Of a DNA stretch of 61,643 nt, positions 1 to 61,643 are shown piece after piece. This stretch comes from an uncultured Oscillospiraceae bacterium (GTDB lineage: Bacteria > Bacillota > Clostridia > Oscillospirales > Oscillospiraceae), in contig CANQNS010000011.1 of assembly GCA_947625285.1 (NCBI GenBank), positions 1 to 61,643 on the forward strand, written 5' to 3'. The notes under the pieces were generated by a model. The model saw nothing but the letters and a program-made list of their open reading frames with translations. It searched no databases and had not been told where the DNA came from. The translations under genes and the position numbers were made by a program. How positions within the stretch are numbered: the stretch's first letter is position 1; each line of letters begins with the position of its first letter.

Positions 1-456
1 GCCCAGGCCCAGTACAGCCACCCGTTTGCCCCGGTACAGCATCCCGTCGCAGGTGGCGCAGTAGCTGACGCCCCGGCCCAGCAGCTCCGCCTCGCCGGGG
101 AAGGACGTCCCCTGCTGGGCTCCCGCCGCCAATATCAGCGACCGGGCCTGGTACACGTCCCGCTCCGCGCTTACCATGAACTGGCCGCCGAAGGCCACCG
201 CGCCGGTGACCCGGCAGGTCACGGGGACGATGCCCCGGGCCGCCAGCCCGTCCAGCATGGCCGCCAGCAGGTCCCGGCCGCTGACGGCCGGCAAGCCGGG
301 GTAGTTGTCGATGCGGGGGGCCTTCGCCAAGAGCGAGCGCATGGGGTCCGCGCCCAGCACCGTCACGGTCCGGCCCCGGGCATGGGCCGTCAACGCCGCC
401 GAGATGCCCGCCGGCCCCGCGCCCAATATAAGGATGTCACAGACCGCCTCGTCCAT
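1..456 (-). CDS. trxB: Thioredoxin reductase-like FAD/NAD(P)H oxidoreductase, C-terminus off the left edge
   Basis: Reading leftward from an ATG at 456 there is an open frame of 152 codons with no stop before the window edge, so this is the N-terminal half of the protein. It shows the FAD-binding Rossmann glycine motif GAGPAG (residues 12-17) and the redox-active pair C133-A-T-C136 followed by DG, the hallmark of low-molecular-weight thioredoxin reductases. The family moves electrons from NAD(P)H through FAD to thioredoxin or a related disulfide partner in the cytoplasm. The start is supported by a purine-rich site (GGAGGCGGAG) directly upstream. The NADP-binding domain starts at the edge (VAVLGLG), so cofactor preference cannot be read. 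It could be a thioredoxin reductase paralogue working with another partner. Confidence 0.88.
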   Translation of the reverse strand, partial: MDEAVCDILILGAGPAGISAALTAHARGRTVTVLGADPMRSLLAKAPRIDNYPGLPAVSGRDLLAAMLDGLAARGIVPVTCRVTGAVAFGGQFMVSAERDVYQARSLILAAGAQQGTSFPGEAELLGRGVSYCATCDGMLYRGKRVAVLGLG

Positions 457-491
457 GCTCCGCCTCCGGGTCCATTATCTTCCAACGAGTT

Positions 492-521
492 ATTGTATCA
501 CAGCCACGCCGCCCCCCGCAA
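492..521 (-). promoter_or_regulatory. Putative promoter of the thioredoxin reductase gene
   Basis: On the minus strand a TTGCGG (516-521) and a TACAAT (492-497) are separated by 18 bases and lie about 35 bases before the ATG at 456. The -35 lies beside a GC hairpin (GCCGCC/GGCGGC, about 507-530). Motif match only. Confidence 0.45.
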
Positions 522-596
522 GAGGCGGCGCGTGTTTAGTATGCGCTTTTTGCGCCGGGTCATAGCGTGCAAGCGAAACCAGGTGTCGCAGTACAG

Positions 597-733
597 GTTT
601 GAGAGCCAGGACCGGAAGTGTCCCTCGACCCGCATGATGTGAAGCGAAGCGAAACCGTGCGGGCGAGGGATACTTTCGGACTGGCTCCGACACCCAGTTA
701 GACGCTCTATTTCGGTATCGGGACCAGCCCGAC
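597..733. repeat. Structured intergenic repeat, unit alpha copy 1
   Basis: A 137-base unit that recurs 255 bases downstream at 852-988 with about 95 percent identity. Each copy folds into one long imperfect hairpin: bases beginning GAGCCAGG pair with bases ending CTGGCTC across a loop rich in GAAGCGAAGCGAAAC. One position differs between copies on both arms in a way that keeps the base pair (see findings). The unit ends in TATCGGGACCAGCC, which is also the left arm of unit beta. Open frames across it are repeat translation, not genes. Confidence 0.75.
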
Positions 734-830
734 AGCATTTCCGCCCGCTCGCGGCTCGCTTCGCGCCCGAAATCGCGTGGCGGAAACGCTGCCGGTTCTG
801 GTCTTCGGACCGTCGGTGCGCCGCTCTTAA
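718..830. repeat. Structured intergenic repeat, unit beta copy 1
   Basis: A unit of roughly 110 bases with outer arms GGGACCAGCC...CATTTCCGC and GCGGAAACGCTGCCGG...CTGGTC that are nearly complementary over about 23 pairs including G-U. The core CTCGCGGCTCGCTTCGCG also folds on itself. Related copies occur at 1098-1190 and 9957-10070, and the core is almost unchanged in all three. Confidence 0.7.
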
Positions 831-851
831 GGGGCAGCCTTGGCAGTAATG

Positions 852-988
852 GTTTGAGAGCCAGGGCCGGAAGTGTCTCTCGACCCGCATGATGAGAAGC
901 GAAGCGAAACTGTGCGGGCGAGAGATACTTTCGGACTGGCTCCGACACCCCGTTAGACGCTCTATTTCGGTATCGGGACCAGCCCGAC
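852..988. repeat. Structured intergenic repeat, unit alpha copy 2
   Basis: The second 137-base copy of the unit at 597-733. Most differences between the copies are transitions, and one pair is compensatory within the stem. It is followed by further hairpins: CCGCAAGC/GCTTGCGG (1021-1051) and a 12-bp stem 1062-1073/1078-1089 with loop GGCA. Confidence 0.72.
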
Positions 989-1097
989 TCGTCGTCGCCC
1001 GCAAGCCAGGTCTCCCTTTGCCGCAAGCGGCAAAGCTCAAATGGCTTGCGGCTCCTCCTCTCCCCAAAAGGCAGGCATGCCTTTTGGGGACCCCTTA

Positions 1098-1190
1098 GGC
1101 CCGCTCGCGGCTCGCTTCGCGCCCGAAATCGCGTGGCGGAAACGCTGCCGATTCTGGTCCTCGGCCTTTCAGTGCGCCGCTCTCAAGGAG
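1098..1190. repeat. Structured intergenic repeat, unit beta copy 2, 3' UTR of the thioesterase gene
   Basis: Shares the core of the beta unit but lacks the left GGGACCAGCC arm. It ends directly at the stop codon of the minus-strand gene at 1195, so it would be transcribed as that gene's 3' UTR. The minus-strand RNA also has a GTGCGCTC/GAGCGGCGCAC hairpin just after the stop. Confidence 0.68.
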
Positions 1191-1194
1191 CGCA

Positions 1195-1605
1195 CTATTC
1201 CTCCGCCAGAGCGGACAGGGCGTCGTACAAGCCGGGGCAGGCGTTTTGCAGCCGCAGCAGCTTCCCGTCGGGGCTTACGAAACAATGCTCCGAATGGGCC
1301 TGGCAGGCCACGGTCCCGTCGGCCTTCGTCATCTCATACCCCAGCCGGAGCCGCACGCCGTTGGACCGCTCCACCCGCACTGTCACGGTCACCTCGTCCG
1401 GGAAGGTGGTGGCGGTCTTATACCGGCACTCCACGCTCATCACCGGCGAGCCGATGCCGGCGGCCTCCAGCCTGTCGTAGCTGTAGCCCAGCTCGTCCAA
1501 AAAGGCGATGCGGGCCTCCTCCATCCAGTGGATGTAGTTGGCGTGGTGGGTGATGCCCATCTTATCCGTTTCGTAATACTGCACCTTATGGCGATAGGGT
1601 GTCAT
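1195..1605 (-). CDS. Acyl-CoA thioesterase, YbgC/4-hydroxybenzoyl-CoA thioesterase family
   Basis: A 136-residue single hotdog-fold protein, the normal length for the family. The N-terminal stretch TDKMGITHHANY (residues 13-24) matches the YbgC active-site helix, with Asp14 the expected catalytic acid and the HANY signature intact. Family members hydrolyse acyl-CoA thioesters in the cytoplasm; the natural substrate cannot be read from sequence. Its ATG overlaps the stop of the upstream HAD phosphatase by four bases (ATGA at 1602-1605), so the two are very likely cotranscribed and translationally coupled. A beta-type structured repeat follows the stop codon. Confidence 0.9.
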   Translation of the reverse strand: MTPYRHKVQYYETDKMGITHHANYIHWMEEARIAFLDELGYSYDRLEAAGIGSPVMSVECRYKTATTFPDEVTVTVRVERSNGVRLRLGYEMTKADGTVACQAHSEHCFVSPDGKLLRLQNACPGLYDALSALAEE

Positions 1606-2333
1606 TTTTTCTCCTCCATTTCCAGCGCGGCAAAGCTGTCCACCCGCCAGTCGGCCAGGGCGTTTATGGCCGCCCGGTCCGGGTCTGAGTACGCGTCATA
1701 CACCGCCGCCACGGCCAGCCCCGCTCCCTTGGCCGCCTGCACGCCGGCGAGGGAGTCCTCAAAGACCACGCACTCCTCCGCGCTCAGGCCCAGGTCCCCC
1801 AGGGCCCGCAGATATATCTCCGGGTCCGGCTTGATGTTTTGCACGTCCTCGCAGGTATAGACCCGCTCAAACACATCGTCCAGCGGGGCTTTATCCAGGA
1901 TATTTCGGTTCTTCGTCCGATAGCTCTCTATGCTCCACCGGCGGCCGGTGGTAGTCAGCGCAAGGATATATCCGGCCTCTTTCAGCGTCCGCAAAAACGC
2001 CGCCGCGCCGGGCTTATAATCCACCGCTTCCTCCAGGTAGGTCCGGGCGATGGCATAGCGGCGGGACTGTATCTCCCCCGGCGGCAGGGGGCTTTTATAT
2101 TTTTCCTTCAGCCGCTGGCAGTAGCGGAAATAGGGCTCCGGGTCGTCCCGGAAAAGGGACAGGGACTCGTCCCGGAAACGCTGGATGGCCGCTCGGTCCG
2201 GCGCGGCGCCGGCCAGGGCGCGGATCAGCGTTTCGTCCGTGGCGTTCCACACGCCGATGGAGTCCAGCAGCGTGCCGTCCAGATCGAACAACACCGCTTT
2301 CCGGCCCCGCAGGATATCGTCTTTCAGCGACAT
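1602..2333 (-). CDS. HAD-superfamily phosphatase (phosphoglycolate phosphatase/beta-phosphoglucomutase-like)
   Basis: 243 residues with all four HAD motifs: nucleophile Asp17 and Asp19 in FDLDGT, the motif II Thr in LTTTGR, the Lys in KPDPEIY, and the metal-binding FEDSLAG. The helical insert after motif I marks a type I cap, as in Gph/PgmB-like enzymes. It should dephosphorylate a small metabolite in the cytoplasm with Mg2+; the substrate is not predictable. It overlaps the thioesterase by four bases, hinting at a shared metabolite-repair role, but that is inference. Confidence 0.88.
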   Translation of the reverse strand: MSLKDDILRGRKAVLFDLDGTLLDSIGVWNATDETLIRALAGAAPDRAAIQRFRDESLSLFRDDPEPYFRYCQRLKEKYKSPLPPGEIQSRRYAIARTYLEEAVDYKPGAAAFLRTLKEAGYILALTTTGRRWSIESYRTKNRNILDKAPLDDVFERVYTCEDVQNIKPDPEIYLRALGDLGLSAEECVVFEDSLAGVQAAKGAGLAVAAVYDAYSDPDRAAINALADWRVDSFAALEMEEKK

Positions 2334-2397
2334 ATTTATCTCTCTTCCACAAAAGTTCCGGCCGGCGTTATCCGCCGGCCGGTATGCGCCGTTGTGC

Positions 2398-2733
2398 TTA
2401 TTTTTTCAGCATTTCCAGGATCTCGTCCGCGCTCTTGCCGCTGCTGACCAGCTTGGTGACCACGTTCTCGATCTCCGCCTTCTTTGCCACGGCGTTTTCG
2501 ATGGCCGCGATCTCCGCCTTTTTCTCCTCCAGCTTCAGCAGGGCCCGGTCCGCGGCGCGCACCTGCTTACGCTTGTCCGCCAGCAGTTTTTTCTGCTTGC
2601 CGATGGTCTCCAGGATCTCGGCCTGCTCGGCCTCGAGAGCCTTTTTCGCTTCCTGCTGGGCCGCGATCTTGGCCTCCACGTCGGCAAGGGACAGATTCTT
2701 TTTCTTGTTCTTGCTACCCTTGGGTCTGGGCAT
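2398..2733 (-). CDS. Small basic coiled-coil protein with AT-hook-like N-terminus, unknown function
   Basis: 111 residues. Residues 1-12 (PRPKGSKNKKK) form a very basic tail resembling an AT-hook or histone-tail segment. Residues 15-90 are almost continuous charged heptads rich in Ala, Glu and Lys, a strong coiled-coil signature, and the end (SADEILEMLKK) is a short amphipathic helix. No enzyme motif is seen. RBS AAGGAGG and a good promoter lie upstream. A nucleoid-associated or DNA-bridging role is possible from composition but unproven. Confidence 0.75.
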   Translation of the reverse strand: MPRPKGSKNKKKNLSLADVEAKIAAQQEAKKALEAEQAEILETIGKQKKLLADKRKQVRAADRALLKLEEKKAEIAAIENAVAKKAEIENVVTKLVSSGKSADEILEMLKK

Positions 2734-2771
2734 GATAAAGTCCTCCTTGGATCATTATTGTTCGTGCAATG

Positions 2772-2800
2772 ATTATAAATAATCCCGCGTAAAAATACAA
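2772..2800 (-). promoter_or_regulatory. Promoter of the coiled-coil protein gene
   Basis: Minus-strand TTGTAT (2795-2800), 17-base spacer, TATAAT (2772-2777), then an untranslated leader of about 30 bases with AAGGAGG. It lies in an A+T-rich island (2750-2890) unlike the surrounding GC-rich DNA. Confidence 0.65.
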
Positions 2801-2893
2801 GCTTAAATTGCAAATATTTTTTTAAATATTTTTGCCCGCCGGCAAAGGAGGTCGAAATATGTTGATATTTTTATGGGGCGTTTTTCCCGCCGG

Positions 2894-3736
2894 TCATTTC
2901 CGATAAAACAATATCCCCAGCGTTCCCGGCCCGCAGTGACAGGAAACGGTGCATCCGGCGCGGGTATGTATGACCTGCTGAAAGGGCGCCAGGGCCCGGA
3001 CCTGCTCCTCCGCCGCGGCGCGGATATCCTCGCTGACGCCGGAGTCGGTGATGAATATCCGCCCGGCGTCCACCGTCTCCGGGTCCGCCAGCCGGTCCTT
3101 TATGTAGGCGCACACGCACTCTTTCAGGCTGCCCCGGTATTTTTTGCCCACGCCCATGACCCCGTCTTTGACGAAGATGCAGGGATGCAGCCGCAGCAGA
3201 TTGGCCCCCATGGCCGCCAGCGCGCTGCACCGGCCGCCCTTACGCAGATATTCCAGCGTGTCCACCACGAAGCTCACGTCCAGCTTCTCCCGCTTGGCCT
3301 CCAGAGCGGCGTGGATGTCCGCCGCGTCCATGCCGGCGGCCGCCATATCGCAGGCGTCCAGGACCAGGTGGCCGATGCCCGTGGACAGGCTCCGGCTGTC
3401 CACCACATACACGCCGCCTACCTCCTCCGCCGCGATGCGGGCGTTCTGGCAGCAGGCGGACATCTCCGCGCTGATGGTGAAGTGGATCACCGCGTCATAG
3501 CTCTCCCGCAGGGCCGTGAACACGTCGACATACTCCTGCACGTTCACTGCCGCGGTGGTAGCCAGACGGCCCGTGGCCCGGATCTTCTCATACAGCCCGT
3601 CCGGGTCGATGTCCACCCCGTCGCGCATATCCCCTTCCCCGCAGTTGACCCGCAGGGGCGTGATGGTGATGCCGTACCTCTCTATGAGCTCCGGCGTCAG
3701 GTCGCAGGTGCTGTCCGCTGTCACTTTGATCTTCAT
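2894..3736 (-). CDS. DegV family fatty-acid-binding protein
   Basis: 280 residues, full length for the family. The N-terminal STCDLTPELIERYGI segment, the central Ser/Thr-rich lipid pocket (FTISAEMSACCQNA) and the STGIGHLVLDA region are typical of DegV/FakB proteins. These bind a free fatty acid and, with FakA kinase, present it for phosphorylation and phospholipid synthesis. No fakA is in the window, so which kinase it serves is unknown. RBS GGGAGG precedes ATG 3736. The gene follows cca by only a few bases and is probably cotranscribed with it. Confidence 0.9.
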   Translation of the reverse strand: MKIKVTADSTCDLTPELIERYGITITPLRVNCGEGDMRDGVDIDPDGLYEKIRATGRLATTAAVNVQEYVDVFTALRESYDAVIHFTISAEMSACCQNARIAAEEVGGVYVVDSRSLSTGIGHLVLDACDMAAAGMDAADIHAALEAKREKLDVSFVVDTLEYLRKGGRCSALAAMGANLLRLHPCIFVKDGVMGVGKKYRGSLKECVCAYIKDRLADPETVDAGRIFITDSGVSEDIRAAAEEQVRALAPFQQVIHTRAGCTVSCHCGPGTLGILFYRK

Positions 3737-3739
3737 ATG

Positions 3740-5113
3740 TCATTCCTCCCGCGTCTTATGGGTCTTGTCCGTTTTCTTCCTGTTTATGATCTCCGCCGCC
3801 AGAGCCATCAGCGGCTCCCGCTGATTGGGCGCCGTCCCGTCCATCACCCGCTCCAGCAGCGCGTCCAAGGTCCGGCCCACCGCCGGGCCCGGCCGGACCC
3901 CCATAGCCAGGATGTCCCGGCCGTTCACCGCCAGGCTCTTCACGTCAAAGCAGGCCGACGGCCCCGCCAGGACCGTTTCCAACACCGCCTCCGCCCCGTC
4001 GATGACCGCCCGGTTTTCTGCCCGCACGGCGTCGGACCGGTCCGCGCTGTCGGCCCGCCAGCACTGGAACAGCTGCCCCACCGCCTCCCGGCCCGCCTTT
4101 GCCAGCAGCCGGCGCATGGCCCGCTCCGTCTGGGGCGGCCGGATGTCGTGGTAGTGGATGAGCAGGCATACCCGCCGGCGGGTGTCGTTGTCGCACCGCA
4201 GCCGGCGCAAGATATCGTCCGCCATAGCCTCGCCCCGGGCGGCGTGGCCGTAAAAGTGTCCCACGCCGTCCTGGTCCGTGAAAAACGTGTCGGGCTTGCC
4301 CACGTCGTGCAGCAGCATGGCAAGCCGCAGCACCGGCGACCGGGCGGCGGCGTCCACCGCCATGGTGGTGTGGGTCCAGACGTCGTGGATATGGTGGGGA
4401 TTTTTCTGGTCGAAGCCCGCCTCCGCCGCCAGAGCGGGGATGATCTGAAAGATCACCGGGGCAAACTCCCGCAGCGTCCGGCCCGCGCCGGGGCCGGTCA
4501 GGATGCCCTTCAGCTCGGAAAACACCCGCTCCCGGGCGATGCTGTCCAGCAGGGCCCGGTTTTCCACCGCGCTGGCCGCCGTGGTCTCCTCCACGGCGAA
4601 GTCCAGCCTGGAGGCGAACCGCAGCGCCCGCAGTATGCGCAGCGCGTCCTCGGAAAACCGCCGGTCCGGGTCCCCCACGCAGCGGATCAGCCCCGCCCGC
4701 AGGTCCGCTTGGCCGCCAAATGGGTCGATCACATCCCCCGACAGCCCCAGGGCCATGGCGTTGACGGTGAAGTCCCGCCGGGCCAGGTCCTCCCGGAGAC
4801 TGGACACGAAAGCCACGCTGTCCGGCCGGCGGTGGTCCCGGTAGGTCCCGTCCGTGCGGAAAGTGGTGATCTCCACGGGACGGCCCTCGGAGATCACCGT
4901 CACCGTGCCGTGCTTCACGCCCGTCTCCACCAGCCGCCAGCCGGCGAACACCGCCTCCACCTGCTCCGGCAGCGCGGAGGTGCAGAGGTCCCAGTCCGCG
5001 GGCGTCACGCCCATGAGACAGTCCCGCACGCACCCGCCCACGGGGTATGCCTCGTACCCCGCGTCCCGCAGGGCCGCCAGCGCCGTATGCACATAGGGGG
5101 GTATGGGGAACAT
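3740..5113 (-). CDS. cca: CCA-adding tRNA nucleotidyltransferase with HD domain
   Basis: 457 residues. The class II nucleotidyltransferase head is intact: GGCVRD at 26-31 and the metal-binding pair D40-W-D42. The RNA-binding region RRDFTVNAMAL and the RILRALRFASRL motif follow. The C-terminal half carries an HD phosphohydrolase motif (LLHDVGKP), as in E. coli-type CCA enzymes. It completes or repairs the 3' CCA end of tRNAs. The only tRNA in this window already encodes CCA, so a repair role is plausible. Confidence 0.93.
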   Translation of the reverse strand: MFPIPPYVHTALAALRDAGYEAYPVGGCVRDCLMGVTPADWDLCTSALPEQVEAVFAGWRLVETGVKHGTVTVISEGRPVEITTFRTDGTYRDHRRPDSVAFVSSLREDLARRDFTVNAMALGLSGDVIDPFGGQADLRAGLIRCVGDPDRRFSEDALRILRALRFASRLDFAVEETTAASAVENRALLDSIARERVFSELKGILTGPGAGRTLREFAPVIFQIIPALAAEAGFDQKNPHHIHDVWTHTTMAVDAAARSPVLRLAMLLHDVGKPDTFFTDQDGVGHFYGHAARGEAMADDILRRLRCDNDTRRRVCLLIHYHDIRPPQTERAMRRLLAKAGREAVGQLFQCWRADSADRSDAVRAENRAVIDGAEAVLETVLAGPSACFDVKSLAVNGRDILAMGVRPGPAVGRTLDALLERVMDGTAPNQREPLMALAAEIINRKKTDKTHKTREE

Positions 5114-5126
5114 CCGATCACCTGAC

Positions 5127-5155
5127 TTGAATTTCCGGGAATACTACGATATAAT
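5127..5155 (+). promoter_or_regulatory. Promoter of the DtxR-family regulator
   Basis: TTGAAT (5127-5132), 17-base spacer, TATAAT (5150-5155), about 31 bases before the GTG start at 5187. No convincing inverted-repeat metal box was recognised beside it. Confidence 0.65.
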
Positions 5156-5186
5156 CAAACTATCCTGAAGGCTGGGAGGTGCGCCC

Positions 5187-5606
5187 GTGAACATCCATGA
5201 ATCCGCGGAGGATTACCTGGAATCCATCTATATGCTGACCTTGGAAAAGGGCTATGCCCGCTCCATCGACGTGGCGAACGCCCTGGGCTATTCCAAGCCG
5301 TCGGTGAGCGTTGCCATGAAGCAGCTGGAGGAAAACGGCTACATACGCCGGGACGCGGAGCGGCTGCTGTACTTGGAGGACAAGGGCCTTGCCATCGCCA
5401 AACGCATCTATGAGCGGCATGAGACCCTGGCGGCGGTGCTGATGAGCCTGGGGGTGGAGCGGGCGACCGCCTACAAGGACGCCTGCAAGATCGAGCACGA
5501 TCTGTCCGACGAGACCTTTGCCGCCATCCAGGCCCACATGGCCGCCCACGGCCAGACCCTCCCGGACATCGCCGCCCATCGTCAGGCCCACCAGGGACAG
5601 GACTAA
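5187..5606 (+). CDS. DtxR/MntR-family metal-dependent transcriptional repressor
   Basis: 139 residues: an N-terminal winged helix-turn-helix (5-65) and a metal-binding/dimerisation domain (66-139), without the SH3-like third domain of DtxR itself. By alignment from memory the likely metal ligands are D9, E12, H78, C100, E103 and H104. C100-x-x-E-H matches the iron regulators DtxR/IdeR, whereas D9 and E12 match the manganese regulator MntR. GTG start at 5187 with GGGAGG seven bases upstream. No metal transporter is adjacent, so its targets lie elsewhere. Confidence 0.88.
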   Translation: MNIHESAEDYLESIYMLTLEKGYARSIDVANALGYSKPSVSVAMKQLEENGYIRRDAERLLYLEDKGLAIAKRIYERHETLAAVLMSLGVERATAYKDACKIEHDLSDETFAAIQAHMAAHGQTLPDIAAHRQAHQGQD

Positions 5607-5635
5607 GTATACCGCGTTTTCCAAAAAATGCAACC

Positions 5636-5665
5636 AGGCCGTCGGCCCGTCGGGGCCGGCGGCCT
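5636..5665. other. Strong GC hairpin after the DtxR-family gene
   Basis: A 13-bp stem (5636-5648 with 5653-5665, one G-U) and a 4-base loop, 30 bases past the regulator stop. No U-tract follows, so it is not a canonical terminator; it may stabilise the 3' end. Confidence 0.45.
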
Positions 5666-5714
5666 GAGCGGCTTTCGCTCCCATTCCTTCGTTCTTTCCG
5701 CGCTTTTGCCCGGC

Positions 5715-5743
5715 TTGTACCGGGACCCAAAGCGTGGTAGAAT
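5715..5743 (+). promoter_or_regulatory. Promoter of the leader peptide/MFS attenuator transcript
   Basis: TTGTAC (5715-5720), exactly 17 bases, TAGAAT (5738-5743). Initiation near 5750 would leave about 24 bases before the leader-peptide ATG, with AGGAGG centred in them. Confidence 0.7.
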
Positions 5744-5773
5744 AAAGACATTCTTATAAAAGGAGGCCCTGAT

Positions 5774-5821
5774 ATGCCTGTTTTGCCCCTTGCGATCGTC
5801 TCCGCTCCATGCAAGGTTTGA
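5774..5821 (+). CDS. 15-residue regulatory leader peptide of the MFS gene
   Basis: ATG at 5774 preceded by AGGAGG (5761-5766) with 7-base spacing, then 15 codons to TGA at 5819: MPVLPLAIVSAPCKV. The first ten residues have the hydrophobic pattern and register of the ErmC leader MGIFSIFVIS, whose ribosome stalls with codon 9 in the P site; codon 9 here is Val in LAIV. The last five codons form one arm of the alternative stems described for 5804-5926. Position, RBS strength, size and overlap with the stems support a translated attenuator peptide. The stalling drug is unknown. Confidence 0.75.
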   Translation: MPVLPLAIVSAPCKV

Positions 5822-5926
5822 GGATGAGCTGACGGGAGGCAAACACACGTCAGCTATTGCATGGAGCCATAAACGGATATCCTCAGGCCTTGCAGATTTG
5901 ATATCCAAAAGATCAAAGGAGCAAGG
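5804..5926 (+). promoter_or_regulatory. Alternative stem-loops sequestering the MFS ribosome-binding site (translational attenuator)
   Basis: Four mutually exclusive segments are visible. Stem 1:2 is a perfect 11 bp (5804-5814 with 5857-5867) enclosing an 8-bp stem (5827-5834 with 5848-5855). Stem 3:4 hides the MFS RBS: 5888-5893 with 5921-5926 and 5897-5902 with 5912-5917, masking AAAGGAG. Alternative stem 1b:3 joins 5810-5825 with 5879-5894 (16 pairs including two G-U) and would free the RBS. A 7-bp stem 5875-5881/5900-5906 is a further option. A ribosome stalled near codon 9 would cover 5804-5814 and favour 1b:3. The model is inference from base pairing. Confidence 0.7.
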
Positions 5927-5931
5927 TCGAA

Positions 5932-7218
5932 ATGAAAAAAGCATATCGTGAACTGAAAACATTTCTGGTTTTATGGTCCACGCAGAGCCTGTCGCAGCTG
6001 GGCAGCGAGATGACATACTTTGCGTTGACGCTGTGGCTGTACGAAAAGACAGGTTCCGCGCTGCGGACGGCGCTGCTGTCCATCTGCTCCTGCGGGCCAT
6101 ACGTGCTCATGAGCGTTTTCGCCGGGGCGTTGAGCGACCGGTGGGACAAAAAGCGGACCATGCTGGGCTGCGACGCCTTCGCGGCCTGCTGTTCGGCGGC
6201 GGTGCTGGTCCTGCTGCGGCTGGACGCCCTGCGGCCGGCGCACCTGTACGTTCTCAACGCCGTGAGCGGCCTTATGAACACGGTCCAGCAGCCCGCCGGC
6301 GATGTAGCCATGACCCTCATCACGCCAAAGGCGCAGTATCAGCGGACCAGCGCGCTTCGGTCCCTGTCCGGTTCCCTTGTCACGATCCTGCATCCGCCGC
6401 TTGCCACGGCGCTGTTCGCCCTGGCGGGGATGGAGTGCGTGATCGTTGTGGACCTGGCCACCTTTGCCGCGGCGTTCCTGGCCCTGGCGCTTTTCGTGCG
6501 CATACCGGCGGCGGCCCCGGAGAGGACGGACGCGCCGGAGAGCTCTCTCTGGACCAGCGCGAAAGAGGGGCTGTCCTATCTGCGGGAAAACGGTCTCATC
6601 CTGACGCTGATCCTGTTTCTGGCGGGCGTGAACTTTGTGGCGTCGGCCTTTGACGCGGCGCTGCCAGCCTATGTGCTGCCCCGGGAAAACGGCGGCGAGG
6701 CGGTTTTGGGGATCGTGACCTCCTGCGCGGGGCTCGCCACGCTGGCGGGCAGCCTTCTTGTGACAGTGATGCCGCCGCCCCGGGACCGGGTCCGGGTGAT
6801 CTGCCGGACCATGCTGCTGTCATTGGGGACAGAGAATTTCATCCTGGCGTTTGCCAGGACTCCCGGCTGGTGGTGTCTGGCCCAGCTCGCCGGGTGGATC
6901 GTGGTGCCGGTGATGAACGCCAACCTGGACGTGATACTGCGCAGCGCCATCCCGCCGCAGATGCAGGGCCGGGTCTATTCCTGCCGGAATACGCTGCAGT
7001 TTTTCACCATTCCCCTGGGGCTGTTCTCGGGCGGTTTTTTGGTGGACCGGGTCTGCGAGCCGCTGATGGCGGCGGATCCCAGGGGCGTTCTGGCCCGGCT
7101 GTTCGGCCAGGGTCCCGGTTCCGGCGCGGCTCTCATGATGTTCCTGCTCGGCGCGGCCGGGGTCGCTGTCTGCGTCGGTTTTGGCCGGGTCCTCCGAAAA
7201 TATGAATATAAGGAATAG
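5932..7218 (+). CDS. MFS drug efflux transporter (macrolide-efflux/Mef-like)
   Basis: 428 residues with about 12 hydrophobic helices. The SDRWDKKRTMLGCD motif between helices 2 and 3 is the MFS signature loop, and the N-terminal FLVLWSTQSLSQLGSEMTYF resembles Mef/TetV-type exporters. Members use the proton gradient to export antibiotics. RBS AAAGGAG (5915-5921) precedes ATG 5932 and can be masked by upstream pairing. The leader peptide resembling ErmC leader suggests induction by a ribosome-targeting drug. Substrate is not predictable, and other small hydrophobic compounds are possible. Confidence 0.85.
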   Translation: MKKAYRELKTFLVLWSTQSLSQLGSEMTYFALTLWLYEKTGSALRTALLSICSCGPYVLMSVFAGALSDRWDKKRTMLGCDAFAACCSAAVLVLLRLDALRPAHLYVLNAVSGLMNTVQQPAGDVAMTLITPKAQYQRTSALRSLSGSLVTILHPPLATALFALAGMECVIVVDLATFAAAFLALALFVRIPAAAPERTDAPESSLWTSAKEGLSYLRENGLILTLILFLAGVNFVASAFDAALPAYVLPRENGGEAVLGIVTSCAGLATLAGSLLVTVMPPPRDRVRVICRTMLLSLGTENFILAFARTPGWWCLAQLAGWIVVPVMNANLDVILRSAIPPQMQGRVYSCRNTLQFFTIPLGLFSGGFLVDRVCEPLMAADPRGVLARLFGQGPGSGAALMMFLLGAAGVAVCVGFGRVLRKYEYKE

Positions 7219-7223
7219 TCAAA

Positions 7224-7249
7224 GCCCCCGGAGCTCTCGCTCCGGGGGC
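7224..7249. terminator. Hairpin between the convergent MFS and M56 genes
   Basis: A perfect 10-bp GC stem (7224-7233 with 7240-7249) and a 6-base loop between convergent stop codons. It lacks a clear U-tract on either strand, so efficiency is uncertain. Confidence 0.55.
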
Positions 7250-7259
7250 CTGGTTCTGC

Positions 7260-9440
7260 TCATTTCCCCTCGTACAGAAACGCGTCGATGCTCATGGCGG
7301 TATCGCCGGCGTTGCGTACGACGAGCTCCGTGCCGCCGTCCGCCGTCCAACCGTTAGAGCTCGTGATGAAGGCGCCGGCCTCCACGTCCACGGGGTCGCC
7401 CCCCGCGGGGTTTTCCGCCGCGCCGTTCAGGCTCCGCTGGACGATATCGATCCGCCCCCGGTCGTGGGCGCTGACCAGAGACTCATAGGTCCCCGGCGCG
7501 CTGCCCACCGTCACTTCCTCGCCGGGCTGGAGCGTGACGCTCACGGACTGGACGCCGGCCACGTACTCCACCGCCACCGGGACCCGGTACCCATAGGGCC
7601 GGATGTCCAGCAGATGATCCGCCTCCTCCGCCGGGTCCGCCTCGAACACGACGCCCGCGCCGCTTGTCAGGTCCCAGACGTACTGGGGCTTCTGCTCCTC
7701 AATGGCTCCGGGCGTGGGGGTCGGAAGGACCTCCGCCGCCACAGCCCCATCGGACGCTTCCGGCTCGGCGCGGATCAGCTGCTCCTCCGGGAGATCGCCC
7801 TCCTGGTCCAACGCCCACCAGCTCCGCAGGATCTCATTGGCCTTGCTGTCCTCCATGACCCCGGCCTGGACCATGCACTGGAAATAGGCGCGGACGGTCC
7901 GCAGCAGGCCCGCCTGGGTCTGGCTGGGCCCGAAGTCCACCCATCGCTGGCCGGGCTCCAGCTCCACGGAATAGGTCTGGATCGGGATGCTCTCCGGCTC
8001 CTGGGGCCAGTCCTCCGGCGCGCCGCACCACATAAGGGCCTCCAAATCATAGCCCACCACCGTCTTTTCGCTGCCCCCGAACAGATCCCAGTCCATCCCC
8101 AGGGCGATCACCACCTGCCCGCCGCCGGCCACGGTCTTGGAAAGCTTGCCCGTTCCGGCCTCCAGGGCCGCGGCGATGTCCTCATAGGCGGCCAGCACCG
8201 CCGCCGAACGCTCCTCGGTCCAGACTACGTCGGCCGCTACCGTCCCGCTGTCGGGCCTGCTGCCCACAGCCGCGTCCAGCAGGGGCTTTTGCTCCTCTAC
8301 CCAGCGGGCAAAGTCGTCCGGTTTCCACCACTGGATGGACACGTCTAAAAAATGCTTTCCGATATCCTCCGGCTGCAGGGAGAACAGTACGGTCCCCTCG
8401 CCCCAGTCGTAGGGCGCGTTCTCTTCCGCCGGCTCCGCCGCCAGGGCGGAGGTGCCGAACACCGCCGTCACCCCCAGCGTCAGGATCAAACTCAATGCCA
8501 CGGCCCAGGCCGTCAGTTTTCTTGTCTTCATGATCGAAATGATACGCTCCTCCATAGCGTTCGCGCTGAACCAGCTGAACATCGGAGCCGCGGTCCCCCG
8601 GACCTCCGCCATGCGGATCAGGGTCCGGGCGTAGGCCGCCCGCACGTCCCCGGCCATGGACCGGACCACCCGCTCGTCGCAGACCAGCTCCATGTCCCGG
8701 TTGGCCAGCAGGTACATGACCCACACGGCGGGGTTGAACCAGTGCAGGCACGCCGCCACGGTCAGGACCAGCTTTTTCAGCCCGTCCAGCCGCCGGATGT
8801 GGGCGTACTCGTGGGCCAGGATGAACGCCAGCGCGCCTGCGTCCCGCCAGTCGGTGCCGGCCGGCAGCAGGATCACCGGGCGGAGAAGCCCGTAGGTCAC
8901 CGGCGCGTCCACCCGGCCGGACAGCCGCACCGACACCCGCCGGCGCAGGGCCTGGCTCTCCTGCCAGCGGCGGACGAACTCGTCCTCCACCTCCACGGCC
9001 TCCCGGAACCGGCGGCGGCCCGCCAGCCAGCAGGCGGCGAAGTACGCCCCGAAGAGCGCGGCCCCACCGGCCCACAGGACCTCCCGCCAGGGGATGCCGG
9101 CGGCGGGCGCGGCCATATCCCGGTCCGCCGCCGCGCCCGGCGCGGCCTCGCCCGGGGCCGGGACTATTTCTGACCGAGCCGTTTCCGTCTGGGACATGGC
9201 CGGCCCCGCCAGGGCCGGGACCGTCTCCACGGCCTCCGCCACCGCCGTCCCCGCCGGCGACAGCCAGGTATATACGCTCACCGCCGAGGGCACGCTCACC
9301 GGGACCAGCAGCCGCAGCGCGGCCACCGCCCACAACGCCGTGAATGCGGCCTTGGGCAGCCGGTCCGCCGTCAGGGCCCGGATCACGGTGATGACCGCGA
9401 TCATGGCCCCGCCGGCCAGGGACATATCCAGCAGATCCAT
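7260..9440 (-). CDS. BlaR1-like M56 family membrane metalloprotease with non-PBP C-terminal domain
   Basis: 726 residues. N-terminal membrane helices are followed by the zinc-protease motif H210-E-Y-A-H214 and a downstream EL-x-CDE (about 251-256), the usual M56 site. A further helix lies near 309-331. The remaining 390 residues have no SxxK or KTG penicillin-binding motif, so this is not a beta-lactam sensor of the classical BlaR1 kind; they look like an extracellular ligand or stress-sensing region of unknown fold. It follows blaI by 10 bases and should relieve BlaI repression by triggering its cleavage. The signal is unknown. Confidence 0.88.
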   Translation of the reverse strand: MDLLDMSLAGGAMIAVITVIRALTADRLPKAAFTALWAVAALRLLVPVSVPSAVSVYTWLSPAGTAVAEAVETVPALAGPAMSQTETARSEIVPAPGEAAPGAAADRDMAAPAAGIPWREVLWAGGAALFGAYFAACWLAGRRRFREAVEVEDEFVRRWQESQALRRRVSVRLSGRVDAPVTYGLLRPVILLPAGTDWRDAGALAFILAHEYAHIRRLDGLKKLVLTVAACLHWFNPAVWVMYLLANRDMELVCDERVVRSMAGDVRAAYARTLIRMAEVRGTAAPMFSWFSANAMEERIISIMKTRKLTAWAVALSLILTLGVTAVFGTSALAAEPAEENAPYDWGEGTVLFSLQPEDIGKHFLDVSIQWWKPDDFARWVEEQKPLLDAAVGSRPDSGTVAADVVWTEERSAAVLAAYEDIAAALEAGTGKLSKTVAGGGQVVIALGMDWDLFGGSEKTVVGYDLEALMWCGAPEDWPQEPESIPIQTYSVELEPGQRWVDFGPSQTQAGLLRTVRAYFQCMVQAGVMEDSKANEILRSWWALDQEGDLPEEQLIRAEPEASDGAVAAEVLPTPTPGAIEEQKPQYVWDLTSGAGVVFEADPAEEADHLLDIRPYGYRVPVAVEYVAGVQSVSVTLQPGEEVTVGSAPGTYESLVSAHDRGRIDIVQRSLNGAAENPAGGDPVDVEAGAFITSSNGWTADGGTELVVRNAGDTAMSIDAFLYEGK

Positions 9441-9450
9441 CTTTGCTACC

Positions 9451-9810
9451 TCACTCCAGCTCGCCCACGATGTCCCGCAGACGCTGGATCTGGTCCGACG
9501 TGAGCTTCTTCCGGCCCAGCAGCGACGCGAACAGCTTGTCCGCCGAGCCGTCGAACAGCTTGCCGATCAGCTCGTCAGTCTCCGCCTGCTGGACCGTCTG
9601 CTTCTCCACCAGGGCGTGGCACAAAAACTTTGGCTCCCGCCGCTGGATGGCCCCCTTGCCGATGCACCGCTTGATGAGGGTGTAGGTGGTGTTCACGTTC
9701 CAGCCCACCGTCTCCGCCAGCACGTCAGCGATGTGCCGGGCGGTACAGTCGCCCTCCCGCCACAGCACGTCCATGACCTTCAGCTCCGAATCATACAGCT
9801 TGGTATCCAT
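9451..9810 (-). CDS. BlaI/MecI-family transcriptional repressor
   Basis: 119 residues from the preferred ATG at 9810 (MDTKLYDSELKVMDVLW), with AAGGAG eight bases upstream. An in-frame start at 9858 is rejected because it would place promoter and operators inside the coding region. The N-terminal winged helix (SELKVMDVLW, TARHIADVL, NVNTTYTLIKRC) is typical of BlaI; the C-terminal helices mediate dimerisation. It should bind the three ACTAC/GTAGT palindromes upstream and repress itself and the M56 gene until proteolysis. Confidence 0.9.
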   Translation of the reverse strand: MDTKLYDSELKVMDVLWREGDCTARHIADVLAETVGWNVNTTYTLIKRCIGKGAIQRREPKFLCHALVEKQTVQQAETDELIGKLFDGSADKLFASLLGRKKLTSDQIQRLRDIVGELE

Positions 9811-9828
9811 GTTTCTTTCTCCTTGGAT

Positions 9829-9844
9829 TACTACCGCGGTAGTA
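9829..9844. promoter_or_regulatory. BlaI operator O1
   Basis: Perfect 16-bp palindrome TACTACCGCGGTAGTA between the -10 and the RBS of the repressor gene. The half-site ACTAC with a 4-bp centre is the expected architecture for a BlaI-family dimer. Confidence 0.75.
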
Positions 9845-9858
9845 TTGACGTCGACCAT

Positions 9859-9887
9859 ATACTACCACAGTCGTAGAGTGTTGTCAA
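9859..9887 (-). promoter_or_regulatory. Promoter of the BlaI-M56 operon
   Basis: Minus-strand TTGACA (9882-9887), 17 bases, TAGTAT (9859-9864). The -10 lies within operator O2 and the -35 abuts O3. Confidence 0.8.
9860..9875. promoter_or_regulatory. BlaI operator O2
   Basis: TACTACCACAGTCGTA, the same 16-bp layout with one half-site mismatch (TACGAC on the minus strand). It overlaps the -10 hexamer. Confidence 0.65.
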
Positions 9888-9903
9888 TACTACTTTGGTA
9901 GTA
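9888..9903. promoter_or_regulatory. BlaI operator O3
   Basis: TACTACTTTGGTAGTA with perfect half-sites, just upstream of the -35. The three operator centres are 31 and 28 bp apart, near three helical turns, which would favour cooperative binding on one DNA face. Confidence 0.72.
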
Positions 9904-9914
9904 AATTTTAGAAA

Positions 9915-9938
9915 CCCCTCCCTCTACTGAGGGAGGGG
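9915..9938 (-). terminator. Rho-independent terminator after pcrA
   Basis: A 10-bp GC stem (9915-9924 with 9929-9938), followed on the minus strand by TTTCTAAAATTTT. It ends the transcript running leftward from pcrA, after the beta repeat. Confidence 0.7.
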
Positions 9939-9956
9939 TCGGGTCGTTCTATTTGG

Positions 9957-10070
9957 GTATCGGGACCAGCCCTGCAGCATTTCCGCACGCTCGCGGCTCG
10001 CTTCGCGCCCGAAATCGCGTGGCGGAAACGCTGCCGGTTCTGGTCCTCGGCCCTTTGGTGCGCCGCTCGG
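9957..10070. repeat. Structured intergenic repeat, unit beta copy 3, 3' UTR of pcrA
   Basis: Close copy of the beta units at 718-830 and 1098-1190, again placed directly after the stop of a minus-strand gene. Arms around GGGACCAGCC and GGTTCTGGTC pair to close a hairpin of about 90 bases. Confidence 0.7.
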
Positions 10071-10074
10071 ACCG

Positions 10075-12528
10075 TTATTCCTCTATCTTTTTCATATACC
10101 GGGCGGCGGCCTTCAACATGAGCCGTTTCAGTCCCGGACCGTCGAACTGGATCTCCACCAGATGGTCCCCGCCCATGGGGGTCATCTTCACGATGGTGCC
10201 CTTTTTGAACGCGCTGTGCTCCACCCGGTCCCCCACGGCGAAGCTGGGGGCGGGCTGGGCTTTTTTCGGCTGGGGCGGGGCCAGGGTCTTTTTCCGGCTG
10301 CCCTGCCAGTCCCGGACATTGGGGGCCGTCTGCCGGGCGGCGGGCCGGTCGGACCAGGTATACGCCTGCTGGCCCGCGTCCGATCCGGACACGTCGTCAA
10401 AGTCGAACCAGCCGTTGGGTTTCAGGTCCGCATAGGGCCGGTCGATGTGCTCGGAGGGAATCTCGTCCACGAACCGGCTGACCCGGTGGGGGGCCGTCTG
10501 CCCAAAGACCATCCGCTGGCGGGCGCTGGTGATGACCAGCCGCTTTTTCGCACGGGTGATGGCCACATAGGCCAGCCGCCGCTCCTCCTCCATCTGCTCC
10601 GCCTCGCCAATGGCCTGCAGGGACGGGAACACCCCCTCCTCCATGCCCACGATGAACACCGTGGGGAACTCCAAGCCCTTGGCGGAGTGGATAGTCATGA
10701 GGGTGACGGTGTTTTCGTCCATGTCCATGGCCTGCAGGTCCGTGTACAGGCTCACCTCGTCCAGAAAGCCCGCCAGGGTATCGTCCCCGGTCTGGGCCAC
10801 GTGGGTGGCGATGAAGCTCTTCAGCTCCCGGACGTTTTCCAGCTTGTTCAGATTCTCCTCCGAACGGGTCCCCTCCAGCATCCGGGCGTAGCCGGTCTTA
10901 TCCAGCAGCGCGTCGTAAAGCTCCTCCAGCGTCCCGGTATGGGCCAGGACCGACAGCTCGTTCATCATATCCACGAAGCTCTTCAGCTTCTCCGCCGCCC
11001 GGCTCAGCTCCGGGAAGGACCCGGCCATGGACAGCGCCGTGAACAGCGGCAGACCGTTTTGTGCGGCGATGGTCCGGGCCCGCTCCACGGTGGTGGCGCC
11101 GATGCCCCGTGCGGGCACGTTGACGATCCGGCTCAGGCGCAGATCGTCAGCCGGGTCCAGCAGCACGAAGAAGTAGGCCATCAGGTCCTTGATCTCCGCC
11201 CGCTCGAAGAAGGGGTTGCCTTTCACGATCCTGGGGCGGATGCCGTGGCGCAAAAATGCCTGCTCCAAGGCACGGGACTGGGCGTTCAGGCGGTACAGCA
11301 CCGCGTGGTCCCGCAGGTTCTCTCCCCGGTCCACCGCTTGCAGCACCTGACGCACCACGTACTGGGCCTCGTCCTCCTCGTTGTTTGCCACGTACAGGGT
11401 GATCCGATCCCCGGCCCCGGCCTCGGTCCAGAGCTTTTTCCCTTTCCGGCCCTTGTTGTGAGCCACCACCGCGTTGGCCGCGTCCAGGATGTGGCCGGTG
11501 GAGCGGTAGTTCTGCTCCAGACGGATGACCCGGGCCCGGTCGTACTGGTCCTCAAAGGACAGGATATTCTCGATGGTGGCCCCCCGGAAGGCGTAGATGG
11601 ACTGGTCGTCGTCGCCCACCACGCAGATATTCTTGTGGGACCCGGCCAGCATGGTAGCCATCAGGTATTGCAGGTTGTTGGTGTCCTGGTACTCGTCGAT
11701 GAGGATATATCGGAAGCGGCCTTGGTACCAGGCCAGTACATCCGGGTGCTCCCGAAAGACCCGGACGGTGTTGTAGAGCAGATCGTCGAAGTCCATGGCC
11801 CCGGCGTCCTTGAGCCGCTTGGCGTATTCGGTATAGAGCTCCGCCACGCCCTGCATGCGGAAGTCCCCGCTCCTGTCCGCCGACGCCGCGAAAGCGTCCG
11901 GGTCCTGGAGCCGGTTCCGGGCCCGGTCGATGCAGTCCAGCACCCACCGGGGAGGGTATATCTTCTCGTCCTTGTTCTGATCCTTCAGCACCCGCTTCAT
12001 CACCGCCGTTCGGTCGGCGGTGTCGTAGATGGTGAAGCTGCTGGGGTAGCCCAAAAGCTCCGCCTCCTTGCGGAGAATACGCACGCAGGCGGAGTGGAAG
12101 GTCTTGGCCCACACGTCCCTGGCCTTCTCGCCCAGCATGGCGTCCAGCCGGTCCTTCAGCTCCCCGGCGGCCTTGTTGGTGAAGGTGATCGCCATGATCC
12201 GCCAGGGCTCCACCGGCTCGAAGGCGGCGGCCTCCTCCGCCTGCTGCTTCAGGCTGGCGTCTCCCGCTATGTACCGGCGCATGATGTCCAGCTTTTCCTC
12301 ATCCGCGTCCGGGGGAAGCTCCTGGCAGTCGGAGGCGCGGCCGTATTTCATCAGGTTCGCCACCCGGTTTATGAGCACGGTGGTCTTGCCGGACCCGGCC
12401 CCGGCCAAAATAAGGAGCGGTCCCTCCGTAGCCATGACCGCCTCCCGCTGGGCCCCGTTCAGACGGGGAAAATTCAGGGCGATCACCGCCCGCCGGGCTT
12501 CAATGTAGTTTTTCGTAAACGTATCCAT
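10075..12528 (-). CDS. pcrA: ATP-dependent DNA helicase PcrA/UvrD
   Basis: 817 residues from ATG 12528 (MDTFTKNYIEARR). Superfamily 1A helicase motifs appear in order: Walker A GAGSGKT (43-49), motif Ia AITFTNKAA, motif II DEYQDTN, motif III VGDDDQSIYAFRGA, motif IV EQNYRST, motif V TIHSAKGLEF, motif VI VAITRAKKRL. The tail beginning near AVGDRVEH is the Tudor-like C-terminal domain that docks PcrA on RNA polymerase. It unwinds DNA in repair and removes RecA or stalled polymerase. A TTG at 12606 would add 26 atypical residues and is rejected. The ATG lies six bases after an extended -10, so the mRNA may be leaderless. Confidence 0.94.
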   Translation of the reverse strand: MDTFTKNYIEARRAVIALNFPRLNGAQREAVMATEGPLLILAGAGSGKTTVLINRVANLMKYGRASDCQELPPDADEEKLDIMRRYIAGDASLKQQAEEAAAFEPVEPWRIMAITFTNKAAGELKDRLDAMLGEKARDVWAKTFHSACVRILRKEAELLGYPSSFTIYDTADRTAVMKRVLKDQNKDEKIYPPRWVLDCIDRARNRLQDPDAFAASADRSGDFRMQGVAELYTEYAKRLKDAGAMDFDDLLYNTVRVFREHPDVLAWYQGRFRYILIDEYQDTNNLQYLMATMLAGSHKNICVVGDDDQSIYAFRGATIENILSFEDQYDRARVIRLEQNYRSTGHILDAANAVVAHNKGRKGKKLWTEAGAGDRITLYVANNEEDEAQYVVRQVLQAVDRGENLRDHAVLYRLNAQSRALEQAFLRHGIRPRIVKGNPFFERAEIKDLMAYFFVLLDPADDLRLSRIVNVPARGIGATTVERARTIAAQNGLPLFTALSMAGSFPELSRAAEKLKSFVDMMNELSVLAHTGTLEELYDALLDKTGYARMLEGTRSEENLNKLENVRELKSFIATHVAQTGDDTLAGFLDEVSLYTDLQAMDMDENTVTLMTIHSAKGLEFPTVFIVGMEEGVFPSLQAIGEAEQMEEERRLAYVAITRAKKRLVITSARQRMVFGQTAPHRVSRFVDEIPSEHIDRPYADLKPNGWFDFDDVSGSDAGQQAYTWSDRPAARQTAPNVRDWQGSRKKTLAPPQPKKAQPAPSFAVGDRVEHSAFKKGTIVKMTPMGGDHLVEIQFDGPGLKRLMLKAAARYMKKIEE

Positions 12529-12534
12529 GGGAAC

Positions 12535-12543
12535 AGTATACCA
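12535..12543 (-). promoter_or_regulatory. Extended -10 promoter at the pcrA start
   Basis: Minus-strand TGGTATACT is an extended -10 with no clear -35. Six bases separate it from ATG 12528, putting predicted initiation at or next to the start codon, and no Shine-Dalgarno sequence is present. Confidence 0.45.
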
Positions 12544-12623
12544 TAAAACCCTTTGGAAAGGAACCGCCTTTTCCGGCGGTGTTTTTGTATGGTTTATCAC
12601 TTGCAAACGCTGTGCCCGGCTCC

Positions 12624-12816
12624 TATAATGATTATCTGATGGCGAAACGCCGTAAGGCGTTGCGCCGAGCCGCTTTGCGGCTCAGCAAAACAGCCTAGCT
12701 GTTTTGCCAGATATTCATTGCAATGAGCATCGCGCAAATGATCCATGGATCATTTGCCACCAAACGTGTCGTTTGCCGGCGAAAACATTCGTTTTCGCCT
12801 TGCGATGATCATTATA
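12624..12816. repeat. Intergenic multi-hairpin element between pcrA and the MATE gene
   Basis: The 9-base ends TATAATGAT (12624-12632) and ATCATTATA (12808-12816) are inverted repeats enclosing at least seven consecutive hairpins: 12641-12666, 12667-12683 (7 bp), 12685-12707 (10 bp, loop CTA), 12714-12725, a perfect 24-bp palindrome 12734-12757, 12761-12775 (6 bp), and 12778-12799 (9 bp). Almost every base lies in a stem or short loop. No coding potential. Nature unknown: a mobile palindromic repeat or structured RNA. Confidence 0.75.
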
Positions 12817-12854
12817 ATGAGCCTTGAAAAACGGCGCGAAAGGAGGCGGCGGGC

Positions 12855-14183
12855 GTGTTTACGAAAAAAGAGCTGACCGCGCTGCTGTGGCCTCTGATCG
12901 TGGAGCAGGTCCTCACCGGGCTCATGGGCGTGGCGGACACGTTCATGGTCTCCAACGTGGGGGAGGCCGCCGTGTCCGGGGTGGCGCTGGTGGACTCGGT
13001 GAATATGCTGGTGTTCTACTTCTTCAGCGCGCTGGCCGCCGGCGGCACCATCGTCTGCTCCCAGTATATCGGCAGCGGGGACCGGGCCGACGCCAACAAG
13101 GCCGCCATGCAGGTGCTGAGTATGTCCCTGGTGCTGGCGACGGTCTCCGGCGCGCTGCTGGCCGCGCTTCGCAAGCCCCTTTTGCGGCTCATTTTCGGCT
13201 CCGTGGAGGCGGCGGTCATGGACGCCGCCACCGTGTATATGCTGGTGACGGCCCTGAGCTATCCCTTCCTGGCCCTGTACACCGCCAGCGCGGCCCTGTT
13301 CCGGGCCGCCGGGGACTCCCGCCGGCCCATGATCGTGGCCGCGGCGGCGGACGCGCTGAACGTGGCGGGCAACGCCCTGCTGATCTTCCGCTGCGGCATG
13401 GGCGTGCTGGGGGCGGCCCTGGCTACCCTGGCAAGCCGCATCCTCAGCGCGGCGGTCATGCTCTGGTTCCAGTCCCGGCCCGGACAGGTGATCTCCCTGG
13501 GCGGCCGGCGGTCCTTTCTGCCCGACGGACCCATGCTCCGGCGCATCACCCGGGTGGGCATCCCCTCCGCCATTGAAAACGGCATGTTCCAGTTCGGTAA
13601 GCTGGTGGTCCAGTCCACGGTCTCCGTGCTGGGCACCACCGCCATCGCCGCCCAGTCCATCATCGCCATTCTGGACTCCTTCGTGGGTATGCCCGGCCAG
13701 GCCATCGGCATCGGCCTCGTCACCGTGGCGGGCCAGTGCATGGGCCGGGGCCGGCCCGACGAGGCCCGGCGGTACATGGGCCTGTTCACCAGGATATCCA
13801 CCGTGGTGGTGACGGTGGTGGGGGTCGGCCTGGCTCTGGCCACGCCCCTCATCACCCGGTTCACGGCCCTGTCCCCCGCCGGGCGGGAGCTGGTGACGGA
13901 GATCACCTGGTTCATCACCGTCTGCCGCATCGTCCTGTGGCCCGGAGCCTTCACCCTGCCCAACGGCCTGCGGGCCGCCGGGGACGTGGCCTATACCATG
14001 TACGTGGGCTCGGCTACCATGTGGCTTTTCCGGGTAGTCCTCTCCTGGTGCCTGTGCCGGTACACCCCGGTGGGCCTGTGGGGCGTGTGGATCGGCTGGT
14101 GTACGGACTGGCTCTTCCGGGCCGTACTCTTCTACCGCCGCTACCGGGGCCACCGATGGGAGCAGTTCGAGGTATTGCGATAA
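12855..14183 (+). CDS. MATE family multidrug/sodium antiporter (first copy)
   Basis: 442 residues with 12 predicted membrane helices in two similar halves, the MatE layout. The N-terminal LIVEQVLTGLMGVADTFMVS is typical of DinF/NorM-like clostridial members. It should export cationic drugs or metabolites using Na+ or H+. GTG start at 12855 with AGGAGG eight bases upstream; alternative frames through the gene are shadows. A terminator follows at 14194-14226. Substrate unknown. Confidence 0.9.
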   Translation: MFTKKELTALLWPLIVEQVLTGLMGVADTFMVSNVGEAAVSGVALVDSVNMLVFYFFSALAAGGTIVCSQYIGSGDRADANKAAMQVLSMSLVLATVSGALLAALRKPLLRLIFGSVEAAVMDAATVYMLVTALSYPFLALYTASAALFRAAGDSRRPMIVAAAADALNVAGNALLIFRCGMGVLGAALATLASRILSAAVMLWFQSRPGQVISLGGRRSFLPDGPMLRRITRVGIPSAIENGMFQFGKLVVQSTVSVLGTTAIAAQSIIAILDSFVGMPGQAIGIGLVTVAGQCMGRGRPDEARRYMGLFTRISTVVVTVVGVGLALATPLITRFTALSPAGRELVTEITWFITVCRIVLWPGAFTLPNGLRAAGDVAYTMYVGSATMWLFRVVLSWCLCRYTPVGLWGVWIGWCTDWLFRAVLFYRRYRGHRWEQFEVLR

Positions 14184-14193
14184 AACAGAACGA

Positions 14194-14226
14194 CCGCCTG
14201 CCGTATACTGTCCCGGCAGGCGGCCT
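14194..14226 (+). terminator. Terminator after the first MATE gene
   Basis: 10-bp stem (14194-14203 with 14214-14223) followed by CCTTTTC, between convergent MATE and rsmG genes. Confidence 0.6.
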
Positions 14227-14237
14227 TTTCGCCTCTC

Positions 14238-14945
14238 TCACCCCAGCAGGGGCTTTTTCGTTATCTGGGCCCAGCGGCGGGGGTACTGGGGCGGGGTGGG
14301 CTTCACCTTCTCCACCACCACCACCGCGTGGACCGTGTCCGTGCCGGGCACGGTGTAGCGGCATATCCGGCGCGCCCGGCCCCCCAGGGTCCGTATGGCG
14401 AAGTCCGCCCTGGCCGCTTCCTGGTCGCAGTCGTCCTTTTTCATAGCCAGAAACAGCCCGCCCACCTTCACCAGCGGCAGACACAGCTCCGCCAGCAGAT
14501 GCAGCTCCGCCACCGCCCGGCTCACCACGACGTCGAAGCTCTCACGCTCGTCCCGCATCTCCTCCGCCCGGGCCCACAGGCACGTCACGTCCTCCAGCCC
14601 CAGCGCGGCGCAGCTCTGGCGGACGAAATCCATCTTCTTGCCCACGCTGTCCACGCAGGTGAGCCGGATGTCCGGCCGCAGGATACGCAGCGGCACACCG
14701 GGAAAGCCCGCCCCGGAGCCCACGTCCGCCACCGCCGGATGCCCGGAAAAGTCCGCCAGGCCCAGCAGGGCCGCGCTGTCCAAAAAGTGCAGCCGGGCCG
14801 CGCCGGCGGCGTCCCGGATGGCCGTCAGGTTGGTGGTCTCGTTGGCCTGCAAAAGCCGTGCGCCATAGGCCGCCAGGGTCCCGATCTGTTCCTCCGTGGC
14901 CGGCACGCCCAGCTCCCGCAGGCCCTCCCGGATGATCTTTTCCAT
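14238..14945 (-). CDS. rsmG: 16S rRNA (guanine527-N7)-methyltransferase RsmG
   Basis: 235 residues, full family length. The SAM-binding motif VADVGSGAGFPGVPL (near 73-87) and the following DSVGKKMDFV segment identify RsmG (GidB). It methylates G527 of 16S rRNA in the 530 loop; loss in other bacteria gives low-level streptomycin resistance. RBS AAGGAG sits eight bases before ATG 14945 and directly follows a 28-bp palindrome with a U-run. In many Bacillota rsmG neighbours mnmG, but not here. Confidence 0.93.
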   Translation of the reverse strand: MEKIIREGLRELGVPATEEQIGTLAAYGARLLQANETTNLTAIRDAAGAARLHFLDSAALLGLADFSGHPAVADVGSGAGFPGVPLRILRPDIRLTCVDSVGKKMDFVRQSCAALGLEDVTCLWARAEEMRDERESFDVVVSRAVAELHLLAELCLPLVKVGGLFLAMKKDDCDQEAARADFAIRTLGGRARRICRYTVPGTDTVHAVVVVEKVKPTPPQYPRRWAQITKKPLLG

Positions 14946-14958
14946 ACGTTTCTCCTTG

Positions 14959-14988
14959 AAAAAGGACGCGCCGGCCGGCGCGTCCTTT
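14959..14988 (-). terminator. 28-bp perfect palindrome with U-run just upstream of rsmG (terminator or attenuator)
   Basis: 14961-14988 is a perfect palindrome centred on GGCCGGCC, and transcription leftward ends it in TTTTTC. It lies between the SleB-like gene and rsmG but downstream of a good promoter at 15019-15047, so it may terminate the former or attenuate the latter. Confidence 0.65.
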
Positions 14989-15018
14989 CCGTCTGTTCAT
15001 TTGTCACGCCTTGGGGCC

Positions 15019-15047
15019 AGTATACCATAGGCCCCGGAGCCTTTCAA
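15019..15047 (-). promoter_or_regulatory. Promoter upstream of rsmG
   Basis: Minus-strand TTGAAA (15042-15047), 17 bases, TATACT (15019-15024) in a TGGTATACT extended context. It overlaps the end of the SleB-like gene. Confidence 0.6.
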
Positions 15048-15970
15048 GCGGCGTTGTAGAAACTGAGCCCGTCCACCTGGGCCACGCACTGGTAGCCCGC
15101 GCCCATGTCGCCCACGGACATATAGGACGCGCCGTTTACCAGATCGCACCCCTCCAGGGCCAGCTTGGCCGCCAGGGTGGACATGGCGTCCGGCTCCACA
15201 TAGATCATGCCGTTGGCAACCACTTCAAACTGGTTCTTCGCGAAGATCACGTCATAGATGTTGTTCTGCCCGGGGAAGGCGGCGTTGCCCACCCGGTTGA
15301 CGCACATACTGCCCACAGCCACCTGATCCTCCAGGGACCGCTCGCCCACGGTGGCGTAAATAAGGCGGCTGAGCCAGTACACGTCGCTCTCGTCGTAATA
15401 GTTCTCGCCGGAGGGCATCGGCGTCACCACCGTGCCGTTCACGGTCAGCGTCCAGGCCGCCCGGTCCCAATAGGCCGTCAGCCCCAGGCACTTGACCAGG
15501 TCCTCCACCGGCAGCGCCACCGCGCCGTCGATGGTCTGCGCGCCGTTTTCAAGATAGAGGTAACGGTCATTGCAGGTGAAATAAGCCTGTCCCAACTGGG
15601 CATACAGCACCGCGCCGTCCACGGCCAGGGACACGGCCATGCCGTTGTCCTGCATCTGGCCCGACAGGCCCAGGGCCCGACAGAACGCCTCCACGCCCAC
15701 ATAGGGCTCGCCGTTCACCATCATGCACGCGCCCACCTGCGCTCCGCCCAGATACAGCGGCAGGCTCTGGCGATTGTCCGTGGCGGGCAGAGGCGTGTTC
15801 ATCTCGCCCTCGGCCCCCATGACCACGAACGTGGCCTGGGGCAGCTCCGCGTGATACGCGCCGCCGGCCCGCTCCGCGTCCCCGGCGAACACCGTCTGGC
15901 TCATCACACCCACAGCAAGGCAGACCGCGCAGATGACCGCCGCTATCTTTGCCAATAACCGACTTTTCAC
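15044..15970 (-). CDS. Secreted copper-amine-oxidase-N/SleB-like cell wall hydrolase, catalytic Glu apparently replaced
   Basis: 308 residues. A signal peptide (1-29, cleavage near VFAG) precedes a stalk-like domain with two copper-amine-oxidase-N-type repeats (about 70-185). A SleB/CwlJ domain follows (about 196-300: YWLSRLIY...QVAVGSMCVNRV...FPGQ...QFEVV). SleB enzymes are lytic transglycosylases that degrade spore cortex. The position of the usual catalytic Glu in the Y-x-E-A-x-G-E motif reads T207, with the nearest acid E210, so activity is doubtful. GTG start at 15970 with GGAGG nine bases upstream. Confidence 0.85.
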   Translation of the reverse strand: MKSRLLAKIAAVICAVCLAVGVMSQTVFAGDAERAGGAYHAELPQATFVVMGAEGEMNTPLPATDNRQSLPLYLGGAQVGACMMVNGEPYVGVEAFCRALGLSGQMQDNGMAVSLAVDGAVLYAQLGQAYFTCNDRYLYLENGAQTIDGAVALPVEDLVKCLGLTAYWDRAAWTLTVNGTVVTPMPSGENYYDESDVYWLSRLIYATVGERSLEDQVAVGSMCVNRVGNAAFPGQNNIYDVIFAKNQFEVVANGMIYVEPDAMSTLAAKLALEGCDLVNGASYMSVGDMGAGYQCVAQVDGLSFYNAA

Positions 15971-16321
15971 TTGGGCTGCCTCCTTCCACAGATACCAAAA
16001 TGAAAGTTATTGTAACCAAAATGCAAGTAATTCCTGGCTAGCATTCATTTTTGGTACCTATATTATATCGGAAAGAAAACCTCCAAAACAATCGGCATTA
16101 TGCAAAAATCAGAGCATTTTAAATTGGAAATTGTAACAATCGCACAACTTCTTGTGGTGATTTCCTGTAAAAATGCGAAAAAATGTTCGATATCTTGTGG
16201 TCGAGCAATTGGAAAAATTTAGTGGGTGTCCAATAATTCGACAGAAATTTCCAATAAATCTGCCCGGTCCCACCGGCGCGTTGGAAGATTATGTCTACAA
16301 AAACGAAATTTTTCTTTCAAA
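15971..16321. other. A+T-rich intergenic region, no gene recognised
   Basis: 351 bases, markedly A+T-rich against its surroundings, between two minus-strand genes. It contains the RBS of the SleB-like gene (GGAGG) and short repeated words such as TTGGAAA/TTCCAAT, but no open frame with an RBS and no clear promoter pair. It probably holds the SleB-like gene promoter, possibly a sporulation sigma site. Confidence 0.4.
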
Positions 16322-16564
16322 TTATGTTAACTGTTTCAGGGCCTGCGCCAACTGATCCGGGCAGGAAGTTCCCTTGCCGTTGCAGTCGATGCCCTCCATC
16401 CGGGATATGGCGTCTTCCACCCGCATGCCCACCACCAGGCGGGAGATTCCCTGGAGATTTCCGTTGCATCCCCCCACCACTTCCACGCTTTTGATGACGC
16501 CGTCCTGCGCCTCCACTTTCATCTGCCGGGAGCAGACGCCTCTGGGTGTATAGGTCACTGTCAT
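16322..16564 (-). CDS. TSCPD domain protein (TIGR03905 family)
   Basis: 80 residues. The core is the TSCPD signature GTSCPDQLAQAL near residues 65-76, preceded by a conserved VVGGCNGNLQGI stretch. This domain also closes some class II ribonucleotide reductases; stand-alone copies are common in clostridia and their function is unknown. Three cysteines (C11, C33, C60) plus C68 could bind metal. RBS AAGGAG lies before ATG 16564. It is divergent from spoIIP with about 137 bases between. Confidence 0.85.
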   Translation of the reverse strand: MTVTYTPRGVCSRQMKVEAQDGVIKSVEVVGGCNGNLQGISRLVVGMRVEDAISRMEGIDCNGKGTSCPDQLAQALKQLT

Positions 16565-16701
16565 TTTATGTTTTCTCCTTTTTCATTTTTTTAGAGTTTC
16601 TTTCATTTTTCAGGAATATCTCCGGGACCTGGCGCATATATTTCAATGATACGCACATCCGTGCGTCCATCTCTCCATGCACAGGAAAGGGGGGCACTCC
16701 G

Positions 16702-17886
16702 TTGAGGTTCAAAATCGCTTCCGTCGTGCTGCTGCTTGTCTGTTTTCTGTTTTTGGGCGTGCTGTCCGGGGCGATCCCGGCGGCCCCAGGGGGCCAGATC
16801 CCCTGGCAGAGCCTCTCCGGCCAGACCGCCGAACAGACCGTCGGGCCGTCCCCCACCGGGGACCCACGGCCCACTGCCAAGCTGGCGTCCACCGCCAAGC
16901 CGGCGGAGCTGGCCCCGTCTTTGACCCAGCCGCCCAGCGCCGCGCCCACGGCTTCCGCCAGACCCACCGGCGCTCCCAGGCCCACGGCTTCCGCCAGGCC
17001 TGCCGTCCCGCCGTCCCCGGCGGAGGAGGCCAGTCCCACGCCGGAGCCCACGCCCTCGGCGGAGCCGGCAGCGGAGGACGCTCCCGCCCAGGCGGTCCCG
17101 GCCGCTGTGGAGCTGTGGGAGCCGGCGGCGCGGGTGGTGCCCACCACCATCACCTGGACGGACCCGCTGGACAACGACACGGACTACGCCGTGTCCGACG
17201 GGCAGGCCCTGCTGGGCCGGGACCCGGCCATATCCCTGCCGGGAGAGGGCTATCAGATCCTCATCATACATACCCACGGCACGGAGGCCTTCACCCCCGA
17301 CGGGGACGACCAGTACCAGGCCACGGCGGACTATCGGACCACGGACACCGGCCACACGGTCATCCAGGTGGGCCGGGCCCTGGCGGCCGCGCTGGAAAAG
17401 CAGGGGCTCCGGGTGCTGCTGGACACGGAGCTTTACGACTGGCCCAGCTACAACGGCTCATACACCCGCTGCGAGCAGGCCATCCGCCAGCATCTGGCGC
17501 AGTACCCCGGCATCGCCATGGTCATCGACCTGCACCGGGACGCGCTGGGCGATGACGAGCTCATGTACCGGCCCGTCGCCGGCGGCGCGGCAAAAGACGC
17601 GGCCCAGATCATGTTCGTCATCGGCACGGACGCCAATCTGGAGCACCCCCACTGGCGGGACAATCTGGCTCTCGCGCTGAGCCTGCAGGGTCTGGCGGAG
17701 GAAAAATACCCCCACCTCATGCGGCCCACCCTGGTGAGCAGCTATCGCTACAACCAGCAGCTGACCCGAGGCAGCGTGCTGATGGAGATCGGCGCGGCGG
17801 GCAACACCTTGGCCGAGGCCGTCACGGCGGCGGAGCTTTTCGCTGACGCGGTAGGACCCGCCCTGGCCGCACGGATAGGCGTATAG
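16702..17886 (+). CDS. spoIIP: Stage II sporulation protein P (SpoIIP)
   Basis: 394 residues from a TTG at 16702, chosen because AGGGGGG lies eight bases upstream and a signal anchor (IASVVLLLVCFLFLGVLSG) starts at once. Residues 45-140 are a Pro/Ala/Ser/Thr linker with repeated ARPTG/ASARP units. The catalytic domain follows: IIHTHGTEAF with the first zinc His, VIQVGRALAAALEKQG, YNGSYTRC, and MVIDLHRDA. SpoIIP is an amidase and endopeptidase that works with SpoIID and SpoIIM in engulfment. No spoIIGA or gpr neighbour is seen. Confidence 0.92.
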   Translation: MRFKIASVVLLLVCFLFLGVLSGAIPAAPGGQIPWQSLSGQTAEQTVGPSPTGDPRPTAKLASTAKPAELAPSLTQPPSAAPTASARPTGAPRPTASARPAVPPSPAEEASPTPEPTPSAEPAAEDAPAQAVPAAVELWEPAARVVPTTITWTDPLDNDTDYAVSDGQALLGRDPAISLPGEGYQILIIHTHGTEAFTPDGDDQYQATADYRTTDTGHTVIQVGRALAAALEKQGLRVLLDTELYDWPSYNGSYTRCEQAIRQHLAQYPGIAMVIDLHRDALGDDELMYRPVAGGAAKDAAQIMFVIGTDANLEHPHWRDNLALALSLQGLAEEKYPHLMRPTLVSSYRYNQQLTRGSVLMEIGAAGNTLAEAVTAAELFADAVGPALAARIGV

Positions 17887-17984
17887 ACCGGCCGCCGGAC
17901 GGACATACTGATACTATACCCGCGCCCCGGTACATAGCGGCGGACACGTCCGCGCTCATCCATCATACCACAAGGGGGCAAAAA

Positions 17985-18413
17985 ATGAAAGTATCGGATA
18001 TCATGACGGGCCGGGTCGTTTCCGTCAACCAGCGGGAGCCGGTGACAGCGGCGGCCCGGCTCATGAAGCGGCACAACCTGGGCGCTCTGCCGGTGTGCGA
18101 CGACGAGGGGCGGCTGCGGGGGCTGGTGACGGACCGGGACATCGTGACCCGGTGCATCGCCATGGACTACGACCCCACGGACACCATGCTCCGGGAGATC
18201 ATGACCCGGGGCATCCTGACCTGCGCGCCCGGCGACGACGCGGCCCAGGCCGCCGCCGCCATGGGAAAAGAGCAGATACGCCGCCTGCCGGTCACAGACG
18301 GAGGCAGGCTGGTGGGCATGGTGAGCCTGGCGGACCTGGCCCGGCGGGGCCGGTGCTCCGCGGAGGCCGCCGCCGCGCTGGAGGACATCTCCGCCAATAT
18401 CCGGCGGGGATGA
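17985..18413 (+). CDS. Protein of two CBS domains
   Basis: 142 residues made of a CBS pair (Bateman module): residues 1-58 with VSDIMTGRVVSV and GLVTDRDIV, and 66-125 with MTRGILTC and GMVSLADLA. Such modules bind adenine nucleotides or S-adenosyl compounds and act as energy or metabolite sensors. No effector domain is fused, and neighbours do not suggest a partner. RBS AAGGGGG precedes ATG 17985. Confidence 0.88.
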   Translation: MKVSDIMTGRVVSVNQREPVTAAARLMKRHNLGALPVCDDEGRLRGLVTDRDIVTRCIAMDYDPTDTMLREIMTRGILTCAPGDDAAQAAAAMGKEQIRRLPVTDGGRLVGMVSLADLARRGRCSAEAAAALEDISANIRRG

Positions 18414-18486
18414 GCCTCGCGGAAGCCGAGCGTCATGGGCGAAAACTGCCAGCCATGACGTTGCCGATTTTTGTGCAAGATCGCCT

Positions 18487-18516
18487 TTGACGCCGGCCGC
18501 GTCCGGCGGATACAAT
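18487..18516 (+). promoter_or_regulatory. Promoter of the second MATE gene
   Basis: TTGACG (18487-18492), 18-base spacer, TACAAT (18511-18516). The spacer contains an imperfect GCCGG...CCGGC inverted repeat, a layout seen at MerR-type promoters, though that is only suggestive. Confidence 0.6.
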
Positions 18517-18522
18517 AAAAAT

Positions 18523-18576
18523 ACAACGTGTAGCACGAACTGCGTAAACCCGGTTGCGTGCCCACGTTGTTTTTTT
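18523..18576 (+). terminator. Terminator-like hairpin at the very 5' end of the MATE transcript (candidate attenuator)
   Basis: ACAACGTG (18523-18530) pairs with CACGTTGT (18563-18570), extended inside by GCACG/CGTGC and AAC/GTT, and is followed by seven T. It begins where the promoter at 18487-18516 should start transcription and ends about 20 bases before ATG 18597. It either terminates the CBS gene or attenuates the MATE gene. Confidence 0.6.
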
Positions 18577-18596
18577 ATGCGTGAAAGGAAGTCAAA

Positions 18597-20036
18597 ATGG
18601 AAAAAGGATCAAACCGTTTCCTGGGCGACGCGCCCATTGGAAAGCTCATGGGAAAGTACGCCGTGCCCTGCATCATCTCCCTGCTGGTGGGCGCGCTTTA
18701 CAACATCGTGGACCAGATCTTCATCGCCAACGCTGCGTATCTGGGCTCCTACGGCAACGCCGCCAATACGGTGGTGTTCCCCCTGACGGTCATCGCCCTG
18801 GCCGTTGCCGTGATGATCGGGGACGGCTGCTGCGCCTTTGTGAGCCTGAGCCTGGGCAAGAATGAAACAGCAGGCGCCCGAAAGAGCGTGGGAAACGCCG
18901 TAGTTATGACGGTAGCGAGCGGCGTCGCGCTGTGCGCGGTGTATCTTATCTTCGCGGACCCCATCATCGCGCTGTTTGGCGGCACGGTCAACGATGAGAC
19001 CTTTCGGTATTCTCAGGAGTACTTCTTCTGGATAACCCTGGGCGTGCCCTTTTATATGTTCGGCCAGGCCATGAACCCCATCATCCGGGCGGACGGCTCC
19101 CCCAAGTTCGCCATGGCGTCCACCCTGGCGGGGGCAGCGCTCAACATCATCCTGGACCCGGTGTTCATCTTCGGCTTCCGCTGGGGCATGATGGGCGCGG
19201 CGGCAGCCACGGTGCTGGGCCAAGTGGTCACGGCAGTGCTGGCAGTGTGGTACCTGCTGCGGATGCGGCTGGTCCGCCCGACAAAGAGCGACTATTGTGT
19301 GGACGAGCATATCGCCGGACGTACCCTGACTCTCGGCATCACCAGTTTCCTGTCTCAGATCTCTCTGGTGGCATCCATGGCCGCCATCAACAACATGCTG
19401 CGCAAATACGGCGCGCTGGACGCCGTATTCGGCCAGGCCCAGTACGCCCAGATCCCCATGGCGGTGGTGGGCATCGTGATGAAGTTCTTCCAGATCGTCA
19501 TCTCCATCGTGGTGGGCATGGCAGCCGGGTGCATCCCCATTGCGGGCTACAACATGGGCGCGGGCCTCAAGGGCCGGGTGCGGAGCCTCTTCACCCGGCT
19601 GCTGGCAGCAGAGGCCGCCGTAGGCGCTGTGGCTCTCATCATCGTGGAGTGCTTCCCCGGGCAGCTCATCGCCATCTTCGGTGCGGCCAACGAGAGCGCC
19701 TACTACACCGATTTCGCCCTCCGCTCCTTCCGCGTCTATCTCTGCATGGTGATCTTCGCCTGCGTGAACAAGGCCTGCTTCATCTTCCTGCAGGCTATGG
19801 GCAAGGCGTTGGCTTCCACAGTGCTGTCCATGGTGCGGGAGATCGTGTTCGGCGTGGGGCTGGCGCTGCTGCTGCCCCGGTTCTTCGGGCTGGACGGGGT
19901 GCTTTATTCCATGCCCGTGTCCGACGCCCTCACCTTCCTGATCGCCGCCGCGCTGATCCTAAGGACCTATAGGGAGCTGGGCGCCGGGGCGGAGTCCCGT
20001 CTGCAAAACAGAGCCCGGGCGCTGTCCCGGGCCTAA
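18597..20036 (+). CDS. MATE family efflux transporter (second copy, MepA-like)
   Basis: 479 residues with 12 hydrophobic helices. The N-terminal GKLMGKYAVPCIISLLVGALYNIVDQIFI is characteristic of MepA-like clostridial MATE proteins, a different subgroup from the copy at 12855. It should export cationic compounds by cation antiport. RBS AAAGGA lies about ten bases before the ATG. Its own promoter and a 5' terminator-like hairpin suggest inducible expression. Substrate unknown. Confidence 0.9.
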   Translation: MEKGSNRFLGDAPIGKLMGKYAVPCIISLLVGALYNIVDQIFIANAAYLGSYGNAANTVVFPLTVIALAVAVMIGDGCCAFVSLSLGKNETAGARKSVGNAVVMTVASGVALCAVYLIFADPIIALFGGTVNDETFRYSQEYFFWITLGVPFYMFGQAMNPIIRADGSPKFAMASTLAGAALNIILDPVFIFGFRWGMMGAAAATVLGQVVTAVLAVWYLLRMRLVRPTKSDYCVDEHIAGRTLTLGITSFLSQISLVASMAAINNMLRKYGALDAVFGQAQYAQIPMAVVGIVMKFFQIVISIVVGMAAGCIPIAGYNMGAGLKGRVRSLFTRLLAAEAAVGAVALIIVECFPGQLIAIFGAANESAYYTDFALRSFRVYLCMVIFACVNKACFIFLQAMGKALASTVLSMVREIVFGVGLALLLPRFFGLDGVLYSMPVSDALTFLIAAALILRTYRELGAGAESRLQNRARALSRA

Positions 20037-20090
20037 CGCCTCAAGCCTCGCAGCGTTCGCGCCCGCAGGCGCAGATCAAATCAGCAATAA

Positions 20091-20123
20091 AAAAACAAGT
20101 CCCGAAGGGGACTTGATTTTTTA
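20091..20123. terminator. Bidirectional terminator between the MATE gene and divIC
   Basis: Stem CAAGTCCC (20096-20103) with GGGACTTG (20108-20115), loop GAAG, flanked by an A-run on the left and a T-run on the right, so it can end transcripts from both convergent genes. Confidence 0.85.
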
Positions 20124-20399
20124 TTGTCCGCTGTCGTAGAAGATCTTCTCGTCCGGCATGACCAGGCCCAGCTTATCCCGGGCGATGTCCTCGATGGTCT
20201 TGTCGTCGTAACGGTGGTCGATGGCGTATTGCAGGGCGGCGTTGGTCTCCTGGATCTGCTCCACTTCCTTGCGCAGCTCCGCCTCTGTCTCGTTGGCGTC
20301 GGACACTCTGGTCCGCATATTCATCAGGGCGATACAGGCGTACGCGATCAGCCCGACCACCACCAGCAGCGTCAGCCAACTGGCCCGTCGAAGCTTCAT
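20121..20399 (-). CDS. divIC: Septum formation initiator DivIC/FtsL-like protein
   Basis: 92 residues: a short basic cytoplasmic tail, one membrane helix (about 8-27, LTLLVVVGLIAYACIALMNM), a coiled coil (32-58) and a C-terminal IEDIARDKLGLVMPDEKIFY block diagnostic of DivIC. It acts with FtsL and DivIB at the division septum. RBS AGGAGG lies eight bases before ATG 20399. It closes the yabP-yabQ-divIC order found in many spore formers. The open yabQ frame runs through the first 227 bases of this gene in another frame. Confidence 0.9.
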   Translation of the reverse strand: MKLRRASWLTLLVVVGLIAYACIALMNMRTRVSDANETEAELRKEVEQIQETNAALQYAIDHRYDDKTIEDIARDKLGLVMPDEKIFYDSGQ

Positions 20400-20859
20400 G
20401 GCCTCGGCCTCCTTTCCGCTTTCGGAGGGTTTGTTTCCAATGTGTAACTATTATTGTAAACCTTTTCCGGCCGTTTGAAAAGACCTTTTTTATATTTTTT
20501 TTGAAAACAGCCCCGCCCCGGTGGATCGGCTCCGCCACAAGCGCCGCTTTTTTTGCGGTCCAGGCCCACATCCGCCCGCAGGCGGGGCGGGTCACCGGGG
20601 ACGCCCCGGCCCGCCACAGCGCCAGCCCCAGCAGGGCCAGCAGGGTCATATACAGCCGGGGCCGGCCCTCCAGGCTGGCCATGCCCTCCAAAAACAGCGC
20701 GGCCGCCGCCACACAGGCGAACAGCCCGTCCCCGGCCCAGGCCGGCAGGCCCAGGCTGTCCCGGGCCCCGCCCAGCAGATCGTACACCAGCGCGAGGCCC
20801 GCCCCCAGCAGCACGGACCAGCCCGCCTCCGAAAGCTGTATCAGCGCGGGGAGGGCCAT
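20173..20859 (-). CDS. yabQ: Spore cortex biosynthesis protein YabQ, C-terminal end irregular
   Basis: ATG 20859 overlaps the yabP stop by one base (TAATG). Residues 1-100 hold four to five membrane helices (LIQLSEAGWSVLLGAGLALVY onward), and a basic tail FKKNIKKVFSNGRKRFTI typical of YabQ follows. YabQ localises to the outer forespore membrane and is needed for cortex synthesis. As read, the frame continues 76 codons into divIC and stops at 20173. A one-base change at the A8 run (about 20501) would instead end it at 20396 in an ATGA overlap with divIC. The last 75 residues are therefore doubtful. Confidence 0.7.
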   Translation of the reverse strand: MALPALIQLSEAGWSVLLGAGLALVYDLLGGARDSLGLPAWAGDGLFACVAAAALFLEGMASLEGRPRLYMTLLALLGLALWRAGASPVTRPACGRMWAWTAKKAALVAEPIHRGGAVFKKNIKKVFSNGRKRFTIIVTHWKQTLRKRKGGRGHEASTGQLADAAGGGRADRVRLYRPDEYADQSVRRQRDRGGAAQGSGADPGDQRRPAIRHRPPLRRQDHRGHRPG

Positions 20860-21140
20860 TATTTCAGCAGCCGGGACCAGAACCCGCCCCGGCCGTCCAG
20901 GTCGCTGTATTCCAGGCTCCCCACCTGGCCGGAGATAGTCAGCTCGCCGGCGGTCTTTTCCAGCTTCTCCACCTTCAGGCCCTGGCCCCGGACGTACAGC
21001 AGACCCTTCACCGTCTGCACCGCCACCTCGCCCTCGTCGAAGCTCTCTACCTCCTGCACGCCGCTCACCCACAGCTTTCGGCGGTCGTCCAGCGTCAGCT
21101 TGTGGGGCTGGGGCGACGTGCTGCTCTGCTCATAGGCCAT
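20859..21140 (-). CDS. yabP: Sporulation protein YabP
   Basis: 93 residues from ATG 21140 (MAYEQSSTSPQP), preferred because GGGAGG lies seven bases upstream; an ATG at 21155 would overlap that RBS. The LTLDDRRKLWVSGVQEVESFDEG block is the YabP/YqfC signature. YabP is made in the mother cell and is required for cortex formation, with YabQ encoded next. The RBS is buried in a hairpin followed by six T. Confidence 0.88.
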   Translation of the reverse strand: MAYEQSSTSPQPHKLTLDDRRKLWVSGVQEVESFDEGEVAVQTVKGLLYVRGQGLKVEKLEKTAGELTISGQVGSLEYSDLDGRGGFWSRLLK

Positions 21141-21141
21141 G

Positions 21142-21180
21142 AAAAAACCTCCCATATCCTTTTTACAAGACTATGGGAGG
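21142..21180 (-). terminator. Hairpin plus U6 overlapping the yabP ribosome-binding site
   Basis: On the minus-strand RNA CCTCCCATA (21180-21172) pairs perfectly with TATGGGAGG (21156-21148), then TTTTTTC and the yabP ATG. It looks like a terminator for the metG transcript while its 3' arm is the yabP RBS. Confidence 0.7.
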
Positions 21181-21189
21181 GACGTTCGG

Positions 21190-21305
21190 TTTATACCTGG
21201 GGCCCCCGCGGGAAACCAGCGCAGCGTTTCCCGTGGGGAAAGTAGGAGCGCGGGAGCGAGCGGATGCTGGCGCCTGCGCCAGCGGAGCTTAGCGTACGCC
21301 GCGGC
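21190..21305. repeat. GC-rich hairpin cluster in the metG 3' UTR
   Basis: Contains GGGAAAC/GTTTCCC around AGCGCAGC and a palindromic CTGGCGCCTGCGCCAG, among others. It lies directly after the metG stop, as the beta repeats do after other genes, but its sequence differs. Probably another extragenic palindromic repeat. Confidence 0.45.
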
Positions 21306-21309
21306 GACG

Positions 21310-23277
21310 TCAGCACATTTTCGCGCCGGCGGGGATGGCGTCGTCCACCATGAGCAGGTTCAGCTTCTCCTCCCCCTTCTCCCTGTGGACGGCGGAGATG
21401 AGCATACCGTTGGAGGCCAGGCCCATCATCTTCCGGGGCGGCAGGTTCACGATAGCCACCAGGGTCTTGCCGATCAGGTCCTGGGGCTTATACCACTTGG
21501 CGATGCCGGAGAGGATCTGCCGGTCGGCGCCGGTGCCGTCGTCCAGGGTGAAGCAAAGGAGCTTTTCGCTCTTTTTCACCGGCTGGCAGTCCTTGACCTT
21601 CACAGCCCGGAAGTCGCTCTTGCAGAAGGTGTCAAAATCCACCTGCTCCTGGCTCTGGGGCTCCAGCTCGATGTCCGGCTCCGCCGGGGCCTGGAGCTTG
21701 GCAAGCTCCGCCAGCTCCTTTTCCATGTCGATGCGGGGGAACAGGTTCTCCCCCTTCACCGGGGCGGCCTCGCCGGGCAGCGCGCCCCATACCGCCGCGC
21801 TGGACCAGGTGCGTACCGTCTCGTCCGCGCCGATCTGGGCAAAGAGCTTTTCCATGCTCTCCGGCATGAAGGGCGTCAGCAAAATGCCGCAGATGCGGGT
21901 GGCCTCCAGCAGCTCATACAGCACATGGGCCAGACGGGGGCCGTTGGCGGCCATGTCCTTTGCCAAGGTCCAGGGGGCGTTCTCGTCGATATACTTGTTG
22001 GCCCGCTGGATGACCTTGAATATCTCCTCCAGGGCGTTCTGGAACTGGAACGCCTCCATCTCCGCCTCGTAGCGGTCCCGGAGGCCGGAGGCCATGGCGG
22101 TCAGGTCCTTGTCCTCCGCCGTGGGCCGGTCCCACTTATCGCTGCCCGCGGGCAGGCGGCCGCCGAAGTATTTGCCCACCATGGCGGTGGTCCGGCTGAC
22201 CAGGTTGCCCAGGTCGTTTGCCAGGTCGGTGTTGATGGTCTGGATGAGCAGCTCGTTGGTGAAGTTGCCGTCGGAGCCGAAGGGGAAGGTCCGCAGCATG
22301 AAAAACCGCAGCGCGTCCACGCCGAACTTCTCCGCCAGGATATAGGGGTCCACCACGTTGCCCCGGCTCTTGGACATCTTCTCCCCGCCGAAGTTGAGCC
22401 AGCCGTGGCCGTAGACCTTCTTGGGCAGGGGCAGGCCCATGCTCATGAGCATGGCCGGCCAGATGATGGAGTGGAACCGAACGATCTCCTTGCCCACGAA
22501 ATGCACGTCCGCGGGCCAGTATTTCTCATAGTCCTGATACTGGTCGTTGTCAAAGCCCAGGGCGGTGATGTAGTTCGACAGCGCGTCGATCCACACGTAC
22601 ACCACATGGCCCGGATCGAAGTCCACCGGGATGCCCCAGGTGAAGCTGGTGCGGGAAACGCACAGGTCCTCCAGGCCGGGCTTGATGAAGTTGTTCACCA
22701 TCTCGTTGACACGGCTGCGGGGCTGGAGGAAATCGGTGTTCTCCAGCAGGTCCTGCACCCGGCCGGCGTATTTGCTCAGCCGGAAGAAGTATGCCTCCTC
22801 CTCGGCGTCCACCACCTCCCGGCCGCAGTCGGGACACTTGCCGTCAACGAGCTGGCTCTCGGTCCAGAAGCTCTCGCAGGGCTTGCAGTATTTGCCCACG
22901 TACTTGCCCTTGTAGATGTCCCCGTTGTCGTACATCCGGCGGAAGATGCGCTGGATGGCCTTGACGTGGTACTCGTCCGTGGTGCGGATGAAGCGGTCGT
23001 TGGAGATGTTCATGAGCTTCCACAGGTCCAGCACGCCCCGCTCCCCGGTGACGATCCTGTCCACGAACTGCTTGGGGGTGATCCCCGCCTCTCTGGCCTT
23101 GTCCTCGATCTTCTGGCCGTGCTCGTCGGTGCCGGTCAAAAATAGCACGTCATAGCCGCAAAGCCGCTTATACCGGGCCATGGCGTCGGCGGCCACGGTA
23201 CAGTAGGCGTGGCCGATGTGCAGCTTGTCAGAGGGGTAGTAGATGGGGGTGGTGATGTAAAACTTACCTGTGCTCAT
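21310..23277 (-). CDS. metG: Methionyl-tRNA synthetase
   Basis: 655 residues. Class I signatures H20-I-G-H23 and KMSKSRGN (near 300) are present. A connective-peptide zinc knuckle is visible as CKPC...CPDC (near 130-150). The C-terminal 110 residues form the EMAP/Trbp111-like tRNA-binding domain (FRAVKVKDCQPVKKSEKLL). It charges initiator and elongator tRNA-Met. RBS AGGAG precedes ATG 23277. No T-box leader is present; only 28 bases separate it from the upstream VanW-domain gene, suggesting cotranscription. Confidence 0.95.
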   Translation of the reverse strand: MSTGKFYITTPIYYPSDKLHIGHAYCTVAADAMARYKRLCGYDVLFLTGTDEHGQKIEDKAREAGITPKQFVDRIVTGERGVLDLWKLMNISNDRFIRTTDEYHVKAIQRIFRRMYDNGDIYKGKYVGKYCKPCESFWTESQLVDGKCPDCGREVVDAEEEAYFFRLSKYAGRVQDLLENTDFLQPRSRVNEMVNNFIKPGLEDLCVSRTSFTWGIPVDFDPGHVVYVWIDALSNYITALGFDNDQYQDYEKYWPADVHFVGKEIVRFHSIIWPAMLMSMGLPLPKKVYGHGWLNFGGEKMSKSRGNVVDPYILAEKFGVDALRFFMLRTFPFGSDGNFTNELLIQTINTDLANDLGNLVSRTTAMVGKYFGGRLPAGSDKWDRPTAEDKDLTAMASGLRDRYEAEMEAFQFQNALEEIFKVIQRANKYIDENAPWTLAKDMAANGPRLAHVLYELLEATRICGILLTPFMPESMEKLFAQIGADETVRTWSSAAVWGALPGEAAPVKGENLFPRIDMEKELAELAKLQAPAEPDIELEPQSQEQVDFDTFCKSDFRAVKVKDCQPVKKSEKLLCFTLDDGTGADRQILSGIAKWYKPQDLIGKTLVAIVNLPPRKMMGLASNGMLISAVHREKGEEKLNLLMVDDAIPAGAKMC

Positions 23278-23305
23278 GACGTTCTCCTAAGAAGTGAATT
23301 ATTGT

Positions 23306-25069
23306 TCAGCCGTATATCTCGCCCTCCGGGGGGACGGCGGGGTCCGTGACGGGCTCCGCGAACTGCTGGTCGATGACCGGGGGAGCCGCGGAGCTGTCCG
23401 TGGCCGCCTGCTGGCTGGAGGCCTCCTGGGCCGCCTTCTCCGCCGCCTTCCGTGCGGCGACGACCTCCTCCTTATCGTAGCAGCTGTAAGCCTCCTTCTG
23501 GGAGCTGATCAAGTTGCCGTTGGCGTCATAGACGTTCCGATAGGAGTTGGCGTAATAGTGCTCGGAATCCTCCCAGGTCTCGTTAGTCATCTCCACATAG
23601 GACCCGTCCACGTCCGTGCCCATGATGCGGATAGTCAGATAGCCGTCCGCCACCCAGGCCTCCAGCTTGATGGGATAGGTCCGGGAGTTGACGAACTTGA
23701 AGTCCGGCCAGCCCCAGCTGACCGTGGCGTCCAGGCCCCGGGGCAGATAGGCCACCACGAACTGGTGGCACCACCGCTCGGTGATGGACAGGTTGGCCTT
23801 CAAAGCGCAGTAGTACAGCGTGGAGCTGCCCTGGCAGATGCCGCCGCCGATGCTCTCCACGTGCTCGCCGTTGGAGAAGGCCCCGGCGGACTGATAGCCC
23901 TTGGCCTCGGTCCGCTGGCCCAGACAGGCGTTGTAGTCGAACTCCTCCCCCGGCTGGAGAACGACGCCGTTCATGGACGCCGCCGCCAGGGAGATGTTGT
24001 TGATGCGGGCGGAGGTGGACCCGGCCAGAGAGGTGCTCTTTTCCGCCAGCACGTCCGCAAAGAGGGTAGCCCGCACCTGCTCGGCGGTGACCTCCGGCTC
24101 CTCAAAGACCAGGGGGATAGTCACTATCTCGCCCTCGTCGGCCTCGTTCCAGAGCTTGGCGGCCTGGTCCTTGTCGAAGCTCACGCCCCGGACGGCGTCC
24201 ACCACCGTGTTGGCCGCCTCGTCATAGTAAGCGTCCGCCGGCTCCACATATACCTTATCATATATCAACTGGAGCAGCTCGTCAACATCCCGCGCCTGCT
24301 CCTGGCTGCCGTCCACCGTGCCGGCCTCCGGCAGCTCATATTGGATGGTGCCGTAATCCTCCGCCTCAAAGGCGGCGCGGATCATCTCCGTGACCGCGGC
24401 GGCGTCCACGCAGGTGGTGCCGGAATTTTTCTTCACGGTCACGTTCTCGGGGCTGATCTGCACGTCGGTGACGCGCATCTTCGCGTCCACCTGCTGCGCC
24501 ACGGGCTGCACCAGTCCCGCGATGATCTGCTCGTCGATGACGGCGGCCGCCTGGTCCACCGCCATGTCCACCGGCTCGGTCTTGCAGGTACGGTAGGCCA
24601 TCAGGTTGGACAGCATGCTGCCGCCCCGGCCGTAGCCGTAGGCCGCCCGGGCCAGATCGGCGCCGTCGGCGGGCTTCAGGCCAAGCTGCTGGGCGGTGAC
24701 GGTCAGACTCTCGCCGGTGGGAAACTCCACCGTAACAGAGGCGTTGTCATATCGGTCCGGGTCGTCCCCCAGGGCCGCCGCAGCCTCGTCCATAGTCATG
24801 CCGCCCACGAACACGCCGTTGACGGACACGTTGGGATAGATGGTAGTCAGCCGTGAGACCCGGTCGGCGTAGGTGAAGCCCACGGCCAGCACGATCACCA
24901 CCACCAGCATCACCGCCGCCACGGGGATCAGCACCTTCATCCACACGCCCGACACCCCGGACCGGGGCGCGGCCTGGCTCTGCCGGGCCGCCGCCCGGGC
25001 CCGCCGGGAGGGGGTGATCCCGCTCTGAGGCCGCCGGTCAGGTCCGTTTTCAAATTTGCGCTCGTCCAT
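23306..25069 (-). CDS. VanW domain membrane-anchored protein
   Basis: 587 residues. A basic cytoplasmic N-terminus and one membrane anchor (about 44-68) lead to two peptidoglycan-binding-4-type modules (about 75-320). A VanW domain (about 345-480) has the landmarks GEEFDYNACLG, IGGGICQGSSTLYY and YLPRGLDATVSWGWPDFKF. The tail is Ala/Ser/Pro-rich. VanW was named in vancomycin clusters, but most copies are chromosomal and of unknown cell-wall function. RBS GAGGTC precedes ATG 25069. No vanHAX homologue is present, so resistance should not be inferred. Confidence 0.9.
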   Translation of the reverse strand: MDERKFENGPDRRPQSGITPSRRARAAARQSQAAPRSGVSGVWMKVLIPVAAVMLVVVIVLAVGFTYADRVSRLTTIYPNVSVNGVFVGGMTMDEAAAALGDDPDRYDNASVTVEFPTGESLTVTAQQLGLKPADGADLARAAYGYGRGGSMLSNLMAYRTCKTEPVDMAVDQAAAVIDEQIIAGLVQPVAQQVDAKMRVTDVQISPENVTVKKNSGTTCVDAAAVTEMIRAAFEAEDYGTIQYELPEAGTVDGSQEQARDVDELLQLIYDKVYVEPADAYYDEAANTVVDAVRGVSFDKDQAAKLWNEADEGEIVTIPLVFEEPEVTAEQVRATLFADVLAEKSTSLAGSTSARINNISLAAASMNGVVLQPGEEFDYNACLGQRTEAKGYQSAGAFSNGEHVESIGGGICQGSSTLYYCALKANLSITERWCHQFVVAYLPRGLDATVSWGWPDFKFVNSRTYPIKLEAWVADGYLTIRIMGTDVDGSYVEMTNETWEDSEHYYANSYRNVYDANGNLISSQKEAYSCYDKEEVVAARKAAEKAAQEASSQQAATDSSAAPPVIDQQFAEPVTDPAVPPEGEIYG

Positions 25070-25093
25070 GCGCCATGACCTCCTCTTTCTCTC

Positions 25094-26329
25094 TCATATC
25101 CGCAGGCCGCCGGAAGCTTCGGTAAGCTCGCCCACGTCCATCTCCAAACTCTCCTCGATCCAGGGGTTACCGCTGATGCGGTGCTCCGCCTGGGCCTCCC
25201 ACAGAGAGCCGATCAAAATATTCGACAGCAAAAAGCCCTGGGGGGTGAAGCACCACCGGCCGTCGAATTTCTTCGTCCAGCCGTCCTTCTCATATTCCTG
25301 CAGCAACGCCTCGATGGGGGCGAAGTCGCTGCGGTAGATCCTGTGATACTCCTCCTGGGAGATGCCCCGGCCCCGGCGCATGCCCAGCATCAGGTACTCC
25401 GCCGCCCGGTCCAGCTCGTCCAGCTTCTCATACTCGTCCAGGATGTCCCCGCCGCCCATCACGCCGCCGATGTACCCGGCCAGGCTCCGAACAAAGCTGA
25501 AGCGGGTGTTTCCCATGCAGGAATGGGCCCCGGGGCCGAAGCCCAGGTAGTCCTCCAGGTCCCAGTACTTCATGTTGTGCCGGCAGACCTTGCCCCGGCG
25601 GGCGAAGTTGGACACCTCATACTGCTGATAGCCGTAGTGCTGCAGCGTCTCCACGGTGTAAAGGTACATATCCGCCTGCTCGTCGTCGGTGGGGATGACG
25701 GGGCTGTCCTTGTACTGGTCGTACATGGGCGTTCCCTCCTCCAGCTTCAGGCCGTAGCAGCTCAGATGCTCCGGCTCCAGGTCCAGGGCTTTAGCCAGGG
25801 ATTCGGCCCAGTCGGCCTTGGTCTGGTTGGGCAGGCCGTAGATGAGGTCGATGCTCAGATTGTCGAAGCCCGCCGCCCGGATCAGCTTCACCGCCTTTTT
25901 CACCTGGGTGAAGTTGTGCCGGCGGCCGATGATCTTCAAAAGGTCGTCGCTGGCGGACTGGACCCCCAGGGAGATGCGGTTGACGCCCTCCTTTTTCATC
26001 AGGGCCAGATCGTGCCGGGAAACGCTGTCCGGGTTGCACTCCACCGTGACCTCCGCGCTCTTGAGCACCTTCCCCGCCCGTTTCAGGGCGTTGAACACCT
26101 CCATCAGCCGCTTGGCCCCGTAGTAGCTGGGGGTGCCGCCGCCGAAGTAGACCGTGTCGATATAGTACGGAGCCATGGCGCTCTCCGCCTCCTTGATGTG
26201 GCGCAGCAGCGCGTCCTGGTACTTGCCCATGCGCTTGTCGCACCCCGCCAGGGAGTAGAAATCACAGTATCCGCACTTGGAGGCGCAGAAAGGTATGTGG
26301 ATGTATATGCCCAGATGTTTATCAGCCAT
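25094..26329 (-). CDS. hemW: Radical SAM protein HemW (coproporphyrinogen III oxidase-like, heme chaperone)
   Basis: 411 residues. The radical SAM cluster motif C15-x3-C19-x2-C22 sits in IPFCASKCGYCDFYS; FGGGTPSYY and the C-terminal HemN-like domain follow. In many bacteria HemW is a heme-binding insertase rather than the oxidase HemN, and the conserved CxxxCxxC with C-F/Y context fits HemW. In an organism that seems to lack respiration its client is unclear. RBS AAGGATCG precedes ATG 26329. A palindromic element lies on its 5' side. Confidence 0.9.
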   Translation of the reverse strand: MADKHLGIYIHIPFCASKCGYCDFYSLAGCDKRMGKYQDALLRHIKEAESAMAPYYIDTVYFGGGTPSYYGAKRLMEVFNALKRAGKVLKSAEVTVECNPDSVSRHDLALMKKEGVNRISLGVQSASDDLLKIIGRRHNFTQVKKAVKLIRAAGFDNLSIDLIYGLPNQTKADWAESLAKALDLEPEHLSCYGLKLEEGTPMYDQYKDSPVIPTDDEQADMYLYTVETLQHYGYQQYEVSNFARRGKVCRHNMKYWDLEDYLGFGPGAHSCMGNTRFSFVRSLAGYIGGVMGGGDILDEYEKLDELDRAAEYLMLGMRRGRGISQEEYHRIYRSDFAPIEALLQEYEKDGWTKKFDGRWCFTPQGFLLSNILIGSLWEAQAEHRISGNPWIEESLEMDVGELTEASGGLRI

Positions 26330-26357
26330 AGTTGTTCGATCCTTGACCGTTTCTTGG

Positions 26358-26478
26358 GCCCCCTCTGACGAGGGGGCTGTCGCCGCCGTCAGGCGGTGAC
26401 TGGGGGAGAGAAAAATTTAAATATCTCTCCCTCCGTCGCGCCCTGGCGGGCGCGCCACCTCCCTCGTCAGAGGGAGGC
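26358..26478. repeat. Palindromic intergenic element with inverted ends and five hairpins
   Basis: The end hairpins 26358-26377 and 26458-26477 share the core CCCTCTGACGAGGG as exact reverse complements. Between them lie 26380-26399 (8 bp, loop GTCA), a central 26404-26431 stem with an A/T loop, and 26437-26454 (7 bp, loop TGGC). The layout is MITE-like or REP-like with no coding capacity. It fills the space between hemW and the 3' end of the AAA+ gene. Confidence 0.75.
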
Positions 26479-26479
26479 T

Positions 26480-27934
26480 TTACTTTATGCCGTCAGTCGT
26501 TTCCTCCGGCAGAAAATCCGCCTTGGTGAAGCGGACCAGATCCTCCTTGGAGGGGGCCTCCATGGCCGCCACCCGATCCGCCTGGCGGACCACCATGTCC
26601 TCGAACTGGTTTCGCACGTCCCGGCCGTTGCCGAAGTTCTCGTCCCGGCCCTCGTAAAGCCCGGTGAAGAACTCCTTGGAATAGGCCTCCGCCTCCTGGT
26701 CCAGCTCGTAGCCGTTTTTCTTGCACTGGAGATGGAAGATGGCGTTGAGCTGGTCCCCGTCGTAGTCCTCAAAGAAGATGTACTTGTTGAACCGGCTCTC
26801 CAGGCCCGGATTGGAGCTCAAAAACCGTTCCATGGGTCCCGTGTAGCCCGCCACGATCACCACCAGCTCGTCCCGGTGGTCCTCCATGGCCTTCAGCACC
26901 GTCTCGATGGCCTCCCGGCCGAAGTCGTTCTCCCCGCCGCTGGCAAGAGAGTAGGCCTCGTCGATGAACAGCACCCCGCCCAGCGCGGAGGATATGACCT
27001 CCTGGGTCTTGATGGCCGTCTGCCCCACATAGCCCGCCACCAGGCCGGACCGATCCACCTCCACCAACTGGCCCTTGCTCAAGGCCCCGATGGCGGCGTA
27101 CAGCCCGCCTATGAGCCGGGCCACGGTGGTCTTGCCGGTGCCGGGGTTGCCCATGAATACCATGTGCAGGCTCAAAGGCGGCACGGGCAGGCCCGCGTCC
27201 TTCCTGAGCTGACGGACTTTCACCAGGTTCATCATGCTCTTGACGTCTTTTTTCACCTGCTCAAGCCCCACCAGGCCGTCCAGCTCCGCCATGAGCTGGT
27301 CCAGATCGGGCTTTTCCGGGGCCGGAGACGCCTCCGCCGGGGGCTTGTCCCCCGCCTGGCCCTGGGTGGGGCCGGTCTGGCCCGCCGCCCGGGGCGGGTT
27401 CTTTTCCAGGAACGAGGGCTCCGCGCTGGTGACGAAATCCGCCGCCCGCAGGCCCGGCTTGCTCTTTTTCACCCCCGCGCTGTCGCACAGGGCAGTCAGC
27501 TTGTCCGCGCACTCGGTGATGTACTCCGCCTCGGCGTAGGTCACGTCGTCGTCCACCGCCGCCAGGCACAGCAGGATGTTTGTCAGCATTCGGATGAACA
27601 CCCGGGAGCAGTCTGTGCCCCGCTGGACGTCCTGTTCCGTCAGCGACCAGAAAAACAGCGGCGGCAGAAAGGCGGTCTGCTTGCTGACCGCCGTGGTCAA
27701 CGCCCACAAAAGCCACTTGGGCTGGGGCCGGCCTTTGGAGTACAGGGCGTTCACCGCCTCGGCGTGCTCCTCGGTGAGACTGGCGCTGTGGGAGAACAGC
27801 TGCAGCGCGCAGGACACGCAAAAGTCGTCCATCTGCCCCGCCAGGCCCCGTCCGGCGATCTTGTAAAACGCCTCCGTGTTGGCTACATATGTCTTGTGCA
27901 GCTCCTCCGGGGACCGCTTCCATTGGGTGGGCAT
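26480..27934 (-). CDS. AAA+ ATPase of the SpoVK/CbbX family
   Basis: 484 residues. The AAA module is C-terminal: Walker A GNPGTGKTT (262-270), Walker B VLFIDEAY (321-328), sensor 1 VIVAGYTG and an arginine-finger LESRFNKYI. Residues 1-150 form an uncharacterised helical domain with several cysteines, joined by a Pro/Ala/Glu linker (170-210). CbbX removes inhibitors from Rubisco and SpoVK acts late in sporulation; neither context is present, so the client is unknown. It is preceded by an A+T-rich promoter region and stands alone. Confidence 0.85.
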   Translation of the reverse strand: MPTQWKRSPEELHKTYVANTEAFYKIAGRGLAGQMDDFCVSCALQLFSHSASLTEEHAEAVNALYSKGRPQPKWLLWALTTAVSKQTAFLPPLFFWSLTEQDVQRGTDCSRVFIRMLTNILLCLAAVDDDVTYAEAEYITECADKLTALCDSAGVKKSKPGLRAADFVTSAEPSFLEKNPPRAAGQTGPTQGQAGDKPPAEASPAPEKPDLDQLMAELDGLVGLEQVKKDVKSMMNLVKVRQLRKDAGLPVPPLSLHMVFMGNPGTGKTTVARLIGGLYAAIGALSKGQLVEVDRSGLVAGYVGQTAIKTQEVISSALGGVLFIDEAYSLASGGENDFGREAIETVLKAMEDHRDELVVIVAGYTGPMERFLSSNPGLESRFNKYIFFEDYDGDQLNAIFHLQCKKNGYELDQEAEAYSKEFFTGLYEGRDENFGNGRDVRNQFEDMVVRQADRVAAMEAPSKEDLVRFTKADFLPEETTDGIK

Positions 27935-27997
27935 GCGCCTCGCCCCCTTCCCTCTCGCTTCCGCTTCTCGCCCGCTGTATAATGGGGTGTAAAATAT

Positions 27998-28026
27998 ATT
28001 ATATTACAAAAATTACAAAAAACAAG
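27998..28026 (-). promoter_or_regulatory. A+T-rich promoter region of the AAA+ gene with TTACAAAAA repeats
   Basis: Minus-strand TATAAT (27998-28003) with TTGTTT about 16 bases upstream. The surrounding 27990-28060 carries three or four direct copies of TTACAAAAA on the plus strand, spaced irregularly, which could be regulator sites. Confidence 0.45.
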
Positions 28027-28075
28027 TATAAATAACAAAAAAATTACAAAAATTCTGGAAAATATGGGAGACACA

Positions 28076-28123
28076 GCAAGACCCCGGCTCGTAAGAGCCA
28101 GGGTCCTGGGGATCTTGCTGTTA
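28076..28123. terminator. Imperfect long hairpin at the 3' end of nagA
   Basis: CAGCAAGACCCC pairs with GGGGATCTTGCTG around an inner GGCTC-GTAA-GAGCC stem, immediately after the nagA stop. The U-tract is weak on the minus strand. Confidence 0.5.
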
Positions 28124-29236
28124 TTTTGTAAGGGTCTTGCCGTGGAAAATGACCGAGCGCAGGGACAGGTCCGGCCCCAGCGCCACGATGTTGGCGATCT
28201 TGCCCGCCTCCAGGCTGCCGTAGCGGTCATAGATGCCCAGGGCCTTGGCGGGATTCACCGCCGCGGCGGTGACGGCCGTGTGCAGGTCGACGCCGAAGCC
28301 CACGGCCCGGACCATGCCCCCCATCAGGTCGGTGATGGACCCGGCGATGGTGCCGTCGGCCAGGGTAGCCAGAGGGCCCTTCACGAAGATGTCCTGGCCG
28401 CCCAGCTCATACTGGCCGTCGGGCATACCGCAGGCGCGCAGAGAGTCGCTGATGATGATGACCCGATCCCTGCCGAACAGCTTGAACACCGCCCGGATGA
28501 CGGCGGGGTGGATGTGGACCCCGTCGCAGATCAGCTCCACCCGGCAGTCGGAGTCCGACGCGGCCCCCACGGGGCCGGGCTCCCGGTGGGCGAAGGGATT
28601 CATGGCGTTGAAGAGGTGGGTGGCCTGCTTCGCGCCCGCGTCGAAGGCCGCCAGGGCCTGGTCGTAGTTGCAGGCGGTGTGGGCCACGCTGACCGTCACC
28701 TGGTCCTTCACCCGGCGGATGAAGTCCACGGCCCCCGGGGCCTCCGGGGCCAGGCTCACCAGCTTTACCAGCCCCCCGGACAGCTCCTTCAGCCGCAGCA
28801 GCAGCTCCGGGTCCGGGTCCCGTATCCAGGCGCCGTTTTGCGCGCCCTTCTTGGCTTGGGACAGGAACGGCCCCTCCAGGTTCACCCCCACCAGGTCGGA
28901 CCCGGACACGGCGTGCTTTTTATGCTCCGCCGCGGTCCGGCATATCTTCTCCAGCTGGGGCACGTCCAGCGTCATGCCCGCCGGGCAGAACTGGGTCACG
29001 CCCCGGCTCAGCTCATAGTCGGCCATGGTCTGCAGCCCGGCGGGGTCCCCGTCGGAGAAGTCCGCGCCCATGCAGCCGTGAAAGTGCAGGTCCGTCAGCC
29101 CCGGGATGATCCAGCAGCCGGACACGTCCACTGTCTCCCCCTTGCTGTCGGGCACGATGGTCTCCCCCTCCAGGCACAGGTCCCGGAGAACGAAGCCCTT
29201 TTGCGGGTCGAATACCCGCCCGCCGGTCAGCCGCAT
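28121..29236 (-). CDS. nagA: N-acetylglucosamine-6-phosphate deacetylase
   Basis: 371 residues of the amidohydrolase fold. The metal/substrate motif LTDLHFHGCMGADF (near 50-63), NLEGPF, SVAHTACN and the catalytic LICDGVHIHP/IISDS blocks match NagA. It converts GlcNAc-6-P to glucosamine-6-P plus acetate in the cytoplasm. Its ATG overlaps the nagB stop by ten bases, placing it last in the transporter-nagB-nagA operon. Confidence 0.94.
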   Translation of the reverse strand: MRLTGGRVFDPQKGFVLRDLCLEGETIVPDSKGETVDVSGCWIIPGLTDLHFHGCMGADFSDGDPAGLQTMADYELSRGVTQFCPAGMTLDVPQLEKICRTAAEHKKHAVSGSDLVGVNLEGPFLSQAKKGAQNGAWIRDPDPELLLRLKELSGGLVKLVSLAPEAPGAVDFIRRVKDQVTVSVAHTACNYDQALAAFDAGAKQATHLFNAMNPFAHREPGPVGAASDSDCRVELICDGVHIHPAVIRAVFKLFGRDRVIIISDSLRACGMPDGQYELGGQDIFVKGPLATLADGTIAGSITDLMGGMVRAVGFGVDLHTAVTAAAVNPAKALGIYDRYGSLEAGKIANIVALGPDLSLRSVIFHGKTLTK

Positions 29237-29979
29237 ACCGCCACCCCCGTCTCCAGCAGGCCCGCCAGGGCCGCCTGGTCGCCTACCAGCACCACATCCG
29301 GGTGCAGCTGCAGGATGGAGGCGGGCATCCGGGGGGTGATGGGCCCGGCGAAGGCGGCCTTCACGGCGGCGGTCTTGTCCGCGCCGCTGACTACCATCAG
29401 GATCCTCTTCGCCCGCATGATGGCCCCCACGCCCATAGTCAGGGCCTTTTTGGGCACCTCCTCCCGGTCCGCGAAGAACCGGGCGTTGGCGTTGATGGTG
29501 GATTCGGTCAGCTCCACCACATGGGTGGGCGCGATGAAGGCGTCCGCCGGCTCGTTGAAGCCGATGTGGCCGTTGTGGCCCATGCCCAGCAGCTGCATAT
29601 CCGCCGGGCCCAGCTCCTTCAGCAGCGCCTCATACCGGCGGCACTCCGCCTCCAGGTCCGGGGCCTTGCCGTTGGGCACATGGGTGTTGGCCTTGTCGAT
29701 GTTGATGTGGTCGAAGAGGTTCTTGTTCATGAAGTACCGATAGCTCTGGTCGTGGGTCCCGTCCAGCCCCGCGTACTCGTCCAGATTCGCGGTCCGGACA
29801 TGGGAGAAGTCCAGATCCCCCGCCGCGCAGCCGGCGGCCAGCTCCCGGTACAGCCCCACCGGCGTGGAGCCGGTAGCCAGGCCCAGCAGGCAGTCGGGCT
29901 TGGCGATGACCTGGGCCGCCATGACGGCCGCCGCCCGGCGGCTCATGGCCTCGTAATCATTGGTAACATAGATCTGCAT
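29227..29979 (-). CDS. nagB: Glucosamine-6-phosphate deaminase
   Basis: 250 residues, standard length. Motifs seen are LATGSTPVGLYREL (phosphate loop), NLDEYAGL with the catalytic Asp, HDQSYRYFMN, and LGMGHNGHIGFNEP containing the ring-opening His. It converts glucosamine-6-P to fructose-6-P and ammonia. It is coupled to nagA by overlap and follows the permease genes within about eight bases, so uptake and catabolism share one transcript. Confidence 0.95.
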   Translation of the reverse strand: MQIYVTNDYEAMSRRAAAVMAAQVIAKPDCLLGLATGSTPVGLYRELAAGCAAGDLDFSHVRTANLDEYAGLDGTHDQSYRYFMNKNLFDHINIDKANTHVPNGKAPDLEAECRRYEALLKELGPADMQLLGMGHNGHIGFNEPADAFIAPTHVVELTESTINANARFFADREEVPKKALTMGVGAIMRAKRILMVVSGADKTAAVKAAFAGPITPRMPASILQLHPDVVLVGDQAALAGLLETGVAVCG

Positions 29980-29986
29980 ATTTCTA

Positions 29987-30814
29987 TCATCCTTTCACCG
30001 CACCCATGGTGATACCCTGGGTGAAGAATTTTTGGAACACCAGGAACACCGTCACGATCGGCACAGCTCCCAGCGCAGCCCCGGCCATCAGCAGGCCATA
30101 GTTCGTGGCGAACTCCGCCTGCAGCGTGGCGATGCCCAGGGAGATAGTCAGATTGGCCCGGGACTGGAGCATGATGAGCTGCAGGAAATAGTCGTTCCAC
30201 GTGTTGATGAAGGTGAAGATAGCCAGCGCGCCGAAGGCGGGCTTGATGATGGGACACACCACCCGCAGGAACGTGCGGACCTCCCCCGCCCCGTCGATGC
30301 GGGCCGCCTCCAGGATCTCCGTGGGGACCGTTTCGGAAAACTGCTTCATCAAAAATACGCCGAAGGGCCAGCCCACCGTGGGCAGGATCACGGCCCAAAG
30401 CGTGTCCGCCAGCTTCAGCCGCGCCATGATCCGCACCAGCGGCACCAGCACCACCTGCTTGGGCAGCGCCATGGCGCAGATGATCAGGCTGAACACCACG
30501 GCCCGGCCGTAAAATCGCTTTTTCGCCAGCACGTACCCCGCCATGGAGGCGGTGACGCACACCAGGATCATGCTGCAAAGGGAGATGAACACCGTGTTGA
30601 ACATCCAGTTCCCCGCCGGGTTTCTGAACAGCTTCTGGAAGTTCTCCAGCGTGGGGTGCAGCGGGAACCACTCCGGCGGCAGCTTGATGGCTACGTTCTG
30701 CCGTTTCAGAGAGCCGGTCAGGATCCAGTAAAAGGGAAAGATGAACGTGAAGGCGATCACCGCCAGCAGCAGGATCGAGATGAATCTGTAAAATGTGATC
30801 TTTCTGCTTTTCAT
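29987..30814 (-). CDS. ABC sugar transporter permease, MalG/CUT1 type
   Basis: 275 residues with six membrane helices. The EAA loop that docks the ATPase is present as EAARIDGAGEVRTFLRVVCPIIKPA (near 180-205). It forms the channel with the permease at 30828. No ATP-binding gene lies in the operon, so a shared MsmK/UgpC-type ATPase elsewhere is expected. RBS GGAGGGCGG precedes ATG 30814. Confidence 0.92.
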   Translation of the reverse strand: MKSRKITFYRFISILLLAVIAFTFIFPFYWILTGSLKRQNVAIKLPPEWFPLHPTLENFQKLFRNPAGNWMFNTVFISLCSMILVCVTASMAGYVLAKKRFYGRAVVFSLIICAMALPKQVVLVPLVRIMARLKLADTLWAVILPTVGWPFGVFLMKQFSETVPTEILEAARIDGAGEVRTFLRVVCPIIKPAFGALAIFTFINTWNDYFLQLIMLQSRANLTISLGIATLQAEFATNYGLLMAGAALGAVPIVTVFLVFQKFFTQGITMGAVKG

Positions 30815-30827
30815 GCTTCCGCCCTCC

Positions 30828-31757
30828 TCAATACGAGACGTCCTTGCTCATCACCTTGAACTGGATAGCGCTCAGTATGGCGATGACGATGGCAAGGATG
30901 ACGCCCATGGAGTTGGCATAGCCGTATTTGTACAGCGAGAACGCGTTTTGATAGAGGTAATACATCACCGTGTTGGTGCTGCCCGACGGTCCGCCGGAGG
31001 TGAGAAGCTGGATCAGCGAGAAGCACTGGAAGGTGTTGATGGTGGTGATGACTACGATATAGAGGGTGGTGGGCATGATCTGGGGCCACTTGATCCGCCA
31101 GAACACCTGCATATTGTTGGCCCCGTCCACCTGGGCCGCTTCCACCAGGGACTGGTCCACGTTGCCCAGGGCCGCCACGTACAGCACGATGGGCTGGCCC
31201 ACATAGGTGGTGAACATGATGGTTATGATGCACCAGATGGCAAAGCGCGTGTCGCCCAGGAAGCGGATGTTCCTGTCGATGAGGCCCACCGCCTTCAGCA
31301 GATAGTTGAGGATGCCGCTGTAGCCGTCGAACATCCAACGCCAGACCACCACCACCGCCACGGTGCCCGTGACAACCGGCAGATAGAACACGCACCGGAA
31401 AAAGGAACACCAGCCCGGCTTCATCTTGTAGATCACGGAGCTGACCCACAGAGAAAACAGCGTGACCGATGGGACCGTGACTACCACCAGGAAGAACGTG
31501 TTCCCCATGGAGCGCAGAAATACGCTGTCATGAAACAGGTCCCTATAGTTTTTCAGACCGACGAACGTCTCCTTGGAAACGGGATTTTTCATAGTATAAT
31601 TGAACATGCTGGTCACAACGCCCATGATCATGGGCAGGACCACGAAGGCCGCGAAGAAGCACAGGGCCGGCAGCATGAACAGATAGGCCGTCAGCGTCTC
31701 GCGCCGTTTGAGCGCGTGGCTGCCGCCGGGGATAGCGGGAGCGTTATTCCGAGCCAT
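30828..31757 (-). CDS. ABC sugar transporter permease, MalF/CUT1 type
   Basis: 309 residues from ATG 31757 (MARNNAPAIPGG), with GGGAGG upstream; a longer frame to 31820 adds an implausible Arg-rich stretch. Six membrane helices and the EAA loop EAAQVDGANNMQVFWRIKWPQI are present. It pairs with the MalG-type permease that follows by 13 bases. Confidence 0.92.
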   Translation of the reverse strand: MARNNAPAIPGGSHALKRRETLTAYLFMLPALCFFAAFVVLPMIMGVVTSMFNYTMKNPVSKETFVGLKNYRDLFHDSVFLRSMGNTFFLVVVTVPSVTLFSLWVSSVIYKMKPGWCSFFRCVFYLPVVTGTVAVVVVWRWMFDGYSGILNYLLKAVGLIDRNIRFLGDTRFAIWCIITIMFTTYVGQPIVLYVAALGNVDQSLVEAAQVDGANNMQVFWRIKWPQIMPTTLYIVVITTINTFQCFSLIQLLTSGGPSGSTNTVMYYLYQNAFSLYKYGYANSMGVILAIVIAILSAIQFKVMSKDVSY

Positions 31758-31862
31758 ACATATCCTCCCTTCTCTGAAAATGAAACCGCCTCCCCGCCTG
31801 CGCGGGGAGGCGGCCTTCATTAAAACTGCATATAAGGCAACCGCCTGATATAATAGACGCCG

Positions 31863-34847
31863 TTAACCGGCCATGCCCGCGTTGGAAGCCTCCACCGCAG
31901 CATTGGCAAGCTCCGTCACGTCACCGCCGTCGGTGATCCGCTGCAGCATGTCGAACCACTGGGCGCGCATGTTCGCAAAGCCGTCCATCGTGTTGTAGTA
32001 CGGACCGTACATCTTCGTGAACTCCGCCAGCAGCTCCTTCTCCGCGTCGCCCGGATAAAGGTTCCCCATGCTCGTCTTTACAGGGAACGCGCCCGTCCGC
32101 ACCACGTTGTCCTCGCTGTCGCAGATCCACTTGATGAATTCCTTCGCTGCCTCGGCCTTCGCCTCGTCCCCGTTGTCGAACACGCAGAATCCGTTCACCA
32201 GGTACTCCAGCTCCGCCTTGCCGTCGTCAGACGGGAACGGCAGCGAGATCGGCGTCACGCCGTTCTCCTCCATCGTCGCGGCGTTGTTGCCCGCAGCCGA
32301 CGTGCCCCAGCAAAGCTCGAAGCTCGTCTGCCCAGCCACGAACAGCTCTATGCTCTGGCCGCCGTTGTACTCTACGCCGTTGCCCAGCCAGCCCTTGTCA
32401 AGCCATTCCTGCGCCTTCTCCAGTCCCTTTATCATCTCAGGGCTGTTGAACGTGTACTTCTCCATGTCCGCCACGCTGCCGCTGTACAGGTTCGCGATCA
32501 ACGCTCTCGTTCCCTGGTCGCCGCCCTGACCGTTGCAGAACAGCACGCCCGGGTTATATCCCGCCTCGTACAGCGCTTCCAGCGCCTTCTCGAAGTCCTC
32601 CGTCGTCCAGGAGCGGTCCCCTTCCAGGTTCACATACTCCATCGCGCCGGCGTCCTCCCACATCTCCTCGTTGATCGCCATGTAGAACGGCGACGCCGAG
32701 ATCGGGTACATGTAATACGTCCCGTCCCCCTGGCAGCTCGTCAGCAGAGCCTCGTTGTCCACGTCCTTCACAAACTCGTCCGTGAACATATCGTCCAGCG
32801 GCACCAGCTTGCCGTTCTTGCCGTACTCGATGATGCGCCCAGGCGCGTCAAACAGCACGTCGGCCGCCGTTCCGCTCTCGATCGCCGTCGTGATCTTGTC
32901 GCTGGCCGTCGTGAAGTCGATGGTCTCTACCCGCACCGTGATCCCCGGATGGCTCTCGTTGAACTCCTCTACCAGCTTCTCCTCATAAGTACCGGCAGGA
33001 TCGTCCGCGTCCTGGATGAACGTGGGCGGCGCCCACCACAGAAGCTCCACTTCCTCCTCGGGCTCCTCGGCGGGGGCCTTCGTATCGACGATCTTAACGG
33101 CGTCGTCCTCTTCGGACTTCTCAGACGCGCCGGCGATATCCTCCTCCAGCTCGTCGATGGCCTTCTGCAGCTCGTCGCTCTCGTCGGCGGGCTCCTCCTC
33201 CGCAGGCTCGTCCTCGTCTACCACGGCGGCCGCAGCCTCGATGGCGGCGGCGGCAACGGCCTCGCCGGCCTCTTCGGCCAGCTCGTCAACAGCTTCCTCC
33301 AGCTCGTCGGCAGGCTCTTCCACGATGCCAAGCTCCGCGTTAGAGGCCGCCACCGCAGCATTGGCAAGCTCCGTCACGTCACCGCCGTCGGTGATCCGCT
33401 GCAGCATATCGAACCACTGAGCGCGCATGTTCGCAAAGCCGTCCATCGTGTTGTAGTACGGCCCGTACATCTTCGTGAACTCCGCCAGCAGCTCCTTCTC
33501 CGCGTCGCCCGGATAAAGGTTCCCCATGCTCGTCTTCACAGGGAACGCGCCCGTCCGCACCACGTTGTCCTCGCTGTCGCAGATCCACTTGATGAATTCC
33601 TTCGCTGCCTCGGCCTTCGCCTCGTCCCCGTTGTCGAACACGCAGAATCCGTTCACCAGGTACTCCAGCTCCGCCTTGCCGTCGTCAGACGGGAACGGCA
33701 GCGAGATCGGCGTCACGCCGTTCTCCTCCATCGTCGCGGCGTTGTTGCCCGCAGCCGACGTGCCCCAGCAAAGCTCGAAGCTCGTCTGCCCAGCCACGAA
33801 CAGCTCTATGCTCTGGCCGCCGTTGTACTCTACGCCGTTGCCCAGCCAGCCCTTGTCAAGCCATTCCTGCGCCTTCTCCAGTCCCTTTATCATCTCAGGG
33901 CTGTTGAACGTGTACTTCTCCATGTCCGCCACGCTGCCGCTGTACAGGTTCGCGATCAACGCTCTCGTTCCCTGGTCGCCGCCCTGACCGTTGCAGAACA
34001 GCACGCCCGGGTTATATCCCGCCTCGTACAGCGCTTCCAGCGCCTTCTCGAAGTCCTCCGTCGTCCAGGAGCGGTCCCCTTCCAGGTTCACATACTCCAT
34101 CGCGCCGGCGTCCTCCCACATCTCCTCGTTGATCGCCATGTAGAACGGCGACGCCGAGATCGGGTACATGTAATACGTCCCGTCCCCCTGGCAGCTCGTC
34201 AGCAGAGCCTCGTTGTCCACGTCCTTCACAAACTCGTCCGTGAACATATCGTCCAGCGGCACCAGCTTGCCGTTCTTGCCGTACTCGATGATGCGCCCAG
34301 GCGCGTCAAACAGCACGTCGGCCGCCGTTCCGCTCTCGATCGCCGTCGTGATCTTGTCGCTGGCCGTCGTGAAGTCGATGGTCTCCACACGCACCGTGAT
34401 CCCCGGATGGCTCTCGTTGAACTCCTCTACCAGCTTCTCCTCATAAGTACCCGCGGGATCGTCCGCGTCCTGGATGAACGTGGGCGGCGCCCACCACAGA
34501 AGCTCCACTTCCTCCTCAGGCTCCTCCTCGGCGGGGGCCTTCGTATCAGCGGGGGAATCCTCCTCGGCCTCCTCGGCGGCTTCCTCGGTCGGCTCCACAG
34601 GCTCTTCCTCCGTTTCGGTCTCCGATTCCGCTTCCTCCGCCGGCTCCTCCGCAGCGGGCTCTTCCTCCGCGGCAGGTTCTTCCTCCGCGGCGGGCTCTTC
34701 CTCCGCGGCGGGCTCCTCCGCAGGGGCCTCCTCAGCCTCGGCAGCGGGGGTGGTCTCGGCCTTGGGGGCCGTCTGACCGCCGCAGGCCGCCAGGCTCAGG
34801 ATCATAGCCAAGCCGAGCAGCAGCGCGAGCAGTTTCTTCATGCTCAT
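31863..34847 (-). CDS. Lipoprotein sugar-binding protein with two tandem, identical binding domains
   Basis: 994 residues. Signal peptide with lipobox L19-A-A-C22, then an acidic Glu/Ala/Pro repeat linker (23-110). Binding domain A (about 113-500) is followed by a second acidic linker (506-598) and domain B (about 599-986). Both domains start at VELLWWAPPTF and have identical protein sequence up to ELANAAV; DNA offset is 1458 bases with about eight differences, all silent. Each is a family 1 CUT1 solute-binding protein. It should deliver an amino sugar or oligosaccharide to the permeases encoded next. A single domain is normal for the family. Confidence 0.9.
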   Translation of the reverse strand: MSMKKLLALLLGLAMILSLAACGGQTAPKAETTPAAEAEEAPAEEPAAEEEPAAEEEPAAEEEPAAEEPAEEAESETETEEEPVEPTEEAAEEAEEDSPADTKAPAEEEPEEEVELLWWAPPTFIQDADDPAGTYEEKLVEEFNESHPGITVRVETIDFTTASDKITTAIESGTAADVLFDAPGRIIEYGKNGKLVPLDDMFTDEFVKDVDNEALLTSCQGDGTYYMYPISASPFYMAINEEMWEDAGAMEYVNLEGDRSWTTEDFEKALEALYEAGYNPGVLFCNGQGGDQGTRALIANLYSGSVADMEKYTFNSPEMIKGLEKAQEWLDKGWLGNGVEYNGGQSIELFVAGQTSFELCWGTSAAGNNAATMEENGVTPISLPFPSDDGKAELEYLVNGFCVFDNGDEAKAEAAKEFIKWICDSEDNVVRTGAFPVKTSMGNLYPGDAEKELLAEFTKMYGPYYNTMDGFANMRAQWFDMLQRITDGGDVTELANAAVAASNAELGIVEEPADELEEAVDELAEEAGEAVAAAAIEAAAAVVDEDEPAEEEPADESDELQKAIDELEEDIAGASEKSEEDDAVKIVDTKAPAEEPEEEVELLWWAPPTFIQDADDPAGTYEEKLVEEFNESHPGITVRVETIDFTTASDKITTAIESGTAADVLFDAPGRIIEYGKNGKLVPLDDMFTDEFVKDVDNEALLTSCQGDGTYYMYPISASPFYMAINEEMWEDAGAMEYVNLEGDRSWTTEDFEKALEALYEAGYNPGVLFCNGQGGDQGTRALIANLYSGSVADMEKYTFNSPEMIKGLEKAQEWLDKGWLGNGVEYNGGQSIELFVAGQTSFELCWGTSAAGNNAATMEENGVTPISLPFPSDDGKAELEYLVNGFCVFDNGDEAKAEAAKEFIKWICDSEDNVVRTGAFPVKTSMGNLYPGDAEKELLAEFTKMYGPYYNTMDGFANMRAQWFDMLQRITDGGDVTELANAAVEASNAGMAG
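31890..33085 (-). repeat. Tandem duplication, copy B of the binding domain
   Basis: Nearly exact copy of 33348-34543 at an offset of 1458 bases. The visible differences cluster at the two ends (for example around 31950-32080 and 32930-33000), leaving a central stretch of over 800 bases identical. Confidence 0.88.
33348..34543 (-). repeat. Tandem duplication, copy A of the binding domain
   Basis: First-translated copy of the duplicated segment. Includes part of the acidic linker (KAPAEE...PEEE), so the duplication break lies within low-complexity coding DNA. Confidence 0.88.
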
Positions 34848-34906
34848 GGGTATTCCTCCTTTTAAAATGTTAAAACTTGAATAATTTTCAGCCGTGAAAC
34901 ACGGAC

Positions 34907-34921
34907 AATTCTAGTTGAATT
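34907..34921. promoter_or_regulatory. Palindromic operator candidate at the sugar operon promoter
   Basis: AATTC-TAGTT-GAATT inverted repeat overlapping the downstream edge of the -10, a position suited to a repressor such as a LacI, GntR or ROK regulator. No regulator gene of those classes with a DNA-binding domain lies nearby. Confidence 0.4.
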
Positions 34922-34947
34922 CTACAATATGTCAAGTCCTTTGTCAA
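34919..34947 (-). promoter_or_regulatory. Promoter of the binding protein-permease-nagBA operon
   Basis: Minus-strand TTGACA (34942-34947), 17 bases, TAGAAT (34919-34924). About 70 bases of leader follow, with a small CCGTG-AAA-CACGG hairpin at 34892-34904 and AAAGGAGG before the ATG. Confidence 0.75.
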
Positions 34948-34989
34948 TAGAGCTGCCCACGATTATTTTACAAATACCGCCCCCGCGCC

Positions 34990-36222
34990 TCACTTGGCGG
35001 CGGGGTACGCGCCGGGTCCCTCTCCCAAAAGCTGGCCCAGCATGACGTCGCACATGATCAGGCTCCGGGGCAGGTGGAAGGGGCCTTTGAAGGTGGAGCC
35101 CTTGGTGCTGGGCTGGGTGGGCAGGCCGTCCCGGCGCAGGTAGCCGTACCACTCCCCGTTGTCCGGGTCGGCAAAGTGCTTTTGGCAGTAATCCACGGTC
35201 TTGCCGAACCAGGTCAGGTACTTCTCGTCCCCGGTGTCCCGGTACAGCATCAGCGACGAGATCAGGATCTCGTTGTGGGGCCACCAGAGCTTCATGTCGT
35301 GTTCATAGGCCTCGGGGGGCTTTTTCAGGCAGTCGATGAAGTACAAAAGTCCGCCGTACTCCTTGTCCCAGCCGGCCTCAATGGCCCAGTTGAAGATATT
35401 CTCCGCCCCGGCGTGGAGCTTCTCATCCCCGATCCGGTCGGCATATTCCAGCAGAAACCACACGCACTCGATGTCGTGGCCCGGGTTGACGGTCCGGCCC
35501 TCGGTGTAGTAAAGCCGGGGCGTGCCGTCCAGGTCCACGCTCTCCAGGGTGCAGCGCAGATCGGGCTTGACGTGGTACTTGAAGATGTCCTCCGCGCACA
35601 GGGCGGCCCGCTCGTCGTACAGGGCGGCGTTTTCCGGGTCTACCCGGCGCATGACGGAGGTGATGTTCAGATAGATCATGGGGTCGGCCAGGGCCCGGCC
35701 CCGGCGGGTCTCCGGGATGGTCTTGGGGCCCAGTCCCGTGGGGTCCGCCATCAGGCCCCGGTTCAGCTTCCAGATGAGCTCATAGGCCCGCCGGGCCCGC
35801 TCCAGATGCTCCTTTTCCCCGGTGACGCCGTAGTACTCCGCGTTGGCCAGGGCGTAAAACCCCTCCGAGAAGCAGTACCGCCGCTGGCGCAGAGGTCTGC
35901 CCTCCGCCGTGACGGTGAAGTACATGCGCCCCGCCGCGTCCGGGTTGATGCAGTGGTCCTCCAGAAAGTCGATGCAGCTTTTCGCCGCGTCCAGCCACTC
36001 CCGCCGGGCCCCGTACACATGGCACAGATAGGAGAAGGTCCATCCGCACCGGCCCTGCATCCACACGCTCTTGTCGGTGGAGTAGATCTGTCCCGTCCGG
36101 TCCAGGCAGGTGTACACCCCCCCGTGCTCGGCGTCCATGCCGTGGGCCAGCCAGAAATCCACGCAGGCGCGCAGTTCGCCCTGCGCCCACTGCCGCCAGT
36201 TCTGCAGCTTCGTCGTATCCAT
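34990..36222 (-). CDS. N-acylglucosamine 2-epimerase (AGE) family protein
   Basis: 410 residues from ATG 36222 (MDTTKLQNWRQWAQ), with AAGGGGG nine bases upstream; the longer open frame is a shadow. AGE landmarks are FSEGFYALANAEYY, NPGHDIECVWFLLEY with the conserved His, and WWPHNEIL near the C-terminus, forming the alpha6/alpha6 barrel. Members interconvert GlcNAc and ManNAc; relatives epimerise cellobiose or other sugars. The nag operon downstream makes a GlcNAc/ManNAc role most likely. It has its own promoter and may read into the binding protein gene. Confidence 0.88.
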   Translation of the reverse strand: MDTTKLQNWRQWAQGELRACVDFWLAHGMDAEHGGVYTCLDRTGQIYSTDKSVWMQGRCGWTFSYLCHVYGARREWLDAAKSCIDFLEDHCINPDAAGRMYFTVTAEGRPLRQRRYCFSEGFYALANAEYYGVTGEKEHLERARRAYELIWKLNRGLMADPTGLGPKTIPETRRGRALADPMIYLNITSVMRRVDPENAALYDERAALCAEDIFKYHVKPDLRCTLESVDLDGTPRLYYTEGRTVNPGHDIECVWFLLEYADRIGDEKLHAGAENIFNWAIEAGWDKEYGGLLYFIDCLKKPPEAYEHDMKLWWPHNEILISSLMLYRDTGDEKYLTWFGKTVDYCQKHFADPDNGEWYGYLRRDGLPTQPSTKGSTFKGPFHLPRSLIMCDVMLGQLLGEGPGAYPAAK

Positions 36223-36262
36223 CGGGCAAGTCCCCCTTTTTAAAATATGCTTTGATGGGTCC

Positions 36263-36291
36263 ATGATATTGTCTTTCCCTGTCCGCGTCAA
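36263..36291 (-). promoter_or_regulatory. Promoter of the AGE gene
   Basis: Minus-strand TTGACG (36286-36291), 17 bases, TATCAT (36263-36268). The divergent ROK gene has a TTGACA at 36315-36320, but its -10 is weak. Confidence 0.6.
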
Positions 36292-36406
36292 GAAAAATAA
36301 TTTTGCGATACCTCTTGACATTATAGAAAAAACTGTTAGCCTATTGGTATAAAAGCACGATGGCTTTATGGAATTTCTACAAAAATCTCCCAAGGAGGAT
36401 GGACAC

Positions 36407-37789
36407 ATGAAACATCTCGGCATCGAAGTGACCGTCAAAAACATCCCCCCGCTGGACCCGGACTTTCTGCCGCTGAACCTGTTCAACGAGGCCTTTTTAA
36501 AGACCGCGAAAGAGCCCTTCGACATCGCGGTGGAACGGGCCTCCGGCCAGATGGCGGTGTATAAGACCCGCGTCCACGGCACGCCGGACCGGTTCGACGC
36601 GGACGTGTACTACATCGAGCGCATCGTCAAGACCCTGCTGTGGATGAAGGGCGGATTCAAGGTCTACCTGGCCGGGAACAAGGCCGTTTGCGACGCCATT
36701 GCAGCCATGTACGCCGACGGCGGCCGGCAGGATTTCGACTTCCATTTCATGGCACATGTGTTCGAGCATCCCTTTGAGGTGGTCCGGGTGGACGCGGTCC
36801 CCGCCGCCAACGACGCGCCCCAGCGCATCGGCGGGCATATGGACGGCTGCCGCATCGGCTTTGACGCGGGAGGCTCGGACAGGAAGGTCTCCGCCGTGAT
36901 GAACGGCGAGAGCGTGTATTCCGAGGAGGTGGTCTGGTACCCCAAGATCACCGCCGACCCGGACTATCACTATGAAGGCATCGTCTCCGCGCTGAAGTCC
37001 GCCGCCGCGCATCTGCCCCGTGTAGACGCGGTGGGCGTGTCCTCCGCCGGCATCTACATCAACAATCGGACCATGCGGGCAAGCCTGTTTTTGCAGGTGC
37101 CCGACGACCTGTTCGACGCCAAGGTGAAGGACATCTACATCCGGGCCATCACCGACACCTTTGGCAACGTTCCCTACGCGGTCATCAACGACGGCGACGT
37201 GTCGGCCCTGGCGGGGGTCATGAGCCTGGGCGAGCCCAACGTGCTGGGCATCGCCATGGGCACCAGCGAGGCCGCCGGCTACGTGGACGCCGACGGGTGC
37301 ATCACCGGCTGGCTCAACGAGCTGGCCTTCGTGCCCGTGGACACGAACCCCGCCGCCATGCGGGACGAGTGGAGCGGCGACATCGGCTGCGGCGTCAAGT
37401 ACTTCTCCCAGGACGGGGTCATCAAGCTGGCCCCCGCCGCGGGCATCCAGCTGGACGAGAGCCTGTCCCCCGCCCAGAAGCTGAAAGAGGTCCAGTCGCT
37501 CATGGAGGCGGACGATCCCCGGGCCGTGAAGGTCTATGACTCCATCGGGGTGTATCTGGCCCACGCGCTGGCCTGGTACTATGACCTGTATAAGTTCCGC
37601 CACGTGCTGCTGCTGGGCCGGGTCATGAGCGGCAAGGGCGGCGACCTGATCCTGGCCCGGTGCAAGGAGGTGCTGGCCGACGAGTACCCCGCCGTGAACG
37701 AGGCCATCCGCCCCTCCCTGCCGGACGAGAAGTTCCGCCGGGTGGGCCAGTCCGCCGCCGCCGCCAGCCTGCCGGCCATCGGAGGCTGA
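36407..37789 (+). CDS. ROK family protein (candidate N-acyl amino sugar kinase)
   Basis: 460 residues from ATG 36407 with AAGGAGG eight bases upstream. Residues 1-150 are an N-terminal extension found in a clostridial ROK subgroup. The ASKHA phosphate motif reads IGFDAGGSDRKVSAV (near 160), with a second at INDGDVSALAG and adenosine motif GIAMGTSEAAG. No helix-turn-helix is seen, arguing for enzyme rather than repressor. The canonical ROK zinc cysteines are not evident. Divergent to AGE and cotranscribed with an SGNH esterase, it may phosphorylate ManNAc or GlcNAc; this is inference. Confidence 0.8.
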   Translation: MKHLGIEVTVKNIPPLDPDFLPLNLFNEAFLKTAKEPFDIAVERASGQMAVYKTRVHGTPDRFDADVYYIERIVKTLLWMKGGFKVYLAGNKAVCDAIAAMYADGGRQDFDFHFMAHVFEHPFEVVRVDAVPAANDAPQRIGGHMDGCRIGFDAGGSDRKVSAVMNGESVYSEEVVWYPKITADPDYHYEGIVSALKSAAAHLPRVDAVGVSSAGIYINNRTMRASLFLQVPDDLFDAKVKDIYIRAITDTFGNVPYAVINDGDVSALAGVMSLGEPNVLGIAMGTSEAAGYVDADGCITGWLNELAFVPVDTNPAAMRDEWSGDIGCGVKYFSQDGVIKLAPAAGIQLDESLSPAQKLKEVQSLMEADDPRAVKVYDSIGVYLAHALAWYYDLYKFRHVLLLGRVMSGKGGDLILARCKEVLADEYPAVNEAIRPSLPDEKFRRVGQSAAAASLPAIGG

Positions 37790-37792
37790 ACC

Positions 37793-38431
37793 ATGAAAAA
37801 ACACATCGTCTGCTTCGGAGACTCCAACACCCACGGCTACTGCGCCGACCCCGGCGACTGCGCCGATCACGGGGACCGCTTCAACGAGGACGAGCGGTGG
37901 CCCTGTGTGCTGCAGTCGCTGCTGGGCGAGGAATACCTCGTTTTGGAGGAGGGCCTTTCCGGCCGCACCACCGTCTTTGACGATCCCATCCACGGGGACC
38001 TGGCCGGCATCGACTACATAAGCCCCTGTCTGATCAGCCATGAGCCGGTGGACCTGCTCGTCATCATGCTGGGCACCAACGACTCCAAGGAGCGGTTCGG
38101 CTGCACCGCCGCCGCCGTGGGCGTGGCTATGCAGCGGCTGGTCCGCCAGGCCATGAACACCCTTTGCTGGCCGGCCAAGGGCCCCAACGTGCTGATCGTG
38201 GCCCCGCCGCCCATCGGGGAGGGCTTTTTCGACCCGGCCATGGGCCAGGGCTGCCGGGAGCGGACCCTGGGCATGGCCGCCGCGTTCAAGGACGCGGCCG
38301 CTCTCACCGGAGCCCACTTCCTGGACGCGGCCGCCTGCGAGTTCAACAGCGTGGACCATATGCACCTGTCCCGCAGGGGCCACAGCCAGCTTGCCCATAT
38401 GCTGGCGGAGCTGATCCCCACGCTGGTGTAA
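37793..38431 (+). CDS. SGNH/GDSL hydrolase (esterase)
   Basis: 212 residues, cytoplasmic (no signal peptide). Block I CFGDSNTHGY with the nucleophile Ser, block III LGTNDSKERFG and block V DHMHLSRRGH with Asp and His complete the triad. The family includes arylesterases, acyl-CoA thioesterases and carbohydrate O-acetyl esterases. Starting three bases after the ROK gene in an amino-sugar locus, removal of O-acetyl groups from an imported sugar is attractive but unproven. Confidence 0.88.
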   Translation: MKKHIVCFGDSNTHGYCADPGDCADHGDRFNEDERWPCVLQSLLGEEYLVLEEGLSGRTTVFDDPIHGDLAGIDYISPCLISHEPVDLLVIMLGTNDSKERFGCTAAAVGVAMQRLVRQAMNTLCWPAKGPNVLIVAPPPIGEGFFDPAMGQGCRERTLGMAAAFKDAAALTGAHFLDAAACEFNSVDHMHLSRRGHSQLAHMLAELIPTLV

Positions 38432-38445
38432 GACAGATAAAAACG

Positions 38446-38472
38446 CCGCCGCGGGCCAAACGTCCGCGGCGG
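38446..38472 (-). terminator. Terminator between the SGNH and YesL-like genes
   Basis: 9-bp GC stem (38446-38454 with 38464-38472). On the minus strand it is followed by CGTTTTTA, so it mainly serves the YesL-like gene. Confidence 0.65.
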
Positions 38473-38493
38473 TGTGTCGTATACATTATTAAG

Positions 38494-39144
38494 TTACTGC
38501 TCCCCGCCGTCCTCCTCCGCCGGCTCCTCCCCGGGCATATAGGGCGCGAAGATGCGCTCCATGAAAAGCGAGCACAGCAGCGCACCCAGACCCGGGGTGA
38601 ACAGGACGGGCAGAAACCACTTGTGGAAGGTGAACACCGCCAGTTCCTCCACCAGCAGCGCCACCACCGCCGCCGAGGGCAGATGGGCCGCGGCCAGCCG
38701 GGCCGCCGTGACCAGCAGGCCCTTCACCCCAAAGGTGAACCGGGACAGGGTGAACAGCGCGAAAAGCCACACCGCCAGCGGCACCAGCAGCAATATCCGG
38801 CAGGCATACAGCCACACCATGGCGGCCTGGCTGCCGCCGGCGGCCATCGCATAGGCCACATACCACATATAAAACAGCACCGCCGCCAGGACCAGGGCCG
38901 GAAGGGTGACCAGGGAAGCGGTCTTGAAGCTGTCCCGGAAGGTGCGGAAAAAGCGGGCGTAATCCCCCAACTCCCCCTTGCGGACACCGTGGTACACCGC
39001 GTCATAAAGGGCCGTGGTGGCCGCGCCCAGGGTGACCACCGGCAGGGAGCAGACCGCCCAGCAGATGCTGAGCCCAACGATGTCGCAGATCCGGGCAAAG
39101 CCCCGCCAGAACCCGTTCATCGGGTCGAATACTCTTCCGAACAT
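38494..39144 (-). CDS. YesL-like DUF624 membrane protein
   Basis: 216 residues from ATG 39144 (MFGRVFDPMNGFWR), with AAAGGGGG upstream. The N-terminal FDPMNGFWRGFARICDIVGLSICW is typical of DUF624/YesL, and five to six membrane helices follow. YesL-like genes often sit near CUT1 sugar transporters, as here, but their role is unknown. The acidic tail (EEPAEEDGGE) is unremarkable. Confidence 0.85.
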   Translation of the reverse strand: MFGRVFDPMNGFWRGFARICDIVGLSICWAVCSLPVVTLGAATTALYDAVYHGVRKGELGDYARFFRTFRDSFKTASLVTLPALVLAAVLFYMWYVAYAMAAGGSQAAMVWLYACRILLLVPLAVWLFALFTLSRFTFGVKGLLVTAARLAAAHLPSAAVVALLVEELAVFTFHKWFLPVLFTPGLGALLCSLFMERIFAPYMPGEEPAEEDGGEQ

Positions 39145-39259
39145 ATCCCCGCCCCCTTTGACGGCATTATAGCATATTTCCGCCAAAGGGGAAACCCCGG
39201 CAGCCCGGCCCCGGTCCCGCCCTTTTGCCGGTTTTGTTCCGCCCCGCGAAAATTTCTGC

Positions 39260-39288
39260 TTGCACAAGCCCCGATAGGATGCTACTAT
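39260..39288 (+). promoter_or_regulatory. Promoter of the small coiled-coil gene
   Basis: TTGCAC (39260-39265), 17 bases, TACTAT (39283-39288). Confidence 0.6.
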
Positions 39289-39307
39289 TAGTTCAAAGGA
39301 TAGCGCC

Positions 39308-39365
39308 GTATGCCCGTATAACGGGTCCGGCGGTCAGGCGGGCCGCCAAGCCCGGTCAGGCATAC
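39308..39365 (+). promoter_or_regulatory. Structured 5' UTR of the small coiled-coil gene
   Basis: GTATGCC (39308-39314) pairs with GGCATAC (39359-39365) to close a domain containing CGGG/CCCG and GGCGG/CCGCC stems. The fold ends four bases before the AAAGGAG RBS. It matches no riboswitch known to me. Confidence 0.4.
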
Positions 39366-39380
39366 AGAAAGGAGAAGCCC

Positions 39381-39659
39381 ATGCTGGAAAAACAGGACAT
39401 TCAGCTCATCCAGGAGATCGTTACCGCCTCAGAGGAACGCACGCAGGCAAAGATCGACGCCTCGGAAAACCGCGTCATGGCGTACATCGAGGCCGCCGTC
39501 ATGCCGAAATTCCAGATCCTCGCGGAAGGCCACCAGAATATTCTGGATACTCTCGCGCCCAAGAGCCGGGTGGACGCTTTGGAGGACGAGGTCGTATTCA
39601 TCAAATCCGTCATGAAAGCCATGAGCCAGGAGATAGCCGAGCTGAAAAAAGCCCAGTAA
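39381..39659 (+). CDS. Small coiled-coil orphan protein
   Basis: 92 residues from ATG 39381 with AAAGGAG upstream; the longer frame is not used. Residues 1-45 and 62-92 are charged heptads (TQAKIDASENRVMAYIE; VDALEDEVVFIKSV). Similar short proteins with an LAPKSRVDALEDEV core recur in gut clostridia as orphans, sometimes with added KIDASE-type heptad repeats; that comparison is from memory. Function unknown. Confidence 0.72.
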   Translation: MLEKQDIQLIQEIVTASEERTQAKIDASENRVMAYIEAAVMPKFQILAEGHQNILDTLAPKSRVDALEDEVVFIKSVMKAMSQEIAELKKAQ

Positions 39660-39706
39660 GGCTGACCCATTGGCCCAGGCCGCAGCCAAACGCAAAATAA
39701 TAAAGC

Positions 39707-39740
39707 AAGCCAGCGATCCCTTTGGGCCGCTGGCTTTTTT
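39707..39740. terminator. Terminator between the coiled-coil gene and tRNA-Thr
   Basis: AAGCCAGCG (39707-39715) pairs with CGCTGGCTT (39728-39736), followed by a T-run on the plus strand. On the minus strand it follows the tRNA with a TGCTTTATTATTTT tail, so it can serve both. Confidence 0.82.
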
Positions 39741-39741
39741 G

Positions 39742-39817
39742 TGGAGCTAGTGGCCAGACTCGAACTGGCGACCTGCTGATTACGAATCAGCTGCTCTACC
39801 GACTGAGCTACACTAGC
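39742..39817 (-). tRNA. tRNA-Thr (anticodon CGU)
   Basis: 76 bases read on the minus strand fold as a full cloverleaf. The acceptor stem GCTAGTG pairs with CACTAGC, the D-arm is GCTC/GAGC, the anticodon stem GCTGA/TCAGC carries loop TTCGTAA, and the T-arm is GCCAG-TTCGAGT-CTGGC. Discriminator U and CCA are encoded. Anticodon CGU decodes ACG, a frequent Thr codon in this GC-rich genome. Confidence 0.95.
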
Positions 39818-39844
39818 ACATCTTGTGCCCGTGTATTTTATCAT

Positions 39845-40291
39845 ACACCCCTTATGGAAGTCAACACAAAATAACGGCGGCTGGCGATTACGTGGAGTAT
39901 TATTACTTGCAATTCACAGCCCCACGGCCGGGGCCAGACTGCACTTTCTTCCAATCCCCGCTCCCCGCCCGGACGGGCCGGGCCCCGCAAAGCCGCTGTT
40001 TTTCCACATTTTCCGGCGGACCACAGTTGAAATAATCAATTTACATAATATTTACTTTCATTTATAATGCAGGAAGTTATCGACACTTTCAACAGAGATT
40101 TCAACAGCCATTTTGACCTGACACTATCGCGCTGTTTTAAAAAATTGGAAATTTCTTCAAATTCTGCAAACGCGTCCAGCAACAAATAGTTTCAATTTTT
40201 TAATTAACATAATCCAGTTGTTTTCATTTTGGGCCGCCGCCATTTTGAATAGATGCAGCATGATGGTGAAAAAACTGCATTTTCCGCCCCC
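39845..40291. other. A+T-rich intergenic region upstream of tRNA-Thr and after radC, no gene recognised
   Basis: About 450 bases, A+T-rich from 40030 on. It contains two near-matches to the DnaA box TTATCCACA (TTTTCCACA at 40000-40008 and TTATCGACA at 40077-40085) and repeated TTTCAACAG. No open frame with an RBS. The tRNA promoter should lie near 39830-39900. Confidence 0.4.
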
Positions 40292-40969
40292 TCAGAGGGG
40301 GATATAGCCGCTGTCGGCCATGGAGACGAAATCGTCCCCGGCCACCACGATGTGGTCCGAGAGGGTCACGCCCACTTGGGCCAGGATCTGCCGGACCCGG
40401 AGGGTGGCCGCCACGTCCTCCTTGGAGGGCAGGGCCAGGCCGCTGGTGTGGTTATGGGCCAGGACCACATAGGTGGCGCTTTTCTCCAGGGCCATCTGCA
40501 CGATCCGCCGGACGTTCACATCCACGGAGACCGTGTCGCCCCGGTTGATCTCCCGGCAGTCCAGGATAGCCAGCTTGGCGTCCAGGCAGACCATATACAT
40601 GACCTCGTCCCGGCAGTTCATGAACCGGGGCAGCAGGTACCGCCCCGCGGCGGTGCTGTCGGGCAGGGCCTTGCAGTCCCCGTCCCGGACGATGGAACAG
40701 CGGCGGCTCAGTTCCGGCACCAGCCGGATCAGCGCGGCGGTGTTCTCCCCCACGCCCTTCACCTTCATCAGCGACTCCGCCGGCGCGGAAAACACCGCGT
40801 CCAGCGTCCCGAAGGCGTCCAGGAGCCGGTGGGCCAGCTCGTTGGTGTCCTTTCGCGGCAGCGCGTAAAACAGCAGCAGCTCCAGCGCGTTGTGTTCGGC
40901 AAAGCCGTCCAGGCCCTGGCGCAGAAACCGGTCCCGCAGCCGCTGTCTGTGTCCTTGATGTACGTTCAT
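40292..40969 (-). CDS. radC: RadC family JAB/MPN domain protein
   Basis: 225 residues. A helix-hairpin-helix segment (LMKVKGVGENTAALIRLV, near 67-84) precedes the RadC JAMM motif AHNHTSGLALPSKEDV, with a catalytic Glu upstream. RadC was named for DNA repair but its true role is unsettled; the fold is a metalloprotease/deubiquitinase fold. ATG 40969 is the only good start. In many Bacillota it lies beside maf and mreB; here rodA is the divergent neighbour, consistent with that cluster. Confidence 0.92.
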   Translation of the reverse strand: MNVHQGHRQRLRDRFLRQGLDGFAEHNALELLLFYALPRKDTNELAHRLLDAFGTLDAVFSAPAESLMKVKGVGENTAALIRLVPELSRRCSIVRDGDCKALPDSTAAGRYLLPRFMNCRDEVMYMVCLDAKLAILDCREINRGDTVSVDVNVRRIVQMALEKSATYVVLAHNHTSGLALPSKEDVAATLRVRQILAQVGVTLSDHIVVAGDDFVSMADSGYIPL

Positions 40970-41029
40970 CTGTCCCGCCCCGTTTTCTTTGTTTATGCCT
41001 GTTTTAACAGAATCTTAAAGCCCGGCTTG

Positions 41030-41058
41030 TTGCCACGGCTCATTTTATATGGTATACT
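41030..41058 (+). promoter_or_regulatory. Promoter of rodA
   Basis: TTGCCA (41030-41035), 17 bases, TATACT (41053-41058) with an extended TGGTATACT. RBS AAAGGAGG lies nine bases before the ATG. Confidence 0.65.
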
Positions 41059-41093
41059 GTTTCGGATATGACCCATGAAAGGAGGCCCGACCC

Positions 41094-42242
41094 ATGAAGC
41101 TGAAGCTGTCCGACGTCCGCAGCTTTCTCAAGCGGGCGGATATGCTGCTGTTTTTCCTGTGCCTGGCGGCGTCGGTCATGGGGCTCGTAGCCATCTCCAG
41201 CGCCACCCGCTCCATGGGCGCGTCTTACATATATGTGCAGACCTTCGCGCTGATCATCGGCATCGTACTGTATTTCCTGTTCACCCTCATCGACGTGGAT
41301 ATCTTCGCCGATCAGTGGCCGCTGCTGCTGGTGGCGGAGGTGGTGCTGATCCTTCTGCTGGCGGTGGTCGGCAGCGAGGACGATACGGGCAACCGGGCCT
41401 GGCTTCGGTTTTTCGGCATCGGCATCCAGCCCGCCGAGGTGGTGAAGGTCATTTACATCGTGCTGACGGCCAAGCACCTGACCTACCTGAAGGAATACCG
41501 CTCGCTGTCCTCGCCGCTGTCCGTGTTCCAGCTGGTGGCCCATTTGGGGTTCCTGTTCGCGCTGTACATGGTCATTTCCGGCGACCTGGGCAACGCGCTG
41601 GTGTTCTTCTTCATCTTCCTGGTGATGGTGTTCGCCGCGGGGGTGAAGCTGTACTGGTTCCTGTTCGGCGCGGCGGCCTTGGCCCTGGCTGTCCCCCTGG
41701 CCTGGAACTTCGTGTTCTCCAACAACCAGAAAGAGCGCATCCTGGCCCCCTATCTGCCGGACGCCATCGACCCCACCGGCTACGGCATCAACTGGGAGCC
41801 CACCCGGGCCAAGCTGGCCCTGTCCTCCGGGCGTATGTGGGGCACCGGGCTCTACCAGGGCACCCAGACCGCCGGCAACGGCCTGCGGAGCAAGCACGCG
41901 GACTATATCTTCGCCTGCATCGGTGAGGAGATGGGCATGGTGGGCTGCATCGTGGTGATCCTGCTGCTGATGGCTATCATCATCCGGTGCGTCCACGTGG
42001 GGCTCCACTGCCAGAGCACCTTCGGCATGCTGGTGTGCATGGGCATGGCCGGCATGATCTTCTTCCAGCTTGCCAACAGCGTGGGTATGTGCACGGGGCT
42101 CACCCCGGTCATCGGCCTGACGCTTCCCTTTTTCAGCTACGGCGGCTCGTCGCTGTTCACCATGTTCGCCGCCATGGGCATCGTGTCCGGCATACGATAC
42201 CGGCCCAAGCCGTCCCAGTTCCGATACGGCTCCGAGCTTTGA
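41094..42242 (+). CDS. rodA: Rod shape-determining protein RodA (SEDS glycosyltransferase)
   Basis: 382 residues, ten membrane helices. SEDS landmarks are GNRAWLRFFGIGIQPAEVVK, SGDLGNALVF with the catalytic Asp, GTGLYQGTQT and the C-terminal LPFFSYGGSS. It polymerises glycan strands during elongation with a class B penicillin-binding protein. No pbp2 or mreBCD genes follow. A second, FHA-fused SEDS protein at 44065 is paired with its own transpeptidase. FtsW and SpoVE are alternatives, but the short termini favour RodA. Confidence 0.88.
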   Translation: MKLKLSDVRSFLKRADMLLFFLCLAASVMGLVAISSATRSMGASYIYVQTFALIIGIVLYFLFTLIDVDIFADQWPLLLVAEVVLILLLAVVGSEDDTGNRAWLRFFGIGIQPAEVVKVIYIVLTAKHLTYLKEYRSLSSPLSVFQLVAHLGFLFALYMVISGDLGNALVFFFIFLVMVFAAGVKLYWFLFGAAALALAVPLAWNFVFSNNQKERILAPYLPDAIDPTGYGINWEPTRAKLALSSGRMWGTGLYQGTQTAGNGLRSKHADYIFACIGEEMGMVGCIVVILLLMAIIIRCVHVGLHCQSTFGMLVCMGMAGMIFFQLANSVGMCTGLTPVIGLTLPFFSYGGSSLFTMFAAMGIVSGIRYRPKPSQFRYGSEL

Positions 42243-42289
42243 CCGAAAAAGCAGCAGACGCGCATCTGCTGCTTTTTGTTTTCAGTCCG

Positions 42290-43084
42290 TCAGGCGCCGG
42301 GCCCCACGGCGGGGGCGTTGGCGGCCATGAAAGCGGCCATGCGGCCCTCGTAATACCCGGCGAAGGTCACCTGCATATAGACGCTGACCCATACCGCCAG
42401 GATCAGCCCCACCAGGGGCAGCACGGCGCACAGCAGCGCCCAGCCCAGGAAGCTGAGGTCCAGAACGAAAAGCTCCCGCCGGCGGCCCCGCATGGCCTCC
42501 CGGCTCAGAGCCACGCATTGCCAGCAGCCCGCGCCGGGATTGTCCAGCATGATATACGGCGCCAGCCGGTAGGAATACGACGCCATGACGGCGGGGATCA
42601 GCAGCGGCAGGCCCACCGCCAGCCAGCCGACCCAGCCCGTGAACACGATCAGCCCCGTCACCGGGACCACGTAGAGCAGCGACCACAGCGACATCAGCAG
42701 GGCCGGTATCAGCCGGATCAAAATGGCCCGGAGAAACACGCCAAAGGCGTCAAAGATATCACCGAAGCCGGCCTTCTCATGCCGCCAGACCCGCAGGGCG
42801 TAGAGGATGAAGCCCACCGTCAGCTCCACGCTCATGATCTCCAGGGCGATCTGCAGCAGCTGGCCGAACAGGCCCCCCTTGGGCACGGGCTCCACGTACT
42901 TCATGACCCCCTCCCCCGCGGAGGAGAGCATGAGCCGATAGGCGTCCAGCGCGCCGCTGATGCTCATGCTCAGTATCGTCAGCCCCAGCGTCAGCAGCGT
43001 CAGCAGCAGGGCCACCCAGAAGGGGTTGGGCCGGGCCTGGCGCATGGCCTCCCGGGCTTGAACTTTCAGTTTCTTACGATCCAT
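42290..43084 (-). CDS. DUF975 membrane protein
   Basis: 264 residues. N-terminal AREAMRQARPNPFWVALLLTLL is the DUF975 signature; about five membrane helices follow, with LDNPGAGCWQCVALSREAMRGRRRELFVLDLSFLGW near the middle of the conserved domain. Function unknown, frequent in clostridia. RBS AAAGGA lies before ATG 43084. Probably cotranscribed after the Gx transporter. Confidence 0.82.
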   Translation of the reverse strand: MDRKKLKVQAREAMRQARPNPFWVALLLTLLTLGLTILSMSISGALDAYRLMLSSAGEGVMKYVEPVPKGGLFGQLLQIALEIMSVELTVGFILYALRVWRHEKAGFGDIFDAFGVFLRAILIRLIPALLMSLWSLLYVVPVTGLIVFTGWVGWLAVGLPLLIPAVMASYSYRLAPYIMLDNPGAGCWQCVALSREAMRGRRRELFVLDLSFLGWALLCAVLPLVGLILAVWVSVYMQVTFAGYYEGRMAAFMAANAPAVGPGA

Positions 43085-43104
43085 AGGTCAAACGTCCTTT
43101 CGCT

Positions 43105-43620
43105 CTATTGGCCGGCGGGCCCGTCCCGGTATCTGTCCAGGGTCCGCACAAGATACATGGCTCCCAGGCCGGTGAAGGCCCCGGTGACGATGGCCGCCGC
43201 CAGCAGGGCCGGGCCGTACCAGAAAATGGCCGCCGTCCGGGTCACCGCCGCAGCCGCCAGAAGCTGCCCGGCGTTGTGGGCGATGGCGCCGAACACGCTG
43301 ACTACCCACAGCAGCCGCTCCGGGAAAAGCCTCACCAGCGCGGCCATCACCGCCCAGGACAGCACGCCCCCCGCCAGGGAGAACAATATGGCGGAGAAGC
43401 TGCCGGCAAACAGCGCGGACAGGATGATCCGCGCCAGCAGTATGGCCCCGGCCTCCTTCCGGCCCATGAGTACCATGGCCGTCAGGGTCACCACGCTGGC
43501 AAGGCCCAGCTTCACCCCCGGCACAGGGATCGGGGCCGGTATCTGCCCCTCGATGACCCACACCGTCAGCTCCAGGGCCGTCAGCAGGGCCATGAAAACA
43601 AGTTTCCGCGTCTTGCTCAT
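43105..43620 (-). CDS. Gx transporter family protein (heptaprenyl diphosphate synthase component I-like)
   Basis: 171 residues with five membrane helices. PVPGVKLGLASVVTL and ALFAGSFSAILFSLAGG are the conserved glycine-rich blocks. The older name, component I of heptaprenyl diphosphate synthase, is misleading; the fold is an ECF/energy-coupling-like S-component and the substrate is unknown. It begins one base after the NusG-domain-II gene ends, an arrangement conserved in clostridia. Confidence 0.85.
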   Translation of the reverse strand: MSKTRKLVFMALLTALELTVWVIEGQIPAPIPVPGVKLGLASVVTLTAMVLMGRKEAGAILLARIILSALFAGSFSAILFSLAGGVLSWAVMAALVRLFPERLLWVVSVFGAIAHNAGQLLAAAAVTRTAAIFWYGPALLAAAIVTGAFTGLGAMYLVRTLDRYRDGPAGQ

Positions 43621-43621
43621 A

Positions 43622-43957
43622 TCAATCTTTGATCTCTATCACCAGCCTGTGGGGCAGGCATACGATGGGCACGGTCCCCTCCGAGATGGCCCCCTGCTTC
43701 ACGCAGTCCTGGTTGGGGCAGTCCGCGGCCACCACCTCTATCCGCCCCCGGCCGATGCGCAGGGTGTTCCAGCCGTACTCCGTGCGGATGGTCCGCTCGT
43801 AGGGCTCCGCCGCCGCGGTCAGGTCCACCGTGTCATACAGCTCTCCGTCCACGGAGATATACGCCAGCCTTCCGCCGCCGTGCAGCAGGTATGTCCCCGC
43901 CCCCAGCCCGGCCAGCGCGGCAAACAGCACGATCCAAAAAAGAGTTTTCCCTTTCAT
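43622..43957 (-). CDS. NusG domain II-containing membrane-anchored protein
   Basis: 111 residues: one N-terminal helix (6-24) then a domain with C80-PNQDC-V and VCLPHRLVIEI, the NusG_II signature. It is usually found with the Gx transporter and sometimes flavinylation or Rnf genes, suggesting an extracytoplasmic partner role. It is not the transcription factor NusG. ATG 43957 lies seven bases after the -10 and lacks an RBS, so the message may be leaderless. Confidence 0.85.
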   Translation of the reverse strand: MKGKTLFWIVLFAALAGLGAGTYLLHGGGRLAYISVDGELYDTVDLTAAAEPYERTIRTEYGWNTLRIGRGRIEVVAADCPNQDCVKQGAISEGTVPIVCLPHRLVIEIKD

Positions 43958-43959
43958 AG

Positions 43960-43993
43960 TTTACATTTTAGTTACAATATCGTATAATGTCAA
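43960..43993. promoter_or_regulatory. Divergent overlapping promoters for the NusG_II and FHA-FtsW genes
   Basis: Rightward: TTTACA (43960-43965), 17 bases, TATAAT (43983-43988). Leftward: TTGACA (43988-43993), 17 bases, TAAAAT (43965-43970). The two core promoters overlap fully, so their use should be mutually exclusive. Confidence 0.7.
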
Positions 43994-44064
43994 TATGATT
44001 CTGACAGAAACCGCCCGGAGGATCCCGGCGCGGCTGTGAGCCCCTTTGGAAAGGAGGCGCGGAT

Positions 44065-45993
44065 TTGCATCTCGATCTCAGCGGCCTCAACTTTGATTTC
44101 GTCTCGCTGCTGTTCGGCCAGGCCTCGGACACCCTTGCCAACATCTCCCGGTACATCCTGCCGCTGTTGGCGCTGTGGATCGTGGCCCGGTGCGTGCGGA
44201 GCATGCTGCGGGAGCGGTACGAGCCGGAGACCTGGGCCTATCTCTATCTAGCCGGGGACGTGATGGTCCCCCTGCGGCACTGGGAGTGCATCCTGGGCCG
44301 GGCCAAGTCCGTGGACGGGCAGGTGGACGACCCCAGCGTGGAGCGGATGCACGCCTGTCTCATCCGCGGTCCCCAGGGGGACTGGACGGTGTACAATCTT
44401 GGCAAGGGCGACACCTATGTGAACGGCGAGCATGTCCAGCCCGGCGGAGCCCTGATCCAAGACGCGGACGTGCTGACCCTGGGCCGGGTCTCGGCCCGGT
44501 TCGTGGATCTGACGGAGGAGGAGCGGTCCGCGCTCTTGAAATACCGCCACGCCCCCGGCCGGCAGGTCCGGCCCGGGGCCACCATGCTGCTGTTGACGCT
44601 GTTCCAGCTCATTTTGCTGCTGCAGCAGCTGACCTACAACCCGGACGCCGGCGTGGGCGTCGCCATGGGCTTCGGCATCCTGGCGGCGGCCCAGTGGACC
44701 TACTTCACCGTGGTCCGCACCGCCGGCCAGACCGGCTTTGAGCCGGAGATACTGGCCCTGTTCCTGTCCACGGTGGGCATGAGCGTGGCCGCCTCCAAGA
44801 CCCCGGACGATATGCTCAAGCAGATCATCCTGCTGCTGGCGGCCATCGGCCTTTACGTTTTCATGTGTCTGTGGATCCGGGACCTAAAACGGGTCAAATC
44901 CGTGCGGCTGTACGCCTTTTTCGCGGCGGTGGGGCTGCTGGCGGTCACACTGGTGCTGGCCCCGGAGCAAAACGGCGCCCGTAACTGGATCCAGTTCGGA
45001 AGCTTCTCCATCCAGCCGTCGGAGCTTGTGAAGGTGCTGTACATATACGCCGGGGCCGCCACGCTGGACCGGCTGTTCGTGAACCGAAACCTGATCTTCT
45101 ACATCGGCTTTTCCGCCGCCTGCGTGGGCCTGCTGGCCCTGATGGGCGACTTCGGCACGGCCCTGGTATTCTTCGTGACCTTCCTGGTCATCTCTTATAT
45201 GCGCTCGGGCAACTTCGCCACGGTGTTCCTAGCCGTGGCCGGGGCGGTGCTGGGCGTGATGCTGATACTGACCATCAAGCCCCACGTGATCGCCCGCTTC
45301 CAGACCTGGGGCCACGTGTGGGAGGATGTGGACGACCGGGGCTATCAACAGTCCCGGGCCCTGAGCGCGGCCGCCAGCGGCGGTCTGTTCGGCCAGGGTG
45401 CCGGCAAGGGCTGGTTCATCAAGATCGTGGCCGCCGAGACGGACCTGGTGTTCGCCGTACTGTGCGAGGAGCTGGGGCTCATCACCGCTTTGTGCTGCGT
45501 GGCATCCCTGGTGGTGCTGGCGATCTTCGTGGTGAAAAACGCCTCCTCCGGCCGGTCCAGCTATTTCGTCATCGCCGCCTCCGCCACCGTGAGCATGATG
45601 CTGGTACAGCTGATGCTGAACGTGTTCGGCGCAACGGACATCCTGCCCTTCACCGGCGTCACGTTCCCCTTCGTGTCCATGGGCGGCACAAGCCTTCTCT
45701 CCTGCTGGATGCTGCTGGCCTTCGTGAAGGGCTCCGATATGCGGGCCAACGCCAGCTTCGCCGTGATGCGGCCGGAGAAGTTCTCCGGCGGCGTCGGCGT
45801 GGAGGAGCCGGACTACCCGGAGGACGGGGCGGACGGCTATTACGGCGGCGGAGCCTATGACGGCGGGGCGGACGACGGCTACTACAGCGGATACTCCGAC
45901 GACGGCGGCTATCCCGCCGACAACGGCTATCCCCCCAGCGGCGGCGGAGGCCGGCGGGACGGCGGACGCCGCTCCCGGGGAGGCAGAAGATGA
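44065..45993 (+). CDS. FHA domain-FtsW/RodA fusion (SEDS glycosyltransferase)
   Basis: 642 residues from TTG 44065 with AAGGAGG seven bases upstream. A membrane helix (about 28-45) precedes an FHA domain (60-148: ILGRA, SVERMH, YVNGEH). The SEDS domain (about 165-560) has ARNWIQFGSFSIQPSELVK, GDFGTALVF with the catalytic Asp, and VTFPFVSMGGTS. The tail is Gly/Tyr/Asp-rich then Arg-rich. In the FHA loop the usual Ser of SxxH is E93. It overlaps the transpeptidase gene by four bases, so the two form a polymerase-crosslinker pair, likely under Ser/Thr kinase control. Confidence 0.9.
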   Translation: MHLDLSGLNFDFVSLLFGQASDTLANISRYILPLLALWIVARCVRSMLRERYEPETWAYLYLAGDVMVPLRHWECILGRAKSVDGQVDDPSVERMHACLIRGPQGDWTVYNLGKGDTYVNGEHVQPGGALIQDADVLTLGRVSARFVDLTEEERSALLKYRHAPGRQVRPGATMLLLTLFQLILLLQQLTYNPDAGVGVAMGFGILAAAQWTYFTVVRTAGQTGFEPEILALFLSTVGMSVAASKTPDDMLKQIILLLAAIGLYVFMCLWIRDLKRVKSVRLYAFFAAVGLLAVTLVLAPEQNGARNWIQFGSFSIQPSELVKVLYIYAGAATLDRLFVNRNLIFYIGFSAACVGLLALMGDFGTALVFFVTFLVISYMRSGNFATVFLAVAGAVLGVMLILTIKPHVIARFQTWGHVWEDVDDRGYQQSRALSAAASGGLFGQGAGKGWFIKIVAAETDLVFAVLCEELGLITALCCVASLVVLAIFVVKNASSGRSSYFVIAASATVSMMLVQLMLNVFGATDILPFTGVTFPFVSMGGTSLLSCWMLLAFVKGSDMRANASFAVMRPEKFSGGVGVEEPDYPEDGADGYYGGGAYDGGADDGYYSGYSDDGGYPADNGYPPSGGGGRRDGGRRSRGGRR

Positions 45994-47309
45994 AAAAAGT
46001 CACAAAACGCGCCTTCGCGGTGCTGCTGCTGGTTGCGCTGGTGGCGACCGGCATGGGAGTATATCTGTTCCGGCTCATCCGGGACGGGGGCGACTGGGCC
46101 ACTTTCTACGCCAACCGGAGCGTCTATACGGACGGCGTGCTGAACCGGGGCTCTGTCTCCGACCGGAACGGGACCGTGCTGGCCGCCGCCGGGGAGGACG
46201 CCTTCCACTACGCCGCGGACAGCACGGTGCGCCGGGCCTGCCTGCACGTGGTAGGGGACCTGGGGGGCAACATCGGCACCAGCATCCTGTCCATCTTCCG
46301 GGACAGGTTCATCGACTACTCCTTCTTCACCGGCACCACCACCAAGGGCGCGGCCATGAAGCTGACTATCGACGCAGACGTGTCCGCCGCCGCCTATAAC
46401 GCCCTGAACGGGCGCAAGGGCACGGTGCTGGTATACAACTACAAGACCGGGGATATCCTCTGCATGGTCTCCACCCCCGGCTGGGACCCGGAGCAGGGCA
46501 TCAACTTTGATGTCAACGACCCGGCCTATGAGGGCGCGTTCATCAACCGGGCCATCAGCTCCACCTTCACCCCCGGCTCCGTGTTCAAGCTGGTGACGGT
46601 GGCGGCAGCTCTGGAGAATATGCCGGACTTCTGGCAGCGGACCTACACCTGCACCGGCAGCGATATCATCGGCAGCCAGACCATCAAATGCACCGGCCGC
46701 CACGGTACCCTGACGCTTGAGCAGGGCCTGGCCTGCTCCTGCAACGTGGTGTTCGGCCATCTGGGCTCGGAGCTGGGCGGCGCGCTCATCAGCCAGTACG
46801 CGGAGAAATACGGCCTCACCACCGCCCACACTCTCAACAAGGACATCCCCACCGCCGCCGGCAGCGTACCGGCGGCCCAGGGGGCGGGGGACGCGGCCTG
46901 GGCCGGCATCGGCCAGTACGAGGACCTGATCAACCCTTACGCCTTCCTGCGCTTCATCGGGGCCATCGCCAACGGGGGCAAGGTGGTGGAGCCCACCATC
47001 CTCTACGGCAAGAGCTGCGGCTCGGAGCAGCTCATGGTTCCCTCCACCGCCCAGACCCTGTCGGAGATGATGAGCTACAACGTCCAGTATGAGTACGGCG
47101 CCAGCGCCTATCCGGGCCTGGAGATGCACGCCAAGACCGGCACCGCCGAGACCTATGGCGGCACCCACGCCTGGTTCGCTGGCTTCATCACCAACGCCAA
47201 CGCCCCCCTGGCCTTCGTGGTCATGGCGGAGCGGGCCGGCAGCGGCTACGGCGTGGCCTCCCCCATCGCCAACGCCGTGCTGCAAAAGGCCGTGTCTGTA
47301 TTAGGATGA
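45990..47309 (+). CDS. Class B penicillin-binding protein transpeptidase (PbpA-like)
   Basis: 439 residues, short for class B because the N-terminal pedestal is reduced. A single anchor (8-30) is followed by the transpeptidase domain with all motifs: S197-V-F-K200, S250-C-N252 and K382-T-G384. It crosslinks peptidoglycan outside the membrane. ATGA overlap with the FHA-FtsW gene. The order FHA-SEDS-PBP echoes fhaB-rodA-pbpA of actinobacteria, although no kinase or phosphatase gene follows. Confidence 0.9.
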   Translation: MKKVTKRAFAVLLLVALVATGMGVYLFRLIRDGGDWATFYANRSVYTDGVLNRGSVSDRNGTVLAAAGEDAFHYAADSTVRRACLHVVGDLGGNIGTSILSIFRDRFIDYSFFTGTTTKGAAMKLTIDADVSAAAYNALNGRKGTVLVYNYKTGDILCMVSTPGWDPEQGINFDVNDPAYEGAFINRAISSTFTPGSVFKLVTVAAALENMPDFWQRTYTCTGSDIIGSQTIKCTGRHGTLTLEQGLACSCNVVFGHLGSELGGALISQYAEKYGLTTAHTLNKDIPTAAGSVPAAQGAGDAAWAGIGQYEDLINPYAFLRFIGAIANGGKVVEPTILYGKSCGSEQLMVPSTAQTLSEMMSYNVQYEYGASAYPGLEMHAKTGTAETYGGTHAWFAGFITNANAPLAFVVMAERAGSGYGVASPIANAVLQKAVSVLG

Positions 47310-47315
47310 TCTGAC

Positions 47316-49205
47316 GTGATCGATATTTCCCTGCAAAATGTGAAAAAGAGCTTCGGCGGCGTGGAGGTCCTACGGGGCGTGAGCTTCGACATCCGCACCG
47401 GCGAGCGGGCGGCGCTGCTGGGCCCCAACGGGGCCGGCAAGACCACCCTGCTGCGCATCCTCACCGGCGCGCTGGAGCCCGACGAGGGAGAGGTTGTCCT
47501 GGCCCCCGGCAAGCGGGTGGGCCTCATCTCCCAGATACCTGTCTATCCGGCGGGGTACACCACCGAGGACGTGCTCCGCTCCGCCCACCGGCGTCTGGAC
47601 GCGCTCAAAGAGAAGATGACCGCCCTGGAGGCGGCCATGCAGACCGACGACTCGGCGGAGACCCTGGCGAGATACGATCGTCTGGCGGCGGAATACGACC
47701 GCCTGGGGGGCTACAGCGCGGACTATGAGCGGGACCGGGTAGCCAACGGCCTGGACCTGTCCCCCGCCATGCGCTCGCAGAGCTTTGAGAGCCTCTCCGG
47801 CGGGGAAAAGACCCGGGTCAACCTGGCCCGGCTGCTTTTGGAGGACACGGACATATTGCTGCTGGACGAGCCCACCAACCACCTGGACCTGAAAAGCACC
47901 CAATGGCTGGAGGATTTTCTGCTGCGGTTCAAGGGCACGGTGCTGATGGTGAGCCACGACCGGTGGTTTTTGGACACGACGGCCCAGCGGACCATCGAGC
48001 TGACGGACGGGGTCTGCCAGTTCTACGCCGGCAGCTACAGCTTTTACATCGACGAGAAGCAGCGGCGGTACCGGCTCTTGCAAAAGCAGTACGAAAAGAG
48101 CCAGCGGGAGATCGCCCATCTGGAGCAGGCGGCCAAGGACCTGCGGCTGTGGGCGTTTTTGGGCAACGACAAGCTCTATAAGCGGGCGTTCTCCATGGAA
48201 AAGCGCATCGCGAAGCTCCAGAGCGCGCCCCAGCCCCGTCGGGAGCGGAAGCTGAACGCCCGGTTCCGGGAGCAGGAGTTTTTCGGTGACGAGGTACTGG
48301 TCATCGACGATCTGAGCAAGAGCTTTGGGGAGAAAAAGCTCTTTGCACATCTGGACCTGCTGGTCCGGCCCGGGGAGCGGGTGGCCGTCATGGGTGACAA
48401 CGGCAGCGGCAAATCCACGCTGGTGAAGCTGATCCTGGGCCTGGAGACCCCCGACACGGGCTATACCCGCCGGGGCCCCGCCATCCGCACGGCCTATCTG
48501 CCCCAGACCATCGCCTTCTCCCACCCGGAGCGGACGCTGGTGGACACCCTGATCTACGAGGACAAGGCCCTGCCCCAGCAGGCCCGGGACCGGCTGGCCG
48601 CCTTCAACTTCACCGGGGAGGACGCGTTCAAGACCGTGGGCAGCCTGTCCGGCGGGGAACAGAGCCGGCTGCGGCTTTGTATGCTCATGAAGGACGATGT
48701 GAACTTCCTCATCCTGGACGAGCCCACCAACCACCTGGACATCGCCAGCCGGGAGTGGATCGAGCAGGCGTTGGACGACTATGGCGGCACGCTGCTGTTC
48801 GTCAGCCACGACCGCTGGTTCACGGACCGCTTCGCCACCCGGATCTGGGAGATAAAGGACGGGACCCTGACGGACTTCGCCGGGGGCTATGGGGAGTATC
48901 AGCAATACAAGGCCCGGCAGACAGAGCTCTCTCTGGCCGCCAAACACCATGAGCCCAAGGGCAGGGCCAGGGATGAAAAGACCCAACCGGGCAGACCCGC
49001 CCGGCAGAAAGATCCCTCCAAGCAGCTTGCGCGCCTGGAGCGGGAGATCGAAAAGCTGGAAAGCTCCATCGGGGACCTGACGGCCCAGGAGGAGGCCAAC
49101 GCCACCGACTACCAGAAGCTCATGGAGCTGGGCGAAGAAAAAGCCGCCCTGCAGGAGCGGCTGGACGGGCTGTACGCCCAATGGGAGGCCTTGGCGGAGG
49201 GATGA
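47316..49205 (+). CDS. ABC-F family ATPase (translation factor or ribosome protection)
   Basis: 629 residues, no membrane helices, two ABC cassettes. Cassette 1 has Walker A GPNGAGKTT, signature LSGGEKTR and Walker B LLLDEPTNHLD. Cassette 2 has GDNGSGKST, LSGGEQSR and LILDEPTNHLD. A linker of about 80 residues (RRYRLLQKQYEKSQREIAHLEQ) and a C-terminal coiled coil follow the Uup/YfmR plan. ABC-F proteins act on the ribosomal E site in elongation or antibiotic protection; this one cannot be assigned to either. GTG start at 47316, six bases after the penicillin-binding protein gene. Confidence 0.9.
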   Translation: MIDISLQNVKKSFGGVEVLRGVSFDIRTGERAALLGPNGAGKTTLLRILTGALEPDEGEVVLAPGKRVGLISQIPVYPAGYTTEDVLRSAHRRLDALKEKMTALEAAMQTDDSAETLARYDRLAAEYDRLGGYSADYERDRVANGLDLSPAMRSQSFESLSGGEKTRVNLARLLLEDTDILLLDEPTNHLDLKSTQWLEDFLLRFKGTVLMVSHDRWFLDTTAQRTIELTDGVCQFYAGSYSFYIDEKQRRYRLLQKQYEKSQREIAHLEQAAKDLRLWAFLGNDKLYKRAFSMEKRIAKLQSAPQPRRERKLNARFREQEFFGDEVLVIDDLSKSFGEKKLFAHLDLLVRPGERVAVMGDNGSGKSTLVKLILGLETPDTGYTRRGPAIRTAYLPQTIAFSHPERTLVDTLIYEDKALPQQARDRLAAFNFTGEDAFKTVGSLSGGEQSRLRLCMLMKDDVNFLILDEPTNHLDIASREWIEQALDDYGGTLLFVSHDRWFTDRFATRIWEIKDGTLTDFAGGYGEYQQYKARQTELSLAAKHHEPKGRARDEKTQPGRPARQKDPSKQLARLEREIEKLESSIGDLTAQEEANATDYQKLMELGEEKAALQERLDGLYAQWEALAEG

Positions 49206-49963
49206 AGACGCTGACCCGGACCCAACGGGTCCTCTTCGGACTGGCCGCCGGGTGCCTGGCGGCGGGCGCGGTGTTTGAATTTTGTCTGGTGGGCTATTTC
49301 ATGACCGCCCTGGTCTTCTGGGGCGCGGCGGCGTGCCTTGCGTTCTTTGGGGCCCTGGCCCCGAAAAAGACGGCCTGGGCCCGCCGTCTGCGCGTCCTGG
49401 CGGCCGCCGGGCTGGCGGTGGGCTTCGGCCTGTTTCTGGCGGCGGAGATACCCATCCTGTGCCGGGCCCATTCGGACCCGGACGTCTCCGCGCCCTATCT
49501 GATCGTCTGCGGCGCGGGTATCAACGGCTCCACCCCCTCCCGGTCCATGACGGACCGGCTGGAGCGGACGCTGGACTGGCTGGCGGAGGAGCCGGAAGGC
49601 GTCGCCATCCTCTCCGGCTCCCGCGGCCCGGACGAGGACATCTCCGAGGCGGAGGCCATGTACGTCTGGCTCACGGCCCGCGGCGTCCGGCCGGACCGGC
49701 TGCTTTTGGAGGAGCGGGCGGACAACAGCCGGCAGAACATCGAATACTCCCTGGCCCTGATCGCCCAAAACGGCGGGGACCCCACCGGCCGGGTAGCCAT
49801 ACTGTCCAGCGAGTACCACCTGTACCGGCTGGGCTACATGGCGGAAAGGCTCGGCTGCCAGCCAGCGCTGGCGGCGGCCCCTACCGCGAAGACGAGCCTG
49901 TTTGTCAACTACGCCATCCGGGAGGCCTTCGCCATGTGGAAGATATACCTCTTCGGTATGTGA
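49202..49963 (+). CDS. YdcF/DUF218 family membrane protein
   Basis: 253 residues from ATG 49202, overlapping the ABC-F stop by four bases. Two hydrophobic segments (about 10-55 and 60-85) precede the DUF218 domain: LIVCGAGINGSTPSRSMTDRL, AILSGSRGPDEDISEAEAM, and ILSSEYHLYRLGYMA. Relatives (SanA, ElyC, YdcF) affect envelope integrity and vancomycin tolerance through unknown chemistry. It ends the FHA-FtsW operon, and a strong terminator follows. Confidence 0.85.
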   Translation: MKTLTRTQRVLFGLAAGCLAAGAVFEFCLVGYFMTALVFWGAAACLAFFGALAPKKTAWARRLRVLAAAGLAVGFGLFLAAEIPILCRAHSDPDVSAPYLIVCGAGINGSTPSRSMTDRLERTLDWLAEEPEGVAILSGSRGPDEDISEAEAMYVWLTARGVRPDRLLLEERADNSRQNIEYSLALIAQNGGDPTGRVAILSSEYHLYRLGYMAERLGCQPALAAAPTAKTSLFVNYAIREAFAMWKIYLFGM

Positions 49964-50003
49964 AAGATCGCCCGGCTGCAAACGCAGCCGGGCGGTCTTT
50001 TTT
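49964..50003 (+). terminator. Terminator of the FHA-FtsW operon
   Basis: 16-bp stem (49964-49979 with 49984-49999), loop AAAC, then a T-run. It sits between convergent ydcF-like and mrp genes. Confidence 0.88.
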
Positions 50004-50009
50004 CGTTTA

Positions 50010-50828
50010 TTAGATGTTTTGTGCGAAGTCCCACAGACGGGACACATCGATGTCCTCTACCTTGCCGCTGTCGCAGGCGGCGGCCACGGTCGGGTCCAGG
50101 GGCAGGCTCACAGTGTTGCCCACGCCCAGGCGCATCCCCAGCTCCTCCACATGGCTCTCACCGAAGATGTTCAGCTTCTGCCCGCAGCAAGGGCACTCGT
50201 ACCAGGCCATGTTCTCCACCAGCCCCAGCACGGGCACGTGCATCATCTCCGCCATATTGACGGCCTTTTCCACGATCATGCCCACCAGGTCCTGGGGGGT
50301 AGTCACCACCACCACGCCGTTCACCGGCAGGGACTGGAACACCGTCAGCGGCACGTCCCCGGTGCCGGGAGGCATATCCACGAACAGATAGTCCAGCTCG
50401 CCCCAGATCACGTCGGTCCAGAACTGCTTCACCGCCGAGGCGATGATGGGCCCCCGCCAGACCACCGGGTCCGTCTCGTTGTCCAGCAGCAGGTTGATGC
50501 TCATGACCTTGACGCCGTCCCGGCTCTCCAGGGCGGGCATGCCCTTGTCGGTGCCGTAGGGCCGGCCGTGGACGCCGAAGGCCATGGGGATGGAGGGGCC
50601 GGTGATATCCGCGTCCAGCACGCCCACCTTTTTGCCGCTCTTGGCCGCGCACACCGCCAGCATGGACGTTACCATGCTCTTGCCCACGCCGCCCTTGCCG
50701 CTGACTACGGCGATGACCTTCCCCACCCGGGACAGCTCGTTCACTGGCTCCAGCAGGCTCTCCGGGGCCGTGCGCTGGGCGCAGTCCACGCCGCAGCTCT
50801 CGCAGTTGTGATCGCAGTTTTCCGCCAT
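50010..50828 (-). CDS. Mrp/NBP35-family Fe-S cluster carrier ATPase
   Basis: 272 residues. N-terminal cysteine cluster CDHNCESCGVDC (residues 5-16) resembles eukaryotic and clostridial NBP35. The deviant Walker A GKGGVGKS (42-49), DADITGPS, and VDMPPGTGD follow, and ECPCCGQ near 205 gives the CPCC-type pair that holds a bridging 4Fe-4S cluster between monomers. It should transfer clusters to apo-proteins, useful for the many Fe-S and redox proteins of an anaerobe. Confidence 0.92.
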   Translation of the reverse strand: MAENCDHNCESCGVDCAQRTAPESLLEPVNELSRVGKVIAVVSGKGGVGKSMVTSMLAVCAAKSGKKVGVLDADITGPSIPMAFGVHGRPYGTDKGMPALESRDGVKVMSINLLLDNETDPVVWRGPIIASAVKQFWTDVIWGELDYLFVDMPPGTGDVPLTVFQSLPVNGVVVVTTPQDLVGMIVEKAVNMAEMMHVPVLGLVENMAWYECPCCGQKLNIFGESHVEELGMRLGVGNTVSLPLDPTVAAACDSGKVEDIDVSRLWDFAQNI

Positions 50829-50883
50829 GATATCTATCGCTCCCGTTCGCGTATTATCTATAGTCTGACGGCTCCGCCGTCTT

Positions 50884-51522
50884 TTATGACCCCATCACCA
50901 GCCGGGTCTTCACCACGCCGGGCTCCGGCGGCGCGAACCGGCCGCACAGCCGCTTCCACAGCAGGGCCAGCACGCCCAGGCCCGCCGCCGCCAGGATCAG
51001 CGACCGGGCCACAGGCCAGTCGGACCAGAGCGACCCCAGCAGCACATTGACCGCCGTAAGGGTGAACGCCCCCAGGAAAAGCCACTTCCAGTTTTTCCGC
51101 CGGAACAGCTCCCCCAGCTTTTTCTTCGGGAACAGCGCCTTGAACGCCAGCGCGAACACCCCCGCCAGCAGACCCAGCTGCAGCAAAAATCCCCCCAGCA
51201 CGGTCCACAGGGGCCCTGTCGCCGTGGCTAGCGCGGCGGGGACGGCCCCCACCGCCCACAGGGGCAGCAGGCACGCGGACTTCACCAGCGTGGGCCGCCG
51301 GATGAACCCGGCCCGGGCCCGATCCCGCCGGCTCATGCGCTCCGGCTCCTCCGCCTCCGCCAGCACCACGGGGCTGTCCAGGGGCTCCGGGGCCTCCTCG
51401 ATCTGGGAAACGGGCGTCTCGCCCCTTTGCAGGAGCTCGTCCGGGGTGTAATTTTGATACACGCCCACGCCGGCGGCCAGCGTCACCGCCGCCACGCCGG
51501 CGGCTACCTTTTTCCTGTTCAC
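50884..51522 (-). CDS. Hypothetical membrane protein
   Basis: 212 residues from a GTG at 51522 (RBS GAGGTG six bases upstream); a GTG at 51531 is the alternative. Residues 6-23 form a signal anchor, 25-65 an acidic extracytoplasmic or loop region, and 80-195 four membrane helices broken by basic loops (FPKKKLGELFRRKNWKWLF). I do not recognise the family. Neighbours (mrp, plsC) do not suggest a role. Confidence 0.7.
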   Translation of the reverse strand: MNRKKVAAGVAAVTLAAGVGVYQNYTPDELLQRGETPVSQIEEAPEPLDSPVVLAEAEEPERMSRRDRARAGFIRRPTLVKSACLLPLWAVGAVPAALATATGPLWTVLGGFLLQLGLLAGVFALAFKALFPKKKLGELFRRKNWKWLFLGAFTLTAVNVLLGSLWSDWPVARSLILAAAGLGVLALLWKRLCGRFAPPEPGVVKTRLVMGS

Positions 51523-51594
51523 CCGTCCCACCTCTTTTTCTTTCGTACCTATTTATTTAAGTATACCACATATCGGGACCTGTGAAAAGCCCCG

Positions 51595-52428
51595 TCACCC
51601 TTTGGCGGCCTGCTCCAAGAGCTGCCGCACCCGCTCCCCCAGGTCCCTGGTGGAGCCGGCGGCCACCTCCTCCGCCGGGATGCAGGCGCACAGGTCGATG
51701 GTCACGTCGGTCCCCCGCCAGGGGGCGTTTTCGTGGATCCGCTCAGTGCCGCCGATGGCGGCCACCAGGATGGGCACGGCGGCCTGCTTGGCGATCTTGA
51801 ACACCGCGTTATGGAACGGCAGCATCTCCACGGCCTTGCTGCGGGTCCCCTCCGGGTACACCCCCACGTTCACCACGTCCCGCTTCAAATAGTCCGCGGC
51901 GGCGTGGATAGTCTCGATGGCCTTGCGGGCGTCCTGCCGGTCGATGACTAGGAAATTGGCCCAGTGGATCAGCCGCACCAGGGGTATCTTCATATTCTCC
52001 GGCTTGGTGATGAAGGCCACGTCCACGCCCCTCCGACGCAGGGCCCACACCGTGGCGATGGGGTCATAGTTGGACCGGTGGTTGCCCACCAGCAAAAACC
52101 GCCCCGCCGGGACGTTTTCCCAGCCGGTCACATGGATCCGCAGCCGGCCCGCCTTGCACAGCAGCCCGATGATGGTGACGACGATCCAGCGGGCCACGGG
52201 GTGACCCTCCGTCACGGGCTTATTGAGGTCCACCGCCAGCGACAGCAAAAACACGGCGATCACCCATACCGCGACCAGGCCCAGAAACCACGCGGCATAA
52301 AAGCCCAGCAATGCCGCCACAGCCGTCCAGCCCCGCAGGTCCGCGGCCGCGGCGCACAGCCCCGCCGGCGGCAAGGCCAGCAGCGCGGCCCAGAACAGGA
52401 TATCGTCTTTTACCCGGCCCACATCCAT
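51595..52428 (-). CDS. 1-acyl-sn-glycerol-3-phosphate acyltransferase (PlsC family)
   Basis: 277 residues. Two or three N-terminal membrane helices precede the acyltransferase motifs: block I VGNHRSNYDPI (NHxxxxD) and block III VYPEGTRSK. It adds the second acyl chain in phosphatidic acid synthesis at the membrane. The long hydrophobic N-terminus is common in clostridial PlsC proteins. Related lyso-lipid acyltransferases cannot be excluded. Confidence 0.9.
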   Translation of the reverse strand: MDVGRVKDDILFWAALLALPPAGLCAAAADLRGWTAVAALLGFYAAWFLGLVAVWVIAVFLLSLAVDLNKPVTEGHPVARWIVVTIIGLLCKAGRLRIHVTGWENVPAGRFLLVGNHRSNYDPIATVWALRRRGVDVAFITKPENMKIPLVRLIHWANFLVIDRQDARKAIETIHAAADYLKRDVVNVGVYPEGTRSKAVEMLPFHNAVFKIAKQAAVPILVAAIGGTERIHENAPWRGTDVTIDLCACIPAEEVAAGSTRDLGERVRQLLEQAAKG

Positions 52429-52494
52429 CCCCCGTTTCTCTCATTTATCCCATTGTACCACATTTCCCCCGGTCCGGCAACCGTGCACAGGCCC

Positions 52495-52522
52495 TTGCAA
52501 TCCCGGGGAAAATTGGTATAAT
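52495..52522 (+). promoter_or_regulatory. Promoter of the flavodiiron fusion gene
   Basis: TTGCAA (52495-52500), 16 bases, TATAAT (52517-52522) with extended TGGTATAAT. RBS GGAGGAGG precedes ATG 52570. No obvious Rex or PerR palindrome was recognised. Confidence 0.68.
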
Positions 52523-52569
52523 ATCCTTGTTATGACGCACGCAAAACTTATCGGAGGAGGAACTCCCAT

Positions 52570-54432
52570 ATGTACTGTATCAAAAAGGTGACCGACGCCG
52601 TCAGCTGGATCGGCGGCAACGACCGGCGCATCAGCCTGTTTGAGAACGTCTACCCGGTCCCGGCGGGGGTCAGCTATAACTCTTACTTCGTGGACGACGG
52701 CCAGACCGTGGTGATCGACACGGTGGACCGGGCGGTCCGGGACGTGTTTTTTGAAAACGTCCGCCACCTGCTGGCGGGCCGGGACCTGGACTGGCTCATC
52801 GTGGATCACATGGAGCCGGACCACGCCGCCACCATCGAGGAGCTGGTCCTGCGCTGGCCCAATGTGAAGATCGTCTGCAACCAGAAGATCGCCACCATGA
52901 TGAAGCAATACTTCACCTTTGACGTGGACAGCCGCGTCCATCTGGTGAAGGAGGGGGACACCCTTTCCGTGGGCAGCCACACCTTCGCCTTCGTCATGGC
53001 CCCTATGGTCCACTGGCCGGAGGTCATGATGACCTACGAGGCGTCGGAAAAGCTCCTGTTCTCCGCGGACGCCTTCGGCTCTTTTGGGGCGTTGAACGGC
53101 GGTATCTTCGCTGATGAGATAGAGAAATTCGACATGGACGAGGCCCGCCGGTACTATACCAACATCGTGGGCAAGTACGGCAACCAGGTCCAGGCGGTGC
53201 TGAAAAAGGCCGTGGGCCTGGACATCGCCATGATCTGCCCCCTGCACGGCTATGTGTGGCGGCGGAACATCGGTGACTTTTTGGACAAGTACGTCCACTG
53301 GAGCGGGTACACGCCGGAGGACCGGGAGGTACTGATCGCCTACGCGTCCGTTTACGGCCACACGGAGAACGCCGCGGAGATACTGGCGGCGCGCCTGGCG
53401 GAAAAGGGCGTGCGCTCCGCGCTGTACGACGTGTCCGTGACCCATCCGTCCTACATCGTGGCGGAGGCGTTCCGCTGCAGCCATATCGTGTTTGCCTCCA
53501 CCACCTATAACGCGGGCGTGTTCGTGAACATGGAAAACCTCCTGCACGACATCGCCGCCCACAACCTGCAAAACCGCACCGTGGCCTTTGTGGAGAACGG
53601 CTCCTGGGCCCCCACGGCGGGCAAGCTCATGGCGGGCATCCTGGCCCCGCTGAACAACCTGACCGTCCTGGAGGACAGCCTCACCATCCGCTCCGCGCTG
53701 AAAGAGGACCAGCTGGACCAGTTGGACGCTCTGGCGGCGGCGGTGGCGGCCTCGGTCCGCGAGGACGAAGCGGCGGACCACGCAAAGCCGGCGGGCAAAG
53801 GGGAAAAGGCTCCCTCCGCCGTGGACAGCGGAGCCATCCACAAGCTGTCCTACGGTCTTTTCGTGCTGACCGCCAAAGACGGGGAAAAGGACAACGGCTG
53901 CATCATCAACACGGTCCAGCAGGTGGCCGGCTCTCCGCTGCGGGTCTCCATCTCCGTGAACAAGGAGAACCTGACCCACGACATGATCCAAAAGACCGGC
54001 GCGTTCAACGTGTCCGTGCTGACAACGGACGCGCCCATGGAGCTTTTCAAGCACTTCGGCTTCCAGTCTGGCCGGGATGCGGACAAGCTGACGGGCTGGG
54101 CCTTCTCCGCCCGGAGCGGCAACGGCCTTACCTATCTGACCCGGTTCGCCAACGCCTATATCTCCGGCAAGGTGGTCCAGGCCGTGGACTGCGGCAGCCA
54201 CACCCTGTTCGTGGCGGACGTGACGGAGGCCCGCGTCCTGTCCGGCGAGCCCAGCGTCACCTATCAATACTACTTCGACCACATCAAGCCCAAGCCCCCG
54301 GCGCTGGAGAAAAAGAAGGGCTTCGTGTGCAAGATCTGCGGCTACATCTACGAGGGCGACACCCTGCCCGCCGACTTTGTGTGCCCGCTTTGTAAGCACG
54401 GCCCGGAGGACTTCGAGCCTTTGGACCAGTAA
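52570..54432 (+). CDS. Flavodiiron protein-flavin reductase-rubredoxin fusion
   Basis: 620 residues in four modules. The metallo-beta-lactamase-like diiron domain (1-250) has all ligands: H80-x-E82-x-D84-H85, H148, D167, H226. A flavodoxin domain (about 255-395: YASVYGHTENAAE) follows, then a flavin reductase domain (about 420-580: GCIINTVQQVAG) and a C-terminal rubredoxin (CKICG...CPLCK). Flavodiiron proteins reduce O2 to water, or NO to N2O. The fused reductase and rubredoxin could let NAD(P)H drive this with few partners. A separate rubredoxin gene follows 20 bases later. Confidence 0.93.
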   Translation: MYCIKKVTDAVSWIGGNDRRISLFENVYPVPAGVSYNSYFVDDGQTVVIDTVDRAVRDVFFENVRHLLAGRDLDWLIVDHMEPDHAATIEELVLRWPNVKIVCNQKIATMMKQYFTFDVDSRVHLVKEGDTLSVGSHTFAFVMAPMVHWPEVMMTYEASEKLLFSADAFGSFGALNGGIFADEIEKFDMDEARRYYTNIVGKYGNQVQAVLKKAVGLDIAMICPLHGYVWRRNIGDFLDKYVHWSGYTPEDREVLIAYASVYGHTENAAEILAARLAEKGVRSALYDVSVTHPSYIVAEAFRCSHIVFASTTYNAGVFVNMENLLHDIAAHNLQNRTVAFVENGSWAPTAGKLMAGILAPLNNLTVLEDSLTIRSALKEDQLDQLDALAAAVAASVREDEAADHAKPAGKGEKAPSAVDSGAIHKLSYGLFVLTAKDGEKDNGCIINTVQQVAGSPLRVSISVNKENLTHDMIQKTGAFNVSVLTTDAPMELFKHFGFQSGRDADKLTGWAFSARSGNGLTYLTRFANAYISGKVVQAVDCGSHTLFVADVTEARVLSGEPSVTYQYYFDHIKPKPPALEKKKGFVCKICGYIYEGDTLPADFVCPLCKHGPEDFEPLDQ

Positions 54433-54452
54433 ATATTTAGGAGGACAAAAAA

Positions 54453-54608
54453 ATGAAGTATGTTTGCGACCTGTGCGGCTGGACCTATGACGAGGCCGCC
54501 GGCGACCCCGAGCACGGCATCGCCCCCGGCACCAAGTGGGAGGACCTGCCCGCGGATTTCGAGTGCCCCCTGTGCGGCGCGGGCAAGGACGACTTCTCCA
54601 AGGAGTGA
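54453..54608 (+). CDS. Rubredoxin
   Basis: 51 residues. Two CxxCG knuckles (C5-DLC8-G and C38-PLC41-G) bind a single iron; the aromatic core (Y3, Y12, W29, F36) and [16 protein letters not shown] are typical. AGGAGG lies eight bases before ATG 54453. It carries single electrons, probably to the adjacent flavodiiron protein, and ends the operon. Confidence 0.95.
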
Positions 54609-54619
54609 GCTGCGCGCAG

Positions 54620-54651
54620 AAAAGCCCTCCGGCCTTGGCCGGAGGGCTTTT
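54620..54651 (+). terminator. Terminator after rubredoxin, first of two identical hairpins
   Basis: AAAAGCCCTCCGGCC pairs with GGCCGGAGGGCTTTT around TT. The same 31-base hairpin recurs 210 bases downstream. Confidence 0.82.
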
Positions 54652-54830
54652 CAGACTGCCAAAGAATGGATGAATGGGAGCGAAGGCCGGTCAGGCCGAG
54701 CCGCGCGGCGGGGCCGCGCGTGAAGTCAAAAGCCGTAATACATCAGGTTTTTGACTTCCTGCCGGCGGGATTCATTTCCGCCGAGCAGCTTATATCGGAG
54801 CGGTCAAAAAACTTGTTTTTTGACAAGCTC
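54652..54830. repeat. Hairpin cluster between two identical terminators
   Basis: Consecutive stems: 54702-54709/54713-54720 (8 bp), 54722-54731/54749-54758 (10 bp), 54764-54770/54776-54782 (7 bp with one G-U) and 54803-54811/54816-54824 (9 bp, loop CTTG). No coding potential. Similar in style, not in sequence, to 12624-12816 and 26358-26478. Confidence 0.6.
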
Positions 54831-54861
54831 AAAGCCCTCCGGCCTTGGCCGGAGGGCTTTT
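54831..54861. terminator. Second copy of the terminator hairpin, 3' of the sortase-anchored gene
   Basis: Identical to 54621-54651. Being palindromic with A- and T-runs at its ends, it can end the leftward transcript of the surface protein gene. Confidence 0.75.
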
Positions 54862-54874
54862 GCTGTGTTGTGTT

Positions 54875-57800
54875 TTACTTGTTCTTTCTGCGGCGGACCG
54901 CTATGCCAGCCAGGCCGGCCAGGCACAGGGTCAGCATACCCGCGTACAGGGCCAGGGGGGCCTCGTCGCCGGTGTTGGGGGACGTCGCCCCGCCGCTGCC
55001 GGAGCCGCCGCTGGGGGCCGCCACGATGCTGAAGGTGACGGTCTTGGTGGACGCAGCGTCAAGACCCTGGGTGCCAAGGGATTTGATGGTCACGGTGGCC
55101 GTGCCCACGTTCACGTTGTTGGACCACTCCAGCTCATAGTCCACACCCTCCACCAGAGGATGCTCCTTGTCGCCGTTGATGTACACGACTACCTTGGGCG
55201 TGATGGCCGAGCCGGTGTAGGTCTGGTTCGGGATGGGGTCCACCTCCGCGTCCGCGATGCTGTTACTGCTTATCACCGCGTAGGGGGAGAACAGGTTGGA
55301 GGAGAACAGCAGATAGTTGCCGCTTACAGTGGTGGGCAGCTTCTGCCAACTGTCGTCATGGTACCGGGCCACATAGAAGATGGGGCCGCCGCTCCCGGGC
55401 TTCGCAACAGAGAGCTGGATGGGCGTGGCGATCTGGGTGATGTTGCTGGTCTGGCTGCCGCCGCCACTGATACTGGCACTCGTCACAGTCACCTTGATCT
55501 GGATGTCATAGTAATTCTCCAGCGTTTGCCCGGCCCCGGTAGGATAAGTTTGGCCATCCACGGGGTTCTTAGCATTATCATCCACGGTCAGCTCCGTACT
55601 GACGGTCATGGAGCCCTCCGTGCCCGCGCCAGCCTCTTGGATGGCGTTATAGAGGGTCTCGTCCATCCCGGCGGGGCAGGTGGCGCTGTTCAGGGCCTGG
55701 GTTACCGCCGCGCTGGCGGCGGCCGACAGAGCGTCCTTCACACCCTGCTCGTTGGGTATGCCCGAAGGCACCGTGGGATTAGGCGTCGGCGGGTCCAGCT
55801 TGGTGAGGGTGTAGTCCTTTGTATCGCTCGTGGTAGCCTTCAACGTGCCGGAAAGCCCATCGGAAAACTCAGCATCGCTGGCCGTATAGGTGTGGACACC
55901 ATTTGCCAGGTAAGTGGGGGCTTTCCACTTGTCAGGTTCAGCACTCTTCTCGAGCTTCACGCTGGTAGAGCTCAACTGCGCACCGCAGACGGAGCAGACA
56001 GCCGTGGCTGTCACGTCACCATCGGTCAAGCCGCTGTCGCCCTTCGCCAGTTCATCGGCGTCGCTGGGCCAATTGTAGGTCACAGCACCCAGCTTATGCC
56101 CCTGAGCCGTGAGGGTCACTTCTTTCACAGGATAGGTATAGGACGTGGACGGCTGGGCGTCAGTTATTGCAAGCGTCGCGGTGTATTTGGCGGTGCCGTT
56201 CGTGGTGCAAGTCGCGGCCTCGACATCCTTCGCTATGGTGGCGGCCACTTCTTTGCCTTCTGTGGAGCCGTAGCCAGTGGCATCATCGCAGCCGGGACGC
56301 CCGCACTTCACCTTGGCCGTCGCCGTCACGCTGTCGGGGGCAGTTTCATTCGCCCAGATAAGCGTGGGAGCCACATCCGGCCACTGGTGGCCCAGGGGTT
56401 GGTACTTGATCGGCTCCGGAATCTCCTCGGTCTTGGGGTCCTTGCCGCCGCCATCCCAGTGGTTATTTTCTCCTTCCGGCAGCTCAACAGTGGCCTCATA
56501 GACCATGCTCCCGGAAGCCACACAGTTGGGCTTTGTGCTCTCGCCCTCCACATAGCTGCCGTTGGTCCCAACCTTAGCAGTAGACTTCACGCTCTTTGGC
56601 CCATCGACATCATCGTTGTGCTTGTCGTTAGTGCAGGTCAGGGTCACGCTGATGGTGGGATCATACAGGTAATTCGGGGCCTCCGGCACCTTGTTCCCCC
56701 ACTCGAACGAAACCTCATAGCTGTGGCCCAGGACCGTGTTAGAGACTTCCTTCGGCGTAGCACTGTAGGTCTGCGTGTCATCTTCAAAGGTGGCGGTGGC
56801 GGTATAGGTGACCTTGCCCGGCGTCGTGCAGGTCGCGCCGTCCGTGACACTTTCGATCTTCACTTGGCCGTCCACATCATGGCCTGTTCCGTCAGGACCG
56901 AGCGTGCAGTGCCGCGTGGCCGTGATGGTGTTGTCGGCCGTCCAGCCGCTCCACACGACTTCCTTTTCATATTCATGCGATTTCCGCGGGATGGTGAACC
57001 CTTCAGTATCAGCCGTCGCCGTTACTTCGGTTGTCTCGTCCGGGCCGCCTTTACCGACAAAGGTCGCCTCCGCGTGATAGGTTACCGTGCCGTCCGCCAC
57101 GCAGGTCGCGTCTTTCCGGGTCTCCGTGACAGTGACCTGGTTATCCTTGGGGTCCTGCTTGAAGCCGCACACCTGGCAGGTGCGTTTGGCTTCGGCGGTC
57201 GCGCTCTGATAGTCAGCGGTCCAGGTAAACTCAGCGTCATTCCATGTGTGGCCATTCTTGGGGGCCGTTTCGACTTCCGTGGAGGTCTTGGTGAATGCTT
57301 CCTTGTCACCAAGGGTCCAGTTGCCGGAAGCCGTAAAGGTGGACTTCTCCGGCTCGGTGCAACTCGCCATCTTGGTTTTTGACTGTTGTAACCCGCGGTT
57401 CTCAACGGTGCATTCAACCTCGTCCGTCTGGCCGCAGCCGCCCGGCGTGATGCACTTGCGTGTCACCGTGCACTTGACGCTATTGGCATTCACCGGAGAA
57501 CCCTCCAGGCCCTCCCATTTTGCGTCCTGCTCTTCCCATTCGTGCTGCAGCGCGGGGATCTCTACGTCGTTCTGGGACCAATTGCATCCTGGGGTCTTGC
57601 AGCGCAAGTTCTCCTTGCCGGGTTTACCGCAGCTTGCCGTGTCAACCACAGTCTCCTCGACATCGTGGTCGCCGTAATCACCAGCTCCTGGCCCATCCCG
57701 GTGCTGCAGAGTGATGGAGGTCGTATTCGACGCCTGGAAATCATAGCGGGGGCTACCCATGTCATCAGATAAAGTACTTATTTGGGCTCCGATAGAACGA

Positions 57801-58198
57801 GCACCGACATCGATATCACTAGCTATTTGTGCTCTTATTGTTAAAGCAACCCAGCTAGGGCTCGATTCACCACTCTCACCCATGGGAGCGTAGCGGTAAG
57901 TATTCCCATCAAGATATGACTCACTAGCAATAGATTCCTGGCTAATACCAGTGAGAACGCTGTCTGGATCAACAGAAAACGTCAGGCCCCCGATTGAAGT
58001 ACCTGTAGGATTATTTACAGTAAAACTTACAGTGACTGGATCACCATAATGATAGGGCCCCGTACCAGATGTCACGGCAACAGTGATCGTCACCTGTCCG
58101 CCACCGCTCGCAAGAGCGGTGACAGACAGGGCGGACAGGACCAGTATGGCAGAGAGAAGACAAATCAATATTCTATTGGCTGCCGATACTTTTTTCAT
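54875..58198 (-). CDS. Large secreted repeat protein with sortase-type C-terminal anchor
   Basis: 1107 residues. A signal peptide (1-32) precedes a cohesin/DUF11-like immunoglobulin domain (33-180). A long array of roughly 80-100-residue modules follows, each with a pattern of C-xx-x-G-x-V-T-Y-x-A-T and an ending GH-x-Y/L, several with zinc-ribbon-like CxxPGC or CTxPGGCG pairs. A conserved SPNTGDE sorting motif, membrane helix and RRRKNK tail close the protein. It is probably covalently fixed to peptidoglycan by a sortase encoded elsewhere. Base composition is lower in GC than its neighbours, especially in the N-terminal third. The likely role is adhesion; ligand unknown. Confidence 0.82.
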   Translation of the reverse strand: MKKVSAANRILICLLSAILVLSALSVTALASGGGQVTITVAVTSGTGPYHYGDPVTVSFTVNNPTGTSIGGLTFSVDPDSVLTGISQESIASESYLDGNTYRYAPMGESGESSPSWVALTIRAQIASDIDVGARSIGAQISTLSDDMGSPRYDFQASNTTSITLQHRDGPGAGDYGDHDVEETVVDTASCGKPGKENLRCKTPGCNWSQNDVEIPALQHEWEEQDAKWEGLEGSPVNANSVKCTVTRKCITPGGCGQTDEVECTVENRGLQQSKTKMASCTEPEKSTFTASGNWTLGDKEAFTKTSTEVETAPKNGHTWNDAEFTWTADYQSATAEAKRTCQVCGFKQDPKDNQVTVTETRKDATCVADGTVTYHAEATFVGKGGPDETTEVTATADTEGFTIPRKSHEYEKEVVWSGWTADNTITATRHCTLGPDGTGHDVDGQVKIESVTDGATCTTPGKVTYTATATFEDDTQTYSATPKEVSNTVLGHSYEVSFEWGNKVPEAPNYLYDPTISVTLTCTNDKHNDDVDGPKSVKSTAKVGTNGSYVEGESTKPNCVASGSMVYEATVELPEGENNHWDGGGKDPKTEEIPEPIKYQPLGHQWPDVAPTLIWANETAPDSVTATAKVKCGRPGCDDATGYGSTEGKEVAATIAKDVEAATCTTNGTAKYTATLAITDAQPSTSYTYPVKEVTLTAQGHKLGAVTYNWPSDADELAKGDSGLTDGDVTATAVCSVCGAQLSSTSVKLEKSAEPDKWKAPTYLANGVHTYTASDAEFSDGLSGTLKATTSDTKDYTLTKLDPPTPNPTVPSGIPNEQGVKDALSAAASAAVTQALNSATCPAGMDETLYNAIQEAGAGTEGSMTVSTELTVDDNAKNPVDGQTYPTGAGQTLENYYDIQIKVTVTSASISGGGSQTSNITQIATPIQLSVAKPGSGGPIFYVARYHDDSWQKLPTTVSGNYLLFSSNLFSPYAVISSNSIADAEVDPIPNQTYTGSAITPKVVVYINGDKEHPLVEGVDYELEWSNNVNVGTATVTIKSLGTQGLDAASTKTVTFSIVAAPSGGSGSGGATSPNTGDEAPLALYAGMLTLCLAGLAGIAVRRRKNK

Positions 58199-58216
58199 AA
58201 GAATCCCTTCTGTGCG

Positions 58217-60400
58217 TTATTTGAGCCAGTCGGCCTTGCCGCGCACGCTCATGAGGAGCGCACGGACATCGGACACATCTACAGTCTCATCCTTGTTAAC
58301 ATCTCCTACCTGAGAGATGGTCTCCGCCCGCTTGCCACGCACACTCATGAGAAGCGCACGGACATCCGACACGTCCACACCACTGTCGCCGTTGGCGTCG
58401 CCCAGCTTGCAGGGGCCGCCGCAGACCGAGCAGCCGTCCGCCGTGTAGGAGTGGCTCTTCTTGGCGATGACAGTGTCCTGATAGCTGCCGACGGAGAAGC
58501 CAAGCTCCGCCATGTAGTCGGCGTAGGTGGCGTCACAGCCGGGGCGCATGCAGGCCTTGCCGTACAGGCCCTCCTGGGTGCAGGTGGAGTCCTTGATGAC
58601 CCGGAAGTCAAAGACGTGCTGCAGGGGATAGATCACGCGGGTGACCTCCATGTTGCAGTCGGCGCAGGTGCTCTTCTCTTTGCCGTACTCGGTGCAGGTG
58701 GGCTCCACCACGGTTTCCCATTTGCCGGTGCTGTGGTTGAAGCCGCCACGGGCGTCGGCGGCCACCGTCACCACATCGCCGTTCTTGCTCTTGGCGGTGG
58801 CGGTCACCGTGAAGCCGTGCTCCATGCCGTCCAGGTCCGTGATCGTCAGGGACTGGCCGGCCGCGCTGATCTGGAAATATCCCTCGTCGGTGGTCTTGCT
58901 CTCGCCCGCTTTCACGGTCATCTCTTTGGAGTTGAAGGCGCCCTTCAAGGTGCCGTCCGTATACTTCACGGTCCAGGTCAGATCGTCCACCTGGCAGCCG
59001 ATGGGGAAGCAGGCCAGGTTCATGGTGACGCTCTTGTTCACGCCCGCGTGGACGGAGTAGTTCAGGTGGTTGCCGTCATCGAAGCGCATAAACTCCAGGG
59101 GACCCGCCTCCGCAGGGTTGCGGTCGAAGGTCTGGTTGTTCCGGTCGCCCTTCGTCCAGACGGCGTACAGGCTCACGCCGTTTTTGATGACATAGCCCTC
59201 CGTAATATCCGGCTCGGCGGCGTCATGCGTCGTGGCCCAGCCCTTGAAGATATAGCCGTTGTTGTTATTGTAGCTGGCCCAGTGAGCCTCCATTTCGGCC
59301 CAGGTGGCGAACTCGGTCTGGCCGTCCCAGTTCAGGCCGGCGATGGCGGCGTTGCCCACGTCCATCTTGACGCCGTCCACAGACGCGTCATAGTGGCGGG
59401 TGCTAGTCAGGCAGTGGCCGTACATACCGTTGATGCCGTTCCAGTCGTAGTAGTAGGTCACGACCTTCGTGTCGGCGGTCTCCTGCAGCTGATAGGCGGC
59501 GTACAGGGTGGTGACGCCCTCAGGGACAGGCGCGCCCGGAGCGATCGGGGTGCCCTGGGGCTGGATGTCCCAGTTCCAGTACGCCCCATTGCCCTGGTCG
59601 GGGGTCTGGGTCACGCTGCACTTCTGGGTGTACCAGCCGATGAACTTAACGGCGTCCTGATCGGGATCGTCGATGTTGAAAACAGGCGCGTCCACGCCCT
59701 CCGTGGGAAGGGTCCCGTTCACCAGGTCAATGGTCCGGGTATAGGTCTGGTCGCCGCCGAGGAAGCTGCCCGGCTCGGCGTCCAGAACGACGGTACGTAC
59801 CCAGCAGGCGTGCAGCTCCGTCACCTCTTCGGCAACGGTCTCACCCGTCTGGACCGGCTTCGCGCCCGCGGCAACGGCCGCGGCGTAGTCAGCATACTGG
59901 GCGGTATACCAGCCCACGAACCGGTAGCCGGTGCGGACAGGCTGGCAGTATGTCAGATCGCCCAAGGTCCCCTCCACCGACAGGGTGGTGGTGATGGTGG
60001 GATAATTCCAGCGTTCGCCGGGGAACACGCCGCCCTCCGGGTACAGGGTCAGGACCCGGCGTTCCTCGGTCTCCTGCTCCGGCACAGACTCCGGCTCCAG
60101 GGACGTAGTCATGATCCCGGGGTCAGCCGCAGGCTCGCCGGCCGCGGCGTCAGCCGGGGTCTCCGTGGGCTCCGCCGGGGTCTCCGGCGCGGGCTCGGTC
60201 GTGGTCTCGGTCGTGGTCTCGGCGGGCTCCGCCGGGGTCTCCGGCGCGGGCTCGCCCGCCGGGTCTGCGCTATCCGGCGCAGGCTCGGTCACGGGGGCCG
60301 CGGTCTCCGTCGGGACCGTTTCCTCTTCGGCGGCGGCGGGCGCCGCCATCAGCGCCATCAGCATGATGAACGCCAGCAGGAAGCAGATCGTCTTTTTCAT
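58217..60400 (-). CDS. Secreted InlB-repeat/dockerin surface protein
   Basis: 727 residues. Signal peptide (1-24), then a Pro/Thr/Glu-rich stretch with repeated PAPETPAEP units (25-110). Flg_new/InlB-B-like modules follow, marked by FVGWYT, FIGWYT and FKGWATT. An Ig-like region and cysteine-containing linker precede a C-terminal type I dockerin whose two Ca-binding repeats read DANGDSGVDVSD and DVNKDETVDVSD. It lies 18 bases upstream of the sortase-anchored gene, so the two are cotranscribed. A dockerin needs a cohesin partner, not clearly identified here. Confidence 0.85.
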   Translation of the reverse strand: MKKTICFLLAFIMLMALMAAPAAAEEETVPTETAAPVTEPAPDSADPAGEPAPETPAEPAETTTETTTEPAPETPAEPTETPADAAAGEPAADPGIMTTSLEPESVPEQETEERRVLTLYPEGGVFPGERWNYPTITTTLSVEGTLGDLTYCQPVRTGYRFVGWYTAQYADYAAAVAAGAKPVQTGETVAEEVTELHACWVRTVVLDAEPGSFLGGDQTYTRTIDLVNGTLPTEGVDAPVFNIDDPDQDAVKFIGWYTQKCSVTQTPDQGNGAYWNWDIQPQGTPIAPGAPVPEGVTTLYAAYQLQETADTKVVTYYYDWNGINGMYGHCLTSTRHYDASVDGVKMDVGNAAIAGLNWDGQTEFATWAEMEAHWASYNNNNGYIFKGWATTHDAAEPDITEGYVIKNGVSLYAVWTKGDRNNQTFDRNPAEAGPLEFMRFDDGNHLNYSVHAGVNKSVTMNLACFPIGCQVDDLTWTVKYTDGTLKGAFNSKEMTVKAGESKTTDEGYFQISAAGQSLTITDLDGMEHGFTVTATAKSKNGDVVTVAADARGGFNHSTGKWETVVEPTCTEYGKEKSTCADCNMEVTRVIYPLQHVFDFRVIKDSTCTQEGLYGKACMRPGCDATYADYMAELGFSVGSYQDTVIAKKSHSYTADGCSVCGGPCKLGDANGDSGVDVSDVRALLMSVRGKRAETISQVGDVNKDETVDVSDVRALLMSVRGKADWLK

Positions 60401-60419
60401 CTTTCAAGTCTCCTTTCAT

Positions 60420-60560
60420 AAAGGGGGGAAAAAATGTTTTTACCCCCCCCCGGAGTTTCTCCGAGGGGGATAAAAACGCACAGGTCCGGCCACGGGGGCC
60501 ATTCCCGACCGGCGGGCTTTGGGGGCGCATGGCCCCGCCGCCCCACCTTTCGCTTATATG
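60420..60560 (-). promoter_or_regulatory. Long structured 5' UTR of the dockerin gene
   Basis: Between promoter and ATG lie about 150 GC-rich bases. On the minus-strand RNA a CGGCGGG/CCCGCCG stem and a long hairpin (about 60432-60480) of GTTTTTATCCCCC with GGGGGGTAAAAAC are visible just before the AGGAG RBS. I cannot match it to a riboswitch family. Confidence 0.4.
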
Positions 60561-60569
60561 GGTGAGTAC

Positions 60570-60598
60570 ATTCTAATATATTCACGACGCAAATTCAA
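60570..60598 (-). promoter_or_regulatory. Promoter of the surface protein operon
   Basis: Minus-strand TTGAAT, 17 bases, TAGAAT, in an A+T-rich patch about 170 bases upstream of ATG 60400. Coordinates are approximate to a few bases. Confidence 0.6.
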
Positions 60599-60604
60599 GT
60601 TATT

Positions 60605-60639
60605 TTTTAAAGCGCGGCCCGAAAAATTTCGGGCCGCGC
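60605..60639 (-). terminator. Terminator after the flavodiiron gene
   Basis: 13-bp stem GCGCGGCCCGAAA (60612-60624) with TTTCGGGCCGCGC (60627-60639); on the minus strand a TTTAAAAAA tail follows. Confidence 0.7.
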
Positions 60640-60671
60640 CATAAAAGCCTGATGATACGGGACTTTGCCCG

Positions 60672-61643
60672 TTATGCCTTGACGGAATTTACCAGAGCGT
60701 CCGCCAGATCCTCCAGCTCCGAAGCCTTGCTCTCGCTCAGCGAGGACGCCAGAGAGAGCCGCTCGTTCAGAAGCGTCATGTTCTTGAGCTGGTCGGTGAT
60801 GAACGCGCTCATCAGGTCGCCGCTCTTTACCGCCCAGGAGCCGTTCTCGACGATGGCGAAGGTGCGGTTTTGCAGGTTCAGAGCCTTCATGTCCATGAGG
60901 AAGTTGTGCATCACCGGGTAGATGCCCAGGTTGTAGGTGACGCTGGCAAGGACGATGTGGCTGTACTTGAACGCCTCGGAGATCAGGTAGCTGACGTGGG
61001 TGTTGGACACATCGTACACCGCCACGTTGGTAACGCCCTTCTCGCACAGCTTGGCCGCCAGGCACTGGGCCGCCGCCTCCGTGTTGCCGTACATGGACGC
61101 GTACACGATCATCACGCCCTTGACCTCCGGCTCGTACCGGCTCCACTTGTCGTACTTGTCGATGAAATAGCCCAGGTCCTTGCGCCACACGGGACCGTGC
61201 AGGGGGCAGATGAATTTGATCTGGTCCAGGATGCCCGCCGCCTTTTTCAGCAGAAGCTGGACGTGGGGGCCGTACTTGCCCACGATGTTAGTCAGATACC
61301 GGCGGGCCTCGTCCAGCCAGTCCCGGTCAAAGTCCACCTCGTCGGCAAAGAGCTTGCCGTCCAGGGCGATGAAGGAGCCGAAGGCGTCCGCGGAGAACAG
61401 CGCCCCATTGGTGGTGTCGAAGGTCACCATGGCCTCCGGCCAGTGGACCATGGGGGCCGCCACGAAGGTGACGGTGTGATCGCCGAAGGAGAAGGTGTCC
61501 CCCTCCTGGACGGAGATGAGCTCATGGCTGTCGATGTGGAAGCCGAACTGGCGCATCAGCAGAAACGCCTTGTCGTTGGAGATGATCTTCACCTTGGGCC
61601 AGCGCAGCAGCACCTCCTCGATGGTGGCGGCGTGGTCCGGCTC
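60672..61643 (-). CDS. FprA-type flavodiiron protein, N-terminus off the right edge
   Basis: 323 residues to the window edge, reading EPDHAATIEE at the start, so the HxExDH motif begins outside. Remaining diiron ligands are seen in APMVHWPEAM, FSADAFG and CPLHGPVW. The flavodoxin domain (YASMYGNTEAAAQCLA) and normal C-terminus follow, with no fused reductase or rubredoxin. It is a second, simple class A enzyme for O2 or NO reduction, needing external rubredoxin or F420-like donors. It is clearly homologous to residues 82-400 of the fusion at 52570. Confidence 0.92.
   Translation of the reverse strand, partial: EPDHAATIEEVLLRWPKVKIISNDKAFLLMRQFGFHIDSHELISVQEGDTFSFGDHTVTFVAAPMVHWPEAMVTFDTTNGALFSADAFGSFIALDGKLFADEVDFDRDWLDEARRYLTNIVGKYGPHVQLLLKKAAGILDQIKFICPLHGPVWRKDLGYFIDKYDKWSRYEPEVKGVMIVYASMYGNTEAAAQCLAAKLCEKGVTNVAVYDVSNTHVSYLISEAFKYSHIVLASVTYNLGIYPVMHNFLMDMKALNLQNRTFAIVENGSWAVKSGDLMSAFITDQLKNMTLLNERLSLASSLSESKASELEDLADALVNSVKA

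Follow-up and report, generated by a model that had tools for sequence, protein, structure and literature searches.

A putative stall-opened translational attenuator upstream of an MFS efflux gene in an Oscillospiraceae bacterium, with related elements in front of other resistance genes

In this study, we found that an MFS efflux gene of an uncultured Oscillospiraceae bacterium is preceded by a switch region made of a leader ORF and competing helices (positions 5761-5934 of the window, which here means the whole analyzed stretch of 61,643 nucleotides, contig CANQNS010000011.1 of assembly GCA_947625285.1). This region is very probably a translational attenuator of the MFS gene that opens when a drug stalls the ribosome on the leader, and whose relatives carry other peptides and precede other resistance genes. 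The computational evidence consists of the conservation of the element, the covariation of its helices, the coding selection on its leader, the gate with its register, and the other genes found downstream. To our knowledge, the leader families known for drug-inducible resistance via ribosome stalling are limited in number. The type of switch described here precedes genes for pumps, acetyltransferases, a 23S rRNA methyltransferase, and an ABC-F protein, and a relative is located in front of optrA. If the folding results hold, silent resistance genes of gut commensals would respond to particular drugs only, and their leader peptides would be a readable hint to the inducing drugs. The family is also natural material for the study of nascent peptides that arrest drug-bound ribosomes.

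The features of the locus are listed in Table 1. The original prediction was made from the letters of the window; its AGGAGG, 15-codon ORF, and pairing segments were all recovered at the same positions. The promoter with a spacing of 17 that it had named is present as a sequence, but its consensus is weak and falls below the threshold of our promoter scan (at least 9/12 consensus positions), and the site is absent from the list of that scan. The extra hairpin was seen in none of the 67 other rows of the 68-row alignment of MFS leaders. In its own genome, the MFS gene has one match, and the covariance model of the element (R1, described below) has one strong match and, at that position, a weak one on the antisense strand. 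A search of the whole window against Rfam at the gathering threshold found one tRNA only. As for the neighbors, a DtxR/MntR-like regulator gene is located upstream of the element (5187-5606), and BlaR1/BlaI-like genes are located downstream of the MFS gene on the opposite strand.

Table 1. Features of the switch region and the MFS gene (positions in the window)
Feature	Position	Strand	Basis or remark
Promoter-like site TTGTAC-17-TAGAAT, weak	5715..5743	+	8/12 consensus positions, counted by eye
Leader Shine-Dalgarno sequence AGGAGG	5761..5766	+	Sequence
Leader ORF MPVLPLAIVSAPCKV, 15 codons plus stop	5774..5821	+	Sequence; protein conserved in homologues
L-A-I-V, predicted stall motif, codons 6-9	5789..5800	+	Leader conservation and folding; stalling inferred
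Segment 1	5804..5814	+	Partner is segment 2; GCUCC 5804-5808 can pair with the MFS Shine-Dalgarno sequence
Segment B	5810..5825	+	Partner is segment 3; overlaps segment 1
Extra hairpin AGCTGACG/CGTCAGCT, arms 5827-5834/5848-5855	5827..5855	+	Inverted-repeat analysis
Segment 2	5857..5867	+	Partner is segment 1
Segment 3	5879..5894	+	Partner is segment B; CCUUGC within it also pairs with segment 4
Segment 4, surrounds the MFS Shine-Dalgarno sequence (GGAG 5918-5921)	5912..5926	+	Pairing and folding
MFS efflux gene, DHA3/Mef-like, 428 aa	5932..7218	+	Pfam and NCBIfam profile scans

Three helices compete with one another, namely 1:2, B:3, and 3:4, and the last masks the Shine-Dalgarno (SD) sequence of the MFS gene. 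The 1:2 stem is 11 nt long and 100% complementary, B:3 is 88% Watson-Crick with G-U at the remaining 2 of 16 positions, and 3:4 around the SD (5888-5902/5912-5926) is 80% complementary. The folding z-score of the element is -2.54, and 4 of 200 shuffles were equally stable or more so. In addition, the RBS can be masked in a second way, by pairing of GCUCC with GGAGC (5918-5922), and this mode is dominant in the present copy at equilibrium: the mean pair probability is 0.84 for segment 1 with the SD and 0.99 for B:3, and it is 0.01 for the core of the 3:4 stem. When 68 leaders were folded with no ribosome, 36 favored 1:2 with 3:4, and 19, the window among them, favored the pairing of segment 1 with the SD, together with B:3. 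The masking of the RBS by 3:4, as first proposed, is the dominant OFF state (together with 1:2) in those 36 homologues, but in this copy the main mask is segment 1, acting as a direct anti-SD.

Relatives of the MFS protein are encoded in 26 of 400 genomes of the family (the window's own counted) and at 79 loci on named contigs; these loci mostly belong to Lachnospiraceae, Oscillospiraceae, and other Clostridia. A pattern search recovered a similar element upstream in 87 of 103 MFS loci, one of the 87 (L071) being a false start. The set of MFS leaders has 68 rows, 10 elements longer than 170 nt having been set aside, and the covariance model R1 was built on 48 of them (alignment A2); the other 20 were left out for a divergent B:3 register or longer spacing. 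Of 99 homologous loci (105 loci minus the copies L002, L003, and L096 and the truncated L026, L038, and L046), 90 had an R1 match near the MFS gene, with the match on the strand of the gene and either overlapping the called start or lying no more than about 200 nt from it. Claveliimonas bilis (L062), a cultured species, is among the carriers. The training rows account for 48 of the 90. Outside them, 42 of 51 loci matched, including L032, whose element is identical to a training row. The R1 element was lacking in nine of the 99 MFS loci (L024, L028, L031, L053, L056, L083, L094, L103, and L104). The peptide and the pairing segments are kept in homologous loci, a point on which the original prediction had staked itself.

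Furthermore, the helices covary in A2. For B:3, 97.6% of the cells are paired, compared with at most 50.7% when the helix is slid, and 38 cells are altered on both sides, a number reached by 0 of 500 shuffles. The 3:4 helix has 95.8% of its cells paired and nine double-changed cells (reached by 0/500 shuffles). For 1:2, the values are 92.5% and two double-changed cells (reached by 3/500 shuffles), with one row, L001, misaligned in segment 2, which counts against this helix. In 13 divergent leaders (12 of the 20 rows dropped from A2, plus L004, which is in A2), the cognate B:3 duplex had a mean of -26.4 kcal/mol, compared with -17.9 kcal/mol for swapped partners, and it ranked first in 10 of the 13, L018 and L021 being identical there. 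The sequence of segment 1 is nearly invariant; for instance, its first G is kept in 48 of 48 rows, only 19 of which have C as its partner in segment 2. We attribute this near-invariance to the pairing of segment 1 with both segment 2 and the SD.

By pattern, 142 candidate leaders were found among the loci, some of them antisense or with poor starts, and the frame GCT-CCA-TGC occurs in 124. Filtering and removal of identical 18-mers gave 109 leaders, most of them from MFS genes and some from CATs. Counted from the GCT codon, position -5 is Leu in 86 of these 109 (six Leu codons are used), position -4 is Cys (65) or Ala (22), position -3 is Ile (77), position -2 is Ala (54) or Val (34), and position -1 is unconstrained. 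The motif of the MFS leaders is L-[C/A]-I-[A/V], and its last residue, as in the L-A-I-V of the window, stands one codon 5′ of segment 1. Among codons with a single-base difference, the synonymous share is 54% in frame versus 23% and 21% in the other frames. Judged by these sequence comparisons, the MFS leader evolves as a protein. Since positions -5 to -2 are conserved as protein, position -1 is free, and there is no run of a single residue, a specific arrest peptide is suggested.

The same data bear on two other explanations. In the first, the region is a ligand-binding riboswitch or a protein-binding site that happens to contain a short ORF. The near-invariance of segment 1, which in the CD3324 and Cfr elements (see below) lies in a different reading frame, would suit such a site. 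However, the in-frame synonymous excess, the constant spacing from the motif to segment 1, the dual pairing that explains the invariance, and the lack of any match for the element among the Rfam covariance models (5700-5960, E up to 5) make this explanation very improbable. A riboswitch without translation of the leader was dropped on the in-frame synonymous excess. In the second, the attenuator senses general translation stress, and any ribosome that is slowed or starved, by several drug classes or by a scarce amino acid of the leader, would open the gate. A uORF sensor that responds to several drug classes appears in the excerpts of one paper (PMC12121999), and the CD3324-family leaders carry yet other peptides. 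Nevertheless, we regard such a general sensor as unlikely, because no amino acid is repeated in a run in the leader, which is conserved as protein at -5 to -2 with -1 free. An amino-acid attenuator was dropped, the leader being without a codon run.

The cost of opening the MFS SD was calculated as a function of the position of the ribosome's front edge; the folding is at equilibrium, and co-transcriptional kinetics lie outside the model. Averaged over the 68 MFS leaders, the cost is 6.6-6.95 kcal/mol as long as the edge has not reached segment 1, falls to 2.25 kcal/mol at +6, and is about 8.1 kcal/mol or more from +14 on, and the minimum is at +6 in 46 leaders and at +4 in 11. A gate, defined as a fall and a rise in cost, each by 3 kcal/mol or more, was found in 50 of the 68 leaders (18 failed) and in none of the 136 dinucleotide shuffles. 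For the window itself, the cost is 6.2-8.4 kcal/mol with the edge upstream of segment 1. Counted from the first base of codon 9, it is 3.4 kcal/mol with the first free base at +7, 1.0-1.9 kcal/mol from +8 to +14 (1.0 at +13), 3.8 at +15, 5.2 at +16, and 8.1 at +18. The model predicts a narrow gate, in which the MFS RBS opens with the front edge just inside segment 1 and closes beyond it. The calculation agrees with the earlier claim that a ribosome stalled near codon 9 would make the MFS RBS accessible. With a strict footprint of +16, codon 9 would lie on the closing flank, and codons 7 or 8 would fit better. From these gate positions, the register fits a stall at codon 8 or 9, or at codon 7 if the footprint reaches +16.

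Macrolide-bound ribosomes stall at codon 9 of the ErmC leader MGIFSIFVIS. Like the window, ermC of pE194 has a leader ORF and an SD that a ribosome at codon 9 is predicted to unmask here, and in both leaders a hydrophobic motif precedes the stall, known in ermC and predicted in the window, and Ser is the next codon. The LAIV of codons 6-9 is hydrophobic and resembles, but differs from, the IFVI of ErmC, and arrest on it is predicted only; IAVV is another leader class beside IFVI. In the same calculation, with the stall codon 9 taken from the original prediction, ermC opens from +13 of codon 9 and is open to +37 (the last point tested). The window is open at this same offset of +13, in line with the register first proposed. 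However, ermC stays open, whereas the window closes again, and so does the mean of the 68 MFS homologues. In addition, segment 1 can itself mask the SD in the window, unlike in ermC, the downstream gene encodes an efflux pump instead of an erm methyltransferase, and the peptide is different. Of the Erm-style attenuator that had been claimed, the translational type and the translated leader stand, but the reclosing and the non-erm gene do not fit. The element is not simply Erm-like because its gate closes again as the ribosome advances; on the modeled folding, it would work like an Erm-type attenuator yet lie outside the Erm family proper.

The proposed mechanism is as follows. With no stall, segment 1 would be free, and the MFS SD would be masked either by segment 1 (with B:3) or by 3:4 (with 1:2). 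A drug-bound ribosome would stall with codon 8 or 9 in the P site and cover segment 1 only. B:3 would then form or persist, segment 4 would be freed, and the pump would be translated. A ribosome moving on would cover B too, so that 3:4 would form and the SD would close; thus, only stalls within about three codons would switch the gene on. The drug dependence of the stall, the inducing drug, and the substrate of the pump are what we infer; for leaders with LAIV or LCIA, the inducer may be a macrolide or another drug of the exit tunnel or PTC. The element has the tested features of leader-peptide translational attenuators, that is, a leader with its own SD that is translated, judging by sequence and codon evolution, mutually exclusive helices, one of which masks the SD of the main gene, and, in folding only, an SD opened by a stall.

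The mef(E)/mel genes of streptococci, according to the excerpts of one study, are controlled by transcriptional attenuation with a terminator and the leader Mef(E)L, MTASMRLR (PMC4335068). As in the window, a leader peptide precedes a Mef-type efflux gene there, and on this precedent the window could be controlled in the same manner. However, that system joins an RLR-type peptide to a terminator, whereas the window has an LAIV-type peptide (PMC4335068, excerpts). Since the scan of the + strand at 5607-5960 gave no terminator-like site and the structures mask the SD, transcriptional attenuation is hardly credible here.

The MFS protein matched Pfam MFS_1 and MFS_3 above their own cut-offs, and it scored 164.5 bits against NCBIfam TIGR00900 (H+ antiporter), below the cut-off of 319.6. 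Its best named relatives are Mef macrolide pumps, far under the cut-off; for instance, the score for Mef(A) was 104.5 bits, which does not reach the curated NCBIfam cut-off of 675. A PDB sequence search (E up to 0.001) returned nothing for this protein or for the L134 hydrolase described below, and the phage search with the MFS protein gave zero matches. Relatives of the protein are encoded in seven plasmid records, of which the Monoglobus one (L182) carries the element (E 3e-15); the DNA of window 5700-5960 had zero matches among plasmids.

Beyond the original prediction, the same type of switch is present at other resistance genes. The R1 scan covered 394 order-level genomes at an E threshold of 0.01, plus 391 class-level and 299 phylum-level genomes at a threshold of 0.001; it matched in 52, 25, and 4 genomes, respectively, the window's own included each time. 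We examined 70 elements: 45 of the 54 order rows (E up to 6e-4, window included), the 22 new ones of 26 class rows, and the 3 new ones of 4 phylum rows. The nine remaining order rows have E values of 0.004-0.0092, and some of the 70 elements may share genomes with the loci on named contigs. The downstream genes encode an MFS protein in 49 cases; CD3324-family HTH proteins account for 10, CATs for five, and Cfr for two, one element each precedes the gene of an ABC-F protein and that of a ceramidase-like hydrolase, and two have no clear ORF. In profile scans, four of the five CATs scored 202-214 bits (the NCBIfam cut-off of CatA is 270), and L147 is a shorter ORF of 80 aa. Both Cfr proteins are above the family cut-off, and so are nine of the 10 CD3324 proteins, L146 having been assigned by eye. 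The ABC-F protein has 325 bits versus a cut-off of 380, part of its gene lying outside the fetched stretch, and the hydrolase (L134) matched PF04734 below the cut-off (E 3.7e-5). Furthermore, an R1 match (E 8e-6, 27.9 bits, filters off) lies directly upstream of optrA on an Enterococcus faecium plasmid, with the leader MKSTTKVTFKELHV plus stop and three helices readable by eye. This upstream stretch is found at no less than 95% identity in 148 plasmid records, and optrA is annotated among the matches listed (15).

The peptides of these elements vary. The CAT leaders are MKRGLDAAPCKA, MKQGLDAPPCKA, MKRGLDNAPCEA, and MKRGLDAAPCEA, and the fifth (L144) is MKLCIAASPCKA, with the MFS-type LCIA; the residues in the gate region are RGLD in three of the five and QGLD in one. 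The Cfr leaders begin with MNNCKIAVTHDKLHAKP and MFNRNIKVTHNRLHAKP, and VTH occurs in both. Meanwhile, VTF occurs in the optrA leader, NEV in three of the 10 CD3324-family leaders, and the LAIV/LCIA type in the hydrolase leader. Taking the first free base at +13 to +15, we found the lowest opening cost at L/D in the CAT leaders L140 and L170, at T/H in both Cfr leaders, at A/I/V in the hydrolase leader, at T/G/D in the ABC-F leader (L151, also low at codons 2-3), and at N/E where a CD3324 leader has NEV (three cases). However, the CAT leaders L168 and L170 reopen at later codons, the gates of the CD3324 leaders L141, L143, L145, and L174 are shallow, that of the optrA leader is weak (from 2.6 to 1.5 kcal/mol only), and L177 has no gate in the same calculation. 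In the models, the peptide often differs with the downstream gene and has its motif at the position of the gate, although only some cases are clean. Chloramphenicol arrest peptides are known to end in Asp as well, and for both chloramphenicol and linezolid the preferred residue beside the last one is Ala, Ser, or Thr. As a lead, these preferences would fit the RGLD and VTH leaders by analogy.

These genes raise the possibility that the inducer of the same attenuator is a phenicol, an oxazolidinone, or another PTC drug that the MFS protein exports. The R1 elements before the CAT, Cfr, and ABC-F genes and the relative before optrA speak for it, as does the MFS-type peptide of the CAT element L144. 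On the other hand, the peptides at the gate are different ones in four of the five CAT leaders and in both Cfr leaders, the LAIV/LCIA of the MFS leaders is near the IFVI of ErmC, and the best named relatives of the pump, though far under the cut-off, export macrolides. We therefore consider a PTC-drug inducer possible but somewhat doubtful. This explanation and that of general translation stress differ from the stall-opened attenuator proposed here in the inducer alone, and their probabilities overlap.

Controls were made for two of the downstream genes. Among 30 CAT loci (from 36 matches in 197 genomes), R1 matched only L184 (E up to 0.1), which is the same place as L140; thus, the element is tied to one CAT clade and not to CATs generally. 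For CD3324, R1 matched (E up to 0.1) in five of 20 loci (L214, L215, L220, L232, and L233), the 20 being taken from 21 fetched loci in 148 genomes. At loci of known cfr genes, namely cfr(C), cfr(B), and cfr (L178, L183, L179, and L180:1483), and at one Pusillibacter CAT locus (L181), R1 gave no convincing match before the gene; the upstream stretches of L178, L179, and L181 were also inspected by eye.

Taken together with the MFS leaders, the elements might form a modular and undescribed family of attenuators, in which one narrow RNA gate was recombined in evolution with different arrest peptides. We hold this reading only tentatively, at a little less than an even chance, because the gates are mixed among the non-MFS leaders. 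If it is true, the peptide at the gate would report the drug that each downstream gene counters, and the inducers could be predicted, as could the functions of the CD3324 proteins and the ceramidase-like hydrolase. A comparable change has been made artificially: in the excerpts of one paper, MGIFSIFVIS of ErmCL was swapped for MAAAPQKC, which gave a TcmX sensor (PMC13410324). As in the present family, one RNA switch there accepts various arrest peptides, but the swap is artificial in ErmCL (PMC13410324, excerpts) and apparently evolutionary in the family.

Searches of the literature on leader peptides in gut Clostridia and of MFS genes, on CD3324, and on ErmC-type leaders found no description of the element, most subscription journals being outside their scope. 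The same was true of the literature on optrA attenuation and term-seq attenuators, among the matches listed. A literature search for six leader peptide strings found none of them either; this search is weak, since MVKTD, a published peptide, was missed too. The papers covered in excerpts also include PMC6685928, PMC2928234, PMC11264731, and PMC10219788.

Other attenuators share some features with the element. The excerpts of one paper describe cplR and vmlR as ABC-F genes with uORF attenuators, cplR being in Clostridia (PMC10201436). Like the window, they combine uORF control of resistance with SD masking and an anti-SD element. However, their uORFs have three or four codons (MR[I/M], MIN, MK[L/Q], and MAGN), unlike that of the window, and cplR joins termination to SD masking (PMC10201436, excerpts). 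L188 is a CAT locus outside the family, and its leader MKRGLDEAF shares MKRGLD with three CAT elements. Its RNA forms a single plain hairpin that opens at these residues, too, and remains open, whereas the family has three competing helices. Chloramphenicol attenuators of the cat-86 type are another close system, with which L188 may be compared. Finally, the elements with diverse downstream genes are mostly located in genomes whose named relatives are Clostridia.

The window copy of the attenuator carries an additional hairpin, and no such hairpin was seen among the other 67 rows in the comparison set of 68 aligned MFS-upstream elements. Its presence may explain why the window copy favours the state in which segment 1 masks the SD directly.

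Among the loci fetched from other genomes and plasmids (L-numbers), a clear ORF was sought behind the matches to R1, our covariance model of the attenuator, at L148 and L149, and none was found; both elements are possibly decayed copies. At L139, the element is followed by a 484-aa frame whose MFS match is confined to residues 1-349, with different sequence thereafter. The frame may be a fusion product or result from misassembly.

The same attenuator, with LAIV in its leader peptide, stands in front of the gene for a 424-aa protein at L134. In the family scan, the L134 protein showed weak similarity to PF04734 (neutral ceramidases), with an E value of 3.7e-5 that is under the cut-off. The protein is possibly a drug-modifying hydrolase.

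Related attenuators also precede genes of small CD3324-family HTH proteins (L138, L141, L143, L145, L146, L172-L174, L176, and L177), and in most of these ten loci the leader is in another frame. The CAT genes of L188 (leader MKRGLDEAF) and L189 (leader MKRTHETSSK, TTG start) have a simple SD-masking hairpin after the leader, and both arrangements are apparently ordinary cat-type attenuators. By eye, the VT motif of the optrA leader is also found in both Cfr leaders, at an equal distance to segment 1.

Positions of the hairpin and of features at two fetched loci
Feature	Location	Strand	Remarks
Additional hairpin	window 5827-5855		between B and segment 2
Ceramidase-like protein, 424 aa	L134:235-1506	(-)	leader upstream
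optrA leader MKSTTKVTFKELHV	L180:3720-3854		with related competing helices
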